From: Ignavibacteriota bacterium
GTDB lineage: Bacteria; Bacteroidota; Ignavibacteria; SZUA-365
DNA: 64,000 nucleotides
Assembly: GCA_016218045.1 (NCBI GenBank)
Contig: JACRFB010000004.1
Span: 1-64,000, forward strand
Direction of reading: 5' to 3'
The position numbers and the translations under genes were made by a program. Below are positions 1 to 64,000 of this stretch, piece by piece. The notes below the pieces were generated by a model. It saw only the letters and a list, made by a program, of their open reading frames with translations, was not told the origin of the DNA and made no database searches. The first letter of the stretch is position 1. Every line of letters starts with the position of its first letter.

Positions 1-74
1 GAGACGTTCCCGAGACGTTCTGCAAGACGGAGCAATCCGAGTTTGTTCCCGATGAGTTTCTGTTGCGTGGTCAT
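1..74 (-). CDS. IS481-family transposase, N-terminal fragment (cut by window edge)
   Basis: Read on the minus strand from an ATG at 74, the first 24 residues begin MTTQQKLIGNKLGLLRLAE and continue RLGNV. They match the N-terminal helix-turn-helix of IS481-type DDE transposases, which typically reads LGLLxLAxxLGNVSxACxxMG. A good ribosome binding site (AAAGGA) lies 10 bases upstream. The DDE catalytic core would lie left of base 1. The outer end of the insertion sequence should fall somewhere between 75 and about 125, but I could not identify its terminal inverted repeat. The family call rests on a short recognisable stretch only. Confidence 0.6.
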   Translation of the reverse strand, partial: MTTQQKLIGNKLGLLRLAERLGNV

Positions 75-124
75 CGTCACACGGTCCTTTCATGTGGTGG
101 TTGATGATACGCGTCTGTCAGATA

Positions 125-853
125 TTATCCTAACTTGTACAACTCATCGGTTCGTAAGGAATCGTATTCCCATATCTCGTTAGGCGCATCGGCTGCCCAG
201 TTCATCGCAATACAATCGTCTTCGGTGTAGTTCGTTTGACAACAATTACGGATGACACCTTGTCCGAATAATCTCTCGAGAATCGTACAGCGTGCATGAT
301 AACGATATGTCGTATCCGCAGGCGTTCCTAGCCAGGTCTGTTGACCAGTGACTTTGGTCAAAGTCACGTCTCGTACGCGTACTTTATAGATGCCGATAAC
401 ACCATGCGAGATAAGTGCCGCCAAAGATGTGTCTTCCTCGGTCAAAGCGTGATACCGTTGTCCCACAAAACCAAGAGCGGTTGCAATGTTTGTCTTATAG
501 GTTGGCCGCACTTCGGGAAAAAGTCCCGCCGTGGAATATTCATGACGCATTCTGAGATAGAGCAACGCGTCGTAGTCTATCGCGCGGGCCAGGTATTTGT
601 AAAACAGTCGCAGGCTATCCAACGACGTCACCTTGTCGAGACTGTCTGCGATCTCCCATCGTGTCTTTGCCCTGCACGCGCTGTCGAGTGCCCAATAGAA
701 GTACGACACATCAAGCGGGATTCCAGGCGAAACATACGTGAGTGGGCCTGTTGCGTAGAAATAGGCACATGTGTCTCCCGCAAAAATCTCCCCGTGCTGG
801 GCAAACACCACCGGCGTTGCCAACAGCATAAGAAAAACACATAGTCGTTTCAT
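125..853 (-). CDS. Secreted hypothetical protein, 242 aa
   Basis: I do not recognise the family. The start at 853 is chosen because it gives a clean signal peptide (MKRLCVFLMLLATPVVFAQ, cleavage likely after AQ) behind a GGAAG ribosome site; longer in-frame starts would read through low-quality sequence. The mature part is about 220 residues, rich in Tyr, Arg and Asp, with five scattered cysteines, so it is probably a folded periplasmic or surface protein. It ends about 50 bases from the start of the neighbouring transposase, so the C-terminus may have been altered by the insertion. Confidence 0.6.
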   Translation of the reverse strand: MKRLCVFLMLLATPVVFAQHGEIFAGDTCAYFYATGPLTYVSPGIPLDVSYFYWALDSACRAKTRWEIADSLDKVTSLDSLRLFYKYLARAIDYDALLYLRMRHEYSTAGLFPEVRPTYKTNIATALGFVGQRYHALTEEDTSLAALISHGVIGIYKVRVRDVTLTKVTGQQTWLGTPADTTYRYHARCTILERLFGQGVIRNCCQTNYTEDDCIAMNWAADAPNEIWEYDSLRTDELYKLG

Positions 854-914
854 GTGCACTTCCCACAGATTTGTGGCATCCCTCACTCCGGCAGCACTGT
901 CACGAACTCCACAG

Positions 915-1113
915 TCAGATCTTCGCCCCCTTCCAGAGTCCGCCGAACTCGCCCGTGCGGGCGTCGTACACGGTCTGCAGCCAGGGATTGCGCATGAAGC
1001 CCACGCGGCGCACGCGGCTGCTGCGCATGCGCACCTGTCAGAAGCAAAACCGCGGCGCAGATCATTCCCACGCGGCGGCGGGCCGTGTAACGCGTGACTG
1101 GGAGGTCGATCAT
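915..1113 (-). pseudogene. Small secreted protein, apparently frameshifted
   Basis: An ATG at 1113 with a strong AGGGGA ribosome site opens a signal peptide (residues about 1-31, ending LLLTGAHAQ). Just after the cleavage site, near base 1020, the frame with coding-like base use changes. The other minus frame reads VGFMRNPWLQTVYDARTGEF and ends at a TGA at 915-917, with G or C in nearly every third codon position. The original frame continues as Arg/Pro-rich low-quality sequence. The simplest reading is one short gene of about 65 codons broken by a one-base shift, or a sequencing error. No family is recognised. Confidence 0.4.
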
Positions 1114-1322
1114 GGTATATCCCCTGCTGTGTGAACCACACTGTGTTTCCCGGACAGAAAAACGTGGCATGCGCCGCATGACACCAGACGAGCAAATGGC
1201 GCATATGGTACTCCGAACTTGTGGAATAGCCGGCGCAAAGTCAAACGTGACGGAATGGAAACCGGAGTGGGGAAGGCATCGATGTCCCCGCTTTCGTATA
1301 TTGGGGTTTTCCCCCAGGCACG

Positions 1323-2951
1323 ATGATTACACTTCCCTTTTCCTCGCTCCCCGGCACGACCGATCTCTTCAACGACTATTGCGCCGGCCTCCCCGAAACC
1401 CGCCGCTACTTCGTCGGGCACTTCACGGATCCTCTCGCTTACGAGACGCATCTTCAATTGCTCGAAAGGCGCACCTACTTCCGCGGAGAACTCGCGGACG
1501 CGCTCTATGAGCAGAACCGGACGTGGGGAGCCGGCGAAAGGACCATGCAGGCGATCGAACGCCTGAGAAACTCGAACACCGTATGTGTAGTGACGGGACA
1601 GCAGGTATCGCTGTTCACCGGTCCGCTGTACACCATTTACAAGGCCCTGACCGCCTGCAAGATGGCGCTATGGCTACGCGAACAGTTCCCCGCCTACGAC
1701 GTCATCCCGGTGTTCTGGCTTGAATCCGAAGATCACGACCTCGATGAGGCGGGCACGACGGCGCTGATCGACCGTGAGAACGACTTCCGACGCCTGGTGT
1801 ACGCGGAGCCCGACCCCGAAGGGCAGAAGAACACCGCACCCGTAGGATCCATGCCCTTGGGCGAGCGTATCGAGTCGCTGCTCGAGGAACTCTCCACGCT
1901 GCTCCCCTCCACGGACTTCACGGCCGATGTCGTGAACATGATGCGCGAGGCGTACAAACCCGGGAACACCTTCGCGACGGCCTTCGCGACGATGCTGCAT
2001 GCGTTATATCCCGACGCCGGGCTCGTCTGTGTGGATCCCTCCGATCCGGAAATCAAGAAACTTCTCGCCCCCGTCGTTCTGCAGGAACTCGAAACGTTTC
2101 CGACCTCGGGCGAGGAAGTGATAAAACGCAGTGCGGAACTCGAGGAGCGGTACCACGCGCAGGTGAAACCACGCGCGGTGAATCTGTTCTACCTCCACAA
2201 GGGCGGACGCTACCCCATCGAGCCGAACGAGGACGGATTTTTCCTGCGCGGATCAAGGCAGCGCTTCACGTCGGAGGAATTGCTCGAGATCGCCAATGTG
2301 CAACCCGAGCTCTTCAGCCCGAATGTGCTGCTCCGGCCGATTTTTCAGGACTACCTCTTCCCCACCGCCGCCTACATCGCCGGGCCCGCCGAGGTCGCGT
2401 ATTTCGCGCAGCTCCAACCCGTGTACGATCACTTCCAGATACCGATGCCCGTCATCGTGCCGCGCGCGAGCATCACGCTGGTCGAGCAGAAGATCACCAA
2501 ACTATTCAACAAGTTTTCGCTGCAATACGCATCGATGTTCGACAGTCCCGAGGTCTTGTACAGGGATCTGCCCATTTCGTCGGAGAACGATACGCCGGGA
2601 GCCGGCTTCGCGGCCTTCAAAGCGGGGATGGCGGAACTGCTCGGTACATTGCCCGGAATCGCGGCCGACACACAGCAGCAGCTTGTCGATCCGGCCCGCG
2701 CAACAGTGCAGAATATCGAGAAGTACATCGCGCTGTTCGAGGAGAAGTTCACTACGGCACGCCGCGAGAAGGATTCGACACTTCTCCGTCAGCTCGAGAA
2801 ATTACACGTGTACCTGGCCCCGGAGGGCAAGCCGCAGGAGCGCCAGTACAACATCACCACCTACCTCAATCGGTACGGCCGCGACATACTCTCGCGCATC
2901 GAGACGCATTGCCAGCCCTTCCCCGCGGAGCATCGGCTGCTCATGGTGTGA
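1323..2951 (+). CDS. bshC: Bacillithiol biosynthesis cysteine-adding enzyme BshC
   Basis: BshC catalyses the last step of bacillithiol synthesis, adding cysteine to GlcN-malate made by BshA and BshB. The 542-residue length is normal for the family. Characteristic motifs are GQQVSLFTGPLYTIYK (residues 92-107), in the nucleotide-fold core, and FWLESEDHD (131-139). The C-terminal half carries the long helical coiled-coil region and a tail ending HCQPFPAEHRLLMV. The upstream gap is about 200 bases. bshA and bshB are not in this window; the NodB-type deacetylase nearby belongs to a different family from BshB. The gene implies bacillithiol as a major low-molecular-weight thiol. Confidence 0.93.
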   Translation: MITLPFSSLPGTTDLFNDYCAGLPETRRYFVGHFTDPLAYETHLQLLERRTYFRGELADALYEQNRTWGAGERTMQAIERLRNSNTVCVVTGQQVSLFTGPLYTIYKALTACKMALWLREQFPAYDVIPVFWLESEDHDLDEAGTTALIDRENDFRRLVYAEPDPEGQKNTAPVGSMPLGERIESLLEELSTLLPSTDFTADVVNMMREAYKPGNTFATAFATMLHALYPDAGLVCVDPSDPEIKKLLAPVVLQELETFPTSGEEVIKRSAELEERYHAQVKPRAVNLFYLHKGGRYPIEPNEDGFFLRGSRQRFTSEELLEIANVQPELFSPNVLLRPIFQDYLFPTAAYIAGPAEVAYFAQLQPVYDHFQIPMPVIVPRASITLVEQKITKLFNKFSLQYASMFDSPEVLYRDLPISSENDTPGAGFAAFKAGMAELLGTLPGIAADTQQQLVDPARATVQNIEKYIALFEEKFTTARREKDSTLLRQLEKLHVYLAPEGKPQERQYNITTYLNRYGRDILSRIETHCQPFPAEHRLLMV

Positions 2952-3053
2952 ACGATGTAGCAACGTGGGAAAGTAGCAAAGTGGAAACCAACATTACGTC
3001 GTTGTATACTTTGTCACCTTGCTACTTTTCTACTTTGATACTTTCGCCATCCG
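2952..3053. repeat. Intergenic imperfect inverted repeat of AAGTAG-like units
   Basis: Between the convergent ends of bshC and the GT2 gene lie two arms. The left arm (about 2958-2988) contains GGGAAAGTAGCAAAGTGG. The right arm (about 3004-3047) contains CTTGCTACTTTTCTACTTTG. The reverse complement of the right arm matches the left arm imperfectly around AAAGTAGCAA, so the RNA could fold into a hairpin. Each arm is built of 7-8 base units of the type CTACTTT. Similar unit structure recurs at 45.1 kb and 53.2 kb. Confidence 0.6.
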
Positions 3054-4157
3054 TCAGAGTTTCCGCCCCTTCCACACTACCTTGCCCGTGAGGAACACCA
3101 CAAAGGGCAGCAGGGTCACGTACACGAGGTAGTAGAGTTCAAAGACGGGGAAGTAGCGGAAGAGGCGCTGCTGGCCTAGCTGCTTCAAAGGGAACGACAG
3201 AAGAAACGCATCGCCGAGACACTTGCCGGCGAATGCCGCGCACCAAGCCCAGAACGGTATGCCGAAAAACGGGAGCACCAGCAGCGCGGCGTTCATGAAG
3301 AAGCCGATGCTCATGATCGCGAAACCGAGCGGGTGAATGTCCACTCCTCCGCGGCCCCAGCGTTTTTTCTGCCTGTAGAGTTCCTTCGCGTCCGCGCACG
3401 GTTCGCTCCAGACCAGCGTGCTCGCCCGCACCGGATATCGGATCTTCCAGTCCGATTTGTAGCCGATGCTTTTAAACAGGGCGAAGTCCTCCGTGACACT
3501 GAAACCTACGGCGGCATAGCCGCCCACGTCGGTATACGCGCGTTTCCTGAACGACATATTGTTGCCCACCGCGCTGAGCGGACGTAACCATCCCACACCC
3601 GCGGATGCGATGGTAAGCAGGTAGGCCCAATCCACCGCCTGCATGCCGGCGAACCAGTCCGCGCCGCGTATGAGAGTGAAACCGCACACGCAACCCACCT
3701 CGGGGGTATACTGGCGCACGGTTTCCAGGACCCATTCCTCGGGCACCGCACAGTCCGCGTCGGTGGTCAGTATCACCTCGCCGCGCGCGTGTTCTATGGC
3801 TTGCGCCACGGCATTGGCCTTTCCGCGCATGCCGTGTATGGTGCCTTCCGTTTGCAGGACGCGTAGGGACGGCATGCGGGTCTCCCAGACGCGCATACGC
3901 TGCAATGTGTCGTCGGTGGACTGATCGTCGATCACCAACACCTCGAGCAGGTCCGCGGGGTAGCGCAGGCGCGACAGCGATTCGATACACCGGTCGATGT
4001 TCCCCGATTCATTCCGCGCTGCAACGATCACGGTCACCGACAGTGATGTATCGGCTGCCGCGGGCCTGCTTGCCCTGCGGGCGCCGCTCCAGAAAAAGAG
4101 AATTTTCAGGAGGTACAGCGCGAGGAGTATGAAGGTTGCCGGAAGTATCCAATCCAT
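3054..4157 (-). CDS. Membrane glycosyltransferase, family GT2
   Basis: This 367-residue protein has an N-terminal membrane helix (3-24), a GT-A catalytic domain (41-270) and about three C-terminal membrane segments (275-360). Catalytic features are DDQSTDDT (77-84), DAD (133-135), TED (222-224) and a QKKRW motif (263-267) equivalent to QxxRW of processive GT2 enzymes. It probably transfers an activated sugar on the cytoplasmic face. The start at 4157 is preferred because it lies just after the deacetylase stop (5-base gap). Pairing with a NodB deacetylase suggests synthesis of a partly de-N-acetylated glycan or glycolipid; the substrate is not determinable. Confidence 0.82.
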   Translation of the reverse strand: MDWILPATFILLALYLLKILFFWSGARRASRPAAADTSLSVTVIVAARNESGNIDRCIESLSRLRYPADLLEVLVIDDQSTDDTLQRMRVWETRMPSLRVLQTEGTIHGMRGKANAVAQAIEHARGEVILTTDADCAVPEEWVLETVRQYTPEVGCVCGFTLIRGADWFAGMQAVDWAYLLTIASAGVGWLRPLSAVGNNMSFRKRAYTDVGGYAAVGFSVTEDFALFKSIGYKSDWKIRYPVRASTLVWSEPCADAKELYRQKKRWGRGGVDIHPLGFAIMSIGFFMNAALLVLPFFGIPFWAWCAAFAGKCLGDAFLLSFPLKQLGQQRLFRYFPVFELYYLVYVTLLPFVVFLTGKVVWKGRKL

Positions 4158-4162
4158 GGTGC

Positions 4163-4879
4163 TTACTGCCAGATGGCGCGCGGTTCGGCTGTGCGAAGGT
4201 GCTTGAGATGCAGAATTTCGAAGAAGGCTGCGGTCAGTGCATCGAGACGTGAGTGAGTTCGGTCGTTTTCGTGTAACACCACGATGGCGCCGCCCTTTAT
4301 GTGCCTGCGTAGGAATGTGCGCATCTCCGGCACGGAGCGTCTCTCGACAAAATCGTATGGCATGCAGTTCCATGCAACGGGATGTAATCCGAGAGTTCGT
4401 GTGATGACACGCGCGCGCCGCGGAAACCGGCCATACGGCGCCCTCACGAGGTGCGGACGGCCGCTGTCCAAATCGTTGAGCAGCGCTTCTGTCGCCTCGA
4501 TCGATTCCCGTATCTCGGACGCGGAAAGTCCCGACCACCGCGTGTGCCGGTAGCCGTGGTTCGCGACCACGTGCCCCGCATCGACGATGGCACGGGCCTC
4601 GGCGGCATAACGGACTATAAGTTCTCCGTTCAGAAAAAACACGGCGTGCGCGGAATGCGAGGCAAGTATGTCGAGAAGCAAGGGCGTCGTACGCGGATGC
4701 GGACCGTCGTCGAACGTGAGCAGAACCTCGTCCCGTCTGCCAATCCGTCGCGTCCCGATATTCACAAATACGGGCGCCAGCGATCCAAGGCTCGCAGTGA
4801 TGCAGCGCACGGTCCGAAAGTGGTTCAATCGCGAACAGAAAGTCGCGGTTGCCCGCGGATGCGCGCTTGCGGGATCCAC
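4163..4879 (-). CDS. Polysaccharide deacetylase (NodB homology domain, CE4)
   Basis: The 238-residue protein is a single NodB domain. Motif 1 is TFDDGP (55-60), with the catalytic base and metal Asp. Motif 2 is NHGYRHTRW (107-115), with the two metal histidines at 108 and 112. Motif 3 is RAPYGRFPR (about 146-154), and VLHEND near residue 210 is the late active-site His region. It is expected to be a metal-dependent de-N-acetylase of a GlcNAc-type polymer. No convincing signal peptide is seen, which is unusual for a peptidoglycan deacetylase and fits a cytoplasmic glycolipid or precursor substrate. It ends 5 bases before the GT2 gene and follows the DUF1207-like gene by 1 base. Confidence 0.85.
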   Translation of the reverse strand: MDPASAHPRATATFCSRLNHFRTVRCITASLGSLAPVFVNIGTRRIGRRDEVLLTFDDGPHPRTTPLLLDILASHSAHAVFFLNGELIVRYAAEARAIVDAGHVVANHGYRHTRWSGLSASEIRESIEATEALLNDLDSGRPHLVRAPYGRFPRRARVITRTLGLHPVAWNCMPYDFVERRSVPEMRTFLRRHIKGGAIVVLHENDRTHSRLDALTAAFFEILHLKHLRTAEPRAIWQ

Positions 4880-4880
4880 G

Positions 4881-5747
4881 TCAGAACGTCACGGTGAAAC
4901 CATAGCCCCACGTTGTCCAACGGAGGTCATGGTATTCGCCGTGTTCACTGTTGCCGCTGAACCAGCTCAGGAAAAGGTTCACTCCCCTGCCGCCCCAACG
5001 GCCGATACAGACACCCGCCTGTACGGAATGAGATGCAGCGTACGCGCCGATGTCCACGAGCCATCCGTCGTATGCGACGTACGGTGTCACATTTCCATCC
5101 GCGAAGGAGATGGGATACACCTCGATGCCACCGTGTGGCGCGAATCGTCCGAGATGTGGCGGATCAACATGCACGAGGTACTGTGCTCCCGCGTACACGC
5201 GGTAGGCGCTGTTGCGTTCGTACGCGACAACAAGGTCGAGAAACTCGCGGCTGTACACACGTGGCAGGCGTCCGTCACGCCAGGCGCCGTCGATCTTGTC
5301 GAAGCTGCCATCCACGAGATGCGCGCTGATGTGGCTGAAACGCAGCCGGCCTGTGAGAGCGGACTGCTCGTCGAACCGCGACACATGGCTGATGTTCACT
5401 CCAAAGAGATAGTCCACTGCGTCAACGGGAAAGTGGAAATCCGCCGCCTGGCGCAGTGATGTCCACGTAAAAAAGTCCGCGCCGAATGTCCACGCTTCCG
5501 CGTTGCCGTCCCTGTGTCGCAACGCAAGAAGATCCGCTGTGGCGCCGATGTCGAGACGCAGGCGGTGCTCATTGCGCAGAGTGTTCATGCCCATGCGGGC
5601 TTCGACCGTGTGTGCAATAAGCGGACGGAAAGCGGGTGACCCTTCGGCCCAATCGATATTCCATTCCTGCGCCGTCATTGCTGCCGGAAACAGGATCGTA
5701 AAGACCAATACGTGCCGCCACGCACGTGCTGCGCGACGGAGCGTCAT
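4881..5747 (-). CDS. DUF1207-like outer-membrane protein
   Basis: This 288-residue protein has a signal peptide (about 1-26, ending FPAAMTAQ) and a mature region of alternating hydrophobic strands. It ends in TVTF, a terminal Phe typical of outer-membrane beta-barrels. The segment RLRFSHISAHLVDG (about 135-148), followed by a YSREFLDL block, resembles the RLYHQSSHLGDE and S-E-L core of DUF1207, and RPLIA near the mature N-terminus also fits that family. Function is unknown. Its start codon overlaps the stop of the small upstream gene by one base (TAATG), so the two are probably translated together. Confidence 0.6.
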   Translation of the reverse strand: MTLRRAARAWRHVLVFTILFPAAMTAQEWNIDWAEGSPAFRPLIAHTVEARMGMNTLRNEHRLRLDIGATADLLALRHRDGNAEAWTFGADFFTWTSLRQAADFHFPVDAVDYLFGVNISHVSRFDEQSALTGRLRFSHISAHLVDGSFDKIDGAWRDGRLPRVYSREFLDLVVAYERNSAYRVYAGAQYLVHVDPPHLGRFAPHGGIEVYPISFADGNVTPYVAYDGWLVDIGAYAASHSVQAGVCIGRWGGRGVNLFLSWFSGNSEHGEYHDLRWTTWGYGFTVTF

Positions 5748-6004
5748 TACAGGGCCTCGTCCTCGTCGAAGAGTGCGCTGCCTTCGCCGCCCGGTTTTGC
5801 GATGAAGAGCCGGGAACAGATGTCCCCGTCAAAATTTCCCGTCCGTTCACAATTCTGGAACCGTTCGCGCAAGGCGTCCACATTGTCGGCCTCACCGCTC
5901 GTGGCGACATCATCGATGTCGTCGCAGTTCATGCAGAATTTGACCTCCGTTTTTACGGGAAGATGCACGGAATGGTCCAGATCTATGTCACGCTTTTTGA
6001 TCAT
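5747..6004 (-). CDS. Small cysteine-containing protein, 85 aa, unknown function
   Basis: The product is an acidic 85-residue protein with four cysteines, including a CMNC pair (24-27) and Cys 52 and 63, so a metal site is possible. There is no signal peptide or membrane segment. The start at 6004 has an AAGGCG ribosome site about 6 bases upstream. The stop overlaps the start of the DUF1207-like gene as TAATG, the main support for its being a real gene. I recognise no family. It is the first gene of the four-gene surface cluster that runs down to 3054. Confidence 0.5.
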   Translation of the reverse strand: MIKKRDIDLDHSVHLPVKTEVKFCMNCDDIDDVATSGEADNVDALRERFQNCERTGNFDGDICSRLFIAKPGGEGSALFDEDEAL

Positions 6005-6103
6005 GTGTACGCCTTTCGACTTATCCGAATATAGAACACAAACACGGAAACCATCAATCTTGTTTCCGATCGGACAAGAGAAAAACGAATTGCGCGACCT
6101 GCC

Positions 6104-7333
6104 CTATTCGTAGCGCAGTGCTTCTATCGGATCGAGATTCGAAGCCTTCCACGCGGGGTAGGTGCCGAAGACGATGCCGATGAACACGCAGGACGCCAGA
6201 CCAAAGAGCACCCAGCCCGGCTGCACAATCGCCGGGATTTCGAGGGCGAAAGCGAGCGCGTTGCCCGCGCCCAGGCCGGCCGCAATGCCAAGCACACCAC
6301 CTATCAGCGAAATTCCGACGGATTCATGAAGGAATTGTGTGACGATGGATCTGCGCGTTGCGCCGACGGCCTTGCGGATGCCGATCTCACGTGTGCGTTC
6401 CGTGACCGACACAAGCATAATGTTCATGATGCCGATGCCCGCCGCAAGCAACGCCACCGCGGCGACAGCCATGGTTCCGACACGGACGTACAGCGTCAAC
6501 TGATTGAATTCCGTAATCACCGATTCGTTCGAAAAAATGGCGAAGTCGTTTTCTTCACCCGCGGGCACATTGCGGATTGCGCGCAGCGCGCCGGTCACAT
6601 CGTCGAGCACCGCATCGTAGGTGTCGCGCGAAGGCGCCTGCACCATGATATGAATGCTCCGGTTTTTGCCGAAGGTTTCGAAGAACGTGGTGATGGGGAT
6701 GATAAAGTAGGAATCGCGACTGCCGAAAAGTCCGCCCTGCGCCTTGAGCACGCCGATCACATGCCAGGGCTTCCCGAGCATGCGAACCGTCTGGCCTATC
6801 GGATCCATGCTCGGTGGAAAGAGTTTTCGCGCGAGACTTTCACCCAACACAACAACAGGACGGGTCAGGTCGAGATCGGATTGTGTCAGACCGCGTCCGA
6901 GTTCCACTTCCCACTGATTGGTTGGGAGGCCGTCGGGATTTTCGCCCGCGATTGCGATGTTCGGATCCGTCCGCGTATTGCGCCACGAGACCTCGTGTCC
7001 GAAGGTCCAGACCTCGAGCCCGATGCGCTGCGCGCCTGTACGCGCGTCGATGAGTGCGAGGCCTTGCGCGTAGGTCAGATCCTTCCGGTTGCGCTCGCGG
7101 TCGCGCCAGCCGGGCTCGCCACCCATGTTACGTCCGTGTTTCTGTATCTGGAAGGTGTTGGCTCCAAGCTGGCTCAGCCCCGATTCTATGCTTTGCTGCA
7201 ACGCGCCAAGCGCGGTCATCACGGCGATGATCGAGAACACGCCGATGGAGACGCTCAGCACCGTCAATGCGGCGCGCAGCCGATTTGTCCGCAGTGTGCG
7301 AACAACCATGCGAATATTTTCCATCAGGGCCAT
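6104..7333 (-). CDS. MacB-type ABC transporter permease (second permease)
   Basis: The 409-residue protein has the MacB/FtsX plan: a first membrane helix after MENIRMVVRTLRTNRLRAAL (about 20-45), a large periplasmic MacB-like domain (about 50-270), then three C-terminal helices with the coupling motif ERTREIGIRKAVGA between them. The start at 7333 is 8 bases past the stop of the first permease. It is the last gene of the TolC-adaptor-ATPase-permease-permease operon and ends in the common MacB tail PIEALRYE. With its partner it probably forms a heterodimeric permease. Confidence 0.88.
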   Translation of the reverse strand: MALMENIRMVVRTLRTNRLRAALTVLSVSIGVFSIIAVMTALGALQQSIESGLSQLGANTFQIQKHGRNMGGEPGWRDRERNRKDLTYAQGLALIDARTGAQRIGLEVWTFGHEVSWRNTRTDPNIAIAGENPDGLPTNQWEVELGRGLTQSDLDLTRPVVVLGESLARKLFPPSMDPIGQTVRMLGKPWHVIGVLKAQGGLFGSRDSYFIIPITTFFETFGKNRSIHIMVQAPSRDTYDAVLDDVTGALRAIRNVPAGEENDFAIFSNESVITEFNQLTLYVRVGTMAVAAVALLAAGIGIMNIMLVSVTERTREIGIRKAVGATRRSIVTQFLHESVGISLIGGVLGIAAGLGAGNALAFALEIPAIVQPGWVLFGLASCVFIGIVFGTYPAWKASNLDPIEALRYE

Positions 7334-7341
7334 GATGTCGC

Positions 7342-8568
7342 TCACTCGTAGCGCAACGCGTCGACGGGATTCATGCGCGCGGCGGTGTAGGCGGGAACGA
7401 TGCCCGAGATGAGCCCCACGGTGATCGATATCGTGAGTGAGAGTCCGACGACCCACAAGGGCATGCTCGATGGCAGAACCTTGTCGATGATCAGACTGAG
7501 CGGATACGATAGCCCCAATCCGATAAGCCCGCCGATGAGGCACAACGCAGCCGCCTCGATGAGAAACTGCGTGAGAATGGTGCGACGTCGCGCACCGAGG
7601 GCCTTGCGTGTGCCTATTTCCTTTGTGCGTTCCTTCACCGATACGAACATGATGTTCATGATGCCGACACCGCCGACGAGCAGGCTCAGCGACGTGATAA
7701 GGAAACCGATGATGCCGATTGTGCTGACGACATTGTCGAAAATGGACTTGAGGAATTCCTGCGTATTGATGCCGAAGTCGTCTTCCTTCCAGGCGGGCAC
7801 ACGCCTGATCTTCCGGAAGGCGCCTATCAATTCCGTTCTCGCCTCCTCCTTGTCGATCCCCTCGAGCATCTTCACGTGTATGTCGAAACTCCGCTCGCCT
7901 CCGAACACGCGCAGGAAATTGTTGAGCGGGATGAAGGCCTGGGTATCTTTGCTGAACATGCTGGTGCCGAGGAAGTCACCCTCCTTCTCGAGCACACCGA
8001 TGACGCGATAGGTGAATCCGCCGATCTTGATGAACTTGCCGATCGGGTCTTCTTTTTCGAAGAGATTATCCGCAACATCATGTCCGATCACGCAGACAGG
8101 CCTGCCGCTGTTGCTCTCGAGATCGTTGAAGAAACGTCCTTCCTGCGGCACGACACCGGAGGTCACGACGTATGCCTCCTCGGTTCCCAGCACATTGCCG
8201 CGCACGGAGCGGTTGCCGTACTTCATGGTCGCCTGCCACGTCTGCACGACGGGCACGACGGCCTCCGCGAGTGTGAATCGATCCTTGAGCTGCCGGGCTT
8301 CCAGCAGGGTGATGTCGCGGCGATTGCGCGACTTCCACCATTCGTCGCTGAACCAGTCCCACTTGCTCACATAATACACGTCGGCACCGAGCGACTTGAT
8401 ACTGTTGTCGAGCGCGGAACCGAGCCCCTCGATCACGGTCGCCATGAGGGTCACAACCACGATGCCGATGACAATGCCGAGCGTCGTGAGCACGGAACGC
8501 ATCTTGTTGGCGACGATGGCGGCAAAGGCGATGCGCAGTCCTTCACCCAGTTCGAGAAGTCGATGCAT
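7342..8568 (-). CDS. MacB-type ABC transporter permease (first permease)
   Basis: This 408-residue permease starts MHRLLELGEGLRIAFAAIVA and has one N-terminal helix, a periplasmic domain and three C-terminal helices, with ERTKEIGTRKALGA as the cytoplasmic coupling region. It ends PVDALRYE. Its periplasmic domain differs from that of the next gene, while the flanking membrane parts are clearly related, so the two arose by an old duplication. It lies 12 bases after the ATPase gene. MacB-type systems do not transport through the membrane; they use ATP to drive export from the periplasm through TolC. Confidence 0.9.
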   Translation of the reverse strand: MHRLLELGEGLRIAFAAIVANKMRSVLTTLGIVIGIVVVTLMATVIEGLGSALDNSIKSLGADVYYVSKWDWFSDEWWKSRNRRDITLLEARQLKDRFTLAEAVVPVVQTWQATMKYGNRSVRGNVLGTEEAYVVTSGVVPQEGRFFNDLESNSGRPVCVIGHDVADNLFEKEDPIGKFIKIGGFTYRVIGVLEKEGDFLGTSMFSKDTQAFIPLNNFLRVFGGERSFDIHVKMLEGIDKEEARTELIGAFRKIRRVPAWKEDDFGINTQEFLKSIFDNVVSTIGIIGFLITSLSLLVGGVGIMNIMFVSVKERTKEIGTRKALGARRRTILTQFLIEAAALCLIGGLIGLGLSYPLSLIIDKVLPSSMPLWVVGLSLTISITVGLISGIVPAYTAARMNPVDALRYE

Positions 8569-8580
8569 GGCGGGCGCGAT

Positions 8581-9318
8581 TTAGAGCTTCGAGGGATAAC
8601 GCCGCGGATTCTCCACGTGCACGTCGCTTGCGATCTCTCCGTCGAAGAGCCGCACGATGCGATGCGCATGCGAGGCGATGTCCTCCTCGTGTGTGACGAG
8701 GATAAGCGTGTTGCCCTGCGTGTGAAGGTCGGAGAAGACCTGCATGATCTCCTCTCCGGTTTTCGAGTCGAGGTTGCCGGTTGGCTCATCCGCAAGGATG
8801 ATGGAGGGATTGTTGACAAGCGCGCGCGCAATGGCCACGCGCTGACGCTGCCCGCCCGACAATTCATTCGGCTTGTGATTCATGCGGTCGGCGAGGCCCA
8901 CCGCGGTCAACGACCGAGCGGCCCGTTCGCGACGTTCGGCTGTGCCGACACCGGCGTAGATCAGCGGAAGCTCCACGTTGTGCAGAGCCGTCGAACGCGC
9001 GAGGAGGTTGAAGGTCTGGAACACAAATCCGATCTGGCGGTTCCTGATCGAGGCCAGTTCATTGTCGTTCATCTCGCCGACATTCGAGCCGGTGAACATG
9101 TAGAGGCCCGACGACGGCGTGTCGAGGCACCCGATGATGTTCATCAGTGTGGACTTGCCCGAGCCCGATGGTCCCATGATCGCGACATATTCGTTCCGGT
9201 AGATGTCGACGGAGGCGTCACGGAGAGCATGCACTTTCTCGGCCCCCATGTCGTATGTCTTCGTGACATTCTTGATGTGGATGAGCGGCGTGTCTGCCGC
9301 GAGCGGACTATTCATCAT
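8581..9318 (-). CDS. ABC transporter ATP-binding protein (MacB/LolD type)
   Basis: The 245-residue nucleotide-binding domain is complete: Walker [10 protein letters not shown] (49-57), Q-loop Q101, signature LSGGQ (153-157), Walker B IILADEP (173-179), D-loop, and switch His 210. The [16 protein letters not shown] segment is typical of the MacB/LolD/FtsE branch. Here the ATPase is separate from the permeases, unlike fused MacB. Its start overlaps the end of the adaptor gene by 11 bases, consistent with translational coupling in the efflux operon. Confidence 0.93.
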
Positions 9319-10606
9319 TTGCCTTCACGGAAACGGCCTTGTTGTCGATCCTCACGCGTGAACTGTCGTTGAGTTCGCGGGAGATGGCCCTGTAACTGCC
9401 CTTCACGACAGACTCGCCTTCCTTGAGTCCGTCGGTTATCTCGATGTACTCGTCGCTGCTGATTCCCGTCTTGACCACGCGTTTGCGCGCGAGATTCTTG
9501 TCGACGATGAACACCACTTCGTCCGGTTTTTTCCGTTCCTTTTCCTTGGCCGGTTCCACGTTTGCCGCGGTCTCCTCGGCCTCGGGCGGGGTTTCCTGGT
9601 CCTGCTTCTTTCCTTCACGCGTGGTGACGCACTGCAGAGGCACCGCCAGCACATCCTTCTTTGTTTCAGTTTCTATCTTCGCGGAACACGACATGCCGGG
9701 ACGGAATTCGACGTTCTTGTCGAGGAGCAGGAGGCGCACCTCGAAATTTGTCACCTCCTCCTGGGTTCCGAGCCCCTTGGTTTTTGCAGTGTTGGCGATC
9801 TGATACACGGTGGCCGCGAAGCTTCGGTTCGGGTAGGCGTCCACCTCCACGCGTGCGGTGTCGCCCAGGCTGATGAGTACAACGTCGTTCTCGTTCACCT
9901 CGACGCGGGCTTCCATCATGTTCAGATTGCTCACGGTCATGATCTCGGTGCCCTGCATGAAGCTGGATCCCGAAACACGCTCGCCGAGCTTGGAGATGAG
10001 TTGCGACACGACACCGTCGATGGGCGAGAAGATGGACGTCTTGTTCAGGTTCTCTTTCGAGCGGTCGAGGAAGGCCTGCGAGTTGTCGACCTCGTATTTT
10101 GCCGCGTCAACATTGGCCTTCGCCACATCGTACGTGTTTTTGATGGATTCGAGATCGGCTTCGCTGATGAGCCCCTTCTCGAACAATTGCTTCTGCCGCT
10201 TGAACTCCGATTCGATTTTCCGGAGGTCCGCCTCGCGCTGTTGCTGGAACGATTTTGCGCGATTCACGTTGGCGACGGCCTGCTGCCTGTCGGCGATGTA
10301 TGTGTCGGGTTTGATGCGAACGAGAAGCTGCCCGCGTTTGACACGGTCGCCTTCCTTGATGGGAAGCTCGATGATTTCTCCCGACACCTCGGCGTTGATT
10401 TTCACCTGTGTCTGCGGCTCGATCTTGCCCGTCGCTTCGACGATCTGTGTGATGGTCATGCGTTTGACATTCTCGGTCTGCACAACCACGATGTTCTCGC
10501 TCTTCCCGCCGAAAATGATGACGAGCACGAGCACGATGACGATGAGCCCGATCCCCGAAAAAATGTACAGCTTCTTCCGGTTTTTCTTTTTCGCGTTGGT
10601 GGCCAT
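9308..10606 (-). CDS. Periplasmic adaptor (membrane fusion protein), MacA/HlyD type
   Basis: This 432-residue protein has an N-terminal anchor helix (about 12-30) after a Lys-rich start. Next come a split lipoyl domain (about 60-90 and 200-225), a long alpha-hairpin (about 95-195, rich in Gln, Glu and Lys) and beta-barrel domains. A low-complexity Glu/Lys/Pro insert lies near 330-355. The C-terminal membrane-proximal domain ends [14 protein letters not shown]. It should bridge the ABC permeases and the TolC-like channel encoded immediately upstream (11-base gap). Confidence 0.9.
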
Positions 10607-10617
10607 TGGATGCCCTG

Positions 10618-11973
10618 TTATCGTTCAGTGGGAATGGGTGTGGTGCCGACCTGGTATTCAAGCGCCTTGCGCGCGATCCGGTAATCAAAGGTCGCGTTCA
10701 CAACGTCGCTCTGCGCGGCGGTGAGATTCGTGTTTGCGACGATGAGATCCAGCAGTGTGCCCGCGCCAAGTGTATAGCGCTCGTTCGCGATACGCTGGTC
10801 CTCCTGCGCGGAGGTCAACGTGCGATTCGAGATCTCGAGATTTTTCTCCGCCAGCGTCACGGCGTTGTAGGCCTTCTGCACGCTGCCGGAAATGCTGCGC
10901 TGCAGTTCCAGCTTGTCTGTCTCGGCGTTCATTCGATCAACTTCGGCGAGTTGTACGGCCGATGACACGGCGAATCCGTTGAACAACGGAACGGAGAGCT
11001 GCAGGCCGTAGGAAAAGGTTCCGTAGTCCTCGCCTGTGAAGTTCTTCAACTCGATGTTGCTCCACGCATATCCTGCGGACGCGGTGAGTGAGGGATAATG
11101 TCCTGCACGCGCGATCGACACGCTCTTCTCCGTGCTCCTCACGGCCACGTCGGCCGCGAGAAAATCGCTGCGGGAGCGCATTGCCTCGAGCGCGAGTTTG
11201 TCCGTGCTTCCCAGTCCGCTTCTATACGAGGCTACCTCGCCCGCGTCCAGTGGAGCGGCGCTGTCGCCGGGATCGATGTCGAACTCCGCATCGGGTTTGA
11301 CACCGAGAAGCGTCTGCAGATCGATAAGCGCGTCCTCGTACGAATTCTGCGCCTGCAAAAGACGAAGCTCGTCCTGTCCTACCTGTACCTGCTGCCTGTA
11401 CACATCCGCAAGCGGCACGCTCCCCACCGCATTAAGTTCCTTGATACGCTCGAGCTGCTTCTTCGAACGCTCGTGGTTGCTCTGATTCACTTTCACGAGC
11501 TGTTGCAGTCGGAGCGCGTTGTAAAAATCCTGCTGCACGAGGAACACAGTGCTCTGCTTGCTCCGCGCAACACCCATCTCGGCCGACTGCATCCCGAGCA
11601 CGCTTCTGTCGGCGGTGTGGATGTTTGCGAGACCGTCGAACAGTGTCAGGGATGATCCGATCGAATAGGAATACGAATCCTTCGACGTGAGTGTGGCCGT
11701 GGGTGAAATCGTGCGGACGGCTTCCTTCGATGATCGTGTCCAGGAGCCGTTCGCATTCAGCGAGGGGAGGAAGCCGCCGAAGGCCTGGCGCTTCACGGCG
11801 GCCGCGCGATCGATATTTTGGACGGACCGGCGCAGGCCCGCGTTGTTCGCGAGGCCGGTCTGTATGCATTGCTCGAGTGTGTACTGCTTCGCGGATTGTG
11901 CAATTGCCGCGGACGAAAGAACCGCCGTCAGCAGAATCGCCGATGCGAGATGTCGCGAGAATCGTCTTGCCAT
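10618..11973 (-). CDS. TolC-family outer-membrane efflux protein
   Basis: The protein is 451 residues with a signal peptide (1-25, ending SSAAIAQ). It has the two-repeat TolC/OEP architecture: each half contains long Gln/Ala-rich helices and short barrel strands, for example YSIGSSLTLFDG and FSYGLQLSVPLFNGF, the latter the typical SxPLFxG strand. It forms the trimeric exit duct of the tripartite system. It is the first gene of the operon; 81 bases separate it from the CCA-enzyme gene, so a promoter may lie there. Confidence 0.92.
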   Translation of the reverse strand: MARRFSRHLASAILLTAVLSSAAIAQSAKQYTLEQCIQTGLANNAGLRRSVQNIDRAAAVKRQAFGGFLPSLNANGSWTRSSKEAVRTISPTATLTSKDSYSYSIGSSLTLFDGLANIHTADRSVLGMQSAEMGVARSKQSTVFLVQQDFYNALRLQQLVKVNQSNHERSKKQLERIKELNAVGSVPLADVYRQQVQVGQDELRLLQAQNSYEDALIDLQTLLGVKPDAEFDIDPGDSAAPLDAGEVASYRSGLGSTDKLALEAMRSRSDFLAADVAVRSTEKSVSIARAGHYPSLTASAGYAWSNIELKNFTGEDYGTFSYGLQLSVPLFNGFAVSSAVQLAEVDRMNAETDKLELQRSISGSVQKAYNAVTLAEKNLEISNRTLTSAQEDQRIANERYTLGAGTLLDLIVANTNLTAAQSDVVNATFDYRIARKALEYQVGTTPIPTER

Positions 11974-12054
11974 GGGATCGAAAACTCCAGGTGTGACCGG
12001 CTGTCTGCCGGATTGAGAGAACCGTGATTCAAACGGAATTGCTATGCAAAAGTT

Positions 12055-13542
12055 TCAGACTCGCAGCTCCGGTGGAAGCTCGGCGAGCATGCTTTTTCTC
12101 GACTTCGGTTTTTCCAGACGCGGCGCCGAGAGCACTTCATCCTGTATGTTGCGAAGATACTCGATTGCCGCGTCACGATCGTTGGGTATAAGGCCGTCGA
12201 GGATCGCGTCTTCAATGCGAGTTTTTAAAACCCCCACGACGATACCCGCCTGGACGCCGCACAGTCGCATGATGTCGTCGCCGCTGAGAGGCGGCTGCCA
12301 CGATCGCAGCCGGTCCTTCTCCTCCACTTCCTTCAGCTTCTCGACGAGGGACTCGTAGTTGCGCAGATACTTCTGCACGAGCTTCGGATTCTTTGATGTG
12401 ATGTCGGCGCGGCAGAGCTGTATCAGCGCGTCGATGTGTTCCCCTGCGTCGAAGAGCAGACGGCGCATGGCGGAATCCGTCACACCCTCATCCACCAACG
12501 CCATGGGACGCAGATGCAATGCGACTAGTTTTTCAATGAAGTGGATATCTTCGTGCGGAAGGCGCAGGTGCCGGAAAATCCGCTTCACGCGGCGTGCGCC
12601 GATTTCGGCGTGCCCGTGAAAGGACCAGCCGTGTTCGGGGCTGAACGACTTTGTCTGCGGTTTTGCGATGTCGTGCAGCAGCGCGCTCCACCGTAGCCGG
12701 AGATCGTCACTCACCTTGGCAACATTGTCCACAACACGGAGCGTGTGATAAAACACATCCTTGTGATGGAAGTTGCGCGTCCCGTCGGGATATTCTATGG
12801 ATCGCTGGTCCACGCCCGCCAGTGCGTGCAGATCGGGAAGGAAGTGGCGCAGCAGGCCAAGCTCCATCAACAGTGCGAGCCCGATGGAAGGTTTGGGCGC
12901 AGCAAGTGTCTTTTGAAATTCGTCTCGGATACGCTCCATCGAGACGATGGAGATACGCTCGTTCATGCGTTCGATACCGTGACGCGTTGTTGCGGAAAGA
13001 TGAAATTGCAATTGCGCCGCAAAACGGCATGCGCGCATCATACGCAGCGGATCATCGCTGAACGTCGTCTCCGGATCGAGCGGCGTGCGCAGAATCTTTT
13101 TCTCGATATCCGCAACTCCATTGAAGGGATCACGGAGAGTGCCGTAGTTCGCGTCGTTCAGTGCGACCGCCATTGCGTTCACCGTGAAGTCGCGGCGCCG
13201 CAAGTCTTCGTCGATGGTGCCGTTCGACACGACCGGCTTTCGCGAAGCCTCGTCGTACACTTCCGTGCGTGTGCCGACCGTCTCGATTTCCACGCCCCTC
13301 ACCTCGAGTCGTGCAGTGCCGAAACGTTCGAAGACGACGAGTTTGCTTCCATGCAGCACGTTCGCAAGCAGGCGGGCAAAGGCCACCCCATCGCCAACGA
13401 CGGAAATGTCGATGTCCTTCGTGGCACGCCGCATCAGGACATCCCGCACGTAGCCGCCGACAAGATAAATTTCGAAACCGCTTGCGTCGGCCGCCTCTCC
13501 TAATAGACGAGGCAGCTCGTCATGTATCTCGAGGTGTTGCAT
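12055..13542 (-). CDS. CCA-adding enzyme / poly(A) polymerase family nucleotidyltransferase with HD domain
   Basis: The 495-residue protein has a class II nucleotidyltransferase head, with GGYVRD (29-34) and the metal Asp pair DID (43-45). It continues with the RRDFTVNAMA region (about 117-126), a poly-A-polymerase-type RNA-binding region and a C-terminal HD domain (LLHDIAKP near 267-274, HAEIGA near 285). It probably maintains tRNA 3' CCA ends; the initiator tRNA in this window has no encoded CCA, which fits the need. Family members can instead add only A or poly(A), and I cannot separate these by eye. Confidence 0.87.
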   Translation of the reverse strand: MQHLEIHDELPRLLGEAADASGFEIYLVGGYVRDVLMRRATKDIDISVVGDGVAFARLLANVLHGSKLVVFERFGTARLEVRGVEIETVGTRTEVYDEASRKPVVSNGTIDEDLRRRDFTVNAMAVALNDANYGTLRDPFNGVADIEKKILRTPLDPETTFSDDPLRMMRACRFAAQLQFHLSATTRHGIERMNERISIVSMERIRDEFQKTLAAPKPSIGLALLMELGLLRHFLPDLHALAGVDQRSIEYPDGTRNFHHKDVFYHTLRVVDNVAKVSDDLRLRWSALLHDIAKPQTKSFSPEHGWSFHGHAEIGARRVKRIFRHLRLPHEDIHFIEKLVALHLRPMALVDEGVTDSAMRRLLFDAGEHIDALIQLCRADITSKNPKLVQKYLRNYESLVEKLKEVEEKDRLRSWQPPLSGDDIMRLCGVQAGIVVGVLKTRIEDAILDGLIPNDRDAAIEYLRNIQDEVLSAPRLEKPKSRKSMLAELPPELRV

Positions 13543-13844
13543 TATCAGTCAAATCTTCTCGAATTGCGAAATGTAGCTAATCGGCTTCACTGAATCAAAG
13601 GCGGACCGCGGAGTGCCTGATTCCTGATTCGGGATGCACACAATCCGGCGAATACAGACTAGCCGGTGAGTCTGACTTTATGGCAGACTCTTTTCGGCAA
13701 TAACCCGCCAAAATTGGTCACCGCAGTGTTGTTTCGATTTTTGACTGCAAAAAATGTCCGCTATTTGTTGATATAAGGCAATTCCGTGTCTGGTACGCGG
13801 TTTGATATACTGCAGGGGATACCCATTTTTCAAGGAAGGAAAAC
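13543..13844. other. 302-base divergent intergenic region upstream of hsp20
   Basis: No gene is seen. A direct duplication CTGATTC-CTGATTC occurs at 13617-13630. A short hairpin, GAGTCTG with CAGACTC around a 9-base loop, lies near 13670-13695 and is followed by four T, although no gene ends here for it to terminate. The 3' part is AT-rich and is likely to hold the hsp20 promoter. I saw no convincing CIRCE element. Confidence 0.4.
13782..13811 (+). promoter_or_regulatory. Candidate hsp20 promoter
   Basis: A good -10 box TATACT (13806-13811) is preceded 18 bases upstream by a weak -35 TTCCGT (13782-13787). Transcription would begin near 13818, about 27 bases before the hsp20 ATG and upstream of its ribosome site. 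The -35 match is poor, so the call is tentative. Confidence 0.3.
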
Positions 13845-14282
13845 ATGCCACATTTTCGATTTGAACCCGCAAAAGACTTCGAGAACTTCGCGCAGAAAAT
13901 GAAGAAGTTCATCGACGAGTTCCCCGAAACCTTCTCCTTCGAGCTGGGGCGCGGATTCGAGCCGCGCGTCGACGTGTTGCACGACGATCAGCGCGTGTAT
14001 GTGTACGTCGAGCTGGCAGGAGTGAGGAAGGAAGATCTCTCGATCTCCTACAAGGACGAATCGGTGACAGTGAGCGGCACCCGCATGCCCGCATATAATC
14101 CCGAAGAAGTGGTGCCGACCCGTGTCGAACGAGCCTTCGGGTCATTCACCCGCAAGGTCGCTCTGCCCTGTGATGTCAAGCCCGACTCCGTGCAGGCACG
14201 GTTCAACGACGGTGTATTGCTTGTGACATTCGACAAGGTCAAGGCGGCCGCACCCAACGAAATCAAAATCGACATCCAATAA
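13845..14282 (+). CDS. Small heat shock protein, Hsp20/alpha-crystallin family
   Basis: The 145-residue protein has a short N-terminal arm and an alpha-crystallin domain (about 40-138). Family features are [20 protein letters not shown] (about 43-62), the SFTRKVALP strand and the GVLLVTF motif, equivalent to A-x-x-x-G-V-L. It is an ATP-independent holdase that keeps unfolding proteins soluble for DnaK. A strong ribosome site (AAGGAAGG) precedes the ATG. dnaK follows 52 bases downstream on the same strand, so the two chaperones are probably co-expressed. Confidence 0.93.
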
Positions 14283-14334
14283 AACCGACAGCACCCCCGC
14301 AGCGCGGGGCGTCTTTTCAAGGAGGACAGCACAC

Positions 14335-16230
14335 ATGAGTAAAATCATCGGAATCGACCTGGGCACGACAAACTCCGTCGTTGCGGTGATGGAGGGAACC
14401 ACCCCGGTCGTCATCCCGAATTCCGACGGCGGACGCACGACGCCATCCGTCATCGGTTTCAAGAAGGATGGTGAACGCGTGATCGGCAACGCCGCAAAGC
14501 GTCAGGCCGTCACGAATCCGCAGAACACCGTGTATTCGATCAAACGCTTCATGGGACGTCTGCATGGTGAAGTGGCGACCGAGATAACCGAGGTCCCTTA
14601 CAAGGTTGTCGCGGGCGAAAACGGTTCCGCGCGTGTCGACATTTCCGGGCGCATCTATTCCCCGCCCGAAATCAGCGCGATGGTGCTGCAGGCATTAAAA
14701 AAATCCGCCGAGGAATACCTCGGCCATACCGTCACTGAGGCCGTCATCACTGTGCCTGCGTACTTCAACGACGCGCAGCGTCAGGCCACGAAGGATGCGG
14801 GCGAAATTGCGGGACTCACAGTGCGCCGCATCATCAACGAGCCCACTGCAGCGGCGCTCGCCTACGGTCTCGACAAAAAGCGCGAGAACGAAAAGGTGGC
14901 CGTGTACGACCTGGGCGGCGGCACCTTCGATATATCGATCCTCGAACTCGGCGACGGTGTGTTCGAAGTGAAGTCCACCAACGGCGACACCCACTTGGGC
15001 GGCGACGATTTCGACAAGCGGCTCATTGATTATCTCGCGGACGAATTCCACAAGGCCGAAGGCATCGATCTGCGCAAAGATCCGATGGCCCTGCAGCGGC
15101 TCAAGGAAGCGTCGGAAAAGGCCAAGATGGAACTGTCGACACTGTTGCAGACTGAAGTGAATCTTCCCTTCATCACTGCTACAGCCGATGGCCCCAAGCA
15201 TCTTACTACCACCATCACACGCACAAAATTCGAACAGCTCGTGGACGATCTCGTTCGGCGGACTGTCGAACCCTGCAAGCGGGCTCTCACAGACGCAGGT
15301 CTGACGCCGAATGATATCGACGAGGTCATTCTTGTGGGCGGCTCGACCCGCATTCCCAAGGTGCAGGAACTGGTCAAGAGTCTGTTCGGGCGCGAGCCCC
15401 ACAAGGGCGTAAATCCCGATGAAGTGGTGGCGGTCGGTGCGGCGATACAGGGCGGCGTTCTCTCGGGCGACGTGACCGATGTGCTTCTTCTTGACGTCAC
15501 TCCTCTGTCGCTTGGCATCGAGACCCTCGGCGGCGTGATGACCACGCTCATCCCCGCGAACACCACCATTCCGACCAAGAAGAGTGAGATCTTCTCAACC
15601 GCCTCCGACAGCCAGACGTCGGTCGAGATCCACGTGCTGCAGGGTGAACGGCCGATGGCGGTGGACAACCGCACCTTGGGCCGCTTCCACCTCGATGGCA
15701 TACCGCCCGCGCCGCGCGGCGTGCCGCAGGTTGAAGTCACCTTCGACATCGACGCCAACGGTATCCTCCACGTCTCGGCAAAAGACAAGGCGACAAACAA
15801 GGAACAGTCGATCCGCATCACGTCCTCGAGCGGCCTGAACAAGGAAGAGGTCGAACGGATGAAGCGCGACGCAACGGAACACGCGGCGGAGGACAAGAAG
15901 CGGAAGGAAGAGATCGACCTTCGCAATCAGGCGGACAGCCTCGTGTTTCACACGAAGAAGCAGCTCGAGGACTTCAAGGACAAGCTCGATGCAGGCATGA
16001 TCGCGCGTCTCGAAGCCGACTCCGCAAAACTCGAGGAGGCGCTGAAGAGCGGCGTGGCGGCGGACATACAGCCTGCCATGGACGCCTTGAACAAGACGTG
16101 GAACGAGGCCTCGACGCAGATGTACCAGCAGGCATCCGCGCAGCAGCCACAGGGCGAGCCGCAGCCGGGTTCGGAGGGCAAGAAAAACGTCGAAGACGCC
16201 GATTACGAAGTGGTGGACGAATCAAAATAA
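14335..16230 (+). CDS. dnaK: Molecular chaperone DnaK (Hsp70)
   Basis: The 631-residue Hsp70 is complete. It starts [20 protein letters not shown] (phosphate loop 1), has [15 protein letters not shown] (about 196-210), a nucleotide-binding [13 protein letters not shown] motif (about 333-345) and the linker [15 protein letters not shown]. The substrate-binding beta domain and helical lid follow, with the C-terminal [10 protein letters not shown] typical of bacterial DnaK. A Shine-Dalgarno AAGGAGG lies 8 bases upstream. A strong terminator follows the stop. grpE and dnaJ are not adjacent. Confidence 0.97.
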
Positions 16231-16252
16231 TCGGACCAACTCATCCTTTATC

Positions 16253-16283
16253 GATGCCGGCCCCAGGGCCGGCATCTTTTTTT
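16253..16283 (+). terminator. Rho-independent terminator after dnaK
   Basis: A perfect 10-bp stem (GATGCCGGCC with GGCCGGCATC) around a CCAG loop is followed by seven T at 16277-16283. It lies 22 bases after the dnaK stop and separates dnaK from the Trm112-like gene. Confidence 0.9.
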
Positions 16284-16332
16284 CGCGGCGCCAATTGAGT
16301 ACATTTTATTTTCTGAACAAGGAAAACAGAAC

Positions 16333-16545
16333 ATGGTCTCACAGAAATTGCTCGACATACTCGTCTGCCCCATGGGCAAGGCGCCACTGCGTCTCGAAGG
16401 AAACACACTGGTGTGCGAGCGCTGCGGCCCGCGATTCCGCATTGAAGACGATATCCCCATCATGCTCATCGACGAGGCGGAACTGCCCTCCGGGATAACA
16501 CGTATAGAGGAACTCCCCTGCATGAGGGGCGATCAGCACTCCTGA
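16333..16545 (+). CDS. Trm112-like small zinc-ribbon protein
   Basis: The 70-residue protein has the Trm112/YcaR pattern: KLLDILVCP near the start, a hydrophobic LVC strand, and the conserved FRIEDDIPIMLIDEAE segment (about 35-50), the usual D-I-P-x-M-L-x-x-E-A motif. Cysteines are C12, C28 and C31; the usual second Cys of CPxC is Gly here (CPMGK), so the zinc site may be incomplete. Eukaryotic Trm112 activates methyltransferases; bacterial homologues have no settled role. It converges on, and directly abuts, the transketolase C-terminal gene. Confidence 0.8.
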   Translation: MVSQKLLDILVCPMGKAPLRLEGNTLVCERCGPRFRIEDDIPIMLIDEAELPSGITRIEELPCMRGDQHS

Positions 16546-17469
16546 TCAGGCGATAAAGGCGCGTATCTGCGCGGCGATGCCGTCGGCATCGAGCTGGTGC
16601 TTGCGGTAGAGTTCCGCAGGGGATCCGGATTCGCCGTACACGTTACGGACACCGATGCGCAGCATGCGTGTGGGCTGCTGTTCGCCGAGGACCTCCGCAA
16701 CCGCTCCGCCCAGACCGCCGATGATGCTGTGGTCCTCCACGGTCACGACGCGGCCGGTCTCGCGCGCCGCGGCAACAACAGCGGCTTCGTCCAGCGGTTT
16801 GATCGTGTGCATGTTGAGGACACGCGCGTCTACGCCTTCCACGGCGAGCAGCTCGGCCGCGTGCAGCGCGTTTGCAACCACGGGACCGGACGCCAGTATG
16901 GCCAGGTCCTTTCCATTGCGCAATTGATCGGCCTTGCCGAATTCGAAGGCGTACTCGCTCCCGTGCAGATCAGGGAGCGCCTGCCGGGTCAGCCGCAGAA
17001 ATGAGGGAGCGGGATTGTCGACGAGGAAGCGCACGGCGGCGCGAGCTTCCGCATCGTCGGCGGGCTGAATGATGCGCATGTTCGGCAGCGTGCGCATCAA
17101 TGCCACGTCCTCGAGCGCCATCTGACTGTAGCCGTCCTCCCCCACCCCGATACCGCAGTGCGTGCCGACGATGGTGACGTTGGCCTCGGAGTAAGCGATC
17201 GACATGCGAATCGTCTCGAAGCGGCCGACGACAAAGGTGGAAAACGAACAGATGAACGGTTTCTTGCCGCACAGCGCCATACCCGCGGCTGTGCCGATCA
17301 TGTTCTGCTCCTGTATACCCATCTCGAAGAATCGATCCGGATATTTGGATCCGAAAATCCACGACTGTGTGGATTTTGCCAGATCCGCGTCGAAGACGAC
17401 AATATCGTTGTGGGAAGCGCCGAGGGCGGCTATTTCTTCACCGAAGGAAACGCGGGTCGCTTTGCTCAT
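16546..17469 (-). CDS. Transketolase, C-terminal subunit (split transketolase)
   Basis: The 307-residue protein contains the pyrimidine-binding domain (about 1-165; GIQEQNMIGTAAGMALCG with the catalytic Glu that activates TPP) and the C-terminal transketolase domain (about 180-307). It lacks the pyrophosphate-binding domain, which is encoded by the gene just upstream with a 7-base gap. Together the two chains form a transketolase-type enzyme moving two-carbon units in the pentose phosphate pathway. Such split enzymes are known; a DXS-like or other specialised role cannot be excluded from sequence alone. Confidence 0.88.
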   Translation of the reverse strand: MSKATRVSFGEEIAALGASHNDIVVFDADLAKSTQSWIFGSKYPDRFFEMGIQEQNMIGTAAGMALCGKKPFICSFSTFVVGRFETIRMSIAYSEANVTIVGTHCGIGVGEDGYSQMALEDVALMRTLPNMRIIQPADDAEARAAVRFLVDNPAPSFLRLTRQALPDLHGSEYAFEFGKADQLRNGKDLAILASGPVVANALHAAELLAVEGVDARVLNMHTIKPLDEAAVVAAARETGRVVTVEDHSIIGGLGGAVAEVLGEQQPTRMLRIGVRNVYGESGSPAELYRKHQLDADGIAAQIRAFIA

Positions 17470-17476
17470 GGGTGGT

Positions 17477-18355
17477 TCAGTTCAGGTCGCGGAGGAAAGT
17501 CTCGATCTCGTGAATGGCGGTTTTCGTCTGTTCGGCGTCGGGTGCCTTGCCGTGCCAGTCGACAGTGCCTTCCATGAATGAAACGCCTTTCCCCTTCACT
17601 GTGTCGGCGATGATGAAGCTCGGCGCGCCGTCACCCCGGCGCGTGCGGCGAAGTGCCTCATCAATGGCCGCAAAATCGTGTCCGTCGATTCTTTGCACAT
17701 CCCAGCGGAAGGAACGGACCTTGTCGAGCACGGGATCGATGTCCATCACCTCGGCGGTTGGACCGTCGATCTGTCCCTTGTTGTAATCCAAAATCACGGT
17801 AAGATTGTCGAGACCGAATTTCGGGGCGGACATCAGCGTCTCCCACACCTGGCCCTCCTGAAATTCACCGTCGCCGATCAGGGCGTAGACACGGGCGCCG
17901 TTACCGTCGAGTTTGGCGGCCATGGCCATTCCCTGCGCCATGCTGATGCCCTGCCCGAGAGATCCTGTCGACGCCTCGACCACGGGAAGCACCGCGTTTA
18001 CCGGGTGTCCCTGAAGTGGCGACCCGAGGCGGCGCAGTGAGAGCAGTTCGTCGGCAGGGATGATGCCCAATCGCGCGAGCACCGCGTATAAACCCGGAAC
18101 CCCGTGACCTTTCGACAGAACAAAGCGGTTCCTGTCCGGCGCGAGGGCGTTTTCGACGGTACGGTCGAGGTGACGGTAAAAAAGGACCGTCAGGATGTCG
18201 ATCAATGAGAGTGATCCGCCAGGGTGGCCGGAACCGGCAGCGTGCAACATGCGCAGGATGTCAATGCGCATTTCATACGCGGCGCGGCGCAGATCCGTGA
18301 GCGAAAATTCCCGGGTCATTGTGTGTGTTTCGGCGGCAGGGACGGCAGAGGTCAT
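17477..18355 (-). CDS. Transketolase, N-terminal subunit (split transketolase)
   Basis: The 292-residue protein is the TPP pyrophosphate-binding half. It shows HAAGSGHPGGSLS (about 39-51), KGHGVPGLYAVLA and the TPP motif GDGEFQEGQVWE with the distal N of LDYNKGQ. It needs the C-terminal subunit encoded 7 bases downstream. Upstream the AtuA-type C-terminal gene ends 2 bases before it, so all four genes form one operon. Confidence 0.88.
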   Translation of the reverse strand: MTSAVPAAETHTMTREFSLTDLRRAAYEMRIDILRMLHAAGSGHPGGSLSLIDILTVLFYRHLDRTVENALAPDRNRFVLSKGHGVPGLYAVLARLGIIPADELLSLRRLGSPLQGHPVNAVLPVVEASTGSLGQGISMAQGMAMAAKLDGNGARVYALIGDGEFQEGQVWETLMSAPKFGLDNLTVILDYNKGQIDGPTAEVMDIDPVLDKVRSFRWDVQRIDGHDFAAIDEALRRTRRGDGAPSFIIADTVKGKGVSFMEGTVDWHGKAPDAEQTKTAIHEIETFLRDLN

Positions 18356-18357
18356 AA

Positions 18358-18705
18358 TCAGGGTTTCGGTGAGAGGGCTTCTTCTTCGATGACAAGTTCC
18401 ATTCGCAGCATTGCGGAGCTTAGCGTCTTTCCCTGCGCGTCATTTTTTAATGACACGGTGCCGCCGCCGCCAAGCGTGTTGTGCAGAATAAAGTTCAAAG
18501 CCAGGAGATTCGGGAGTTCGTAACGGTCAACTTCACCGAGACAAATGCCCTCGAAGTGCCGCTTTACACGATCCGTCGTAAGCTCTTTCATGAGAATGGG
18601 ATAATACTCCGGTCTTCGTGCAATCACACCAACGTTTGCGGCATCACCCTTGTCGCCGGAGCGTGCGTGTGCTATCTCGATCAGACGAATTTTTATCTGT
18701 GCCAT
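18358..18705 (-). CDS. AtuA-related small protein (DUF1446 C-terminal-like domain)
   Basis: The 115-residue protein starts [20 protein letters not shown]; the I-A-H-x-R-S-G-D-K-G-D motif and the LNFILHNTLGGGG segment are hallmarks of the small domain that accompanies AtuA/DUF1446 proteins and is sometimes fused to them. Its start overlaps the stop of the large AtuA-type gene by one base. The large and small parts probably work as one enzyme. Confidence 0.82.
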   Translation of the reverse strand: MAQIKIRLIEIAHARSGDKGDAANVGVIARRPEYYPILMKELTTDRVKRHFEGICLGEVDRYELPNLLALNFILHNTLGGGGTVSLKNDAQGKTLSSAMLRMELVIEEEALSPKP

Positions 18706-20069
18706 CAGCCGATTCCCTCCACAATAACCTCGGCCTCTACAAGGCTTTTTGTCAGGAGCGCGGGCCAGTATGCCACGACTTCGCTCGGTTTGGGTCGACC
18801 ACCGGCGAAACCCGTGACCGAAGGCGGACCCGTCAGAATCAGTGGTGCAATCTCACGGCCGAAGCGCTCGACCGCCTCATACGAGGCGCTTCGCACGCCG
18901 ATGCGGAGAACGAGTTCATTAATTTCGTCTGGAATTGGCGCCAACGGACCGTGGCACGAGTTCAGCCCCACAAATTCCGTCCGGATCTCCTGAAATTCCA
19001 GCCCCAGGGCATCAAGCCGCGCGCGCAGAATTGCATCCGCTGCGCGGGCTTTTTCCAGAGCTTCGGGCCAGGCATATGTCAGCGTTCCGAAGGCCGAGAA
19101 ACCGTCCAGATACGACATCGAAACTTTGTAGGAATCGGTGGCGGGCTTGCCGGTGATGCCGGACACTCGCACCCTGTTCTCCCCTTCCTGCGCGAGATGG
19201 ATGGAGGTAAAGTCGGCGATACAATCGGGTGTGATGTACATGGCGGGATCGCCAATTTCGTAGAGCAATTGTTCCGATACCGTCGCGACAGAAACGAGGC
19301 CGCCGTAGCTTTCGTGTTTCGTGATATAGACGGTTCCGTCGGGATGGGCCTCGGCGATAGGGAAACCAATACGGGCCATGTCGGGGACGGATTTCCAGTC
19401 ACCGAGAAAGTTGCCACCTGTCGACTGTGCGCCGCATTCAAGAATATGGCCGGCGACCGTGCCGGCCGCCATCTTGTTCCAATCCGAGAGCGACCACCCG
19501 AATTCATGAATCATAGGGGCAAGAGTAAGCCCCGTATCCGTTGTCCGCCCTGTAATCACGATATCAGCGCCCTGGCGAAGGGCTTCCACAATCGGCGCAG
19601 CCCCGAAATACACGTTTGCGCTGAGCAGGCGATCGCGGACAGTCGCAAGCGTATCGCCAGACTCCATATTTCGCAGTTCGGCGCCACGCTCCCGCAACTG
19701 GTCGATGCGGTCGAGGATATCATCCCCCATGACAACACCAACCTTGAGATTCCGGATTCCATGTGCAGCGGCAACGGCAAGAATCGCATCACGGCAGGCA
19801 ATGGGATTCACTCCGCCGCCATTCGTTATCACCTTGATCCCCTTTTCAGCGAGAATCGGCAGGATACGTTCCAATTGCGTCACAAGGTCGCGTGCGTACC
19901 CGAGTGACGGATTTTTTCGTTTCTGCTTCTGGAGGATCGACATCGTCACTTCCGCCAGATAATCCATCACCAGGTAATCCACCGGTCCCCCGGTCACCTG
20001 CTGGTACGGCGCATCCACGAGGTCGCCCCAGAAGCCCTGGCCGCTAGCGATGCGAATGAATTGTTTCAC
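18705..20069 (-). CDS. AtuA-family protein (DUF1446)
   Basis: The 454-residue protein has the family hallmarks [14 protein letters not shown] (about 8-21), [13 protein letters not shown] (about 84-96), [15 protein letters not shown] and [13 protein letters not shown]. The name comes from acyclic terpene utilisation in Pseudomonas, where AtuA belongs to the citronellol/geraniol cluster. No other atu gene is seen here, so a terpene role is doubtful. The gene heads an operon with the small AtuA partner and split transketolase, suggesting a link to a carboxylic acid or carbon-backbone pathway (inference). Confidence 0.83.
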
Positions 20070-20182
20070 GTTGAGTCCGGGAGGTGGGAGGGTGAAGCAG
20101 CGCTTCGTTCAGACTCCAAATGTACGATCCGACGATGCGAGAAACAATCTCGACATCCGGAGTCCCATATTTCACAGGGCTA

Positions 20183-20578
20183 TTACCAGCCCTGTGGCAG
20201 CATCGCGACACCGAGCACTACGAGGGCCGCAGCCACTGCAACGGCAAGCAGCGATTTCTTTGCCCGTTCCGGCGATCCAAGAGCTTTCCACCTCCGCGGG
20301 AGATGTCCGAGCAGGCCTGCTATGAGCAGCAAGACGCCGTGCTCCACACGGTACAACGGCAAGAAATCATTGGCCACCGCATCCCACACAAACATCACCA
20401 GACCCAGTAAAATCTGCACATCGAGAAGAATGGTGAAAGCAAGGAGGAGTTTCTCGTCGCGCGGAGTAAAAGCTTCTTTCTTCGAGAAAAGTAAGTACAA
20501 ACGCGTCAGCACTGCCACAAAAGCCAGCACAAGCAGCCAGCGCAATCCGGAATGGGCTTTAAACATCACAAACAGCAT
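20183..20578 (-). CDS. Small integral membrane protein, 131 aa
   Basis: The protein has four predicted membrane helices (about 9-26, 42-62, 73-92 and 105-125), with a charged K-K-E-A-F-T-P-R-D-E loop after the first helix. The start at 20578 (second of two adjacent ATGs) is 5 bases after an AGGAG ribosome site; 20581 is possible. A much longer reading frame continues upstream but runs antisense through the POT gene and is not coding. The layout resembles small cytochrome b561-like or DUF-type membrane proteins, but I cannot place the family. Confidence 0.6.
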   Translation of the reverse strand: MLFVMFKAHSGLRWLLVLAFVAVLTRLYLLFSKKEAFTPRDEKLLLAFTILLDVQILLGLVMFVWDAVANDFLPLYRVEHGVLLLIAGLLGHLPRRWKALGSPERAKKSLLAVAVAAALVVLGVAMLPQGW

Positions 20579-20755
20579 CATTTCTCCTGACAGAAGTGAA
20601 ACGATGTAGCGGCGTTCAGACACACCAACTACGGGAGGGTGCGGGGAGTTCCCGATGAAATTATGAAGATCGCGGGTAATATCCGTATTTTCTTCAGCCC
20701 TCCTCCGGAGGTCCCCACTACGCAGTCCCCACTTCACAATGCAGACGAGAGACGC

Positions 20756-22168
20756 ATGACAGAAGCGACGCTGAGCAAGCCGCGGTTGAAAGACTATCCG
20801 CCCACTTTCTGGCTCGTGATCATGTTCGAGTTTTTCGAACGTGGATCGTATTACGGCATGATGAGCATATTGTCGGTGTATCTCACCGATCAGCTCGGCT
20901 TCGCGAAGGAAAGCGTGGGTGTCATCAAGGGCACTATACAGCCGTTGTTGTACTTCCTTCCGATTCTGACAGGCGCGATTGCCGACCGCATGGGATACCG
21001 AAAAACGCTCATGGTCGCATTTGCGTTGCTGGGTACGGGATATTTTCTGACAAGCCAGACCACCGATTATGCCGCTGTGTTTGCGGCGCTGGTTGTGATG
21101 GGACTTGGCGCCGGCACATTCAAACCCGTCGTGTCGGGCACAATTGCAAAGGTGACCGACGAGCGCACCAGCACACTCGGATTCGGCATTTTCTACTGGA
21201 GCATCAATCTCGGCGCCTTCCTCTTCCCGCTCATCCTGGTGCCGATGCTCAAGGCCATCTCGTGGAATCTCGTGATGATCGCATCGGCTATCTGCACGGG
21301 CGCCATGCTGATCCCGACCATTTTTCTGTTCAAGGAGCCCGCGCGCGCGGCAGCCGCGAAGGAACCCCTCGGAAAAATGCTGGCGGGGATCTTCACCAAA
21401 ATTCTCATGGTGGTGAAGGACTGGCGTTTCATCCTGTTCATCTTCATATACTCCTGGTTCTGGATCCTGTATTTTCAGATGTTCGACAGCGTGTTGTGGT
21501 ATGTAAAGGACTTTGTCGATGCATCCGCATTGAATCAGTCCGTCAAATCGATCACCGGTCTCGACTGGTCCTTCGATATCGAACATGTGACCGTCATCAA
21601 CGCCATGACCATCATTCTGCTGCAGATGGTGGTCTCAGCGATCGTATCAAAATGGAAGGCGCTCCCGACCATGATCGCGGGTGTGTCACTTGCCACCATC
21701 GGCATGGCGATTCTATCCATCAACACCAATATCTGGGTGTTCCTCGCGGGCATCGTGGTGTTCTCGATCGGCGAGATGACAGCGCACCCGAAATACATCA
21801 GCTACCTGGGCCTGATTGCACCGCAGGACAAGAAGGCGACATACATGGGCTTCGGCTTCCTGTACGGCGTGTTCGGTTCGTTCATCGGCGGCATACTCGG
21901 GGCGAACCTCTACGTCCGTTTTGTCGATAATCCGATGATCGCGTTTATCCGCGACACCTTTGCGGCACGCGGGCTCGCTCCGCTCGCCGCCGATGTCAAG
22001 GTTGCCGACGCACTCAAAGCCGCCGAAGCCGCGGGTCTGACCCGATCCGAAATCGGCGCACACGCGTTCACATCGGAATTGTGGCTGATCTTCAGTGGTA
22101 TCGGCGTCCTGTGCATCCTCGGTTTGTTGCTCTTCCAGAGATTTGTAGCTTCAAAATCGCGCTACTGA
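20756..22168 (+). CDS. POT/PTR-family proton-coupled oligopeptide transporter (MFS)
   Basis: The 470-residue protein has at least 12 membrane helices. POT signatures are FEFFERGSYYGM (about 22-33, the ExxER motif that couples proton binding), GAIADRMGYRKTLM and a GTFKPVVSGTIAK segment matching the FYxxINxG region neighbourhood; FYWSINLGAF is the second signature. It should import di- and tripeptides with protons. The start at 20756 was chosen because it precedes the first conserved block; an upstream in-frame ATG would add 39 residues of non-conserved sequence. It is divergent from the small membrane gene. Confidence 0.85.
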   Translation: MTEATLSKPRLKDYPPTFWLVIMFEFFERGSYYGMMSILSVYLTDQLGFAKESVGVIKGTIQPLLYFLPILTGAIADRMGYRKTLMVAFALLGTGYFLTSQTTDYAAVFAALVVMGLGAGTFKPVVSGTIAKVTDERTSTLGFGIFYWSINLGAFLFPLILVPMLKAISWNLVMIASAICTGAMLIPTIFLFKEPARAAAAKEPLGKMLAGIFTKILMVVKDWRFILFIFIYSWFWILYFQMFDSVLWYVKDFVDASALNQSVKSITGLDWSFDIEHVTVINAMTIILLQMVVSAIVSKWKALPTMIAGVSLATIGMAILSINTNIWVFLAGIVVFSIGEMTAHPKYISYLGLIAPQDKKATYMGFGFLYGVFGSFIGGILGANLYVRFVDNPMIAFIRDTFAARGLAPLAADVKVADALKAAEAAGLTRSEIGAHAFTSELWLIFSGIGVLCILGLLLFQRFVASKSRY

Positions 22169-22201
22169 CACCACACCTCATCCCCATTAGCAGAGATTCC
22201 G

Positions 22202-22666
22202 ATGAAAGGCAACGAGAAAGTCATCGACGCCATTCAGAACGTCCTCACGGCGGAACTGATCGCCATCAACCAGTATTTCCTCCACGCCGAAATGTACGAG
22301 AGCTGGGGGCTGGAGAAGCTTTCGAAGCAGACAAAGATCGACTCGATCGAGGAGATGAAACACGCGGAAAAATGCATGGAACGTATGCTGTACTTCGAGG
22401 GCATGCCGAACATGACGAAGGACATGCGGATAAATGTCGGCGGCACCGTGCCCGAGATGCTCGCGCACGATCTGCAGCTTGAATACGACGCCGTCGCCCA
22501 CCTCAACAAGGTCATCAGCGTGGCCGCCGAAGCGGGCGACAACGGAACCCGCGACATGTTTCTGCTCATTCTGAAGGACGAGGAGGACCATGTGGATTTC
22601 CTCGAGACACAGCTTTCGCTTATCGAGCAGATCGGCCTGCAGAATTATCTGGCCGCCCAGGCCTGA
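22202..22666 (+). CDS. bfr: Bacterioferritin
   Basis: The 154-residue four-helix ferritin has all ferroxidase ligands at E. coli Bfr numbering: E18, E51, H54, E94, E127 and H130, with Y25 nearby. M52 is the haem-binding methionine that marks bacterioferritin rather than plain ferritin. It oxidises and stores iron in a 24-mer cage. It begins 33 bases after the POT gene, with no good ribosome site visible, and is followed by a strong terminator. Confidence 0.95.
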   Translation: MKGNEKVIDAIQNVLTAELIAINQYFLHAEMYESWGLEKLSKQTKIDSIEEMKHAEKCMERMLYFEGMPNMTKDMRINVGGTVPEMLAHDLQLEYDAVAHLNKVISVAAEAGDNGTRDMFLLILKDEEDHVDFLETQLSLIEQIGLQNYLAAQA

Positions 22667-22686
22667 CGTACTTCATGAAAATGGAA

Positions 22687-22718
22687 ACGGCGCTCCTTGG
22701 AGAGCGCCGTTTTTTTTT
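22687..22718 (+). terminator. Rho-independent terminator after bfr
   Basis: A 9-bp stem (ACGGCGCTC with GAGCGCCGT) around a six-base loop is followed by eight T. It lies 20 bases after the bfr stop and just before the converging propeller gene. Confidence 0.9.
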
Positions 22719-22733
22719 GCCGTCGGAATTACA

Positions 22734-25304
22734 TCAGCGGACCACGGTCAGCTTCTTTGTGACCTTGGCTGCCCCGCTGCGCAATTCGACAAAGTAGAGA
22801 CCAGGCGGCACGGACGCCGCGGAGAACTCGGCTGTGTGCTCCCCTGCCGGAATTTCCGCGTCACGAAGAACCGCGACCGTGCGTCCCGCAGCGTCGTGAA
22901 CGGTAAGTCTCACATGTGTCGCACGAGCGAGCGTAAACGGCACGCGTGTGACATCGCGTACAGGATTCGGATAATTCTGTCCGATGTTCAGTGCCAGCGG
23001 CAGATTCTCAGGCCGATCCGTCGGCAGCACCGAGCTTGTCGCCCACATGCCGCGTCCGTGGCTTCCGACGATAATGCGGTTGTCGGGGGCGATGATCATG
23101 TCGTAGGCGATGAGATTCGGCAATCCGGATCCGAAGCGTTTCCAGTTCGTGCCTCCGTTCGTGGTGAACCAGACACCAAAGTCGGTCGCGGCGAACAAGG
23201 TGTTGACATCGGTGTTGGAACGCACGACGGAACCGGCCGGTAGATCGGGAAGGTCGCCGCTGATGTCGATCCACTGCTGCCCCGTGTTGGTCGTCTTGAA
23301 CACATGCCCGGTGCCATATCCCGACGCAGCGACATAGGCGGTGTTTGGATCGTCCTGATCGACAAAAACCTTCGACAGCCAGCGGTTTGGGAGACCCGTG
23401 GAGATGTTGGTCCACTGCGGATCGCCGGAGCGGACATCCTTCGAGATCCATGCGCGTCCATTAGCAGTCACGGCATACATCCAATCCGGCTCCTGCTTCG
23501 GCACTGCCAGGTCCACAACAACGGAGCTGCCGGAGAGGTCGGGACTGATGATCTGCCAGGTTGGAGTTGAGGCGGTGCCGGGATTCTTCACACGGTACAC
23601 GTACTGCGAGGAAGTGAACAGCAAGGTTCTGTCTGCTGGGTGGAGCATCATCGGCCGCCACCAGAACTGCCGGTCTGCTGCGGGGCCGGCCCCCAGACCG
23701 TTGGTGAGATCTGAAAAACTGCTGCCGCCGTCCGTGGTGCGACGCGGGTTGCCGTTGACGGAGATGAAAATGATCTGCGGATTCACCGGATCCACCGCAA
23801 TGGAAGAACCGTCGCCGCCGCTGAGATACGACCAGTTTTTATCACCGGCTCCATTCTGTCGTTGATTGCTCTGATCCTGCGTACCGCCGTACACCATGTA
23901 CGGAGTGCGGCTGTCGATATTCACAGCGTAGTATTGCGTGGTGATCATCTTGTACGTACGCATGGACCAAGCAACACCACCGTTGGTCGACATATGCACG
24001 CCACCGTCCGAGCCGACAAAGATCGTGTTCGGGTCGCCGGGTTTGAAGACAATGGCGTGCTGGTCGGCATGGACATAGCTGCCACTGTTCGGATTGGTAT
24101 TTCTGAGCGACCAGTCAGTTCGCTTCGAAAACGTCGTGCCTCCGTTGGTGCTGCGCCACCAATCGACAGCACCGAGAAACACGGTATTCGCATCGGTGGG
24201 CGAGACGCCGATGGTGAGCGTGTAGTATGCGATGGTGTTGGTGAAGCTTCTCGAGATGGCGTTCGGACGGCGTTCCCAGGTCTCGCCACCGTTTGTGGAA
24301 ACGAGAACCATGAAGAAATCGTTCGAGCCGTTCATAAGTGAACGGTTCAGCGCCACGGCAGCATACACACGGTCGGGATTCGCGGGCGAGATCGCCATCA
24401 CGATACGGCCGGTCGAATCGGGATCAGGGAAATTGGTTGTGAGTTTCCGGAATGAAAAGTTCCTGCCACCAGCATCCGATACATAGACGCCATTTGCGCT
24501 GCTTCCGTAATCGCGGCCGATTGCCGCGTACACGCGCGACGGGCGGCCGGGTGTGTACAGGACATCGGTGATGACGCCCGTCAGAAGACGGCTCCACGCC
24601 TGACCACCGTTGGTCGATTTCCATAGATCGCTGGTGCTCGCGGCAAACAGTGTGTCGGCATCCGCGGGATGCAGGGCGATGCGATGAATCGCACTCTTCC
24701 CGTTCGGCCACGGCATGACCTCCCAGCTTGCGCCTCCGTTCAGTGTGCGGATGACACCGACACCGAGATACGCGGGAGAATACGTTCCGTGGCTGTTTCC
24801 AGCCAGACCCGTGGGCTCACCGGTGCCGATGAAAATCCGGTCGGGGTTGTTGGGATCGATGGCGATTGCGCCGTTCGCGAGGGATGGGAGGTCGTCGGAT
24901 ATGGGAAACCACTCCGAGCCCGAATTCGTGGTCTTCCACACACCACCCGAAGCCGAGGCGGCGAACAGGGTGGAGGGATTGCCCGGATGAATTGCCAGAC
25001 CACGCACACGTCCGGAAATGTTCAAGGGACCAAGACTCTCCCACGCATTGTCCGCCGAGACATTGCCCTTGCTCAGCGCATCCTGCGATGTGCCGGCAAC
25101 AGCCGAATACACCGCGAGGGCGCGGTCGAAAATATTCACATCGCCCGAGCCGTACAGCCGTTGGGCATAAAACAATTTCATCGACTCCGGAGAGTCCTTT
25201 TCGCGTCCGCTGTCAATGGCCGCCTCGGGATCGCGATGCGGAAAAAGGAGTACCATCCCCGCAACTGCGAGGAGGAGAATACCGGAGCGAGCAGAAATTG
25301 TCAT
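22734..25304 (-). CDS. Secreted sortilin/BNR-type beta-propeller with T9SS sorting domain (paralogue 2)
   Basis: The 856-residue protein has a signal peptide (about 1-22). A long seven-bladed-type propeller region (about 65-765) follows, carrying repeated Asp-box/VPS10-like units such as GGVWKTTNSGSEW and LWKSTNGGQAW. It ends in an Ig-like C-terminal sorting domain (about 775-856; VRLTVHDAAGRTVAVL, then PPGLYFVELRSG and KKLTVVR). This is the usual type A signal for T9SS export and surface attachment. The start at 25304 has a GAGG ribosome site 6 bases away; 25316 is an alternative. Its neighbour is a close paralogue 8 bases upstream. Confidence 0.85.
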   Translation of the reverse strand: MTISARSGILLLAVAGMVLLFPHRDPEAAIDSGREKDSPESMKLFYAQRLYGSGDVNIFDRALAVYSAVAGTSQDALSKGNVSADNAWESLGPLNISGRVRGLAIHPGNPSTLFAASASGGVWKTTNSGSEWFPISDDLPSLANGAIAIDPNNPDRIFIGTGEPTGLAGNSHGTYSPAYLGVGVIRTLNGGASWEVMPWPNGKSAIHRIALHPADADTLFAASTSDLWKSTNGGQAWSRLLTGVITDVLYTPGRPSRVYAAIGRDYGSSANGVYVSDAGGRNFSFRKLTTNFPDPDSTGRIVMAISPANPDRVYAAVALNRSLMNGSNDFFMVLVSTNGGETWERRPNAISRSFTNTIAYYTLTIGVSPTDANTVFLGAVDWWRSTNGGTTFSKRTDWSLRNTNPNSGSYVHADQHAIVFKPGDPNTIFVGSDGGVHMSTNGGVAWSMRTYKMITTQYYAVNIDSRTPYMVYGGTQDQSNQRQNGAGDKNWSYLSGGDGSSIAVDPVNPQIIFISVNGNPRRTTDGGSSFSDLTNGLGAGPAADRQFWWRPMMLHPADRTLLFTSSQYVYRVKNPGTASTPTWQIISPDLSGSSVVVDLAVPKQEPDWMYAVTANGRAWISKDVRSGDPQWTNISTGLPNRWLSKVFVDQDDPNTAYVAASGYGTGHVFKTTNTGQQWIDISGDLPDLPAGSVVRSNTDVNTLFAATDFGVWFTTNGGTNWKRFGSGLPNLIAYDMIIAPDNRIIVGSHGRGMWATSSVLPTDRPENLPLALNIGQNYPNPVRDVTRVPFTLARATHVRLTVHDAAGRTVAVLRDAEIPAGEHTAEFSAASVPPGLYFVELRSGAAKVTKKLTVVR

Positions 25305-25312
25305 CAGCAACC

Positions 25313-27931
25313 TCATCGGACAACGAGCAACTTCCGCGTCGCGCGGGATGAAGGTGTTTCAAGCGTGTAGAAATATGCGCCCGCGGGGAGTCCCGTCAGA
25401 TCGAGGTGCAAAGTATGGGAACCGGGTTCGTATGTATTCTCCGCCAAGGTCCGCAAGACGCGGCCCTGCGCATCGTACAGCTTCATCACAAGCGCGGAAC
25501 GTCGAGCAACCGAAAACGGGATGAAGGTGCTGCGGCCGGGCATGCCCGCGGGGAAATTCTGACCGAGCTGGAAATCAGGTGTTGCAACCTGCGACGGATC
25601 GAGTCCGAGAATGGAACTCGTGGTCCACATTCCGCGGCCGAAGGTGCCGGCAAGCAGAACATCGTTCGGAAGAATTTTCATATCGTAGACCACCACATTC
25701 GGAAGCCCTGTTCCAAACGGCGCCCATGTTGAACCGCCGTCGAGTGATACATAGACCCCGATATCGGTCCCAACAAACAGCGTGTTTGCATCCTTACGAG
25801 ACTGCACGATGGCATTTGCGGGCAGATCCGGGAGATTGCCGGATATGTTCGTCCAATTCACTCCGGCATTGACAGTCTTGTACACGTGGCCGCCGCCATA
25901 GCCGGAGACGGAGAGATACGCCGTGTTTTCGTCGTTCCAATCAACATTGATGTCCGTAATCCAACGGCCCATCGGGAGTCCGGTCGAGACCTGCGTCCAT
26001 GTCGGCGCGCGGTTCGAGAGATTTGTCGTCGTCCACACGCGGCCCGCCTGATTCGCCACGTACATGCGTTCGGCGTTTGTGGGAGCGACAACAGCGCGGG
26101 TAATCACACCGCCGCCGCCGAGATCACCGGACAGGATCTGCCACGACGGCGTGCCGCCGCCATCGGGGTTTTTCATCACATAGAGATACTGCGTTGCAGT
26201 GTAAAGGCGCGTACGATCAGCAGGGTGGAAATAGATAATGGGCACCCAGGTAAAGCGGTCGGCATTGTCACCCGCACCCATGCCCGTCAGCAGTCGCAGC
26301 GGACTGCCGATGCCGGTTCGCACAACAGGCCTCAGCCATTGCCCCGAGGTCTGGTCGATATTCAACGTCGTGACGTAGCGAACAGTCGACTTCGACGGGT
26401 CGACCGCGACATTGCCTCCGTCGCCGCCGTACAAATAGCTCCATTGCGATGCGGTACCGAATTTTCCGAAAGTGCCGTTGTCCTGTGTGCCTCCGAGATA
26501 TGTCGCGAGGTTGGAAGGATCGTAGGCGCAGCCGTAATACTGGATGGTGCCCAGATTTGTGTTCTTGGTCGTATAGGTGAGTCCGTTGTCAGTGGTCTTG
26601 GCGATACCGCCGTCGCCGCCGATATAGAACGTATTGGTCTGTCCCGGGAGATACGCAAAGTGATGGATATCGACGTGTACATACTTTGGATCCGTGGTAG
26701 CCAACTCGCCTTTTGAAATACGGCCGAAGCTCGAACCGCCATTGCTGCTGCGCCACACATCGAGTCCGCCCAGAATCACCTGATTTTTATCCGCAGGCGA
26801 TACGCCCAGCGCGAGATCGTAATAGGCCTGTCCCTGTGTGAACGTCGTGGGGATCGCGTTGATCTTGCGCTCCCAGGTTTCACCGCCGTTGCTGCTGACC
26901 ATCAGAAGGAGGAAGTCGGTATCGGCATTCGGCATGATGCGCCGGTTGCGCGACACGGCCGCGTACACGCGGTCTGGATCGTTGGGCGAAATCGCCATCG
27001 CGATGCGACCGCAGGAATCGGGCGCGGGGAAATTCGTCGTCAGTTTGCGCCAGGAAAAGCTCTTGCCGCCCGCGTCGGAGACATAGATGCCGTTCGAGGA
27101 TCCGCCTTGATCGTACCCATACGCGTAATACACGCGGCTCGGGCGCGAGGGTGTATAAATGACATCGGTGATGACACCGGTTGCAATGCGCGAGAAGTTG
27201 TCGCCACCGTTGGTTGTCTTCCACAGGTCGTTCAGCGTGGCGACAAGAAGGGTGTCGCTCGAAGTCGGATGCAGGGCGATGCGATGCACGCCGCCCATGG
27301 TCCCGGCCCATTTTTTTGTGACCCAGCTTCGTCCGCCGTCGTCGGAACGAAGGAGGCCTGCACTGCGCGAGTACAGGGCGGAGGCGTTCACACGCATACC
27401 GCCGTATTCATTGTAGACGGGCTCGCCCGTGCCGGCAAAGATCTTGTCGGGATTCGAGATGTCGATTGCGACGGCTCCGATCGGCAACAACGGCAGATAA
27501 TCGGTGAGCGGCGACCAGGTATCACCGCCGTTGGTTGTTTTCCAGACTCCCCCTGTAGCTGCTCCGGCAATCACGATGTTCGGATCCGTTGGATGAACGG
27601 CAATGCCGCGCATGCGTCCCGCAAAATTCCATGGTCCCTGCTCCTGCCACTGATTCGCAATAACGGACGACTTCGACATACCGGCGCGCTGTTGATTCAG
27701 CCGGGCCGCTTCCTGCTCGATACGGAGATAGATGTCGACGTCGGGATTGTTCTGCAAACGCTGAAGGAAGAAATACTCGCGCATGACAGCGCGATTGAGT
27801 TTCTCAAGCTGGCGAGTGGACTGTGCCTTGACCTTTTCCGTTTCGATACGCGGACCGGCAACGGGCAGCAGCCACATCGCCGCGGCTGTGACGAAAATGA
27901 GCGTCCCTGCCATTCGTATACGTCTGTTCAT
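25313..27931 (-). CDS. Secreted sortilin/BNR-type beta-propeller with T9SS sorting domain (paralogue 1)
   Basis: The 872-residue protein starts at 27931 behind AAGGAAG, giving a signal peptide MNRRIRMAGTLIFVTAAAMW. A helical stretch (about 35-85) precedes a propeller (about 90-780) with units such as GGVWKTTNGGDTW and DLWKTTNGGDNF. The C-terminal domain (about 790-872) reads VMKLYDAQGRVLRTL and GAYFYTLETPS and ends RKLLVVR, a T9SS type A sorting signal. Many segments are nearly identical in pattern to the downstream gene (for example TGVITDVxYTPxRPSRVY). Ligand or substrate is unknown; related propellers include glycan-binding and adhesive proteins. Confidence 0.85.
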   Translation of the reverse strand: MNRRIRMAGTLIFVTAAAMWLLPVAGPRIETEKVKAQSTRQLEKLNRAVMREYFFLQRLQNNPDVDIYLRIEQEAARLNQQRAGMSKSSVIANQWQEQGPWNFAGRMRGIAVHPTDPNIVIAGAATGGVWKTTNGGDTWSPLTDYLPLLPIGAVAIDISNPDKIFAGTGEPVYNEYGGMRVNASALYSRSAGLLRSDDGGRSWVTKKWAGTMGGVHRIALHPTSSDTLLVATLNDLWKTTNGGDNFSRIATGVITDVIYTPSRPSRVYYAYGYDQGGSSNGIYVSDAGGKSFSWRKLTTNFPAPDSCGRIAMAISPNDPDRVYAAVSRNRRIMPNADTDFLLLMVSSNGGETWERKINAIPTTFTQGQAYYDLALGVSPADKNQVILGGLDVWRSSNGGSSFGRISKGELATTDPKYVHVDIHHFAYLPGQTNTFYIGGDGGIAKTTDNGLTYTTKNTNLGTIQYYGCAYDPSNLATYLGGTQDNGTFGKFGTASQWSYLYGGDGGNVAVDPSKSTVRYVTTLNIDQTSGQWLRPVVRTGIGSPLRLLTGMGAGDNADRFTWVPIIYFHPADRTRLYTATQYLYVMKNPDGGGTPSWQILSGDLGGGGVITRAVVAPTNAERMYVANQAGRVWTTTNLSNRAPTWTQVSTGLPMGRWITDINVDWNDENTAYLSVSGYGGGHVYKTVNAGVNWTNISGNLPDLPANAIVQSRKDANTLFVGTDIGVYVSLDGGSTWAPFGTGLPNVVVYDMKILPNDVLLAGTFGRGMWTTSSILGLDPSQVATPDFQLGQNFPAGMPGRSTFIPFSVARRSALVMKLYDAQGRVLRTLAENTYEPGSHTLHLDLTGLPAGAYFYTLETPSSRATRKLLVVR

Positions 27932-28118
27932 GATCGTGCTTCCTTCGGGCATCTGAAAATGTGCGTCTATCCGATAAACATCGGTGTTTTCAAACCTTAC
28001 AAGATAGACGGGGACCCGCAAAAAGACAACCGCATTCGCCGGTACCGCCGCCTGCAGATTGCGCGCGCCGTCGATTTTCGGTATGTTCCGCCATTGCACC
28101 ACCGCGTCTTCTCCCCAC

Positions 28119-28658
28119 ATGAACGACACGCAGCGTCACACACTATTGCGTCTCGCGCGCGAGACCATTATCGCCGCGGTTCAGGCGATCCCGTCTCCAC
28201 GCGCCGACTCCCCCGCGAGCGAAGTGCCGCATGAAGGAGTCTTTGTCACAGTGCGTGTCGGAGCGTCATTACGCGGCTGCATGGGCAATCTCGATCCCAG
28301 CATCCCGATTGAGGAGGCGGTGAGGCGTGCGGCGACACTGGTGGTGACAGCCGACAGGCGCTTCCCCGCACTCCGTCCCGACGAACTCCCCCACCTGACT
28401 ATCGAGTTGCACGTGCTCAGGAATTTTGAACGTTTCACTCGTGAAAACGAGGTGACACCCGGCATTCACGGCCTCCTGATCGAGCATCTCGGCAGACGCG
28501 GGCTTCTACTTCCGAGCGTGGCGACCGAACACGGCATGGACGCCGCCGCCTTCCTCGATGCGGTGTGCGCAAAGGCGGGTCTGCCCGCACGTGCATGGAA
28601 CGACGCAGACGCGACACTCACCCGTTTCCTCGACGAGTGCATCATCGATAGACCATAG
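28119..28658 (+). CDS. AMMECR1-domain protein (AmmeMemoRadiSam system protein A)
   Basis: The 179-residue protein is one AMMECR1 domain: GVFVTVRVGASLRGCMGNL (about 41-59) contains the invariant LRGCMG motif, followed by FPALRPDELPHLTIELHVL and ending LTRFLDECII. The start at 28119 precedes the first conserved helix (RHTLLRLARE); no clear ribosome site is seen. The gene is followed after 16 bases by a MEMO1 gene, the usual partner. In many bacteria a radical SAM enzyme completes this trio; none is in the window. Biochemical function is not firmly known. Confidence 0.85.
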   Translation: MNDTQRHTLLRLARETIIAAVQAIPSPRADSPASEVPHEGVFVTVRVGASLRGCMGNLDPSIPIEEAVRRAATLVVTADRRFPALRPDELPHLTIELHVLRNFERFTRENEVTPGIHGLLIEHLGRRGLLLPSVATEHGMDAAAFLDAVCAKAGLPARAWNDADATLTRFLDECIIDRP

Positions 28659-28674
28659 GCCATCCACTTCCACG

Positions 28675-29511
28675 ATGCTCATACGCCCGCCCGCAGTCAG
28701 CGGCACATTTTATCCCGACGATCCAACCCTGCTCACGCTGCAGGTGGATCACTTCCTTGACGAACATGCCGCGAAACATATTCCTGGCACGGTGCTCGGA
28801 GTGATCGTCCCGCATGCGGGGTACAGGTACTCGGGCTTCACTGCCGCCGCGGCGTACGCGCAGTTGCGTCACAGGAAGTTCAGCACGGCTGTCATCATTT
28901 CTCCCAGCCATCGCGAATATTTCAACGGCATCTCGATCTTCGACGGCGACGCCTACCGCACCCCATTGGGGCTCATCGAAACAGACACGACGTTGCGCGA
29001 AAAATTGCGCGCGCACAAAGGGGCATTCACGTTTTCACGTTTCGGGCACAGGACCGAGCATGCGGTGGAGGTGCAACTTCCCTTTCTCCAGCGTATCAAC
29101 GACGAAGTGCGTATACTTCCGATCGTGATGGGTGACCAGCGCCCCGAGCTGTGTATGCTGCTCGGCCGTATTCTCGCGGATGAAATGGATCCGGTGAACA
29201 CCGTCATCATCGCGTCGTCGGATCTGTCCCATATGCATCCGCAGCACGAAGCGCGCCGACTCGACACCATCGCGACCGAAGCCATACTCGCCCTGTCACC
29301 ATCGCGGCTGCTGCACGAACTGGCCGCAGGGTCCACCGAGGCGTGCGGCGGCGGTCCGATCTGCGCGTTGCTCCAGACCTGCATACTCCACAAGGCCGAC
29401 GGCGCACACGTGCTGCACCAGTGCACCTCCGGCGACGTCACCGGCGAGGAATCCCGCGTTGTGGGATATCTCTCGGCGGCAATCACTCGATCACCCCGCT
29501 ACCAGGACTGA
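28675..29511 (+). CDS. MEMO1 family protein (AmmeMemoRadiSam system protein B)
   Basis: The 278-residue protein matches MEMO1: it starts MLIRPPAVSGTFYPDDP, then VIVPHAGYRYSG with the first metal/active-site His, ISPSHREYFNG, RTEHAVEVQLPFLQ, and SSDLSHMHP. These contain the His residues that bind iron or copper in human MEMO1, and the family is related to extradiol dioxygenases. It sits between AMMECR1 (16-base gap) and the DUF2520 gene (4-base gap) in one operon. Confidence 0.9.
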   Translation: MLIRPPAVSGTFYPDDPTLLTLQVDHFLDEHAAKHIPGTVLGVIVPHAGYRYSGFTAAAAYAQLRHRKFSTAVIISPSHREYFNGISIFDGDAYRTPLGLIETDTTLREKLRAHKGAFTFSRFGHRTEHAVEVQLPFLQRINDEVRILPIVMGDQRPELCMLLGRILADEMDPVNTVIIASSDLSHMHPQHEARRLDTIATEAILALSPSRLLHELAAGSTEACGGGPICALLQTCILHKADGAHVLHQCTSGDVTGEESRVVGYLSAAITRSPRYQD

Positions 29512-29515
29512 ACTC

Positions 29516-30397
29516 ATGCCTCCTGCTTTCCGCGATATCGTGGTCATCGGCGCCGGCAACGTCGGATGCACACTCAGCAGATTTTTTTACACGCGGGGCC
29601 TCACGGTAACCGCCCTGATCGAGCGCGACAGCATGAAACTCGAACAGGCGCGTTCGGCTGTGTTCGCGAATGGATTCTCGACGGAACTCGAGAACATCCC
29701 GAGTTCGGCCACGGCCATCATCATTGCCGTGCAGGATCACAAGATCCTGGAGCTCGCGGAACGGCTCGCCTCGATGCGGCGGCAGTTCGGGCACGTCTTC
29801 ATCGCGCACACGTCGGGTCTGCGCACCGCCGACGACCTTGCGCCGCTCGCGGCACAGGGAGCCGTGACAGGTTCTCTCCATCCCATCCAGTCCTTCCCTT
29901 CGCCCTATCTCGACGTGCAGCGGCTCGACGCGATCGGTTGCGGGCTCGAGGGCAACATGACATTCATAGAGCGCGCGCGCGATCTGACAGCCATTCTCGG
30001 CTGGCGGCCTCTGGTGATTTCGAAAGAGTACAAGGCCATGTACCATCTGGCCTGCGTATTTGCGGGAAATTTCCTGACGACACTGGCTGCTGACGCGTTG
30101 CGAATCCTGCAGGAAGCAACATCACCCGGCGTGGATGTATCGCCGTTGATGCCCATGATCCGCAGTGTGTTGAAGGAAATCGAGCAGGGCTCACCACGCA
30201 GCGCGTTCACGGGCCCCGTCGCGCGCGGTGATGCGAGCACCATCGACTCGCATCTGGATCAGCTCAACAAGACCCTTCCAGAACTCATCCCCGTCTATTC
30301 CGATCTGGTGCGCCGTTCTTTGTCGCTCGCCACGATCTCTGAAAGCAAACGGACGGAGATACTCACGGCACTCACACGTATGGACAAGGGCGAGTAA
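29516..30397 (+). CDS. Rossmann-fold dehydrogenase-like protein with DUF2520 domain
   Basis: The 293-residue protein has an NAD(P)-binding Rossmann domain (DIVVIGAGNVGCTLSRFF, about 7-24) and a helical C-terminal DUF2520 domain (about 130-280) with the SLHPIQSFP signature and the ADALRILQEA helix. It resembles the F420- or NADP-dependent reductase and ketopantoate-reductase-like families, but no substrate is known. An AGGA ribosome site lies 8 bases upstream. It closes the AMMECR1-MEMO1 operon. Confidence 0.83.
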   Translation: MPPAFRDIVVIGAGNVGCTLSRFFYTRGLTVTALIERDSMKLEQARSAVFANGFSTELENIPSSATAIIIAVQDHKILELAERLASMRRQFGHVFIAHTSGLRTADDLAPLAAQGAVTGSLHPIQSFPSPYLDVQRLDAIGCGLEGNMTFIERARDLTAILGWRPLVISKEYKAMYHLACVFAGNFLTTLAADALRILQEATSPGVDVSPLMPMIRSVLKEIEQGSPRSAFTGPVARGDASTIDSHLDQLNKTLPELIPVYSDLVRRSLSLATISESKRTEILTALTRMDKGE

Positions 30398-30430
30398 AAC
30401 GCGCAACGCCCTGCCGCGCATGCCGGACAA

Positions 30431-31558
30431 TTATACTCCTGCGTGAAGCAGGTCGCTGATGACACGGGTCACGCGATCGTGTTCGGCGTCGGCGTCGTAG
30501 TTCCGCGACGCGCGTGCGGCCGCCGCTGCAAGCTGCAAGCGGGTGTTCCGTGAACCGGCAAGATCCCTGAACGCCGCCACGATGGTGGTCTCGTCCGAAG
30601 GATTCACCAGCACGCCGCACTGTCCTTCGTGCACGACACGGCTCAATTCAGGGAAATTACTGGCGATGACAGGCAGCCCTGCCGCAAGATACTCGAACAA
30701 CTTGTTGGGCAGCGAAAGGTAGTAGCTGCGGCCTCTGTTTTCGATGACACAGAGACCAACATCGGCACGGGCCGCCGTCGCGACCACCTCGGCCGAAGGA
30801 ACGGCCGGCAGGAAATGGACACGTGGCTCGACCCCCAATACGCGCGCTTCCTCCGCAAGCTGTCCGGTATCGCCCTGCCCCAGAAAAAGGAGGTGCGCAT
30901 CCGATACTTCGCGCATGGCACGAAGATAGAGCGAGGCCCCTCGGCCGTCCTGAACACCTCCCAGCGATAGAAAAAGGACGGCCTCGGCCGGCACACCGAG
31001 CGAAGCACGCACATCGATGCCCGGCAACCTGGATGACGAGGACGGGTAGTTGCGCGCCAGTTCGACCGGTACACGCGGATAACGGCCGCGCAGTATCTCG
31101 GCGATGGAATCGTTGACGGTAAAGATGGTTTGCGCACGGGAGGCGTATCGCTGCTCGACGGCACGCCAGAAGACACGGGTGACGGGTCTGGCGACGAGGG
31201 AGGCAATCGAGGGATACAGCTCGCGCGAGTCGAAACACAGCGGCACACGATTGCGCGCCGCCGCGCGCGCCGCCGCGGGAAGCACGTAGAGGTCCGACGC
31301 CAGGCAGAGTCCGGCGGCGCGCGCGGCGGGCGTCCCGGGCGCGTGCTGCCAAAACCAGGCGAGCCGACGTCGCAATGATCCGCGCGGTGCGGCCATGGTC
31401 TGCAGGTGTATTCCCGGCTCCAGTTCGCGCTCGGTTTCGGAATCACCCGGCGCAAGAACGGTCACCCTGCCGAAGCTGGTGAGCACCCGCGCAAAACGCA
31501 GGCAACGCGAGTCTGTTGTCGCATCACCCGAGACAAGGACGCAGGAGCGGAAGTCCAC
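30431..31558 (-). CDS. Glycosyltransferase family 4 (GT-B fold)
   Basis: The 375-residue enzyme has a variable N-terminal acceptor domain (VLVSGDATTDSRCLRFARVL, about 7-26) and a C-terminal donor domain. That domain contains LFLSLGGVQDGRG (about 190-202), the nucleotide-sugar motif region and the retaining-GT acid pair in LPNKLFEYLAAGLPVIAS (about 275-292), the E-x7-E-like loop typical of GT4. It ends 12 bases after the smaller PorV/PorQ gene starts the chain upstream, so it is the last gene of the surface operon. The acceptor is unknown; a surface glycan or glycoprotein is plausible. Confidence 0.8.
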   Translation of the reverse strand: MDFRSCVLVSGDATTDSRCLRFARVLTSFGRVTVLAPGDSETERELEPGIHLQTMAAPRGSLRRRLAWFWQHAPGTPAARAAGLCLASDLYVLPAAARAAARNRVPLCFDSRELYPSIASLVARPVTRVFWRAVEQRYASRAQTIFTVNDSIAEILRGRYPRVPVELARNYPSSSSRLPGIDVRASLGVPAEAVLFLSLGGVQDGRGASLYLRAMREVSDAHLLFLGQGDTGQLAEEARVLGVEPRVHFLPAVPSAEVVATAARADVGLCVIENRGRSYYLSLPNKLFEYLAAGLPVIASNFPELSRVVHEGQCGVLVNPSDETTIVAAFRDLAGSRNTRLQLAAAAARASRNYDADAEHDRVTRVISDLLHAGV

Positions 31559-31570
31559 GCCCGCTCCGCG

Positions 31571-32497
31571 TCAGAGGGACAGCGACAACGCGAATGTGTG
31601 CGCGGTGCCGAACGTTTCCGTGTAGGGCACAAAGGAGTAGTCGAGGTTCAGCGGACCGTACACAACTCCGAATCCGCCCGACATACCCTTGATTTCGGAA
31701 CCAGTCATGTATCCGACACGCAGAGCGACAAGCTTGTCGTATTCGAACTCGAAACCGGCGTGCAGGTTTGTGCTTTTTTCCTTGAACACCGACACTGCAT
31801 CGACGGCAACACCAAAGTTCATTTTATCGAGACCGCCCGTTGTCTCATACGCAGTACCCGCGCGCAGCATGGTCGGGAGTGTGGTCGACTCGACGCGCAT
31901 GGCGCTCATGTCGCCCATGTTCAGCACGGCCGCGCCAAGACTCACGTCGCGCAGCGCTCCAGCGCCAAAGGGTCGGACACGCAAACCGAGATCGAAGGCA
32001 TACCCCGAGGCGTCGTCCACATACAGTTTCTCGTACAGGAATTTTGCACTGAGTCCGGCGGTCACATTGTCGGCCACGGGAAATCCCGCGGACAGGCCCA
32101 GCATGAAGTCGCGCGAGGAAAAATCGCCCTGCGCCTCACCTGGCTGCAGTCGCGTTTCGATATTGTCGACCGACGCGAGATGCATCGCGGCGCCGAGTGT
32201 CCAGCCACCGAGCGGCAGCACCAGTCCGACGTATTGCGAGGTCACATCCTGCACCGAAATCTCGTGTGCGATGGAGAGGGCTGCCCTGTCCTGCGCTCCG
32301 AGCAGTGCGGGGTTGTAGAACGATGCAAAACCGAGCCGCGCGTCGGCGGCGCCCGTTTCGCCCAGCGCGATGCCGCGCGCTCCCACGCCGTTCTTGAGCA
32401 CGCTGAGGCCTGTGGCTCCCGTCTGCGCATGCACGGGATGAAGCGCGGCGAACAGTGCGAGAAGCGCGGGAAGGAGGAGAAGTCGGTATGTCCGCAT
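31571..32497 (-). CDS. PorV/PorQ-family outer-membrane beta-barrel protein
   Basis: The 308-residue protein has a signal peptide (1-24, ending ALHPVHAQ), followed by GVGARGIALGETGAADARL and a FYNPALLG motif. This N-terminal pattern is typical of the PorV/PorQ (UPF0164) family, where the YNPAGLA-type segment is conserved. The rest is a series of amphipathic strands ending FALSLSL. PorV in T9SS organisms shuttles cargo to the attachment complex. The gene starts one base after the stop of a second, larger family member. Confidence 0.82.
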   Translation of the reverse strand: MRTYRLLLLPALLALFAALHPVHAQTGATGLSVLKNGVGARGIALGETGAADARLGFASFYNPALLGAQDRAALSIAHEISVQDVTSQYVGLVLPLGGWTLGAAMHLASVDNIETRLQPGEAQGDFSSRDFMLGLSAGFPVADNVTAGLSAKFLYEKLYVDDASGYAFDLGLRVRPFGAGALRDVSLGAAVLNMGDMSAMRVESTTLPTMLRAGTAYETTGGLDKMNFGVAVDAVSVFKEKSTNLHAGFEFEYDKLVALRVGYMTGSEIKGMSGGFGVVYGPLNLDYSFVPYTETFGTAHTFALSLSL

Positions 32498-32498
32498 G

Positions 32499-33539
32499 TC
32501 AGAAGGTCAGTGCGAATGAGAGAACGTGTGTGGGAGCCGGTGCCACCGGCTCGAGAATAAAGGCATAACTGATGGTGGGATGAAACACAGATACGGGCTG
32601 TGTGAAAGAGACGCCGAAGCTCGGTCGCGGATCGATGCCGTCGCCTTTGAGCGCCATGCGATCGAGGCCGGCGCGCACGGTCAACTGTTCCACCAGCGCC
32701 ACCTCGGCACCCGCGCGGAGAAGCACCGCGTCGCTGCCGTACAGCTCCGCTTCGACAGCCACCACGCCGCCATGCATCACGTCGACGGTGGAGGCGGCGG
32801 CCAATCGATATATTCGGATGAATGGGTCTTCTGTCGATTTCCCGTTCTCCGGTCCGTACAGCGCGCCCGTATCCCACTTGTATTTCGTGAGCAGTTCCTG
32901 CGCCACCATCGCGATGCTCAAGCGCTCGCTGAGCGAATACAGTATGCCAATGTCGACGCCAAAACCGGAACTCGTTACATCTTTGTAGAGTCCCGCGTAG
33001 TAGAATTTGACGTTGAATCCGCCCGCCATTCTCGGTGTGAATCTGTTTCCGAAATTCAGGAAGAACTGATTCTCGAACACGCTCATCTTTTCGGTCTGGA
33101 AGCCGTCGCTGTCGTACCCCATCACATCGGCATCACCCGCATTGGTCCATCCCGCGGAGACACCCGCGATGGACAGGGCGTCGGGGTCGTCGGGAAACTT
33201 GTTTGCGCCATTTTTCCTGATGGTCACCCGCTGCGTGTAACTGATTTGATTCAGGGCACGATCCAACGCCAGCACCGAGTAATTGCCGTACACCACGCGG
33301 TCGCTCTGAAAAGGCGTCAGCGCGGGATTGTAGGTGGACGATATCGCGCCGCTCGTGATTGCGCTCATGGCATTGCCCATGCCCATGCCGCGCGCGCCAA
33401 AGCCCAGTCGCGTAAACGCGCCGGCTTTGCCGCCCTGCGCTAAGACTTGGCCCGGCATACATAAAAGCGCGGCGAGGAAAAGTGCGACGGCTGCAACGCG
33501 CCGCACATGTATGGTTTCGGATCCGCGTTTCATGCTCAT
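32499..33539 (-). CDS. PorV/PorQ-family outer-membrane beta-barrel protein (larger paralogue)
   Basis: The 346-residue protein has a signal peptide (about 1-35, ending GQVLAQ) and then FTRLGFGARGMGMGNAMSAI and STYNPALTPF, the PorV/PorQ N-terminal signature. The barrel ends HVLSFALTF with the terminal Phe expected of outer-membrane proteins. Its start overlaps the stop of the upstream propeller gene by 4 bases (ATGA). It and the next gene are distant paralogues expressed together, probably as cargo or assembly factors for the surface proteins nearby (inference). Confidence 0.82.
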   Translation of the reverse strand: MSMKRGSETIHVRRVAAVALFLAALLCMPGQVLAQGGKAGAFTRLGFGARGMGMGNAMSAITSGAISSTYNPALTPFQSDRVVYGNYSVLALDRALNQISYTQRVTIRKNGANKFPDDPDALSIAGVSAGWTNAGDADVMGYDSDGFQTEKMSVFENQFFLNFGNRFTPRMAGGFNVKFYYAGLYKDVTSSGFGVDIGILYSLSERLSIAMVAQELLTKYKWDTGALYGPENGKSTEDPFIRIYRLAAASTVDVMHGGVVAVEAELYGSDAVLLRAGAEVALVEQLTVRAGLDRMALKGDGIDPRPSFGVSFTQPVSVFHPTISYAFILEPVAPAPTHVLSFALTF

Positions 33540-35116
33540 TGCAACACCACCACTTTTGTCCAGACCGGATCGGCATCACCGACCGTGACCTGGATGTAGT
33601 ACAAACCGTTCGCCACCTGCGTGCCCGCATCATCTCTGCCGTCCCATATCTCGTCGAGTTCCATATTGGCCGGACGCGCGGCGTTCTGCACAAGCACGCG
33701 GACCGGGAACATCGCGAAGTCGTAGACGCGAATCGAAACCGTCCCTGTCCCGTCGCTGCGGTACCGCACGCGGCACACTTCCGCGGCGGGTGAAAAGGGA
33801 TTCGGATAGGCGTAGGTTTTTACCGACTCGGTGAGCGGCTGTGCAGCGCGGAGGATGGTCCAGTTCCTCCCGAACGGCTCGTTTGGCGAATCGATGGTGG
33901 TCACGAGTCCGTCCGCAGTGGCGAGCCACACGCGTGATCCCTGCGAGGCCACCGCATAACAGCGGCTGTCGGTGATGCGCGCGCGGTTCACCTGGTCGAC
34001 GAAGACGGACTGATTCAGCCAGGTCCGGCCGCCGTCATCGGAACGGAACACACCGGAATTGGTTCCGGCATAGACGATCGAATCCAGAAAACCGAAATTA
34101 TGCGTGAATTCGCCGCGCAGCGCAGTCGTCCAGGTGTCCCCACCGTCGACGGTGTAACTCACCGCGCGGAATTCGAGTGCCTCGAGGGCGTTGATGGTCG
34201 ATGCCCAGATACACTCGCGCCCGTTCACCACATTCCGTCCGAGCGCCACGACGAAGTTGCCTGATATCGGGGTGCGCTGATTGGCGTACGAGAATTTTCG
34301 CCACGATCGCCCGGCATCCGTCGTGCGATTGACGCCGCCCGCGGTGCCGACCCAGACGGTGCTGTCGTTTACGGCGAGCACGGAAAACACGCGGTGATTC
34401 AGACTGCCGCGTAATCCCTTCTGCGTGCCGGCGGCGTTCCAGAAGTCGGGCCTGTCCACGGGGGACAGAGCAAAAGACAACGTGTCGTCGACATCGATGG
34501 AATCGAGATTGTCGGGCGGCAATACCACAGGCTGGAAGGTCAGACCGCCGTCGGACGAGCGACGCAGACCTCCGGCAAAATTCGCCGTCCAAATATCGGT
34601 GCCGGTCACTGCAACGTCGTAGGTGATGTTGTTGATCGGTGTGGTGATGGCGAGTCCCTTGATGCGATTCGCGCCGTATTGCACTGTGATCGTGCTGTCG
34701 CCCTCCGCCTCCTGCGGTTGCATGATACGTCGCCAGGTGGCGCCGTTGTCGGTTGACACTGCGAGGCCGAGTCCTTTCGGAAGTCGGGTGCCGTCGTCGA
34801 GTTCTTCTGAACCGGCGAGCGAAGCCCAGAGTACGGGACCGTGTCCGTCAAGGGCGGCAATATCCTCCTTGTCAAAGGGCGCGGCATCCCCAAAATGTCG
34901 CCACGACGCGCCGCCATCGGTGCTGAGATCGAGTCCTTTGCCGCCTGCGACCCACACGCTGTCGCCTCGTATCAGGAATTCGATGGCGCTGTTGCTCAGC
35001 GGAAGTGAGCCCTGACCGAGCTGCGGAGATGAAGGAAACATCTGCGCGCTTGCGCGCGGAAGAAGGAGTGTCATCACACATGCGACGACCGGGAGATACC
35101 CACAGCGTGTTCTCAT
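33536..35116 (-). CDS. Secreted beta-propeller protein with C-terminal FlgD-like/sorting domain
   Basis: The 526-residue protein has a signal peptide (about 1-25, ending PRASAQ). Repeated propeller units follow (DLSTDGGASWRHF, LAVSTDNGATWRR, GGVNRTTDAGRSWRK, GVFRSDDGGRTWLN). The C-terminus (about 440-526) is of the FlgD-Ig/T9SS-associated type, with YPNPFSP, DGRDDAGTQVANGLYYIQV and KVVVLQ. It is likely surface-exposed or periplasmic and lies immediately upstream of two PorV/PorQ genes, with a lipoprotein 4 bases before it. Confidence 0.8.
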   Translation of the reverse strand: MRTRCGYLPVVACVMTLLLPRASAQMFPSSPQLGQGSLPLSNSAIEFLIRGDSVWVAGGKGLDLSTDGGASWRHFGDAAPFDKEDIAALDGHGPVLWASLAGSEELDDGTRLPKGLGLAVSTDNGATWRRIMQPQEAEGDSTITVQYGANRIKGLAITTPINNITYDVAVTGTDIWTANFAGGLRRSSDGGLTFQPVVLPPDNLDSIDVDDTLSFALSPVDRPDFWNAAGTQKGLRGSLNHRVFSVLAVNDSTVWVGTAGGVNRTTDAGRSWRKFSYANQRTPISGNFVVALGRNVVNGRECIWASTINALEALEFRAVSYTVDGGDTWTTALRGEFTHNFGFLDSIVYAGTNSGVFRSDDGGRTWLNQSVFVDQVNRARITDSRCYAVASQGSRVWLATADGLVTTIDSPNEPFGRNWTILRAAQPLTESVKTYAYPNPFSPAAEVCRVRYRSDGTGTVSIRVYDFAMFPVRVLVQNAARPANMELDEIWDGRDDAGTQVANGLYYIQVTVGDADPVWTKVVVLQ

Positions 35117-35120
35117 GCGC

Positions 35121-35948
35121 CTAACGGAGATAAATGTTTCGCGCTTCGAAGGCGCTCAGATTGCTGAGATCGTACACAAAAAATTCGAAACGATAACGGC
35201 CGCGTGCTGCGGTCGAGGGCAACTGCACGTCGATGGTGTACGTGCCGTCCCCCGCAAGCGCGTCGCCATGTGTGCCGTCGTCGAACATGATGAAAGGGTT
35301 GCTTACGGATGCCTGGCCATTGGGCAGATAGGAATTGAACAGGACGCGTTTGATATCGCCCCGACCGCTCGAATCGGTCACACATGCGGTGATGCGCAGC
35401 ACCTGGGATCCCTCCGTCGGCACGTCGACGGTGTCAGGAGTCTCGATGCCGCAGAAATACGGCGGCCGGCTGCCTGAGGTCACAGACACCTTCGCGTGAA
35501 CCTGCGCAGCGGACCTGTCCGCCGCGTCACTGCCCTCCACATTCAAACGATAGTCACGCACGTCGCCCCTGCTGATGCGCAACTCCACCAAACCCTCGAA
35601 GTACCCGTTCGAAACGCGGCGCAAATCCGCGCGCGCGAGCGACTCCGAGCGTCCATCCACAGTGACGTTCGCCCATGCGCGCGTAACGCGTCTGGTCTGA
35701 TCGGCCTGTGTGGTATCCGTGTGTACGGAGAGGGGGATCGGGATGACGATCGGATCGGACGGCGATTTATCACGCCCCGCGACAATCGACATGGTGTCGG
35801 TGTCGAACGACGACGCCGGGAGCGAGAGTTGGAAAAAGCTCTGCTGCTGAGGTGGAAGCTGTGTGTCTACCAGCGAAGTGTCGTCGCTGCAGGAGTAAAG
35901 GAAACACGAGAGAACAGCGAGCGCGGCAATACGCGAGACAACTATCAT
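35121..35948 (-). CDS. Putative lipoprotein, 275 aa
   Basis: A signal peptide with lipobox (LSCFLYSC, Cys 20) marks a lipoprotein. The mature part has two beta-sandwich-like regions; the second contains ITACVTDSSGRGDIKRVLFN and MFDDGTHGDALAGDGTYT, a pattern seen in choice-of-anchor or Ig-like surface modules. Function is unknown. It is the first gene of the operon running through the propeller, the two PorV/PorQ proteins and GT4. Confidence 0.65.
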   Translation of the reverse strand: MIVVSRIAALAVLSCFLYSCSDDTSLVDTQLPPQQQSFFQLSLPASSFDTDTMSIVAGRDKSPSDPIVIPIPLSVHTDTTQADQTRRVTRAWANVTVDGRSESLARADLRRVSNGYFEGLVELRISRGDVRDYRLNVEGSDAADRSAAQVHAKVSVTSGSRPPYFCGIETPDTVDVPTEGSQVLRITACVTDSSGRGDIKRVLFNSYLPNGQASVSNPFIMFDDGTHGDALAGDGTYTIDVQLPSTAARGRYRFEFFVYDLSNLSAFEARNIYLR

Positions 35949-35977
35949 TTACACGATTCCTATGCTGAAGTATGACG

Positions 35978-36012
35978 AAGCCGGGGCACCAATTGGTTGC
36001 ATGCCCCGGCTT
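35978..36012. other. Strong hairpin without a T-run between site-2 protease and lipoprotein genes
   Basis: An 11-bp perfect stem (AAGCCGGGGCA with TGCCCCGGCTT) flanks a 13-base loop. Neither side continues into a T-run, so it is not a standard terminator. It lies downstream of the site-2 protease gene and 30 bases upstream of the lipoprotein start, so it could shape the 5' leader of the surface operon, or mark an mRNA end. Confidence 0.6.
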
Positions 36013-36109
36013 ACAGTCACACTATCAAGGAGGCAGAACAAACATACCCAACCGATTTTTAAAAGTCAATCCGGCAGGATGTCCGGTTTCATTTTTTCCA
36101 TGAAAAAAA

Positions 36110-37141
36110 TTATTGGAAGAAGATGGGAGCGGGTACTGCACATAAAATGAACATCAGAAAGGCGAAAAAGCCAAGAGCCCGACGACGCGTATCAAGTTCT
36201 TGATATTCATCGACTTGCGGATGATCGACCTTGATCACAAAGAGAATGATGAGGGACCAGAGAAACCACCCCGGCCAAAAAACGGAATAATAATTGCTGA
36301 AATTTTCAACGATGTAGATCGCCGTATCCTCGAAGTTGAGATACGCGAGAATGGTCGGGAGGAAGCCCATTCCGCCAAGAATGGCGAGCAAAATCACCAC
36401 TCCGCGGGCGATAAAACCATGCAGTTTCGGGAACATCGCGTACAGAATATGGCCGCCATCGAGCTGCCCTGCGGGCAGAAGATTCATCGCTGTTACCAGC
36501 AGGCCAAACCAGCCGGTGATGAGCAGCGGATAGTGATACATCTCCCACATCGGCGGGACATACGCACCTGCTGGTGCAAAAATACCCTGCATGAGAGTGT
36601 ACATCGCGGGCATGCCGAAGGTCATGGTTGTTCCCGGCGGAAGACCGGGAACGTTGTTGATCACAAAATCGAAGTCCGGATGTATTGCGAGAAGAAAATC
36701 GGTGCCAGGGAGTGTGAGGAAACCGACCGCGAGCACCAGCAGGCTCGCGATGAATCCCGCGATAGGACCCGCGATACCGATATCAAAAAGCGCGACAACG
36801 CTGCTGATGCGTCGTTTGGTGCGGATCACCGCACCGAGTGTTCCGAAACCGACGATGTCGACAGGCGGCAGCGGAATGAAGTACGGAAGCGTGACCGGCA
36901 CACGATGATGCCGCGCGGCGAAATAATGTCCGAACTCGTGCGATGCGAGGATAAAAAGCAGTGCGATGCTGTATGTGAGGCCGAGTTCGATGTTGACGAG
37001 ATCCGTTTCATTGCGCCATAACATGCCCGCTATCATCGTCGTGAAAAACGTGACCACAAAAAAGATCGTGTGTTTGAGTATCTGCACCGGCGCGAGAAGC
37101 GGGTCACGCGCGGGAAGATCTGTCGTGTCGAGAGGATTCAT
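36110..37141 (-). CDS. Site-2 protease family membrane metalloprotease (M50)
   Basis: The 343-residue polytopic protein carries the zinc motif HEFGH (68-72) in an early helix and the second motif NLLPAGQLDGGH (about 213-224), whose Asp is the third zinc ligand. Several further helices and a short cytoplasmic HPQVDEYQ loop follow. It resembles the EGY1-like M50 subgroup lacking a PDZ domain. Such proteases cut membrane proteins such as anti-sigma factors. The start at 37141 has no clear ribosome site. Confidence 0.85.
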   Translation of the reverse strand: MNPLDTTDLPARDPLLAPVQILKHTIFFVVTFFTTMIAGMLWRNETDLVNIELGLTYSIALLFILASHEFGHYFAARHHRVPVTLPYFIPLPPVDIVGFGTLGAVIRTKRRISSVVALFDIGIAGPIAGFIASLLVLAVGFLTLPGTDFLLAIHPDFDFVINNVPGLPPGTTMTFGMPAMYTLMQGIFAPAGAYVPPMWEMYHYPLLITGWFGLLVTAMNLLPAGQLDGGHILYAMFPKLHGFIARGVVILLAILGGMGFLPTILAYLNFEDTAIYIVENFSNYYSVFWPGWFLWSLIILFVIKVDHPQVDEYQELDTRRRALGFFAFLMFILCAVPAPIFFQ

Positions 37142-37232
37142 GGAGTGGTCGATGTTTCGATGTCGTCGGTGTCTCTGTGCCCGTGTATGCGGATCTGTGC
37201 ACGCATCTCCTGCCGCGATGTTGGGTGTATGC

Positions 37233-38045
37233 TCATTCCCCCGCCCATACATCCGCGCGTGCAAGCGCGGCGCGCCGCGGTTTGCGGATGCGCTTCCTAT
37301 CTGCCAACGCAGTGAGCTGCGCGCGGATGTTGTCGAAAGAGGAGAAGCGGCGGAATGAGATGTTCTCGCGTTGGCAATACGTTTCGAGTGCGTCCCTTGC
37401 GAAGACGATGTCGGCATACTGCGCCGCACAGAAATCAGAAAAGCCGTCACCGATGAGCACGATAATATCGTCGTCGGGGGTCAGCGTGAGCATTCGATTG
37501 CGCTTGCACGTGCCGCAGCGCGCGCAGAACTCGTCGGCCCAGGGCCGCCGCACGATGCAGCGTCCGCCCTCGCGATACACGAGCCGGTTCGCGTACACGG
37601 GCACATCAACCGACGCGGCGAGCAGGATCGGCAGGATGTAAGCATCGAGTCCGTCACTGACAATGCTCAGCGGATATTCCTGCGCGGCACACCAGTGAAC
37701 AAAATCAACAAAACCGGGTTCGACGGTAAACTGCGCACTCCACGTATCGACATGCTCGGGAGTTATACCACGCATCCTGTCCGTGTACCGCGTAAACACT
37801 TCATCGATGGTGATGTCGCCCGCCATGAACGACGCGTTGTCATTCCACATCTCGGGTCCGGAAAACGTCGAAAAAAATCTGTCGCCCACATCCTCGCGTA
37901 CGATGGTGCCGTCGAAATCGCAGTAGATACGCAGCCGATGGTATTCCCGCGTTGCGGATTGTTTGTCTGAGCGTGTATCTGCAAGTTGTCGATGCGCTGT
38001 GTCCCCTCCCGCCAGCGTCGACAGATCCGGATCGGCGACATGCAC
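37233..38045 (-). CDS. HAD-family phosphatase (MtnX/phosphoserine phosphatase-like)
   Basis: The HAD core begins IYCDFDGTIV, with nucleophile and acid/base Asp in DFDGT. It continues with SIVSDGLDAYI (motif II Ser region) and IVLIGDGFSDFCAA (motif IV), giving a domain of about 230 residues of the MtnX/SerB type. The cap contains a CARCGTCKR cysteine cluster. The true start is uncertain: there is no ATG between 37934 and the divergent ferredoxin gene. I give the GTG at 38045, which overlaps the ferredoxin start; a CTG at 37934 would give just the domain. The substrate may be a small phosphorylated metabolite. Confidence 0.75.
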   Translation of the reverse strand: MHVADPDLSTLAGGDTAHRQLADTRSDKQSATREYHRLRIYCDFDGTIVREDVGDRFFSTFSGPEMWNDNASFMAGDITIDEVFTRYTDRMRGITPEHVDTWSAQFTVEPGFVDFVHWCAAQEYPLSIVSDGLDAYILPILLAASVDVPVYANRLVYREGGRCIVRRPWADEFCARCGTCKRNRMLTLTPDDDIIVLIGDGFSDFCAAQYADIVFARDALETYCQRENISFRRFSSFDNIRAQLTALADRKRIRKPRRAALARADVWAGE

Positions 38046-38327
38046 ACCATCACCCTGCTCCCTTTCAACGTCAGACTTCTCGCACACGAAGACGAAACGG
38101 TCTTCCACACGATCAGGCGACACGGGTATCCGATCGCATCGTCCTGTGATGGCGACGGTGTCTGCGATAAATGCCGTCTGCGTATCGTTGCGGGTGCCGA
38201 CAATGTGACCGCCCCGAACGACACCGAGCGTCGCTTCATGCGCGAGCGTTCCTTCGACGACGGCGAACGTATGGCGTGCCAGATCCGTTGCACCGGCGAC
38301 ATCTCCGTCCGCACCACGTACTGGTAA
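38040..38327 (+). CDS. [2Fe-2S] ferredoxin-like protein
   Basis: The 95-residue protein has a plant-type ferredoxin layout with cysteines at 36, 42, 45 and 80 (C-x5-C-x2-C...C) plus C84. The context GDGVCDKCRLRI and ERMACQIRC is typical of the adrenodoxin/DUF4445 N-terminal class. It should carry electrons in the cytoplasm. The start ATG lies at 38040. The gene is divergent from the HAD phosphatase and faces the end of gatA. Confidence 0.8.
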   Translation: MHTITLLPFNVRLLAHEDETVFHTIRRHGYPIASSCDGDGVCDKCRLRIVAGADNVTAPNDTERRFMRERSFDDGERMACQIRCTGDISVRTTYW

Positions 38328-38365
38328 CCGTTCACGCGGCTCCCCCGCTCTCCCGCTCATGTACA

Positions 38366-39799
38366 TCAGGCGTCGAGTCCCGCTTCCTCGCAGAGCCGCG
38401 CTACCAGCAGCAGAATCTCTTCGCCGAAGGCCGGCGCGATACACTGCACACCGATAGGCAGCCCCGCATCGTCGCGGCCTGCAGGGACACTGAGCGCCGG
38501 AAGCCCGGCGAGGTTCACCGACGCCGTGAACAGATCCGACAGGTACATGGCGAGCGGATCGCCCGTTTTTTCCCCGAGACGAAACGCCGTGCTTGGAGTG
38601 GTCGGAGTCAGCAGCATCGTCACATCCCTGAATGCGGCATCGAAGTCCTCGCGAAGCAGGCGCCGCACACGCTGCGCCTTGAGGTAATAGGCCTCGTAGT
38701 ATCCGGCCGAAAGGGCGTATGTGCCCAGCAATATGCGTCGCTTCACCTCGTCGCCGAAGCCCGCCGCACGCGACATCACGGTGGAATCGACGGCCGAGCG
38801 CGCGCCGTCCACACGCGCACCATAGCGCGCTCCGTCGAAGCGCGCAAGATTCGAGGAGGCCTCGGCAGTCGCAATGATGGAGTACACCGCAATCGTGTCC
38901 TCGAGCCGCGGCAGTGATAGCGGCACAATGTCCGCTCCCGCGGAACGAAATACTTCGCAGGTCCGCTCAACCGCACGCCGGATCGAAGGCGCGAGCGCGT
39001 CGCTCATACACTCGCGCGGAATGCCGATGCGCGCGCCCTGCAAGGCCGCGGCATACCGCGTTTCCAGGAACGGGGCCACGTCCGTGGCCGCACGCTGCGC
39101 CGTCGTGGCGTCGTGCGTATCGTGTCCGCTGATGGCATCAAGCACAAGCGCGGCATCCATCGCGCTGCGCGCAAAGACGCCGATCTGATCCAAGGACGAG
39201 GCAAAGGCGACAAGTCCGTGCCGCGAGACGCGTCCGTACGTCGGTTTGAGTCCGAGCACACCCGTAAACGCCGCGGGCTGCCGCACAGAGCCGCCGGTCT
39301 CCGACCCGAGCGCGACATGGGCCATCCCTGTCGCGACTGCGACGGCCGAACCACCACTGGATCCGCCCGGCACGCGTGAATGATCGTGGGGATTGTGTGT
39401 CGGTCCGTACGCGGAATTTTCGGTGGAGGAGCCCATGGCGAACTCGTCCATGTTAGTCCGCCCTGTAAACACGGCCCCGGCAGCACGCAGGCGCGCGATG
39501 GCGGTTGCATCGTACAGGGCCGTGAATCCCTCGAGTATCCGTGACGCACAGCCGAGCCGTTTCCCTTGCACGCTGATGTTGTCTTTTACCGCAACGAGCA
39601 TTCCTTCCAACGATGCCGCATTTGAGGAAACGAAGGAAGCGTCGGCTTTCGATGCATGCACCGCGCTGTCCTCATACTGTTCGAGGTACGCGTGCAGGTG
39701 TGACAGAGCTTCGGCGCGGGCTGTGCTTTCGGCGTAAAGCTGCGCGCAGGTGGTGCCGCCCGAGAGCAGGCGCTCCCTGTCGATGGTGTACGTGTTCAT
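38366..39799 (-). CDS. gatA: Glutamyl-tRNA(Gln)/aspartyl-tRNA(Asn) amidotransferase subunit A
   Basis: The 477-residue amidase-signature protein has the Ser-cisSer-Lys triad: Lys in LVAVKDNI (about 67-74), cis-Ser and nucleophile in [15 protein letters not shown] and [35 protein letters not shown] is highly characteristic of GatA. It generates ammonia for converting misacylated Glu-tRNA(Gln) or Asp-tRNA(Asn). gatB and gatC are not adjacent. It is the last gene of the purC-to-gatA operon, 51 bases after tatA. Confidence 0.93.
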
Positions 39800-39850
39800 A
39801 CTGACGAATCCGCAGACTCCGCCTCACCGGGGAGCCGCGCGGGAGCGGAC

Positions 39851-40039
39851 TTACTTCTTCTCGTCGAGCCGCTTGTCGTCGACCGTGATGTCTTCCTGAA
39901 TATCCTTGGTCGCCTTGCGGAATTCGCGCAGGCCCTTGCCGAGTCCCTGCGCGAGTTCCGGGATCTTCTTCGCGCCGAAAAAGACCAGGATGATCACGAG
40001 GAGAATGATGATTTCGCCGGTGCCGATATTGCCGAACAT
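39851..40039 (-). CDS. tatA: Twin-arginine translocase subunit TatA/TatE
   Basis: The 62-residue protein has the TatA plan: a membrane helix (about 8-22, TGEIIILLVIILVFFGAKK), the FGAKKIPELAQGLGKG hinge and amphipathic helix, and a charged tail. It multimerises to form the pore for folded proteins. It lies 3 bases after purQ, inside a purine/phospholipid operon rather than beside tatC, which is not in the window. Confidence 0.93.
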   Translation of the reverse strand: MFGNIGTGEIIILLVIILVFFGAKKIPELAQGLGKGLREFRKATKDIQEDITVDDKRLDEKK

Positions 40040-40042
40040 TGT

Positions 40043-40768
40043 TTACTCCTGAGGCAGCATGGGTGTCTCCACGCCGATTGATGTAACAAGAGATTGGAAG
40101 ACGCCGATGCCGTCCGCAGATCCGAGCAGGTGTTCCATGCTGCGTTCGGGGTGCGGCATCATGCCGAGGACATTGCCGCCCGCGTTGACGATGCCCGCGA
40201 TGTTGTGCAGCGAGCCGTTCGGATTCGCGCCGGACGTCGTGTCGCTCTGCGCGTCGCAGTAGCGGAACACGACGCGGCCGCTGTCTTCGAGCGCGGCGAG
40301 GGTCGACGAATCAGTATAATAATTTCCCTCCCCGTGCGCAACGGGAATGCGCAGTACCGCGCCTTCGGTGAAGGCGTTGGTGAAGTCGGTTTGTGCATTC
40401 TCGACACGCAGATGCACGGTGCGGCACACAAACGAGAGTGAATCGTTCCGCAGCAACGCGCCGGGAAGCAGACCCGATTCGCACAAGATCTGGAAGCCGT
40501 TGCAGATGCCGAGCACACGCCCGCCCCTTTTTGCGAAGTCGACCACCTCGCGCATGATCGGCGAGAAACGCGCGATGGCGCCGCAGCGCAGATAATCGCC
40601 GTAGGAGAAGCCGCCCGGTAGTATGACCGCGTCGAGGTCGCCGAGGTCCGACTCCTTGTGCCACAAAAACCGCGCGTCCTGCCCGAGCACATGTTTCACG
40701 GCATGGTACGCGTCGTGGTCGCAGTTCGAGCCGGGGAACACGACGACACCGAATCGTGCAGCACCCAT
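40043..40768 (-). CDS. purQ: Phosphoribosylformylglycinamidine synthase, glutaminase subunit PurQ
   Basis: The 241-residue class I glutamine amidotransferase has nucleophile Cys 89 in GICNGFQ and the catalytic His-Glu in [10 protein letters not shown] (about 212-221). [12 protein letters not shown] (about 8-19) and [17 protein letters not shown] are PurQ-specific. It supplies ammonia to PurL with PurS, forming FGAM in purine synthesis. It begins one base after purS. A large PurL is not in the window. Confidence 0.95.
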
Positions 40769-40769
40769 G

Positions 40770-41027
40770 TCAGGCTCCCGTCTCGACGATATCGACCGTA
40801 TAGTCCTCCATCACCGTGTTGGCGAGAAGGCGCGATGCGGCTTCATCCGCAGCGGTCCGGGCCGCGTCCGCATCGGTCGCGTCCACAAACATCTCGATGC
40901 GTTTGCCCACACGCACGCCGGAGAACGCGCCGATGGCCAGCGCGCCGAGCGCGTGCTCGATGGCCTTGCCTTCGGGATCGAGGATGGTGGGACGAAGTGT
41001 GACGGTGACCACGGTCTTGAATCGCAT
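40770..41027 (-). CDS. purS: Phosphoribosylformylglycinamidine synthase subunit PurS
   Basis: The 85-residue protein matches PurS: an N-terminal [22 protein letters not shown] strand-helix unit (shown in part), a VGKRIEM strand and the terminal EDYTVDI. It bridges PurL and PurQ in the three-protein FGAM synthase. The start at 41027 gives the normal length; longer in-frame starts would add antisense-like sequence from pssA. Confidence 0.93.
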
Positions 41028-41041
41028 ATCGCGTCTCGTGA

Positions 41042-41818
41042 TTATGAATCGATGGGAAATGGATCGCTGGAATCGGCCTCGTCGTGCGGTTCGAGTCTTC
41101 TGACCCGGGGCCGCCGCAGCAAGCGCCACAGCGCGAGCAGCACACCCGACAGCACGACACCGCCGAAAATGAACAGAAGGCCCCGGCCTTGCGTGACGAT
41201 GAGCACGGTCAGTCCGCCGAGCACCACAACGATCGAGAACGGCTTCTCGCGGAAATATCGCAGCGAGGGTTTGGGCAGCACGGGATAGCGGATGGTGCTG
41301 ACCATGAGCAGTCCGCAAGAAATGACAACACCGATGAATATGTGCTGCAACATCGTGTCGGCGATGATGGCCTCGGGCCCGAACCAGATGATGTAGGACA
41401 CAAGTGTGAGCGCCGACAGTGGTATGGGCACGCCGACAAAATAGTCCTTGCTGAATCCCACAAGCTGCACGTTGAAACGCGCGAGACGCAGCGCTCCGAA
41501 CACCAGTTGTGACGAGGCGACAAGCATGCCGAGCGGACCGTACGCGTGCAGAAACAGCGCGTGCAGGAGCACCGAGGGCGCGGCGCCGAAGCTCACCACA
41601 TCGGCGAGCGAGTCGAGTTCCACGCCGAATTCGCTGGCCGAGCGCGTCAGACGCGCCATAAAGCCGTCGAGCGTGTCACAGATCGCCGAGCAGAAGATGT
41701 AGATGCCCGCAAGCAGGAAACGTCCCTCCATCGCATTGATGATGCAGAGGAACCCGAAGAAAATGTTCAGCACCGTGAACAGGTTCGGGATGATCGATCT
41801 GCTGAGGCGGATTCTCAC
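41042..41818 (-). CDS. pssA: CDP-diacylglycerol-serine O-phosphatidyltransferase
   Basis: The 258-residue membrane protein carries the CDP-alcohol phosphotransferase motif with D48, D51-G52, A55-R56, G65, D69 and D73, all in the expected spacing, plus about six to eight helices. FTVLNIFFGFLCIINA and SFGVAP-like SFGAAPS identify the phosphatidylserine synthase II branch. It makes phosphatidylserine, the substrate of the decarboxylase encoded 37 bases upstream in the same operon. Confidence 0.93.
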   Translation of the reverse strand: MRIRLSRSIIPNLFTVLNIFFGFLCIINAMEGRFLLAGIYIFCSAICDTLDGFMARLTRSASEFGVELDSLADVVSFGAAPSVLLHALFLHAYGPLGMLVASSQLVFGALRLARFNVQLVGFSKDYFVGVPIPLSALTLVSYIIWFGPEAIIADTMLQHIFIGVVISCGLLMVSTIRYPVLPKPSLRYFREKPFSIVVVLGGLTVLIVTQGRGLLFIFGGVVLSGVLLALWRLLRRPRVRRLEPHDEADSSDPFPIDS

Positions 41819-41855
41819 GGGGTTGCGATGGAAGTGGGTAAAAGGATTCGCGGGC

Positions 41856-42518
41856 TCAGGGTGTGGGCCTGCGAAGCCGCGCGAGCACGGTTTCGCCGGC
41901 GGTCACGTGTTGTTCGAGCGACACAAGCACCTCAGCATCGGGCGGCATCAGCACGTCGACACGCGAGCCGAACTTTATCATGCCGAAGCGGCGGCCGACA
42001 ACAGCCGTGTCGCCCACTCGAAGCGGACACACGATGCGGCGCGCGACGAAGCCGGCGATCTGTTTGAAGAGGATTTTTTCACGGCCGGTATTGATGCCTA
42101 TCAGCGTGCGCTCGTTCACTTCCGACGATTTGTCCTCGAAGGCCACCATGTACTTGCCCTCGATATGACGGAAATACTCGACGGTGCCCGACACCGGGAA
42201 ACGGTTCACGTGCACATTCAGCGGCGACATAAAAATGCAGACCTGTTTGGCCTTGCCCCCGATGAACGCGGGTTCATCAACTTCGGAGATGCTCACTACT
42301 TTCCCGTCGGCGGGCGAAATGACACCGTCGTCCATCGCGGGAGTCGTCCGCTCGGGATCGCGGAAAAAATTGGCCGTGAAGAGAAAGACAAAGGCGCCCA
42401 GCGCCAGGAAGATGATTTTGAGCGGCAGATTGGAGATAAAGAAGGCGCCGATGATGATGAGCAGCGACACCACAAGAATGGGTATCGCGACATCGAGGCC
42501 GTATTTGGTGAGTCCCAT
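41856..42518 (-). CDS. psd: Phosphatidylserine decarboxylase (short, archaeal-type)
   Basis: The 220-residue protenzyme has two N-terminal membrane helices (about 10-50), SPADGKVV (about 69-76), FMSPLNVHVNRFPVSG (about 96-111) and the self-cleavage site FGSR with S185, which becomes the pyruvoyl group. This is the short type common in Bacteroidota and archaea. With PssA it forms phosphatidylethanolamine. It begins 9 bases after purC. Confidence 0.93.
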   Translation of the reverse strand: MGLTKYGLDVAIPILVVSLLIIIGAFFISNLPLKIIFLALGAFVFLFTANFFRDPERTTPAMDDGVISPADGKVVSISEVDEPAFIGGKAKQVCIFMSPLNVHVNRFPVSGTVEYFRHIEGKYMVAFEDKSSEVNERTLIGINTGREKILFKQIAGFVARRIVCPLRVGDTAVVGRRFGMIKFGSRVDVLMPPDAEVLVSLEQHVTAGETVLARLRRPTP

Positions 42519-42527
42519 GATGCTCCG

Positions 42528-43256
42528 TCAGGTGGTCAATCGTTTGTACAGCGACACGTATTGCTCGGTGAATTCCCCGATGCCGAGGCGAAAGATCGAG
42601 CCGTCGTAGAGGTCGCCTGTTTCGCTGTCAAGTATACGCATCGTATCGGGGGTGATGGCGTCGGCGAGGTAAACGTCCTTGTTCCCGCGCCCGAATTCGA
42701 GCCAAAGATCTGCCAGGCGCATGCGGCGGCGCTCCATGAACGAGCGCAGGACGGCATTCGTTTTTGTGGCGATGCGGACCATGGTGCGGATCTCCTCCGG
42801 CGTCGAGACACCGAAGGCCAGCACGTGCGACTCGTTCACCATCGGATAGTCGAGGAGGCGGTTCCGATACATCAGCTCGACGATCGGAAATTCGAGTTCA
42901 CGCGATTCCGAGATGCCGTATTTTTCGCAGAGTGATCCCGCCGCGATGTTTCGCACAACAATAGCCACTGGAATCATTTCGAGGCGGCGGACGAGAAGCA
43001 TCGACTCGTCGTGCCGTGCGATAAAATGATGCGGAATACGGAAACTCTGCAGATACGCAAAGATGTGCTCGGCCATCTGCGAAGCGAGTCGGGGTTTGCC
43101 CTTGACGTTTCGGGCACCGGTGCGGTCACGCTGCGGAAACTCCGATTTGAATTCGAGGAGCACCTGGTCGGGCTTGTTCGTCTCGAAGACGCGTTTCCAT
43201 TGGCCTTCATACAACAGCCGCCCGCGTTTCAGCGTTTGTTCTGTCTTTTTTTCCAA
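42528..43256 (-). CDS. purC: Phosphoribosylaminoimidazole-succinocarboxamide synthase (SAICAR synthetase)
   Basis: The 242-residue enzyme has the expected KRGRLLYEGQWKRVFET start, nucleotide-binding and CAIR-binding parts (IPVAIVVRNIAAGSLCEKYG, about 95-114) and LADLWLEFGR followed by KDVYLADAITPDTMRI, equivalent to the SxDxxR / DEI-TPD motifs. It joins CAIR and aspartate in purine synthesis. It heads the operon purC-psd-pssA-purS-purQ-tatA-gatA; its promoter should lie between 43257 and 43432. Confidence 0.94.
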   Translation of the reverse strand: MEKKTEQTLKRGRLLYEGQWKRVFETNKPDQVLLEFKSEFPQRDRTGARNVKGKPRLASQMAEHIFAYLQSFRIPHHFIARHDESMLLVRRLEMIPVAIVVRNIAAGSLCEKYGISESRELEFPIVELMYRNRLLDYPMVNESHVLAFGVSTPEEIRTMVRIATKTNAVLRSFMERRRMRLADLWLEFGRGNKDVYLADAITPDTMRILDSETGDLYDGSIFRLGIGEFTEQYVSLYKRLTT

Positions 43257-43432
43257 GGGGTTATGCCAGCGTGATGGGAAGGTGACCGTCCCGCGGAGTT
43301 CGTCGCGGATTCAATGACAATCTGCTAATATACACAACCCGGGCTACATTTGCCTTCTTTGGTCCGTCGCCGCCTCCGGCGGTTGGCAAAGCGGCCCGAT
43401 CGTGTTAGTTTGTTTCTTTTTCAGGCATACGC

Positions 43433-44008
43433 ATGACACTCGGACAATTCCTTTTCAAATACCGCAGCTACGCCCCAATCCCCTGGGTCATCGTGATGAT
43501 CGTTTTTGCGACGCCCACGCCCGCGAGTCTTATCGCAGGTTTTCTGGTGGCCTGTGCGGGTGAATGCCTGCGGGCATGGGGTGTCATGTACGCCGGCAGC
43601 GAAACCCGCGTCACGGGCAGCGGTGTCGGGGCGAGCCGTCTTGTCACCTCCGGCCCTTTTTCGCACACGCGCAATCCGCTGTACATCGGCAACATGCTCA
43701 TATACACGGGCATCGGGGTCATGTCGTACGCCCTGTTTCCCTGGCTGCAGCTCGGCGCGCTGTGCTGGTTCGTGTTCCAGTACTCGCTGATCGTACGCGA
43801 CGAGGAGGCATTTTTGCGCAGACAGTTCGGCGCGGAATACGAGGCCTACGTACGCGCCGTGCCGCGCTTCTTTTTCCGCCTCACGCGCTACACCCCCCCG
43901 GTTGTGATCACGATCGACTGGAAGGCGGGCTGGCATTCCGAGCAGCGCACGATACAGGCATTTGTGCTTGCCAGTGCCATCGTGTTTGTGCTCTGGCTGA
44001 TCCGGTAA
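43433..44008 (+). CDS. Isoprenylcysteine carboxyl methyltransferase (ICMT)-like membrane protein
   Basis: The 191-residue protein has four to five membrane helices and the ICMT/PEMT-like C-terminal motif: GPFSHTRNPLYIGN (about 75-88) and RDEEAFLRRQFGAEYEAY (about 122-139). These form the SAM and substrate pocket in this fold. Bacterial members are usually of unknown substrate and methylate small hydrophobic or phospholipid-like molecules. lpxB follows 2 bases downstream, suggesting a membrane lipid link. Confidence 0.83.
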   Translation: MTLGQFLFKYRSYAPIPWVIVMIVFATPTPASLIAGFLVACAGECLRAWGVMYAGSETRVTGSGVGASRLVTSGPFSHTRNPLYIGNMLIYTGIGVMSYALFPWLQLGALCWFVFQYSLIVRDEEAFLRRQFGAEYEAYVRAVPRFFFRLTRYTPPVVITIDWKAGWHSEQRTIQAFVLASAIVFVLWLIR

Positions 44009-44010
44009 AC

Positions 44011-45132
44011 ATGGCACACGCCTTCATGCTGCTCGCCGGCGAGGCGTCGGGCGATCAATACGGGGCGAAGGTGATAGGCGCGCTGAAGGCGCGATTCCCC
44101 GGCAGCACGTTTTTCGGAATCGGCGGCGACCGCATGATTGCGGAGGGCTTCGAGGCGATTTTTCACATTCGCGAGACCTCGATCATGGGCTTCATCGAGG
44201 TTGCAAAAAACATCGGGACGATACGCGCGATGTTCCGCCGTTGCAGCGAGGCGCTTGCAGCGCGCGCGCCCGCGGCGCTGATACCGATCGACTATCCGGG
44301 ATTTAATCTGCGCTTCGCAAAAAAGGCGCGCGCCGCGGGGGTGCCGGTCGTGTATTACATCAGTCCGCAGGTGTGGGCCTGGGGCAAGGACCGCGCGCGA
44401 AAAATGCGCGGGACCGTGGATCACATGGCGGTTGTGTTTCCCTTCGAGACATCGATATACGAACGGCTCGGTATACCCGTCACTTTTGTCGGCCATCCTC
44501 TCCTCGAAATATTGCCTTCAATAGACCGGGCAGAATTTCTACGCGAGACAGGTCTGCCTGACGCCCCGGTGCTGGCCTTGCTTCCAGGATCACGCGTGCA
44601 GGAACTCGAGCGCCTGCTTCCTCCCATGGCCGAGGCCGGGGCGCGCATCGCGGCACGCACGGGATGTTGTGTGGCCGTGGGCGCGGCACATCTGCCGGAC
44701 GAGTACTACGCGCCCCATCTTGCGCGCTACCCCGGCATACACGTGCTGCGCGGACGAACACATCAGTTGATGCAGCACGCACACGCGGCCATCGTCACGT
44801 CGGGCACTGCCACTGTCGAAACAGCGTACTACGGCACGCCGATGGTGATCGTGTACAAGACTAGCCGACTCAATTACGAAATCGGCAGGCGGCTTATCAA
44901 CGTGTCCACCATCGGCATGGCGAACATCCTTGCCGGAGAAACCGTGGCGACGGAACTGCTGCAGAACGACGTCACCGCCGAAGCGTTGGAGACGCAGGTG
45001 ACTCCGTTTTTTGAAGACGCTTCCCTTCATGCCTGCACACGCGAACGCCTTCTGCTCGTGCGTCAGGCTATGGGCTCGGGGTCGGCCTCCATGCGTGTTG
45101 CGGAAATTGTTGCAGGGGTGATGCGGCTGTAG
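44011..45132 (+). CDS. lpxB: Lipid-A-disaccharide synthase
   Basis: The 373-residue GT19 enzyme has the signature start MLLAGEASGDQYGAKVIGAL, GIGGDRMIAEGF, FIEVAKNI, IDYPGFNLRFA, YYISPQVWAWG (all LpxB-specific) and a C-terminal GTATVETAYYGTPMVIVYK donor-site loop. It joins UDP-2,3-diacyl-GlcN and lipid X into the lipid A disaccharide, so the organism should make lipid A. The start at 44011 is preferred because it opens directly on the conserved block. Confidence 0.95.
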   Translation: MAHAFMLLAGEASGDQYGAKVIGALKARFPGSTFFGIGGDRMIAEGFEAIFHIRETSIMGFIEVAKNIGTIRAMFRRCSEALAARAPAALIPIDYPGFNLRFAKKARAAGVPVVYYISPQVWAWGKDRARKMRGTVDHMAVVFPFETSIYERLGIPVTFVGHPLLEILPSIDRAEFLRETGLPDAPVLALLPGSRVQELERLLPPMAEAGARIAARTGCCVAVGAAHLPDEYYAPHLARYPGIHVLRGRTHQLMQHAHAAIVTSGTATVETAYYGTPMVIVYKTSRLNYEIGRRLINVSTIGMANILAGETVATELLQNDVTAEALETQVTPFFEDASLHACTRERLLLVRQAMGSGSASMRVAEIVAGVMRL

Positions 45133-45343
45133 ATGGGTAGATAGTAGTTGGTAGTTGGTAGATGGTAGGATAAGACATGTGGGATCTACCTTGTTCGGTG
45201 TAAGGAGGCAGGAGACAGGAGACGATCCATGACTCCTGTCTCCTGTATCCTGTCTCCTTACACGACCTTTGGAGATCGATCTACCGTCTACCAACTACCG
45301 TCTACCAACTACCAACTACCATCTACCATCTACCGACGAGCGG
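45132..45343. repeat. Nested inverted heptamer repeats between convergent lpxB and GDPD genes
   Basis: The outer left arm (45134-45172) is built of GTAGTTG/GTAGATG-type 7-base units. The outer right arm (about 45281-45335) is built of the complementary CTACCAA/CTACCAT units. The inner arms are CAGGAGA-CAGGAGA (about 45207-45225) and CCTGTCT-CCTGTAT-CCTGTCT (about 45236-45258), bounded by GTGTAAGGAG and CTCCTTACAC. The structure is two hairpins nested about a short central spacer. No open reading frame is convincing. It lies exactly between two gene 3' ends. Confidence 0.8.
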
Positions 45344-46087
45344 TCATATTTCGAAAAAAGCATGCGCCTCTTCCAGTCGGTCGGTGATGACGTAATCGAC
45401 AGCGCATGACCGTGCATGGGCGAAGGCGCGGATCGAATTGGCCGTAAACACGCCGCTGCCAATGCCATGTTCGGCGAGTCGACCTGCGAGCCGGCGCGAC
45501 ATGGTGAGGACATTCTGAAAATAGAACGTCGCTTGCACGTCCTGCAACTGCGATATCAGTGATGGACGAAAGACGGAGCGGTGCCCGAGAAGACCAAGAC
45601 GGACACGCATGTGATGGGCGCGGATGGTCTCGAGCACTGGCAGGGAAAACGACGTGATGATGGCGCTTCCAATCCGATCGTGGGTATCGATCAGGTCGAG
45701 CACGTCTCTGCAGAGCCGCCTACCGGTCGAGCCGCGTCCCGCGGATGGTTTGATCTCGATATCGAGTGTCACCTCGCGAGGAACGGTTGACAAGACGTCC
45801 TCGAGCCGCGGAACATGCTCCCCGCAGTATTCCTGCGAAAACCAGGACCCCGCATCGAGTGTGCGCACCGTGGCGTAATCCACCGCGGTAAGACGCGCCT
45901 TGAGTGCCGTGGTGCGCGCCAGGGATGTATCGTGCAGGACTACCGGCACGCCGTCGCGTGTGGCTTGCACGTCGAGTTCTATCCACGCAGCATGATGGGC
46001 GCACGCGAGGCGAAAGGCACTGAGCGTGTTTTCGGGTGCGCGCGCCGCGTATCCGCGATGCGCTATGATAACCGGCTGCGCGCTCAC
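45344..46087 (-). CDS. Glycerophosphodiester phosphodiesterase
   Basis: The 247-residue GDPD-fold protein has IIAHRGYAARAPENTLSAF (7-25) with catalytic His 10, Arg 11 and Glu 19, ELDVQATRDGVPVVLHD (37-53) with metal Glu/Asp and the second catalytic His 52, and DIEIKPS (about 108-114). It hydrolyses glycerophosphodiesters from phospholipid turnover to glycerol-3-phosphate. No signal peptide is seen, so it is cytoplasmic. Its start overlaps the end of fmt by 4 bases. Confidence 0.92.
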   Translation of the reverse strand: MSAQPVIIAHRGYAARAPENTLSAFRLACAHHAAWIELDVQATRDGVPVVLHDTSLARTTALKARLTAVDYATVRTLDAGSWFSQEYCGEHVPRLEDVLSTVPREVTLDIEIKPSAGRGSTGRRLCRDVLDLIDTHDRIGSAIITSFSLPVLETIRAHHMRVRLGLLGHRSVFRPSLISQLQDVQATFYFQNVLTMSRRLAGRLAEHGIGSGVFTANSIRAFAHARSCAVDYVITDRLEEAHAFFEI

Positions 46088-47148
46088 TGGAAGCGCGCGC
46101 CTTCCTCGAAGCTGAAGCCGCGCAGGAAGACGTCGGCCTCGAGCAGCTTGCGGCCTTCCTGCTTCAGTGCGAGGATCTCGAGATCACGATCGGCGCAGGA
46201 CACGTAAATGTGATGCTTGTCCGCCGTGACACAGCCGGGTTCCGCACGCTGTGCCGCATCAATGCGGGTCTGATACACTTTGATGGTTTCACCGTTGAGC
46301 GTGGTCCACGCCGCGGGATAGGGGCTCAGTCCCCGCACATGATTGTGTACGGACGCGGCATCACGCGCCCAATCGATGCGGCAGGTGTCGCGGAATATCT
46401 TTGGCGCCGGCGTCGCGAGCGTATCGCTTTGCGGGAGGGCTCGTGCGTCGCCACGCGCGATCATCTCCACGGTTTCAACAACTTCGGAGGCGCCGAGTAT
46501 CGCCAGCGCGTCATGCAATTGTCCCGCGTTGGTATCGGGTCCGATCGGGATTCTGCTCTGGCGCAGAATGGCGCCCGTATCCACTTTCTCCTGAAGGAAA
46601 AACGTGGTCACTCCCGTCTCGCTCTCGCCATTCATCAGAGCCCAATTGATGGGAGCTGCGCCGCGGTATAGGGGCAGAAGTGATGCGTGGAGATTGAAGG
46701 CGCCGAGTGGTGCGAGCGTGTAGACCGATGGGGGCAGTATGCGGAAGGCGACAACAACAATCACGTCGTGCGGAATCGAACTCAGCGCCGTGGCAAACGT
46801 GGGATCCTTGAGTGATTCTGGTTGAAGCACGGGCAACCCCGCAGCTTCGGCCACAACCTTGACAGGAGTAGGAGTCACTTTCTGGCCGCGTCCGCGCGCC
46901 TCGTCGGGCGCAGTCACCACAGCGGCTATCGTATGCCGCGAGGCCAGGAGGGCTTTCAACGAGGGCACCGCAAAGTCGGGGGTGCCCATGAAGATGAGGC
47001 GGAGCGCCGGAACTCCCCCTGCCCCCTCTTGAAAAGAGGGGGAACTCGCCTTTTGTATTTCCTCTGTCGGATTCAAGTCCAGATTCGACTCGAAATCTTG
47101 GGCGATGGCGGAGATGGTCTTCGATGACTCCTGCGCTTTGAAGGTCAT
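46084..47148 (-). CDS. fmt: Methionyl-tRNA formyltransferase with repeat-derived N-terminal extension
   Basis: The 354-residue protein contains a full Fmt: LIFMGTPDFAVPSL (51-64), the formyl-transfer core with FNLHASLLPLYRGAAPINWA (Asn/His/Asp active site about 153-172) and the C-terminal anticodon-arm domain. It formylates initiator Met-tRNA; tRNA-fMet and def are also in this window. The ATG at 47148 overlaps the def stop (ATGA). About 48 extra residues precede the normal first strand and include IQKASSPSFQEGAGG, encoded by a palindromic repeat. An original start nearer the catalytic domain appears to be lost. Confidence 0.92.
   Translation of the reverse strand: MTFKAQESSKTISAIAQDFESNLDLNPTEEIQKASSPSFQEGAGGVPALRLIFMGTPDFAVPSLKALLASRHTIAAVVTAPDEARGRGQKVTPTPVKVVAEAAGLPVLQPESLKDPTFATALSSIPHDVIVVVAFRILPPSVYTLAPLGAFNLHASLLPLYRGAAPINWALMNGESETGVTTFFLQEKVDTGAILRQSRIPIGPDTNAGQLHDALAILGASEVVETVEMIARGDARALPQSDTLATPAPKIFRDTCRIDWARDAASVHNHVRGLSPYPAAWTTLNGETIKVYQTRIDAAQRAEPGCVTADKHHIYVSCADRDLEILALKQEGRKLLEADVFLRGFSFEEGARFQ
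46999..47060. repeat. Palindromic repeat element inside the 5' end of fmt
   Basis: On the minus strand the segment reads CAAAAGGCGAGTTCCCCC, then CTCTTTTCAAGAGGGGG, then CAGGGGGAGTTCC. It forms a nearly perfect hairpin of CCCCCTCTT against AAGAGGGGG, with a second GTTCCCCC/GGGGGAGTTCC arm. Elements of this kind are usually intergenic in related genomes. Here it is read in frame. Its outer limits are not certain; the whole insertion could reach about 47140. Confidence 0.65.
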
Positions 47149-47759
47149 TCGATGATATCCTGCACGCGCAGGGATGCCAGGGGATAGTCGGCCTCGACAT
47201 CACCGCGCTTGATTTTACGCAGCGCGGGGATAACGAGGCGCTTGCGGAGTCCGCGCAAGCGGTCGGTAAAAAATATGCCCTGGAGGTGATCGTATTCGTG
47301 TTGAATGACACGCGCCAGCAGGCCGCCTGCTTCGAGTTCCATCTCCTCGAAATTCTCGTTTCGATAATGAATGAGGAGGCTTTCAGGCCGGATCACTTCG
47401 TCGCGCAGATTGGGCACGCTCAAGCATCCTTCCTCGAAGGCGATGTCGTCACCCGCAAATCCTTTTATCTCGGGATTGATGAAGACAAACGGCGTGCCGG
47501 GGAGCAGAGGTCCGTCCTCCGCCTCCTCGTTCTGTTCATCCTCTCCCTCCTCGTCCTCGTAGGGATTGCCGAGATCGATCACAAAAATCGAATGCCCCCT
47601 CCCCACCTGGTTCGCGGCGAGTCCGATACCGCGCGCCGCGCGCATCGTCTCGAACATGTCGCTGATCAGGCGTTGTATCTCTTCGTCCGGACGTTCGACG
47701 TCGCGGGTTTCCTCGCGCAGTACACGCGCATCGTAGGTATAAATCGGAAGTATGGCCAT
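47145..47759 (-). CDS. def: Peptide deformylase
   Basis: The 204-residue metalloenzyme has all three motifs: GIGLAANQVG (44-53), EGCLSVP (110-116, Cys 112 metal ligand) and HEYDH (154-158, His ligands and catalytic Glu). It removes the formyl group from nascent proteins. It has an acidic insert (about 66-84, Glu/Asp-rich) before the second strand, absent from most deformylases. It is the first gene of def-fmt-GDPD. Confidence 0.95.
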   Translation of the reverse strand: MAILPIYTYDARVLREETRDVERPDEEIQRLISDMFETMRAARGIGLAANQVGRGHSIFVIDLGNPYEDEEGEDEQNEEAEDGPLLPGTPFVFINPEIKGFAGDDIAFEEGCLSVPNLRDEVIRPESLLIHYRNENFEEMELEAGGLLARVIQHEYDHLQGIFFTDRLRGLRKRLVIPALRKIKRGDVEADYPLASLRVQDIIE

Positions 47760-47860
47760 GATTCGTGTTTCTCGGAAACGTCTTGTTGTCTAGATTTCGC
47801 CGCGCGCCTCTCATCAAAACAACGGGCGTGGATAAAACATTCACACAGGAGCACAAAGGT

Positions 47861-48649
47861 ATGAATTTGGGTCTCAGCGGAAAAATCGCGCTGATCGCGG
47901 GAGCCAGCGACGGACTCGGCCGCGCAGTTGCGGAATCGCTCGCGGCGGAAGGCGCGCGTCTCATCCTGTGCGCTCGCAGAGCCGAAGTACTTGCCGATCT
48001 CGTCGCCGCATTACGCGCCACCCATGGTACGGATGCGGAATATATCGTCGCAGATCTCGACACGCCCGAGGGGGTGGCCCATACTACGGCCGCGGCGCTG
48101 TCGATGTGGGGCCGCGTCGATGTGCTCGTGACCAACAACGGCGGACCCGCGCCCGGCTCCTTCGAGGAGCACGACGACGAGAGCTGGGAGCGCGCGTGGA
48201 ACCGCACGCTCATGAGCGCCGTCCGCTTGATACGCGGCGTGCTGCCTTCCATGCGCGCGCAGCGGTTCGGACGCATCATCAACATCACATCGATCAGCGT
48301 ACGGCAGCCCGTAGCGCGCCTGCTGTTGTCGAACGCGTACCGCGCCGCCGTAACGGGCATGGCCAAGACGCTCGCCGACGAGGTGGCCGCCGAGGGAATC
48401 ACAGTGAACAACATTGCGCCGGGTTATGTGGATACTGCGCGTCTGGCTCATCTGCTCGAAGACCGTGCTGCACGTAACGGCAGCACGCCCGAGCAGGAGC
48501 GCGCCGCCCTGTACGCTGTGACACCCATGCGGAGGCTGGGACGCCCGTCCGAAGTCGGCGCAACAGCCGCCTTCCTCGCGTCGGATCAGGCCGCGTATAT
48601 CACGGGCTCAACACTGCTGGTGGACGGCGGCTTGTACCGCGGCGTGTAG
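47861..48649 (+). CDS. Short-chain dehydrogenase/reductase with atypical active site
   Basis: The 262-residue Rossmann protein has GASDGLG (14-20), NNGG (92-95) and the C-terminal PGYVDTAR and TGSTLLVDGGLY motifs of FabG-like SDRs. The catalytic region, however, reads LLLSNAYRAAVTGMAKTLADE (shown as LLLSNAYRAAVTG): aligned on the usual YxxxKAAL pattern, the Tyr is Ser 157 and the Lys is Arg 161. Y160 has no Lys four places on. Related sequences form a known SDR subgroup. Substrate is unknown. A ribosome-like GGAG lies 11 bases upstream. Confidence 0.8.
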   Translation: MNLGLSGKIALIAGASDGLGRAVAESLAAEGARLILCARRAEVLADLVAALRATHGTDAEYIVADLDTPEGVAHTTAAALSMWGRVDVLVTNNGGPAPGSFEEHDDESWERAWNRTLMSAVRLIRGVLPSMRAQRFGRIINITSISVRQPVARLLLSNAYRAAVTGMAKTLADEVAAEGITVNNIAPGYVDTARLAHLLEDRAARNGSTPEQERAALYAVTPMRRLGRPSEVGATAAFLASDQAAYITGSTLLVDGGLYRGV

Positions 48650-48652
48650 TCC

Positions 48653-49816
48653 ATGAAAAAACAATTCCTGATATTCTTCGGCATAGTGATTCTGATCTTC
48701 GCCGCCCTGCAGTGGTATCTGTACACGAAGGGCGCGGCGGCGTTTGCAGACTATCCACAGGCGCGTACGTGGTACACAGTGATCTTTACCGTTTGCGCAT
48801 GGGCGTACCTCGCGGGACGTGTGCTCGAACGTGTCATGTACGGACGACTGACGAGTGTCCTTGTTCATATCGGATCGCTGTGGCTCGGCGCGATGATCTA
48901 TCTCCTTCTCCTGTGGCTGTGTGTCGATGTGATCGGCCTGGTGATGGATCTTGCCTCTCTTCAGCCGCCGGAATTTCTGCGTTCAACGATAACACCCCTG
49001 TCGCTGTTTCTCGTGATACATGTGCTGGCCGCAGGTCTCGTTGTGTATGGTTGGTGGAACGCGCGCAGTCCGCATATCACAACCCTGACGCTTGACGTGC
49101 AGAAGAAGTCGTCACTACCTTCGATCGTGTTCGCAGTGGCGAGTGATATCCATCTGGGAACGGTGATCAGTCACAGGCGTCCTGCGAGAATCGTGGAGTG
49201 TATCAACGGCATCGAGGCCGACTGCGTGCTTTTGCCGGGCGATGTGATCGACGAGGATCTGCGTCCGGTGGTCGAGAACAATCTCGGCGAAATGCTGCGC
49301 ACGATCCGCGCGCGTCACGGTGTGTACGCGGTGACGGGTAATCACGAATTCATCGGAGGGGCCGACGCCTCCGTTGCGTATCTCGAGGAACACGGGATCA
49401 CCGTGTTGCGCGACTCGTGCGTGCTGCCGGGCGGCCTGTTCACTCTCGCGGGTCGCGAAGACCGCAGTGTTCGCCAGTTCGCGGGGCGCGGCCGCGCGTC
49501 CCTCGTGGAGTTGCTCCGCGATGTCGATCACACACTGCCGCTTGTGCTGATGGATCACCAGCCCTTCCGACTGAGTGAGGCGGTGGAGGCGGGTGTGGAT
49601 CTCCAACTATCCGGGCACACGCATCACGGGCAGCTCTGGCCTTTCCATTGGATCACACAAAAAATCTTCGAGGTATCGTGGGGCTACCGCCTCCTTGGTC
49701 GCACACACGTGTACGTGTCGAGCGGCGCGGGTTTCTGGGGACCACCCATGCGTATCGGAAACACTCCGGAAGTTGTGAAGGTCACGCTGCGTTTTGTTGG
49801 GTCCGCTGAATCTTGA
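48653..49816 (+). CDS. Membrane metallophosphoesterase (YkuE/YaeI type)
   Basis: The 387-residue protein has four N-terminal membrane helices (about 5-25, 38-55, 65-95 and 112-135) and a calcineurin-like domain (about 158-380) with SDIHLG (about 163-168), LLPGDVIDED, TGNHEF, and the C-terminal GHTHHGQLWP metal motif. The Asp, His and Asn ligands for two metals are all present. Related enzymes act on envelope lipids or nucleotides. The gene starts 3 bases after the SDR gene. Confidence 0.87.
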   Translation: MKKQFLIFFGIVILIFAALQWYLYTKGAAAFADYPQARTWYTVIFTVCAWAYLAGRVLERVMYGRLTSVLVHIGSLWLGAMIYLLLLWLCVDVIGLVMDLASLQPPEFLRSTITPLSLFLVIHVLAAGLVVYGWWNARSPHITTLTLDVQKKSSLPSIVFAVASDIHLGTVISHRRPARIVECINGIEADCVLLPGDVIDEDLRPVVENNLGEMLRTIRARHGVYAVTGNHEFIGGADASVAYLEEHGITVLRDSCVLPGGLFTLAGREDRSVRQFAGRGRASLVELLRDVDHTLPLVLMDHQPFRLSEAVEAGVDLQLSGHTHHGQLWPFHWITQKIFEVSWGYRLLGRTHVYVSSGAGFWGPPMRIGNTPEVVKVTLRFVGSAES

Positions 49817-49895
49817 AGTCCGCACATCGAGCACTGCGCGGTTCTTCAAAGTGAATCCGGTATGTGACGGGGACAAATAAATATTTTCTCCATTA

Positions 49896-49924
49896 TTTGT
49901 CTTAATCTTACTTCTGTATATATT
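49896..49924 (+). promoter_or_regulatory. Candidate Bacteroidota-type promoter for the Spy/CpxP-like lipoprotein gene
   Basis: TTTG (49896-49899) is separated by 17 bases from TATATATT (49917-49924). This resembles the TTTG/TAnnTTTG pattern of Bacteroidota vegetative promoters, although the downstream half matches only in part. Transcription would begin near 49930, about 60 bases before the ATG. Confidence 0.35.
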
Positions 49925-49993
49925 ACATCAAGATCCATGGCACGTGTGTCGACACACGCCCCCCATTCACGTTTCATTTCGAAGAGGACCCGC

Positions 49994-50410
49994 ATGAAGC
50001 ACGTTGTAATGCTGTTTTTCGTCGCCCTCCTGTTCAGCGCGTGCAACACCGAAGCGCCGGTCGATCCGGCCGCCTCGCAGTCGCCCGCACCCGAATTTAT
50101 GATCTCGACCGATCAGACGTCGAGCGGCGCCGATGTGGCCGTGACCGATGAAAGAATCGATCAGCGCGTGCGCCTCGAGGTCCAGCAGCTTACACGCCTC
50201 CTGTCGCTCACGCCGCGTCAGCAGCTTGCCATCGCCGACATTCTGAAGAAGAAGTACGAGACGCAGGCGCAGCTCATGCGCCGTCTGCAGAACGATCCTG
50301 TGGCGTTGCGCCGCGCCCTTGCGCAGCTTGAAACACGCGCGAACCAGGCCATCATGAATCTGCTTACACGCGAGCAGCTTCTGCGCTGGAGACGGTTTAA
50401 AGGTCTCTGA
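49994..50410 (+). CDS. Spy/CpxP-like helical lipoprotein
   Basis: The 138-residue protein has a lipobox signal peptide (LFVALLFSAC-like, Cys at about residue 17). Its helical C-terminal half contains two LTxxQ-type motifs, SLTPRQQLAIADIL (about 78-91) and LLTREQLLRW (about 124-133), typical of Spy/CpxP-family periplasmic stress proteins. These act as chaperones or metal-stress sensors. An AGAGGA ribosome site precedes the ATG at 49994; a longer start is not supported. A terminator follows. Confidence 0.7.
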   Translation: MKHVVMLFFVALLFSACNTEAPVDPAASQSPAPEFMISTDQTSSGADVAVTDERIDQRVRLEVQQLTRLLSLTPRQQLAIADILKKKYETQAQLMRRLQNDPVALRRALAQLETRANQAIMNLLTREQLLRWRRFKGL

Positions 50411-50443
50411 TCCGCTGCACGTGTATCGCGGTACCTGTTTTAC

Positions 50444-50466
50444 AGCGCCCTCCGGGGCGCTTTTTT
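50444..50466 (+). terminator. Rho-independent terminator after the Spy/CpxP-like gene
   Basis: A 7-bp stem (AGCGCCC with GGGCGCT) around a TCCG loop is followed by six T. It ends the lipoprotein transcript 34 bases past its stop. Confidence 0.85.
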
Positions 50467-50556
50467 ATTATGCGCCCACTGCTTCCTCCATTTGAAAGAG
50501 CGCGGTCGGGCTATGTTGTTCATTGAACGCTGCGTACCAGGCACCGATCACTCGTA

Positions 50557-50562
50557 TATAAT
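50557..50562 (+). promoter_or_regulatory. Candidate -10 box upstream of the four-helix-bundle gene
   Basis: A perfect TATAAT lies about 84 bases before the ATG at 50646. No matching -35 is visible at the right distance, so only the -10 half is proposed. Confidence 0.3.
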
Positions 50563-50645
50563 TTTCCAGAGTGGTACATTGTCGCTACGAACCGATTGGA
50601 GCGGTTCGTCATGATGACACATATTTCATACGATGGGTTTCCACC

Positions 50646-51380
50646 ATGGATGAATCCCTCATTCCCTTACACGGCGGCTATCGGAAGCTGAAAAGTTTTC
50701 AGCTCGCGCAATTGGTGTACGATCTCACTGTCCGCTTCTGTGACAGATACATCAACACCCGCAGCAGAACACACGATCAAATGGTGCAGGCAGCAAGGTC
50801 CGGTACGCAAAACATTGCCGAAGGAAGTCAGGTGAGCGGCACATCGAAAAAGATGGAGATGAAGCTCACAAGCGTTGCACGCGCAAGTCTCGAGGAGCTG
50901 CGCCGAGATTATGAGGATTTCCTTCGTCAGAGGCGGCTCGCACAGTGGGGTCGGAACGATCAACGACGAGCTTCACTGATTGCCGCGCGTCCTCAAAGCG
51001 CTGACGATGTTGCTCGGTGGGCCAAACAACTCTATGAGAGGCAGCGTGATGTGTCGTTGTACTCGCATGGACACAATGGACAACATGGACGAGCCGAAGA
51101 GCAGGCATGCACTCCTTCGGAGATGATGATAGATGGTGCAGACCCCCGTTCATCGGGATCATCCTCCATCTCGTCCAGCAAGTCCACCAGGCCTGAGCCC
51201 GTTACAGTTGCGCCCATGCCGGAAATAGCCGCCAATGCCGCACTGACACTTCTTGCAGTGGCCTGTTCGCTGTTGGATCGTCAGATTGCGGCTCAGGCAC
51301 AAGCGTTTACCACCGAAGGAGGATTCACCGAACGTTTATATCAAACACGCAAGAATTTCAGAGAGGGACGCAAGGGGTAA
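50646..51380 (+). CDS. Four-helix-bundle protein of the 23S rRNA intervening-sequence (IVP) type
   Basis: The N-terminal part (about 12-115) has the IVP signature: LAQLVYDLTVRFCDRYI, SRTHDQMVQAARSGTQNIAEG (GTQNIAEGS core) and the LEELRRDYEDFLRQ helix. A central low-complexity region (about 150-185, Ser/Gly/Pro-rich) separates it from a C-terminal hydrophobic helical suffix (ALTLLAVACSLLDRQIAAQAQA). IVPs were first found inside 23S rRNA genes, but many are free-standing like this one. Function is unknown; a nucleic-acid or protein-scaffolding role is inferred. Confidence 0.78.
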   Translation: MDESLIPLHGGYRKLKSFQLAQLVYDLTVRFCDRYINTRSRTHDQMVQAARSGTQNIAEGSQVSGTSKKMEMKLTSVARASLEELRRDYEDFLRQRRLAQWGRNDQRRASLIAARPQSADDVARWAKQLYERQRDVSLYSHGHNGQHGRAEEQACTPSEMMIDGADPRSSGSSSISSSKSTRPEPVTVAPMPEIAANAALTLLAVACSLLDRQIAAQAQAFTTEGGFTERLYQTRKNFREGRKG

Positions 51381-51493
51381 ATCGTCGTGAGCGGAGGTGC
51401 TTCTGAAAAACAGTAGATATCCTGCGTGACGAGCCCAGATTCGGGAGTACGGCTGTTCGCTTCGGAGAGACGGCGTGCCCCCGATTTCAGGCT

Positions 51494-52657
51494 TCAGGGA
51501 TGTGTACCGAGAATGACTCCCTGAAGATTGATATGTCCGGCACGATGACCGGTATGGATCGCGAGAAATCCACCAGAATAGCTTCCAACACTGTAGTACT
51601 TCATCGGTACCACGATGTTCCCTGTCCGGTCAATAATACCGCGATTTATCCATGAACCGTCGCAAACGCACATCATTCCGACCGACGCGTACCCATTGAC
51701 GAAATCACGCCCGGAGTCGAACCCGAACAGTGCTGTTCCACTTCGATTAATATAGCCCACGCTTTCAACACCGGCCCAATGTTTTGCTGCAATCCCGTCG
51801 TGGAAATCACCAACGTACGGTGCGATATCCGAAATGACAGTGCGTCCGTTCCTGTCGATAAAACACGGCCACGTCGAACCGAAGCGGCAAACCGCGGCCA
51901 GGCCTTCGGAGAACTGCCTGCATGTGCCCCGCGTGCCGAGACTGTCCATGTTAAGCACTGTCCTCCCTGCAGCATCGATGTACTTCCAGGTGCCGTCGAA
52001 GGAACGCACTGGAGCTAGACCTTCTGAGAACGATCCACCCTCCTTGTAGATCGTCGGGATGATCAACGATCCGTTTCTATCGATGTAGCCGATTCTGGCG
52101 CTGTCATCGGCGACGCACGCGAGGTTCTCCGAGAAGTCCCACGCCGAGGAAAATCGCGGCTGAACGATCCAGTTCCCCGCGACGTCGATGAAACCATATT
52201 TGCCGCTCTTGCTCGGCTTCGCGACAGCCACACCTTCACTGAATCCTCCGATATAATGGAAAGAGGGCGCCAGCACTGTTTTGCCATCCTTGTCCATGAT
52301 GCCGTACAGTACCTGGGCACTCGCATCGAGCGATCCGGTGTGACACACAACAACCCCGTGATGAAAGCAGTCACCGCCCGTGTAACGTCCTGACCAGAGA
52401 TAGAACGTGTACGGCGTTGTGTAGAGCAGCGTTCCAGTCGTGTCGATCACGCCGTAGTTGCCGTCCAGCTTCCGTATAACGGCGAGCCCTTCGGAAAAAT
52501 CTCCCACTTCCAGGTACTGCAAGCCGATGTCCACTGAAGCGCATTCGCAAGGAGCGGTCGGACTCTCGTCCTGGCACCCTGCACAGAGCACGAGAAGAAA
52601 GGCAATGATAGGGACGTTCGTTCGGTGCATGAGCGTCATTATTCGGGCGAGTACCAT
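51494..52657 (-). CDS. WG-repeat lipoprotein
   Basis: The protein of up to 387 residues has a lipobox signal peptide (AFLLVLCAGC). At least seven WG-type repeats follow, each with a core like YGFIDVAGNWIV, IGYIDRNGSLII or WKYIDAAGRTVL, spaced about 45 residues apart and linked by FSEGLA segments. WG repeats are poorly understood surface or periplasmic beta-propeller-like modules. Several starts are possible (52657, 52639 or 52630), none with a good ribosome site; the later ones give a more typical short signal peptide. Confidence 0.8.
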   Translation of the reverse strand: MVLARIMTLMHRTNVPIIAFLLVLCAGCQDESPTAPCECASVDIGLQYLEVGDFSEGLAVIRKLDGNYGVIDTTGTLLYTTPYTFYLWSGRYTGGDCFHHGVVVCHTGSLDASAQVLYGIMDKDGKTVLAPSFHYIGGFSEGVAVAKPSKSGKYGFIDVAGNWIVQPRFSSAWDFSENLACVADDSARIGYIDRNGSLIIPTIYKEGGSFSEGLAPVRSFDGTWKYIDAAGRTVLNMDSLGTRGTCRQFSEGLAAVCRFGSTWPCFIDRNGRTVISDIAPYVGDFHDGIAAKHWAGVESVGYINRSGTALFGFDSGRDFVNGYASVGMMCVCDGSWINRGIIDRTGNIVVPMKYYSVGSYSGGFLAIHTGHRAGHINLQGVILGTHP

Positions 52658-52716
52658 ACTTCGGCGTCATCGTTGAATCGCGTATGCGTGCCACTGGTTG
52701 AGGCATCATACGCCGT

Positions 52717-52878
52717 TCATGCGAGAGATGCAACGGTATAGATCACACGCCAGTTCGTGCCCTTCTTCGTGAAATGCGTCGTGTGTTCACGATGGCGTTG
52801 GAGCCGAAGTTCGAGATCCTCGGTAGATCCCGTGTAGTGGAATCCTTCATCGCTGATCAACACGTAAGTTATGTACAT
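52717..52878 (-). pseudogene. Truncated GIY-YIG endonuclease-like gene
   Basis: The 53-residue product matches the first half of small GIY-YIG proteins (UPF0213-like): YVLISDEGFHYTGSTEDLE (5-23) followed by LRLQRHREHTTHFTKKG and WRVIYT. The usual second half with the catalytic Glu is missing; the frame stops after VASLA. It sits directly behind the tRNA-fMet terminator. It may be a remnant, or a very short active-site fragment. Confidence 0.6.
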
Positions 52879-52921
52879 GACCTTCAAGCGTACAGTATCA
52901 GCCCCTTCCGGTGCACGATGC

Positions 52922-52951
52922 AAAGACCCCTGGGGATGCCAGGGGTCTTTT
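52922..52951 (-). terminator. Terminator after tRNA-fMet (minus strand)
   Basis: A 12-bp stem (AAAGACCCCTGG with CCAGGGGTCTTT) with a 5-base loop lies five bases past the tRNA 3' end. Both sides are flanked by A/T so it may work in either direction; on the minus strand it ends the tRNA transcript. Confidence 0.75.
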
Positions 52952-52955
52952 CTTG

Positions 52956-53028
<73 letters not shown>

Positions 53029-53140
53029 ATCAGATTACAAGTATACGGCATGGATCGGAGAAATGCAAATTTCAGCGAGTGAGTTTCTCTTGTGATGGTG
53101 CGTGTGCCAACCCGGCAGAGATTTATTACCATAAATACAA

Positions 53141-53182
53141 CCTCCCCCGCCGGTGCAACACACCGCGCGGGGGAGGGTTTTT
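53141..53182. terminator. Terminator hairpin between tRNA-fMet and the subtilase gene
   Basis: A 10-bp GC-rich stem (CCTCCCCCGC with GCGGGGGAGG) has a 16-base loop. It is followed by five T on the plus strand. It lies downstream of the minus-strand subtilase stop but its T-run is on the plus side, so it may act on either strand. Confidence 0.6.
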
Positions 53183-53196
53183 GACAGCAGGAGAGG

Positions 53197-53263
<67 letters not shown>

Positions 53264-53276
53264 AGCATCCTCCGCA

Positions 53277-55097
53277 TCAGGGCCGGTTCACCGAAAGCTG
53301 CGGCGGATTGTGCGTGTTGGCGGAGCTGAGGTAGATGAAGCCGCTGCCGCTGAGATTCGTGACAGACATGGTGATGCTGCCCACGGTGTTCTTCAGCTTG
53401 TTGGTGCTGATCACACACTGGCCCGCGCTGTTGGTGGTTGCGCTGCGGCTGCCGTTTGCACCACCGCTCCACGAGACGGAGACGGTGACACCCGACTGCG
53501 GCTGATTCGACGCGTTGTGCACGGTCACGGTGAGATCGCCATACCAACCGCCGTTCTGACGCCGGGCCGAGATCGACAGATCCTGCTCGTGCACTTCACG
53601 CTTTGTGGTGGCCGACGCGACGGTGGTCCACGACGAGTAGCCGTTGGCATTTCCCGCGCGCACGCGATACCAGAACGTCGTGCCCTGCGCGAGACCGGTG
53701 TTCGAATACGACGTGGTGTTCGCCGCTACATCTGTTAGAGCCGAGAAACCTGTGGTCGCGCTGGTCGTGGAACGCTCGATGTAGAAGCGGTCCTCATCGG
53801 TGGAATTGTCGGTCCACTGCAGATTGATCGCCGTTGCCGACGCGGCCGTGGCGGTGAGATTGCTCGGTGCCGCAGGAGCCGCGGGGGGAGGCGGCGTGCC
53901 GGTGATCTGATTGTACAGAAGTTTGTTCGGCGAGCCGGTGCCGATGCCCGTGAGCACGCCGTTTGTCGCGCCGTTCACGATGGCGCTCACAACCTGCGTG
54001 ACCGTGGCGCTGGGATTGGCGCTGAGATACAACGCCGCCACACCGGCCACATGCGGCGTAGCCATCGAGGTGCCGTTCCACGAGGCGTAGGTGTTGGTGC
54101 CCGTCATGGTGGACGAATAGATGCTGGAGCCGGGCGCGAAGATATCGACACAACTGCCGTAATTCGAGAACGAGGAACGCGCGTCGCTGCTCGTAGTCGC
54201 GCCAACCGTGATCGCCGATGCAACACTCGCGGGCGAATAGTTGCAGGCCACGGCGTTGCTGTTGCCCGCGGCCACCGCGTACACCACACCCGAGGAAATC
54301 GAATTCGCAACCGCAGTGTTGAGCGCGCTGGAATACCCGCCGCCCAGCGACATGTTCGCTACCGATGGTCCGCTGTGATTCGCCGTCACCCAATCGACGC
54401 CGGCAATCACCTGGCTGTTGAGTCCGCTGCCGTTGCAGTCGAGTACACGCACACCGATCAGATTCACATTCTTCGCAATGCCCACGGTGGTGCCGCCCAC
54501 TGTGCCGGCGACGTGTGTGCCGTGGCCGTGGCAGTCGGCGGTGTTGGCATCGTTGTCGATGAAGTCGTAGCCCGACTGCACACGTCCGCTGAATTCCTGA
54601 TGGTCGGGACGGATGCCCGTGTCGATGATGTACACGTCCACATTCGAACCGTCGTTCGGATAGTTGTACGTCTGATTCAAGGGCAAGGCGTTCTGATCCA
54701 CACGGTCGAGACCCCAGCTCGGCGGACTCGTCTGCGTGCCGTTCACCGACATGATGGCGTCGGCTTCCACGTACTCGACGTTCGGATTACGGCGAATACC
54801 CTCGAGCGCCTGCGCGGGAAGAGTCGCGGAGAAACCCTTCAGGGCGTAGCGGTAGCGCAGATGGATTTTTCCTCCGTGGGTCCGGATCAGTTCGTCGGCC
54901 ATCGCGTCGGGATTGCCGATCGACTGTTTGAACACCACGATATATCGGTCGGTGAGATCGAACTCACTGCCCGATTTCGCAAAGGTCGGGCCCTGGCCGC
55001 CCGCGGGGGCGCTTAGCGGACTGGTCGGGCGTGTGTCGTCGCTGCAGGCCGCAAGAAGCAAGACTGCGGCCAGCGCCAAGTACATACCGGATTTCAT
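53277..55097 (-). CDS. Subtilisin-like serine protease lipoprotein (S8, proteinase K-like) with FnIII domain
   Basis: The 606-residue protein has a lipobox (LLLAAC), an I9-type propeptide (about 50-115), a proteinase K-like S8 domain (about 125-395) with Asp 159 in IIDTG, His 192 in HGTHVAG and Ser 343 in [11 protein letters not shown], an FnIII-like domain (about 410-500) and a beta-rich C-terminal domain (about 505-606). The fold and triad look intact, so it is probably active outside the cytoplasm, anchored by the lipid. Its start is at 55097. The C-terminal domain ends QLSVNRP and is not a T9SS sorting signal of the usual kind. Confidence 0.92.
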
Positions 55098-55337
55098 AAT
55101 GGCTCCGTATCTGGTGGAAAAGGAAATAACGAGGTTCTGACTGCGGGAAACGTAGAAAAATCGAGTGACATCGGCAAGACCAATTCACTTTTCCTCACAT
55201 TTCGTATTGAAACGTACCCGCCCACGTGGAGCGGCGGAAATGTGCGCGGATCGATGCCGCCGTTTCCGGCGGTACCATCGGTCGAAGAAGGTGCAGATGT
55301 GAGAAGAAAAATCGGATCGTCATGAAGCAGAAGCGCG

Positions 55338-57350
55338 TCAGCCGGGCATTTCCCTGTTGAAGCGCGTGCGATCCGTATGCGGCCGCAAAAATGCCTGGCG
55401 TGGCGCTCCGGCCAGTGCGCGCGGAAGCCCCACTTCCACGATACTCCCTTCGATACAATCGCCTGTGCCCTCTGACGCGGGACGCATCCACGACGTCTCT
55501 CGTACCCACCGGTACACACCGTCCTTGCCGCAGAGGCGATATTCTAATTCGTGTGTTCCGCCCGGATGTTTTGTGTCAGTCTGTTCGAATTTCAGCAGCG
55601 ATGCGTCGTCGGGATGCACCATGGCGATATACCCGCCGTCGCTTCCCGTGAATTCCTCGGTGGTATAGCCCAACTGGGAGATGTTGCGTGTGACAAGTTC
55701 CACCGTGCGGACGGCATCGTCACGCCATACGAGTCCGATGCTTTTCCCGCAGGCCAGAATACGATCGTAGGCATCGGCACGGAGGGCAGCGGCGCGGAAT
55801 TGCGCCTCGCGGCGGCGTGTCTCGCGGAGATCGCGGAGTCGGAGCAGAAGCGTCGCCTCCTCGGCCGTGCTCCCGCCGAGTACTGTCGCCGAGAATTCCA
55901 CATGGAGCCCATGCAATTCACCGATATGCAGCAACGTGCAGGCGGTCTCGGTGGTGCCGCTGGCCCAGGCGCTTTCAAGCATGACGCCGATACGCGCGCG
56001 GTCGGCCGTGTGCACGTAGTCCATCAGATTCTGTCCCAGCAGCACATCACGCGTGCCGATGCCGAACAGCGCGAGGGCGCGGCCACTCACGTCGAGAATG
56101 GCATCACGCGCGTCGAGCACAAGGATTCCGTCGTCGATGGACTCGACGATTTTCCGCATGGATTCGGAGGAGATGCGCAATTCCTCGGCGGCGCGGAACT
56201 CGTTTGTGATGTCGCGGAAGCTCCATACGCGGCCTGTGCGCGCGCCGTGTAATATCTGCGGCATGGAATGGCGTTCGAGGATGCGTCCATCTTTCAGGAA
56301 CACGTAGTCCTGCGTGCGTGCCCCGGCGTCGCGGTCGGCCGCGTCGATGCTGCCGCGGAAGGCCTGCGCGTCGGTGCAACGATCCTCCATCGCATCACGC
56401 ACATCCTGTGCGGCGCCCTCTGCGATCAACGATGGCGGAATCGCCCATATCTCCGCAAAACGATTGTTGCTCGAGGCGATTTGACCCTGTTCGTCGAGGG
56501 CAAGAATCCCCTCTTTGATGGAATCGAGCGTAGCCTGCAGCAGCGATAGCGACCGCGCGGTCGCGAGTTCAGCCGAACGCCGTTCAGTGATGTTGCGCAG
56601 CACGGCGAGATAGCAGCTCTGTTCACGGAACACAAAGGGTGTGATCGTGATTTCAATCGCGGCGCAGCTTCCGTCGGCGCGCGAGATTTCGGCTTCGAAG
56701 CGCGGAATACGCGCAGTGCCGTCGGGAACATTCGACATATGCGCATCGAGTTCGATGCGGCTTGCAGGCGCGAGCAGATCGCGAAGGTCAAGTCCGCGCA
56801 CATCGTCCGCGCCCGCATGGCCCACAAGATCGCGAAAGGCCTGATTGCTGAAGTCGATCGCGACACCCTTCAGCACCGCGATACCGTCGTGCGTATGGCT
56901 GATCATCGAGAAGTATTCGCGCTCGATTTCGCGCAACGCTGTCTCGGTGAGGCGCCAGGAGGCGCGCTCCTCGGCGAAGGCCGCCTCTTCGAGGGCGAGC
57001 AAGGCCTTATTTTTGTCGGCCTGTTCTCGCGCATCGCGGAACATGCCCGCCGCAAGACCCGCCGTGGGCAGAAGGGCAAAAACCGGTATGAGGTGCAGGA
57101 CGTCGGGCGGCACCGCGTGTGCGCCAAAGATGGCCAGCGCGGCGTGAATACCCACGCCGATAAAACCGGCAAGCAGTCCTCCCCTGATGCCGAACCACCA
57201 TCCCGCGAGGGCCGCGGGTATAAGGAGGAAGAGTCCCGACACCACGCCGAAGGTAACGTTGCTCGGGACAAAGAGCAGGACGTGAATGAGCAATGCGGCG
57301 GCAACGGCCACCGTCCTTTGGAGTCGTGTGGTGATCTGTGGTCTGGTCAT
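55338..57350 (-). CDS. Membrane PAS-domain sensor without output domain
   Basis: The 670-residue protein has four or five N-terminal membrane helices (about 12-105), a short helical linker, and four PAS domains (about 138-255, 270-395, 400-520 and 545-645). The last is a PAS_3-type fold with VRTVELVTRNISQLGYTTEE and YRWVRETSWMRP. No histidine kinase, GGDEF or other effector follows: after the last PAS the chain ends NREMPG. It may signal to a separate partner or be truncated. The start at 57350 is the first ATG that gives a hydrophobic N-terminus; 57398 is also open, and no ribosome site is strong. Confidence 0.78.
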   Translation of the reverse strand: MTRPQITTRLQRTVAVAAALLIHVLLFVPSNVTFGVVSGLFLLIPAALAGWWFGIRGGLLAGFIGVGIHAALAIFGAHAVPPDVLHLIPVFALLPTAGLAAGMFRDAREQADKNKALLALEEAAFAEERASWRLTETALREIEREYFSMISHTHDGIAVLKGVAIDFSNQAFRDLVGHAGADDVRGLDLRDLLAPASRIELDAHMSNVPDGTARIPRFEAEISRADGSCAAIEITITPFVFREQSCYLAVLRNITERRSAELATARSLSLLQATLDSIKEGILALDEQGQIASSNNRFAEIWAIPPSLIAEGAAQDVRDAMEDRCTDAQAFRGSIDAADRDAGARTQDYVFLKDGRILERHSMPQILHGARTGRVWSFRDITNEFRAAEELRISSESMRKIVESIDDGILVLDARDAILDVSGRALALFGIGTRDVLLGQNLMDYVHTADRARIGVMLESAWASGTTETACTLLHIGELHGLHVEFSATVLGGSTAEEATLLLRLRDLRETRRREAQFRAAALRADAYDRILACGKSIGLVWRDDAVRTVELVTRNISQLGYTTEEFTGSDGGYIAMVHPDDASLLKFEQTDTKHPGGTHELEYRLCGKDGVYRWVRETSWMRPASEGTGDCIEGSIVEVGLPRALAGAPRQAFLRPHTDRTRFNREMPG

Positions 57351-57574
57351 TAGGTATCGTACTTCATGGCTATTCTCTCGCACACAAGTTCGCACCATGC
57401 CGCAGGGGGGAAAACAGGAAAATGAGGCCGATGTGCAGGAATTTCATTCCCGCCCCCGGGCCGTGCTGCCGTGTTGATTATTGATTCGTGTCATCGAGTT
57501 CTCTATTTTCGGTCCCACTCGAACGGCCGAAGCGCCGCCGACTTCCCTCCCCCCATTTCCTACCCGGAAACCGC

Positions 57575-58672
57575 ATGAATCTCGTCGCCACGCCCGAGCA
57601 AAGACTCGCGGAACTTGCACGTTTCTCCACGCTCCGCCACATCATCGGCAACACGCCGCTTCTCGCCATCGGCTTCCTGTACAAGGGCGAGGAGAGAACG
57701 ATTTACGTGAAGGCCGAACATGTGAACCTGACGGGGAGCATCAAGGACCGCATGGCCTACCACATCCTTCAGCAGGCGGCCGACAGCGGATCACTTGTCC
57801 CGGGCATGGTGATCGCCGAAGCGACGAGCGGCAACACCGGGATTTCGTTTGCAGCGCTTGGACGCGCACTCGGGCATCCCGTCGTGATATTCATGCCGGA
57901 TTGGATGAGCCGCGAGCGTGTGGACGTGATTCAGAGCCTGGGCGCGAAGATCATGCCGGTGACACGCGAACAGGGCGGTTTTCTCGGCAGCATCCGCTTG
58001 ACCGAGGAACTGGCCGCGACCGACGGCAACGTGTTCCTGCCCTGCCAGTTCTCGAACGAGGCAAATGTGGCGGCACATGAACTCACAACAGGACCGGAGA
58101 TCTGGTCGCAGCTCGATTTCCTCGGACTTGTGCCTGATGCCTTTGTGGCGGGTGTGGGGACAGGCGGCACCATCATGGGTGTGGGCCGATATCTGAAAGC
58201 GATGAATCCGCTCGCAAAGATCCATCCGATGCAGCCGGCCGAATCGCCCACGCTGACCACGGGTCACAAGATCGGCAAACACCGCATACAGGGCATATCG
58301 GACGAGTTCATTCCATCCATCGTCAAACTCGACGAGCTTGACGACGTGATAAGCGTACACGACGGTGACGCGATTCTGATGGCACAGAAGCTCGCCGCGC
58401 AGCTCGGTCTAGCGGTGGGCATCAGCTCGGGTGCGAACTTCATCGCCGCGGTCATGGCGCAGAATGCCTTGGGCGGCGCCGCGGTGGTGGCCACCGTGTT
58501 CGCTGACGACAACAAGAAATATCTCAGCACCGATCTGCTGCGCGAGGAATTGCCGGGCGACGGTTTCCTTTCGCCCGACATCTCTCTGCTCTCGTTCCAC
58601 TCCCACAAACGGGTCTGCCACACCTGCTGCGACATGTTCGATTGCACGCAGCGCACGGCGCTGCCGCATTAA
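57575..58672 (+). CDS. PLP-dependent cysteine synthase-like enzyme with C-terminal Cys cluster
   Basis: The 365-residue fold-type II PLP enzyme has [15 protein letters not shown], the PLP lysine in GSIKDR (about 57-62), [14 protein letters not shown] (phosphate and substrate loop) and [14 protein letters not shown] (PLP phosphate loop). It resembles CysK/CysM and cystathionine beta-synthase families. The C-terminal tail carries [10 protein letters not shown], an extra cluster not found in standard CysK, perhaps a metal or redox site. It may make cysteine for bacillithiol (BshC is in this window; inference). Confidence 0.83.
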
Positions 58673-58757
58673 AGCTACGGACGGGAGTGTTACCGAACCT
58701 GCCCCGCGTCTCCGATTCCGGCTGATGCCCGCAGGTGCACGTGTAGCCCACCGGGTT

Positions 58758-61700
58758 TTATTTATCCAGTTGGATCAGCCGAATACGCCGGTGTGCAGGT
58801 GTCTCGAGAACAAGCGCGTACGAGCCGGATGCGAGAGCCGACGCATCGAATACCACACGGTGTCTGCCCGGTTCCACGGGTCCGTCAACCAAGGTCGCCA
58901 CACGTCGGCCGAGCAGATCGATAACGGACAATTTCGTTGCACCGCGCTCTATCACCTCGTACTCGATGCTCGTACTGGCGTTAAACGGATTCGGTGCAAC
59001 GCGCACGATTCGCACCGTGGCCGAATCGCCTTCAAAGAGGCGTGCGCCGCCTTCGCGGCAAATCTTCAGACGGAATGTGCCATGACTACGGCGGACGCGA
59101 AGATCGCGTCCAGTGAAATCGAACTTCTCGATGATCAATGCCGTCGTATCGATGCTGCCCAGCATGGCGGTACACGGGATGACGGCCAATGGGATAGCAA
59201 AAATTGAATTGTTCTGTAGCAGCGACACATAACGCTGGGTGCCATGTACGGCATGGACAGACCTGCCATCAACGGGCCTCAATAGCCCCGCGTCAAATCG
59301 TATCTCCGCGATATAGCCGGTGACACCGAAAGACGAGAGCTGCTGAGTCGTTCGAAGGAAGACAGGAATGTCGATACGTTCGCCCGGCGCAGCTTCGAGA
59401 GCCGGGATTTCCACGAGAATGTCACCGGCGGTCCAGTCCGCGCTCCGCACAGATGTGCAACCATTTCCATCCTTGAAATACACTTCGTGAACACCCTCCC
59501 CTACGGCGCGTTGAATACGCGATGTTGCGCCAGGAATAACTTGACCCCGGTAATACCATTGATACGACGCCGCAGCCGGCGCAAATAACGTGTCACCACG
59601 AATGATGATCTGTCCCCCCGACGGAATTGCATAGCGCACAACGATGACAGCTCCTGTCCCTGTACAGCCGTTCGAATCCGTGACGGTGACAGAATAGAGG
59701 CCGGGAGACTTGACGGTAAGAAATCTTCCGGTGCTGCCATCGGACCATCGCCAGGAGACAAACTCCTGCCCGCCATCGAGTTTTGTGCTGTCACCAATGC
59801 AGAAACCTGGGGTACCTCCGATCTGTACCACTGGTGCAGGATACATAGTCAGTTCAACGTCCGCCGACGCACGGCAGGAATCGGGACTGACAACACGGAG
59901 GAAAATCCGTCCGGCGTTTCGTGTACTCAGCGTCCGTGCGGACCCGAGCACACGGCCCGTACCGTCATGCCATTCATACACAGCATATCCCGCGCCCGCG
60001 TCGAGCAGCACCGTCTCACCCGCGCAGAAACGTGTTGATGGAACAGCGGTGATCACGGCCCGCGCTTCATCCGCAACAACAACATCGAGCGTGTCCGAAA
60101 ATGAACAGCCCTGCTTTCGTGCGATCGCTATGATTCTATACACGCCCACCGTCGGGTGCACCACAGTAACTGCGGAGGAATCGGTCGGTCCAGCGATAGT
60201 TCCACCTGTCGCGATCCATGTGACTTCGACGGAATCGCCTGTCTGAACCACATACTGCACGCGTGAATTGCGGCAGACGCTGCCGGGGCCTTGAATATGT
60301 ATATGCGGAGCGGCCGTGACACGGACACGGACAGACTCACTCGTTCCCGTGCAACCCGAAGAATCAGTAACAGTGACAGAATACACCCCACTCTCGCGAA
60401 CGACAATACGACTGCTGGTCCGACCGTCGGACCACATGTATCCGGCGAGTCCGCTTCCCGCATCGAGCAGAAGAGAATCCCCTTCACACAGTGTCACGTC
60501 TCCAGTGGGACTGATCCGCGGCGATGGCGCGGCGATTACAGTAACTCCAAACTCGAGCGAATCGCGACACCCGGTTGTATCATTCACTTCAAGCAGCACA
60601 AGGCGTCTGTCTCCAGGCGAGTTCCAATGCACAATGACGCTGTCATCCGCAGCCGGACCAAGCACAACACCTCCCACGACGCGCCATTGGCGGGTAATGC
60701 CACCCGCCGACACCGTCACATACGTGGTAGTGTCGCCGCTGCACACCCTCTTTCGCCCCGAAATACTCGGCACGGGCTTTTCGGCAAACCTCACAACTAT
60801 TGTCGAAAATCCGTCGCAATATCCCGTCTTGCTCACTCTCACGGTGTAGGTGCCGGGCGCACCGATACGTATCGCGCGAGTTGTATCACCGGTTGACCAG
60901 AGGTACGTATCAGCGTCTTCGCGTACACGAAGGTCGGCGCTGTCGCCGGCGCAGAGATACCCGGATCCCTGTACTGTGGGGACAAGTCGCGGGAGATCCT
61001 GCACAAGTGTCTGCACCGTGGCCGAACACCCGAGTGAATCCGTGACAAGCACAGAATAGAGGCCGGGCCGATGCACACGAAGTACACGCGAGGTATCACC
61101 GGTGGACCAGCGATACGACGTAAAGGCCGGGTACACCGTGAGCTGAGTCGTGTCGTTGCACAAGTACACACGCCCCTGAATCGAGGCGTTTGCACCGCCC
61201 ACCTTCACAAGCACCGATACAGTGCCTTCGCAACCATTGGCATTGCGAACAGTCACTGAATACAATCCCGACTTGGTCACGCGCAGCGAGCGGCCTGTGT
61301 CACCTGTCGACCACACACACGATACATATCCCGCACCAACATCCAGGATTGTCGAATCGCCCGCACAAAAAACACTTCTACCACTGATAACAGGCGTTGG
61401 TGCCTGACCGGCGACTACCGTACACGAATCCACGTACACACATCCGTTGCTATCTATCACGCGCAGCGAATACCGACCGGTGCGATTGACCAGGATGGCG
61501 CGAGTCGTGTCCCCGGTCGACCATAGGTAGTGCGCATACCCCGAGCCCGCATCAAGACCGAATACGCCGCGATCACAGAGGATATAGGATCCACCCAGGC
61601 GCGGTCCGGATTTTGTGTTACGTGTCACAAGCACGGCGACCGAGTCGCGGCAGCCCGATCCGTCGTCGACGATTACCGAATAGGAGCCCGGAGCATGGAC

Positions 61701-63194
61701 GGTAATTGCGCGCGTGCTTTCTCCTGTCGACCATCGATAGGATGCGGGTGCAGGGTGGGCGGTGAGAGTGACACTGTCACTCGCACAGAGGACAAGCGAC
61801 GAGGAAGTGATCCGTGCACCGGTGCCGGCCCGGACGATGTAGGCCGATGCAGTATCGACACACCCATAAGACGTGCGTGCGAATACGGACACCATACCCG
61901 TTGTCCGCCGCACGATACCCATGGTTGTATCCCCGGTCGACCAGCGGTATGATGCATACCCGGCCTTTGCAACAAGGAGTGTCGAATCCCCCAGACACAG
62001 GGTGAGGTTGCCCGATATCGTCAGTTGATTTGTATGACGCCTGAGGTAAAAGACCGCCGTCCCGGCACAGCCGTTCCCGTTGGTAACATCAACAGTGTAT
62101 CGGCCTTCCTGCGTGACACAGATTCTCCGGGTTGTGTCACCGGTGGACCACCTGTACGACGCGTACACAGTATCAGTCTCGAGACAAACCGTTTGTTGAG
62201 CACAGAAAACCTCCGGCCCATTGATGCGCGGCACAAGTTGCAGTAACTCATAGATCGCGACTGTATCGGCTCCGGTGCAGCCAGAGGTATCATACACCAC
62301 TACCTGATACACCCCGGCGCGGCGGACGGTTATCCTGCGTGTTGTGTCACCCGTGGACCAACGATACGCCGCATAACCGCCTCCAGCATCAAGCACGGCG
62401 CTATCCCCCACGCAGAGACTGCGCGAGCCGATGACCCCGATCGTGGGTGGCGGTACAATCCCGGTCATGCAACATCCGATACCCGTCAGTTCAGGCGCCG
62501 GCACGAGCGTCGCTCCGCGTGGAATTCCGTGATTGCCATTTCCCGACTGATCTGTGAAATCCCCGCAAAAGGGCCAGTAGCCGACAAGGCCGTTTCGATC
62601 GCTGTATCGCAGAGATGAATCCTTCGCATTCACAATCTGCTGCTGCGTTCGTTCAATGCTCCAATACCTGCACTCATCGATCCGACCCCGTCCGGCGCCA
62701 CCGCCGCCCGAATACCCACCCCACGAGAGCGCGACGTTGGCATCAAACGAACGCGCGGGAAATGAGGCACTCATCACTTCCGCGCCGTTGATATATCCTT
62801 TGATCCGGCCGGCAGGACCGTTGACGACGATTGCGATATGTTGCCACGTAAACGGCGTGAGCGAATTCGCAGGGGAGTAAATGTAGATGTCGGGGCCGCC
62901 ATTCTCCTGCGTCATAAATTCGAGACACTGATTCGACCAGTTGTATACGAGACTCCAGTCCGTCCCATTGGCGGCGGGCAGATCGCGCGCGGCAAGTACA
63001 ACACGCGCGCTGTCGCGGATCCAACATTCGAGAGTAAACACCGGCAGCCGCGTGCTCCCAAGCCTGGCCTCCGTCACATTCATCGACGCATTTGTATGGT
63101 TCATGGCCTGATTCTCCGGTAGCCCCGCGCGCACACTCATGCCGAGTGTCGTGAGCAGCACACACATCAGTTTCACAACCAAACCCGATCTCAT
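58758..63194 (-). CDS. Giant secreted modular protein: LamG domain, 14 Ig/PKD-like modules, T9SS sorting domain
   Basis: The 1,478-residue protein starts at 63194 behind GGAGAG with a signal peptide (MRSGLVVKLMCVLLTTLG, cleavage near 25). A concanavalin/LamG-type domain (about 50-225) follows. Then come about 14 modules (about 255-1270) of 65-75 residues: twelve share a W-[ST]-x-G-[DE]-[TS]-[TG] core, a LCxGDS start and a GxYSVxVxDSxGC middle; two (modules 9 and 11) are PKD-like without that core. An anchor-like beta region (about 1,290-1,400) precedes a C-terminal sorting domain (LSVIDLLGRRVATLVDGPVE, GSYALVLETP). It is probably displayed through T9SS as a large adhesin or glycan-binding protein. 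Confidence 0.85.
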   Translation of the reverse strand: MRSGLVVKLMCVLLTTLGMSVRAGLPENQAMNHTNASMNVTEARLGSTRLPVFTLECWIRDSARVVLAARDLPAANGTDWSLVYNWSNQCLEFMTQENGGPDIYIYSPANSLTPFTWQHIAIVVNGPAGRIKGYINGAEVMSASFPARSFDANVALSWGGYSGGGGAGRGRIDECRYWSIERTQQQIVNAKDSSLRYSDRNGLVGYWPFCGDFTDQSGNGNHGIPRGATLVPAPELTGIGCCMTGIVPPPTIGVIGSRSLCVGDSAVLDAGGGYAAYRWSTGDTTRRITVRRAGVYQVVVYDTSGCTGADTVAIYELLQLVPRINGPEVFCAQQTVCLETDTVYASYRWSTGDTTRRICVTQEGRYTVDVTNGNGCAGTAVFYLRRHTNQLTISGNLTLCLGDSTLLVAKAGYASYRWSTGDTTMGIVRRTTGMVSVFARTSYGCVDTASAYIVRAGTGARITSSSLVLCASDSVTLTAHPAPASYRWSTGESTRAITVHAPGSYSVIVDDGSGCRDSVAVLVTRNTKSGPRLGGSYILCDRGVFGLDAGSGYAHYLWSTGDTTRAILVNRTGRYSLRVIDSNGCVYVDSCTVVAGQAPTPVISGRSVFCAGDSTILDVGAGYVSCVWSTGDTGRSLRVTKSGLYSVTVRNANGCEGTVSVLVKVGGANASIQGRVYLCNDTTQLTVYPAFTSYRWSTGDTSRVLRVHRPGLYSVLVTDSLGCSATVQTLVQDLPRLVPTVQGSGYLCAGDSADLRVREDADTYLWSTGDTTRAIRIGAPGTYTVRVSKTGYCDGFSTIVVRFAEKPVPSISGRKRVCSGDTTTYVTVSAGGITRQWRVVGGVVLGPAADDSVIVHWNSPGDRRLVLLEVNDTTGCRDSLEFGVTVIAAPSPRISPTGDVTLCEGDSLLLDAGSGLAGYMWSDGRTSSRIVVRESGVYSVTVTDSSGCTGTSESVRVRVTAAPHIHIQGPGSVCRNSRVQYVVQTGDSVEVTWIATGGTIAGPTDSSAVTVVHPTVGVYRIIAIARKQGCSFSDTLDVVVADEARAVITAVPSTRFCAGETVLLDAGAGYAVYEWHDGTGRVLGSARTLSTRNAGRIFLRVVSPDSCRASADVELTMYPAPVVQIGGTPGFCIGDSTKLDGGQEFVSWRWSDGSTGRFLTVKSPGLYSVTVTDSNGCTGTGAVIVVRYAIPSGGQIIIRGDTLFAPAAASYQWYYRGQVIPGATSRIQRAVGEGVHEVYFKDGNGCTSVRSADWTAGDILVEIPALEAAPGERIDIPVFLRTTQQLSSFGVTGYIAEIRFDAGLLRPVDGRSVHAVHGTQRYVSLLQNNSIFAIPLAVIPCTAMLGSIDTTALIIEKFDFTGRDLRVRRSHGTFRLKICREGGARLFEGDSATVRIVRVAPNPFNASTSIEYEVIERGATKLSVIDLLGRRVATLVDGPVEPGRHRVVFDASALASGSYALVLETPAHRRIRLIQLDK
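59416..62440. repeat. Coding tandem repeats of about 205-215 bases in the giant protein gene
   Basis: The plus-strand image of the WSTGD core (GTCACCGGTGGACCAGCG and variants) recurs near 62341, 62133, 61923, 61718, 61504, 61297, 61093 and 60880, spaced 204-214 bases apart. Later units are more diverged. The DNA similarity is highest around the WSTGDTT core, which suggests recent duplication and conversion among the N-terminal modules. Confidence 0.85.
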
Positions 63195-63455
63195 ACACTC
63201 TCCGTTACCCGTTCGTTCAACACACTGCTGAGCAGCACGGAATCCCGAAGAAAAGTACTCGAATACCCTTTGAAACACAAGAGTGTGAAGGGTAAAACCG
63301 TATCCACAGGCCGAGGTTTGTGAATGCAAGAGGTTTACACTCCTTGCGATCGACGGACGCGTTCATTTTTCCCGCATCCCGCGGGAACATTTTTCCCGGC
63401 TCGCGAGTACAAGGGGAAGCACACGATTTCACCACTTGTACACGAGGGAGTGTCC

Positions 63456-63830
63456 ATGCCGTTTGTTTACATTCTACGAAGCGCCGAAGGACTCATACAC
63501 ATCGGCTGCAGCGCCGATGTGGCGCAGAGCGTCCGTCAACACAATCAGGGTCGCATCAGATGGACCAGCGCGGGGAGCGACTGGCAGGTGCAGCACATCG
63601 AACGCTTTCAAAACATGGACGAGGCGCAGGCGCGCGAGGCGTGGCTCAACACGCGTGTGGGACGCGAGCAAATTCTCGCCTCCCTGTTCCCGCGGCATAT
63701 ACCGGGCAGATACGGCCCGGTCCAACACGGCGCCGCCGCGTTCAGCGGCAGCGGAGCACCGTCACCTCGACCCGTCTATTCGCCCTCTTCACTTCCTCCT
63801 GTTCGCCGGAGAGCGGCCCGCCTGCAGTAA
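63456..63830 (+). CDS. GIY-YIG nuclease-superfamily protein, degenerate active site
   Basis: The 124-residue protein starts at 63456 behind GAGGGAG. Its N-terminal 75 residues follow the GIY-YIG pattern (YILRSAEGLIHIGCSADVAQ, then RQHNQG, WTSAGSDWQVQHIERFQ and AQAREAWL). Key residues are altered: the second motif is HIG instead of YIG and the usual catalytic Arg position is Ser, so nuclease activity is doubtful. The last 50 residues are Pro/Arg-rich and overlap the converging OmpA-like gene by 89 bases. Confidence 0.65.
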   Translation: MPFVYILRSAEGLIHIGCSADVAQSVRQHNQGRIRWTSAGSDWQVQHIERFQNMDEAQAREAWLNTRVGREQILASLFPRHIPGRYGPVQHGAAAFSGSGAPSPRPVYSPSSLPPVRRRAARLQ

Positions 63831-64000
63831 TCACCAGACGCTGCGGCGGGATGCGCCGCGCCGTCAGCCAGTGCGCAACGGCGCGGGCCCGGCGTTCACT
63901 GAGTTCGATATTCTTGTTGCGCTCGCCCGCCCTGCTGCCGCGCGCGCGCATGTCGCTGTCGCGCAGCGGATCGGAATCGGCAAAGCCCGTTATCTCGAGC
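63742..64000 (-). CDS. OmpA-family C-terminal domain protein (partial, runs off the window)
   Basis: The last 85 or so residues of a minus-strand protein read LEITGFADSDPLRDSD, then NIELSERRARAVAHWL, RRIPPQRLVITAGG and VKRANRRVEV, the OmpA/Pal peptidoglycan-binding domain (Asp and Arg that hold meso-diaminopimelate are in the GFADSD and RANRRVE segments). The N-terminal part lies beyond base 64000. Confidence 0.85.
   Translation of the reverse strand, partial: LEITGFADSDPLRDSDMRARGSRAGERNKNIELSERRARAVAHWLTARRIPPQRLVITAGGPLSGEQEEVKRANRRVEVTVLRCR

Follow-up and report, generated by a model that had tools for sequence, protein, structure and literature searches.

A palindromic intergenic repeat in frame between def and the Fmt core of an Ignavibacteria-like Bacteroidota genome, and its probable place in an N-terminal tail

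Where does translation of methionyl-tRNA formyltransferase (Fmt) begin when a dispersed palindromic repeat lies in frame ahead of the first strand of the enzyme, and is that repeat part of the protein? The question is raised by a locus on the minus strand of contig JACRFB010000004.1, from a draft genome of 4.77 Mb that is 99% complete and assembled in 72 contigs. The window, the whole stretch of DNA that was analysed, covers the first 64,000 nucleotides of this contig. The features that matter to the argument are as follows.

47145..47759, minus strand: def, encoding a peptide deformylase of 204 aa, with a TGA that overlaps the ATG of fmt
46084..47148, minus strand: fmt open reading frame (methionyl-tRNA formyltransferase), 354 aa; the sole full fmt found in the genome
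47005..47148, minus strand: 48-codon N-terminal extension of Fmt, preceding the first strand LRLIFMGTPDF; absent in relatives
47056..47148, minus strand: codons 1-31, unique sequence whose codon use looks coding when read in the fmt frame
47074..47076, minus strand: TTG25, the other canonical in-frame start ahead of the core, with a weak Shine-Dalgarno sequence
47009..47054 (approximate ends), minus strand: REP-like repeat copy AAAAGGCGAGTTCCCCCTCTTTTCAAGAGGGGGCAGGGGGAGTTCC (minus-strand reading), codons ~32-46
47034..47042, plus-strand letters: palindrome arm AAGAGGGGG
47022..47030, plus-strand letters: palindrome arm CCCCCTCTT
47013..47019, minus strand: GGGGGAG at the repeat edge, Shine-Dalgarno-like, predicted to be paired in the mRNA
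47002..47004, minus strand: codon 49, CTC, where most relatives have their start Met in the alignment (MRLIFMG)

A reading of the sequence alone had proposed an ATG coupled to the def stop and about 48 extra residues before the first strand of Fmt, and both are confirmed by the open reading frame and the start of the family model. The fmt ATG at 47148-47146 overlaps the def stop (GAATGA), and the TIGR00460 fmt model matches the frame from residue 50 with 254.5 bits, above its membership cut-off of 201.5; with the family models for Fmt starting at residue 50, 48 residues stand ahead of the Fmt core. The frame carries PF00551 (Formyl_trans_N) and PF02911 (Formyl_trans_C). Set against TIGR00460 Fmt (structures 1FMT/2FMT), the core at residues 49-354 aligns over its full length and keeps the residues that are invariant in the family, N152, H154 and D190 among them, whereas the 48-residue extension is absent from the relatives examined. 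The def gene is the single Pep_deformylase match in the genome, and def and fmt are each single and intact. In an AlphaFold2 model of Fmt built on a 35-sequence alignment, residues 1-41 have pLDDT below 50, the first strand spans residues 50-55 and the core is confident (~97); the tail adds no confident structure to the model and leaves the predicted core undisturbed.

The extension is peculiar to this genome among those compared. Searches for fmt covered 60 genomes drawn from its own family, order and class, and 80 fmt loci of named genomes, for the most part Bacteroidota and Ignavibacteria besides some Calditrichota and Zixibacteria; the region before the FMG motif was read by script in 25 relatives and about 64 named loci, two sets that partly overlap. 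No extension of this kind was found in nearly 90 readable N-termini. Most relatives' Fmt proteins begin M-[RK]-[IVL]-[IVL]-F; short leaders such as MAEETAESPKRRLRVLFMG occur in some (same-class examples at L028 and L032), and in some Bacteroidales the open frame runs on upstream of fmt so that the start is ambiguous. The comparison of N-termini that the sequence-only reading had called for thus found the extension absent, and the repeat absent at fmt too, with the palindrome at none of the 80 named loci. A search of 20 relatives with the 48-residue extension returned only its own locus and repeat copies of the same genome. Overlap or near-overlap of def and fmt is itself normal, being found also in relatives G009, G013, G015 and G018, and in 19 of the 21 relatives for which the script could place both genes, def is found immediately before fmt. 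Between the def stop and the FMG motif lie 8 to 87 nt in relatives versus 152 nt here, the exception being G003 with 159 nt, which has its own ATG adjoining the core.

The palindrome, CCCCCTCTT-gaa-AAGAGGGGG at 47022-47042, is in frame as had been claimed; it encodes residues ~36-43 and so falls in the last third of the extension, not in its middle. Its pattern gave no match in 100 dinucleotide shuffles of the window. The suspicion that it belongs to a dispersed intergenic repeat was borne out: with up to 3 mismatches allowed, the genome holds 12 copies of ACTCCCCCTNCCCCCTCTTNNAAAGAGGGGG (the reversed control pattern gave none), and the other 11 lie between genes. The palindrome therefore recurs elsewhere in the genome, and no relative was found to conserve the extension without it. 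No copies were present in 394 other Bacteroidota genomes searched at up to 2 mismatches, nor in the plasmids and viral contigs searched, and an Rfam search over 46800-47400 gave no match; a looser form of the palindrome pattern matches 6 of the 60 relatives, with different loops.

In an alignment on the fmt strand, the 12 copies have about 45 nt in common and then diverge, and the repeat ends were inferred from the points where they cease to agree. A purine-rich lead (AAAGGCGA-like or GGACAA) is followed by a hairpin and then by an edge, GGGGGAGTT, with GGGGGAG in every copy but L141, where it reads TGGGGAG. By a codon-score gene model, the fmt copy alone lies inside a coding-like frame; no coding-like frame found around the other 11 reaches into the copy, the nearest being separated from it by 58 to 444 nt, and four longer frames that overlap these copies contain no Pfam domain. 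An intrinsic terminator was considered and set aside, as by eye no T-run stands directly behind the stem on the fmt strand. Aside from the repeat itself, long CAGCGGGA(CA/GA)-type arrays adjoin the palindrome copies at L137 (G000:C48, ~1351-1530) and L006 (G000:C72, 1-140), which also have the flank CTCTCCCGCTGTCCCG in common, and low-complexity intergenic phrases such as CTACCATCTACCGTCTACC, TCCTGTCTCCTGCATCCTGCCTCC and ATCGTCTAATCGTCTGATCGT recur in the flanks of L004, L006, L007 and L045.

At fmt the repeat supplies about 15 of the 48 extra residues, roughly a third; the ~31 codons ahead of it are unique sequence. In the fmt frame, a codon model drawn from the other genes of the window gives codons 2-33 a score of 10.7 bits, where reference 32-codon windows score 8.8 ± 5.8 when coding and -11.5 ± 7.7 in the +1 frame. 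None of 396 stop-free shuffles reached this value, and 2.4% of open 96-mers in the gaps of this genome score as high; the codon use is suggestive, though not conclusive, of coding. The repeat itself gives no coding-like score. Openness of the frame alone proves little, since a 48-codon open frame is expected by chance at this base composition with a probability of about 19%. Read in the fmt frame, 8 of the 12 copies contain TAA (TCT TTT TAA), while the fmt copy and three other loop variants have CAA, so the non-readable majority form has been avoided at fmt, by chance or by selection. A translated tail would contain SSPSFQEGAGGV.

Which start codon is used decides whether that tail is made. 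Ahead of the core, ATG1 and TTG25 are the only canonical in-frame starts. No ATG, GTG or TTG stands between the repeat and the first strand: the codons after the repeat read CCG GCG CTC CGC CTC ATC TTC ATG, and this first ATG (M54) falls inside strand 1. The position of the relatives' Met is CTC here, and with no canonical start codon between the repeat and strand 1 the escape to a downstream start is closed for canonical starts. ATG1 has AGGA 9 nt upstream, with a predicted anti-Shine-Dalgarno pairing of -4.8 kcal/mol, in addition to its coupling to def; the equivalent value for TTG25 is -3.3 kcal/mol, and all such energies are for pairing with an assumed 16S tail.

We therefore consider it probable that a REP-like repeat inserted in frame between def and the Fmt core, and that synthesis of Fmt begins at the def-coupled ATG, leaving the enzyme with a disordered, tolerated tail. 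The argument draws on the repeat, its 11 intergenic sisters, its absence at relatives' fmt, the open frame and the lack of ATG, GTG or TTG before strand 1, and from these we infer translation from ATG1, read-through of 31 codons and the repeat, and retention of the tail. On this account a ~45-nt repeat, kept at low copy between genes of an Ignavibacteria-like Bacteroidota genome, would have landed in frame between def and the core; ribosomes would start at the def-overlapping ATG by termination-reinitiation, aided by the AGGA, and would pass through the unique 31-codon stretch and then the repeat, and the 48 residues would stay as a disordered N-terminal tail. Counting against it, the Shine-Dalgarno sequence before ATG1 is weak at -4.8 versus -9.8 kcal/mol for the stretch before CTC49.

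That stretch speaks for the likeliest of the alternatives, though one that we regard as unlikely: that the repeat and the preceding 31 codons are an untranslated leader, with an internal near-cognate start at CTC49 or ATC52 and GGGGGAG, 8 nt before CTC49, as its Shine-Dalgarno sequence. No other pairing at the locus is predicted to be as strong. However, the GGAG of the repeat edge is predicted to pair with GCUCC, no ATG, GTG or TTG occurs in any frame within 20 nt after GGGGGAG, and the upstream codons look coding. CTC, which departs from ATG at two positions, is moreover a poor start codon. An internal start would accord with PMC3733652, which warns that a palindrome annotated within an N-terminal coding region may in most cases be extragenic, the true start possibly lying downstream of it. 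It would also accord with AGAGGAAAT, just before the repeat, which bears a weak likeness to the ribosome sites ahead of fmt in G001 and G005; a test for a conserved fmt ribosome site just before the repeat gave shuffle fractions of 0.02-0.04 in 2 of the 11 comparisons, neither of which stayed significant once corrected, and the site was set aside. Two genomes of one genus in the same family (G010 and G011; L010, L018) carry GGAGTT, a likely fmt ribosome site, in the 30 nt upstream of the fmt ATG, at a spacing similar to that of GGGGGAG before CTC49. This is a further point for an internal start, although the identity of these letters with the repeat edge is probably a coincidence.

Somewhat less likely still is the absence of any functional long Fmt, either because a recent insertion has disabled the gene or because the assembly is faulty at this place. 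The fmt copy is near the family consensus and so may be young, and the assembly is a draft in 72 contigs. The sequence-only reading had called Fmt an essential enzyme, a description that does not hold for every bacterium: Fmt is described as important though not strictly essential in several bacteria (PMC3557171, PMC5680289), and as it is dispensable in some, an intact reading frame is no proof of expression. Against these points stand the full-length core with its invariant residues, the status of def and fmt as sole copies found, and a stop-free frame across the repeat that requires a minority loop variant. A start at TTG25, canonical and in frame, is very improbable given its weak Shine-Dalgarno sequence and an upstream stretch that belongs to the coding-looking segment, and would still include the repeat in an extension of 24 residues.

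If Fmt is made from the def-coupled ATG, the unique codons call for a history of their own. Codon use slightly favours codons 1-31 as an Fmt extension that would predate the insertion. Alternatively, a former spacer may have become coding on loss of the native start, with which AGAGGAAAT would weakly fit. A more specific version, which we put forward tentatively and would not back over its negation, is that the repeat landed at the fmt start and cut the gene off from its own initiation signals, whereupon reinitiation at the def-coupled ATGA rescued Fmt, and the old leader plus the repeat became a new 48-residue N-terminus.

Fmt thus probably bears a loose additional tail, part of which is encoded by a short, mobile-looking hairpin repeat, and, if so, a repeat-encoded peptide has been built into a housekeeping enzyme, the one that formylates initiator tRNA. 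The published survey (PMC3733652) treats most N-terminal palindromes as probable misannotation; the fmt copy is a clean counter-case, with canonical starts only upstream of the repeat and in a gene of the translation-initiation machinery. The event is ordinary in kind, since in-frame palindromic repeats are known both as Rickettsia palindromic elements (RPEs; PMC10969869) and, in several phyla, as REPs lying within genes (PMC3733652); it is a good test case, with an unusually clear start-codon argument.

The repeat is REP-like, a short palindrome in many intergenic places, with 11 of its 12 copies spanning no coding-like frame; its in-frame capture would work like that of RPEs or intragenic REPs, and we claim membership in neither family. 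Like the GTAG- or CGTC-tagged intragenic REPs (PMC3733652), it is a dispersed, short palindrome with a 9-bp stem and a small loop, chiefly intergenic, as those are, with occasional copies inside frames, including near the N-terminus. It differs in having 12 copies where REPs usually exceed 100 (PMC2817692), in having no transposase gene beside any copy and, from most N-terminal cases in the survey, in having no canonical downstream start. No GTAG or CGTC stands beside the stem in the 12-copy alignment, in which the tag variants TGTC and CCTC were also considered; GGACAA (reverse complement TTGTCC) ahead of the stem in 5 copies is a TGTC-like tag in the opposite orientation. A REPtron (REP with RAYT) was looked for and rejected, the genome having 4 Y1_Tnp matches over the cut-off and the palindrome occurring in none of five Y1 loci examined; mobilisation by one of these transposases is possible but unsupported. 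Two adjacent same-strand Y1_Tnp (IS200/IS605-like) matches lie at G000:C1:332229-333133 (L039, L041), with no palindrome nearby.

The sequence-only reading had likened the repeat to Rickettsia palindromic elements; a close kinship with them was not supported. RPEs are ~150 bp long, are inserted in many open reading frames and encode a conserved peptide (PMC10969869), whereas the repeat is ~45 nt, lies in a gene in 1 of 12 copies and has TAA in the fmt frame in 8 of 12; on length, genic share and stops it falls outside that family. What the two have in common is a palindromic repeat in frame within a housekeeping protein, here as an open frame, and in R. conorii proteins with an N-terminal RPE-1 are expressed (PMC3733652).
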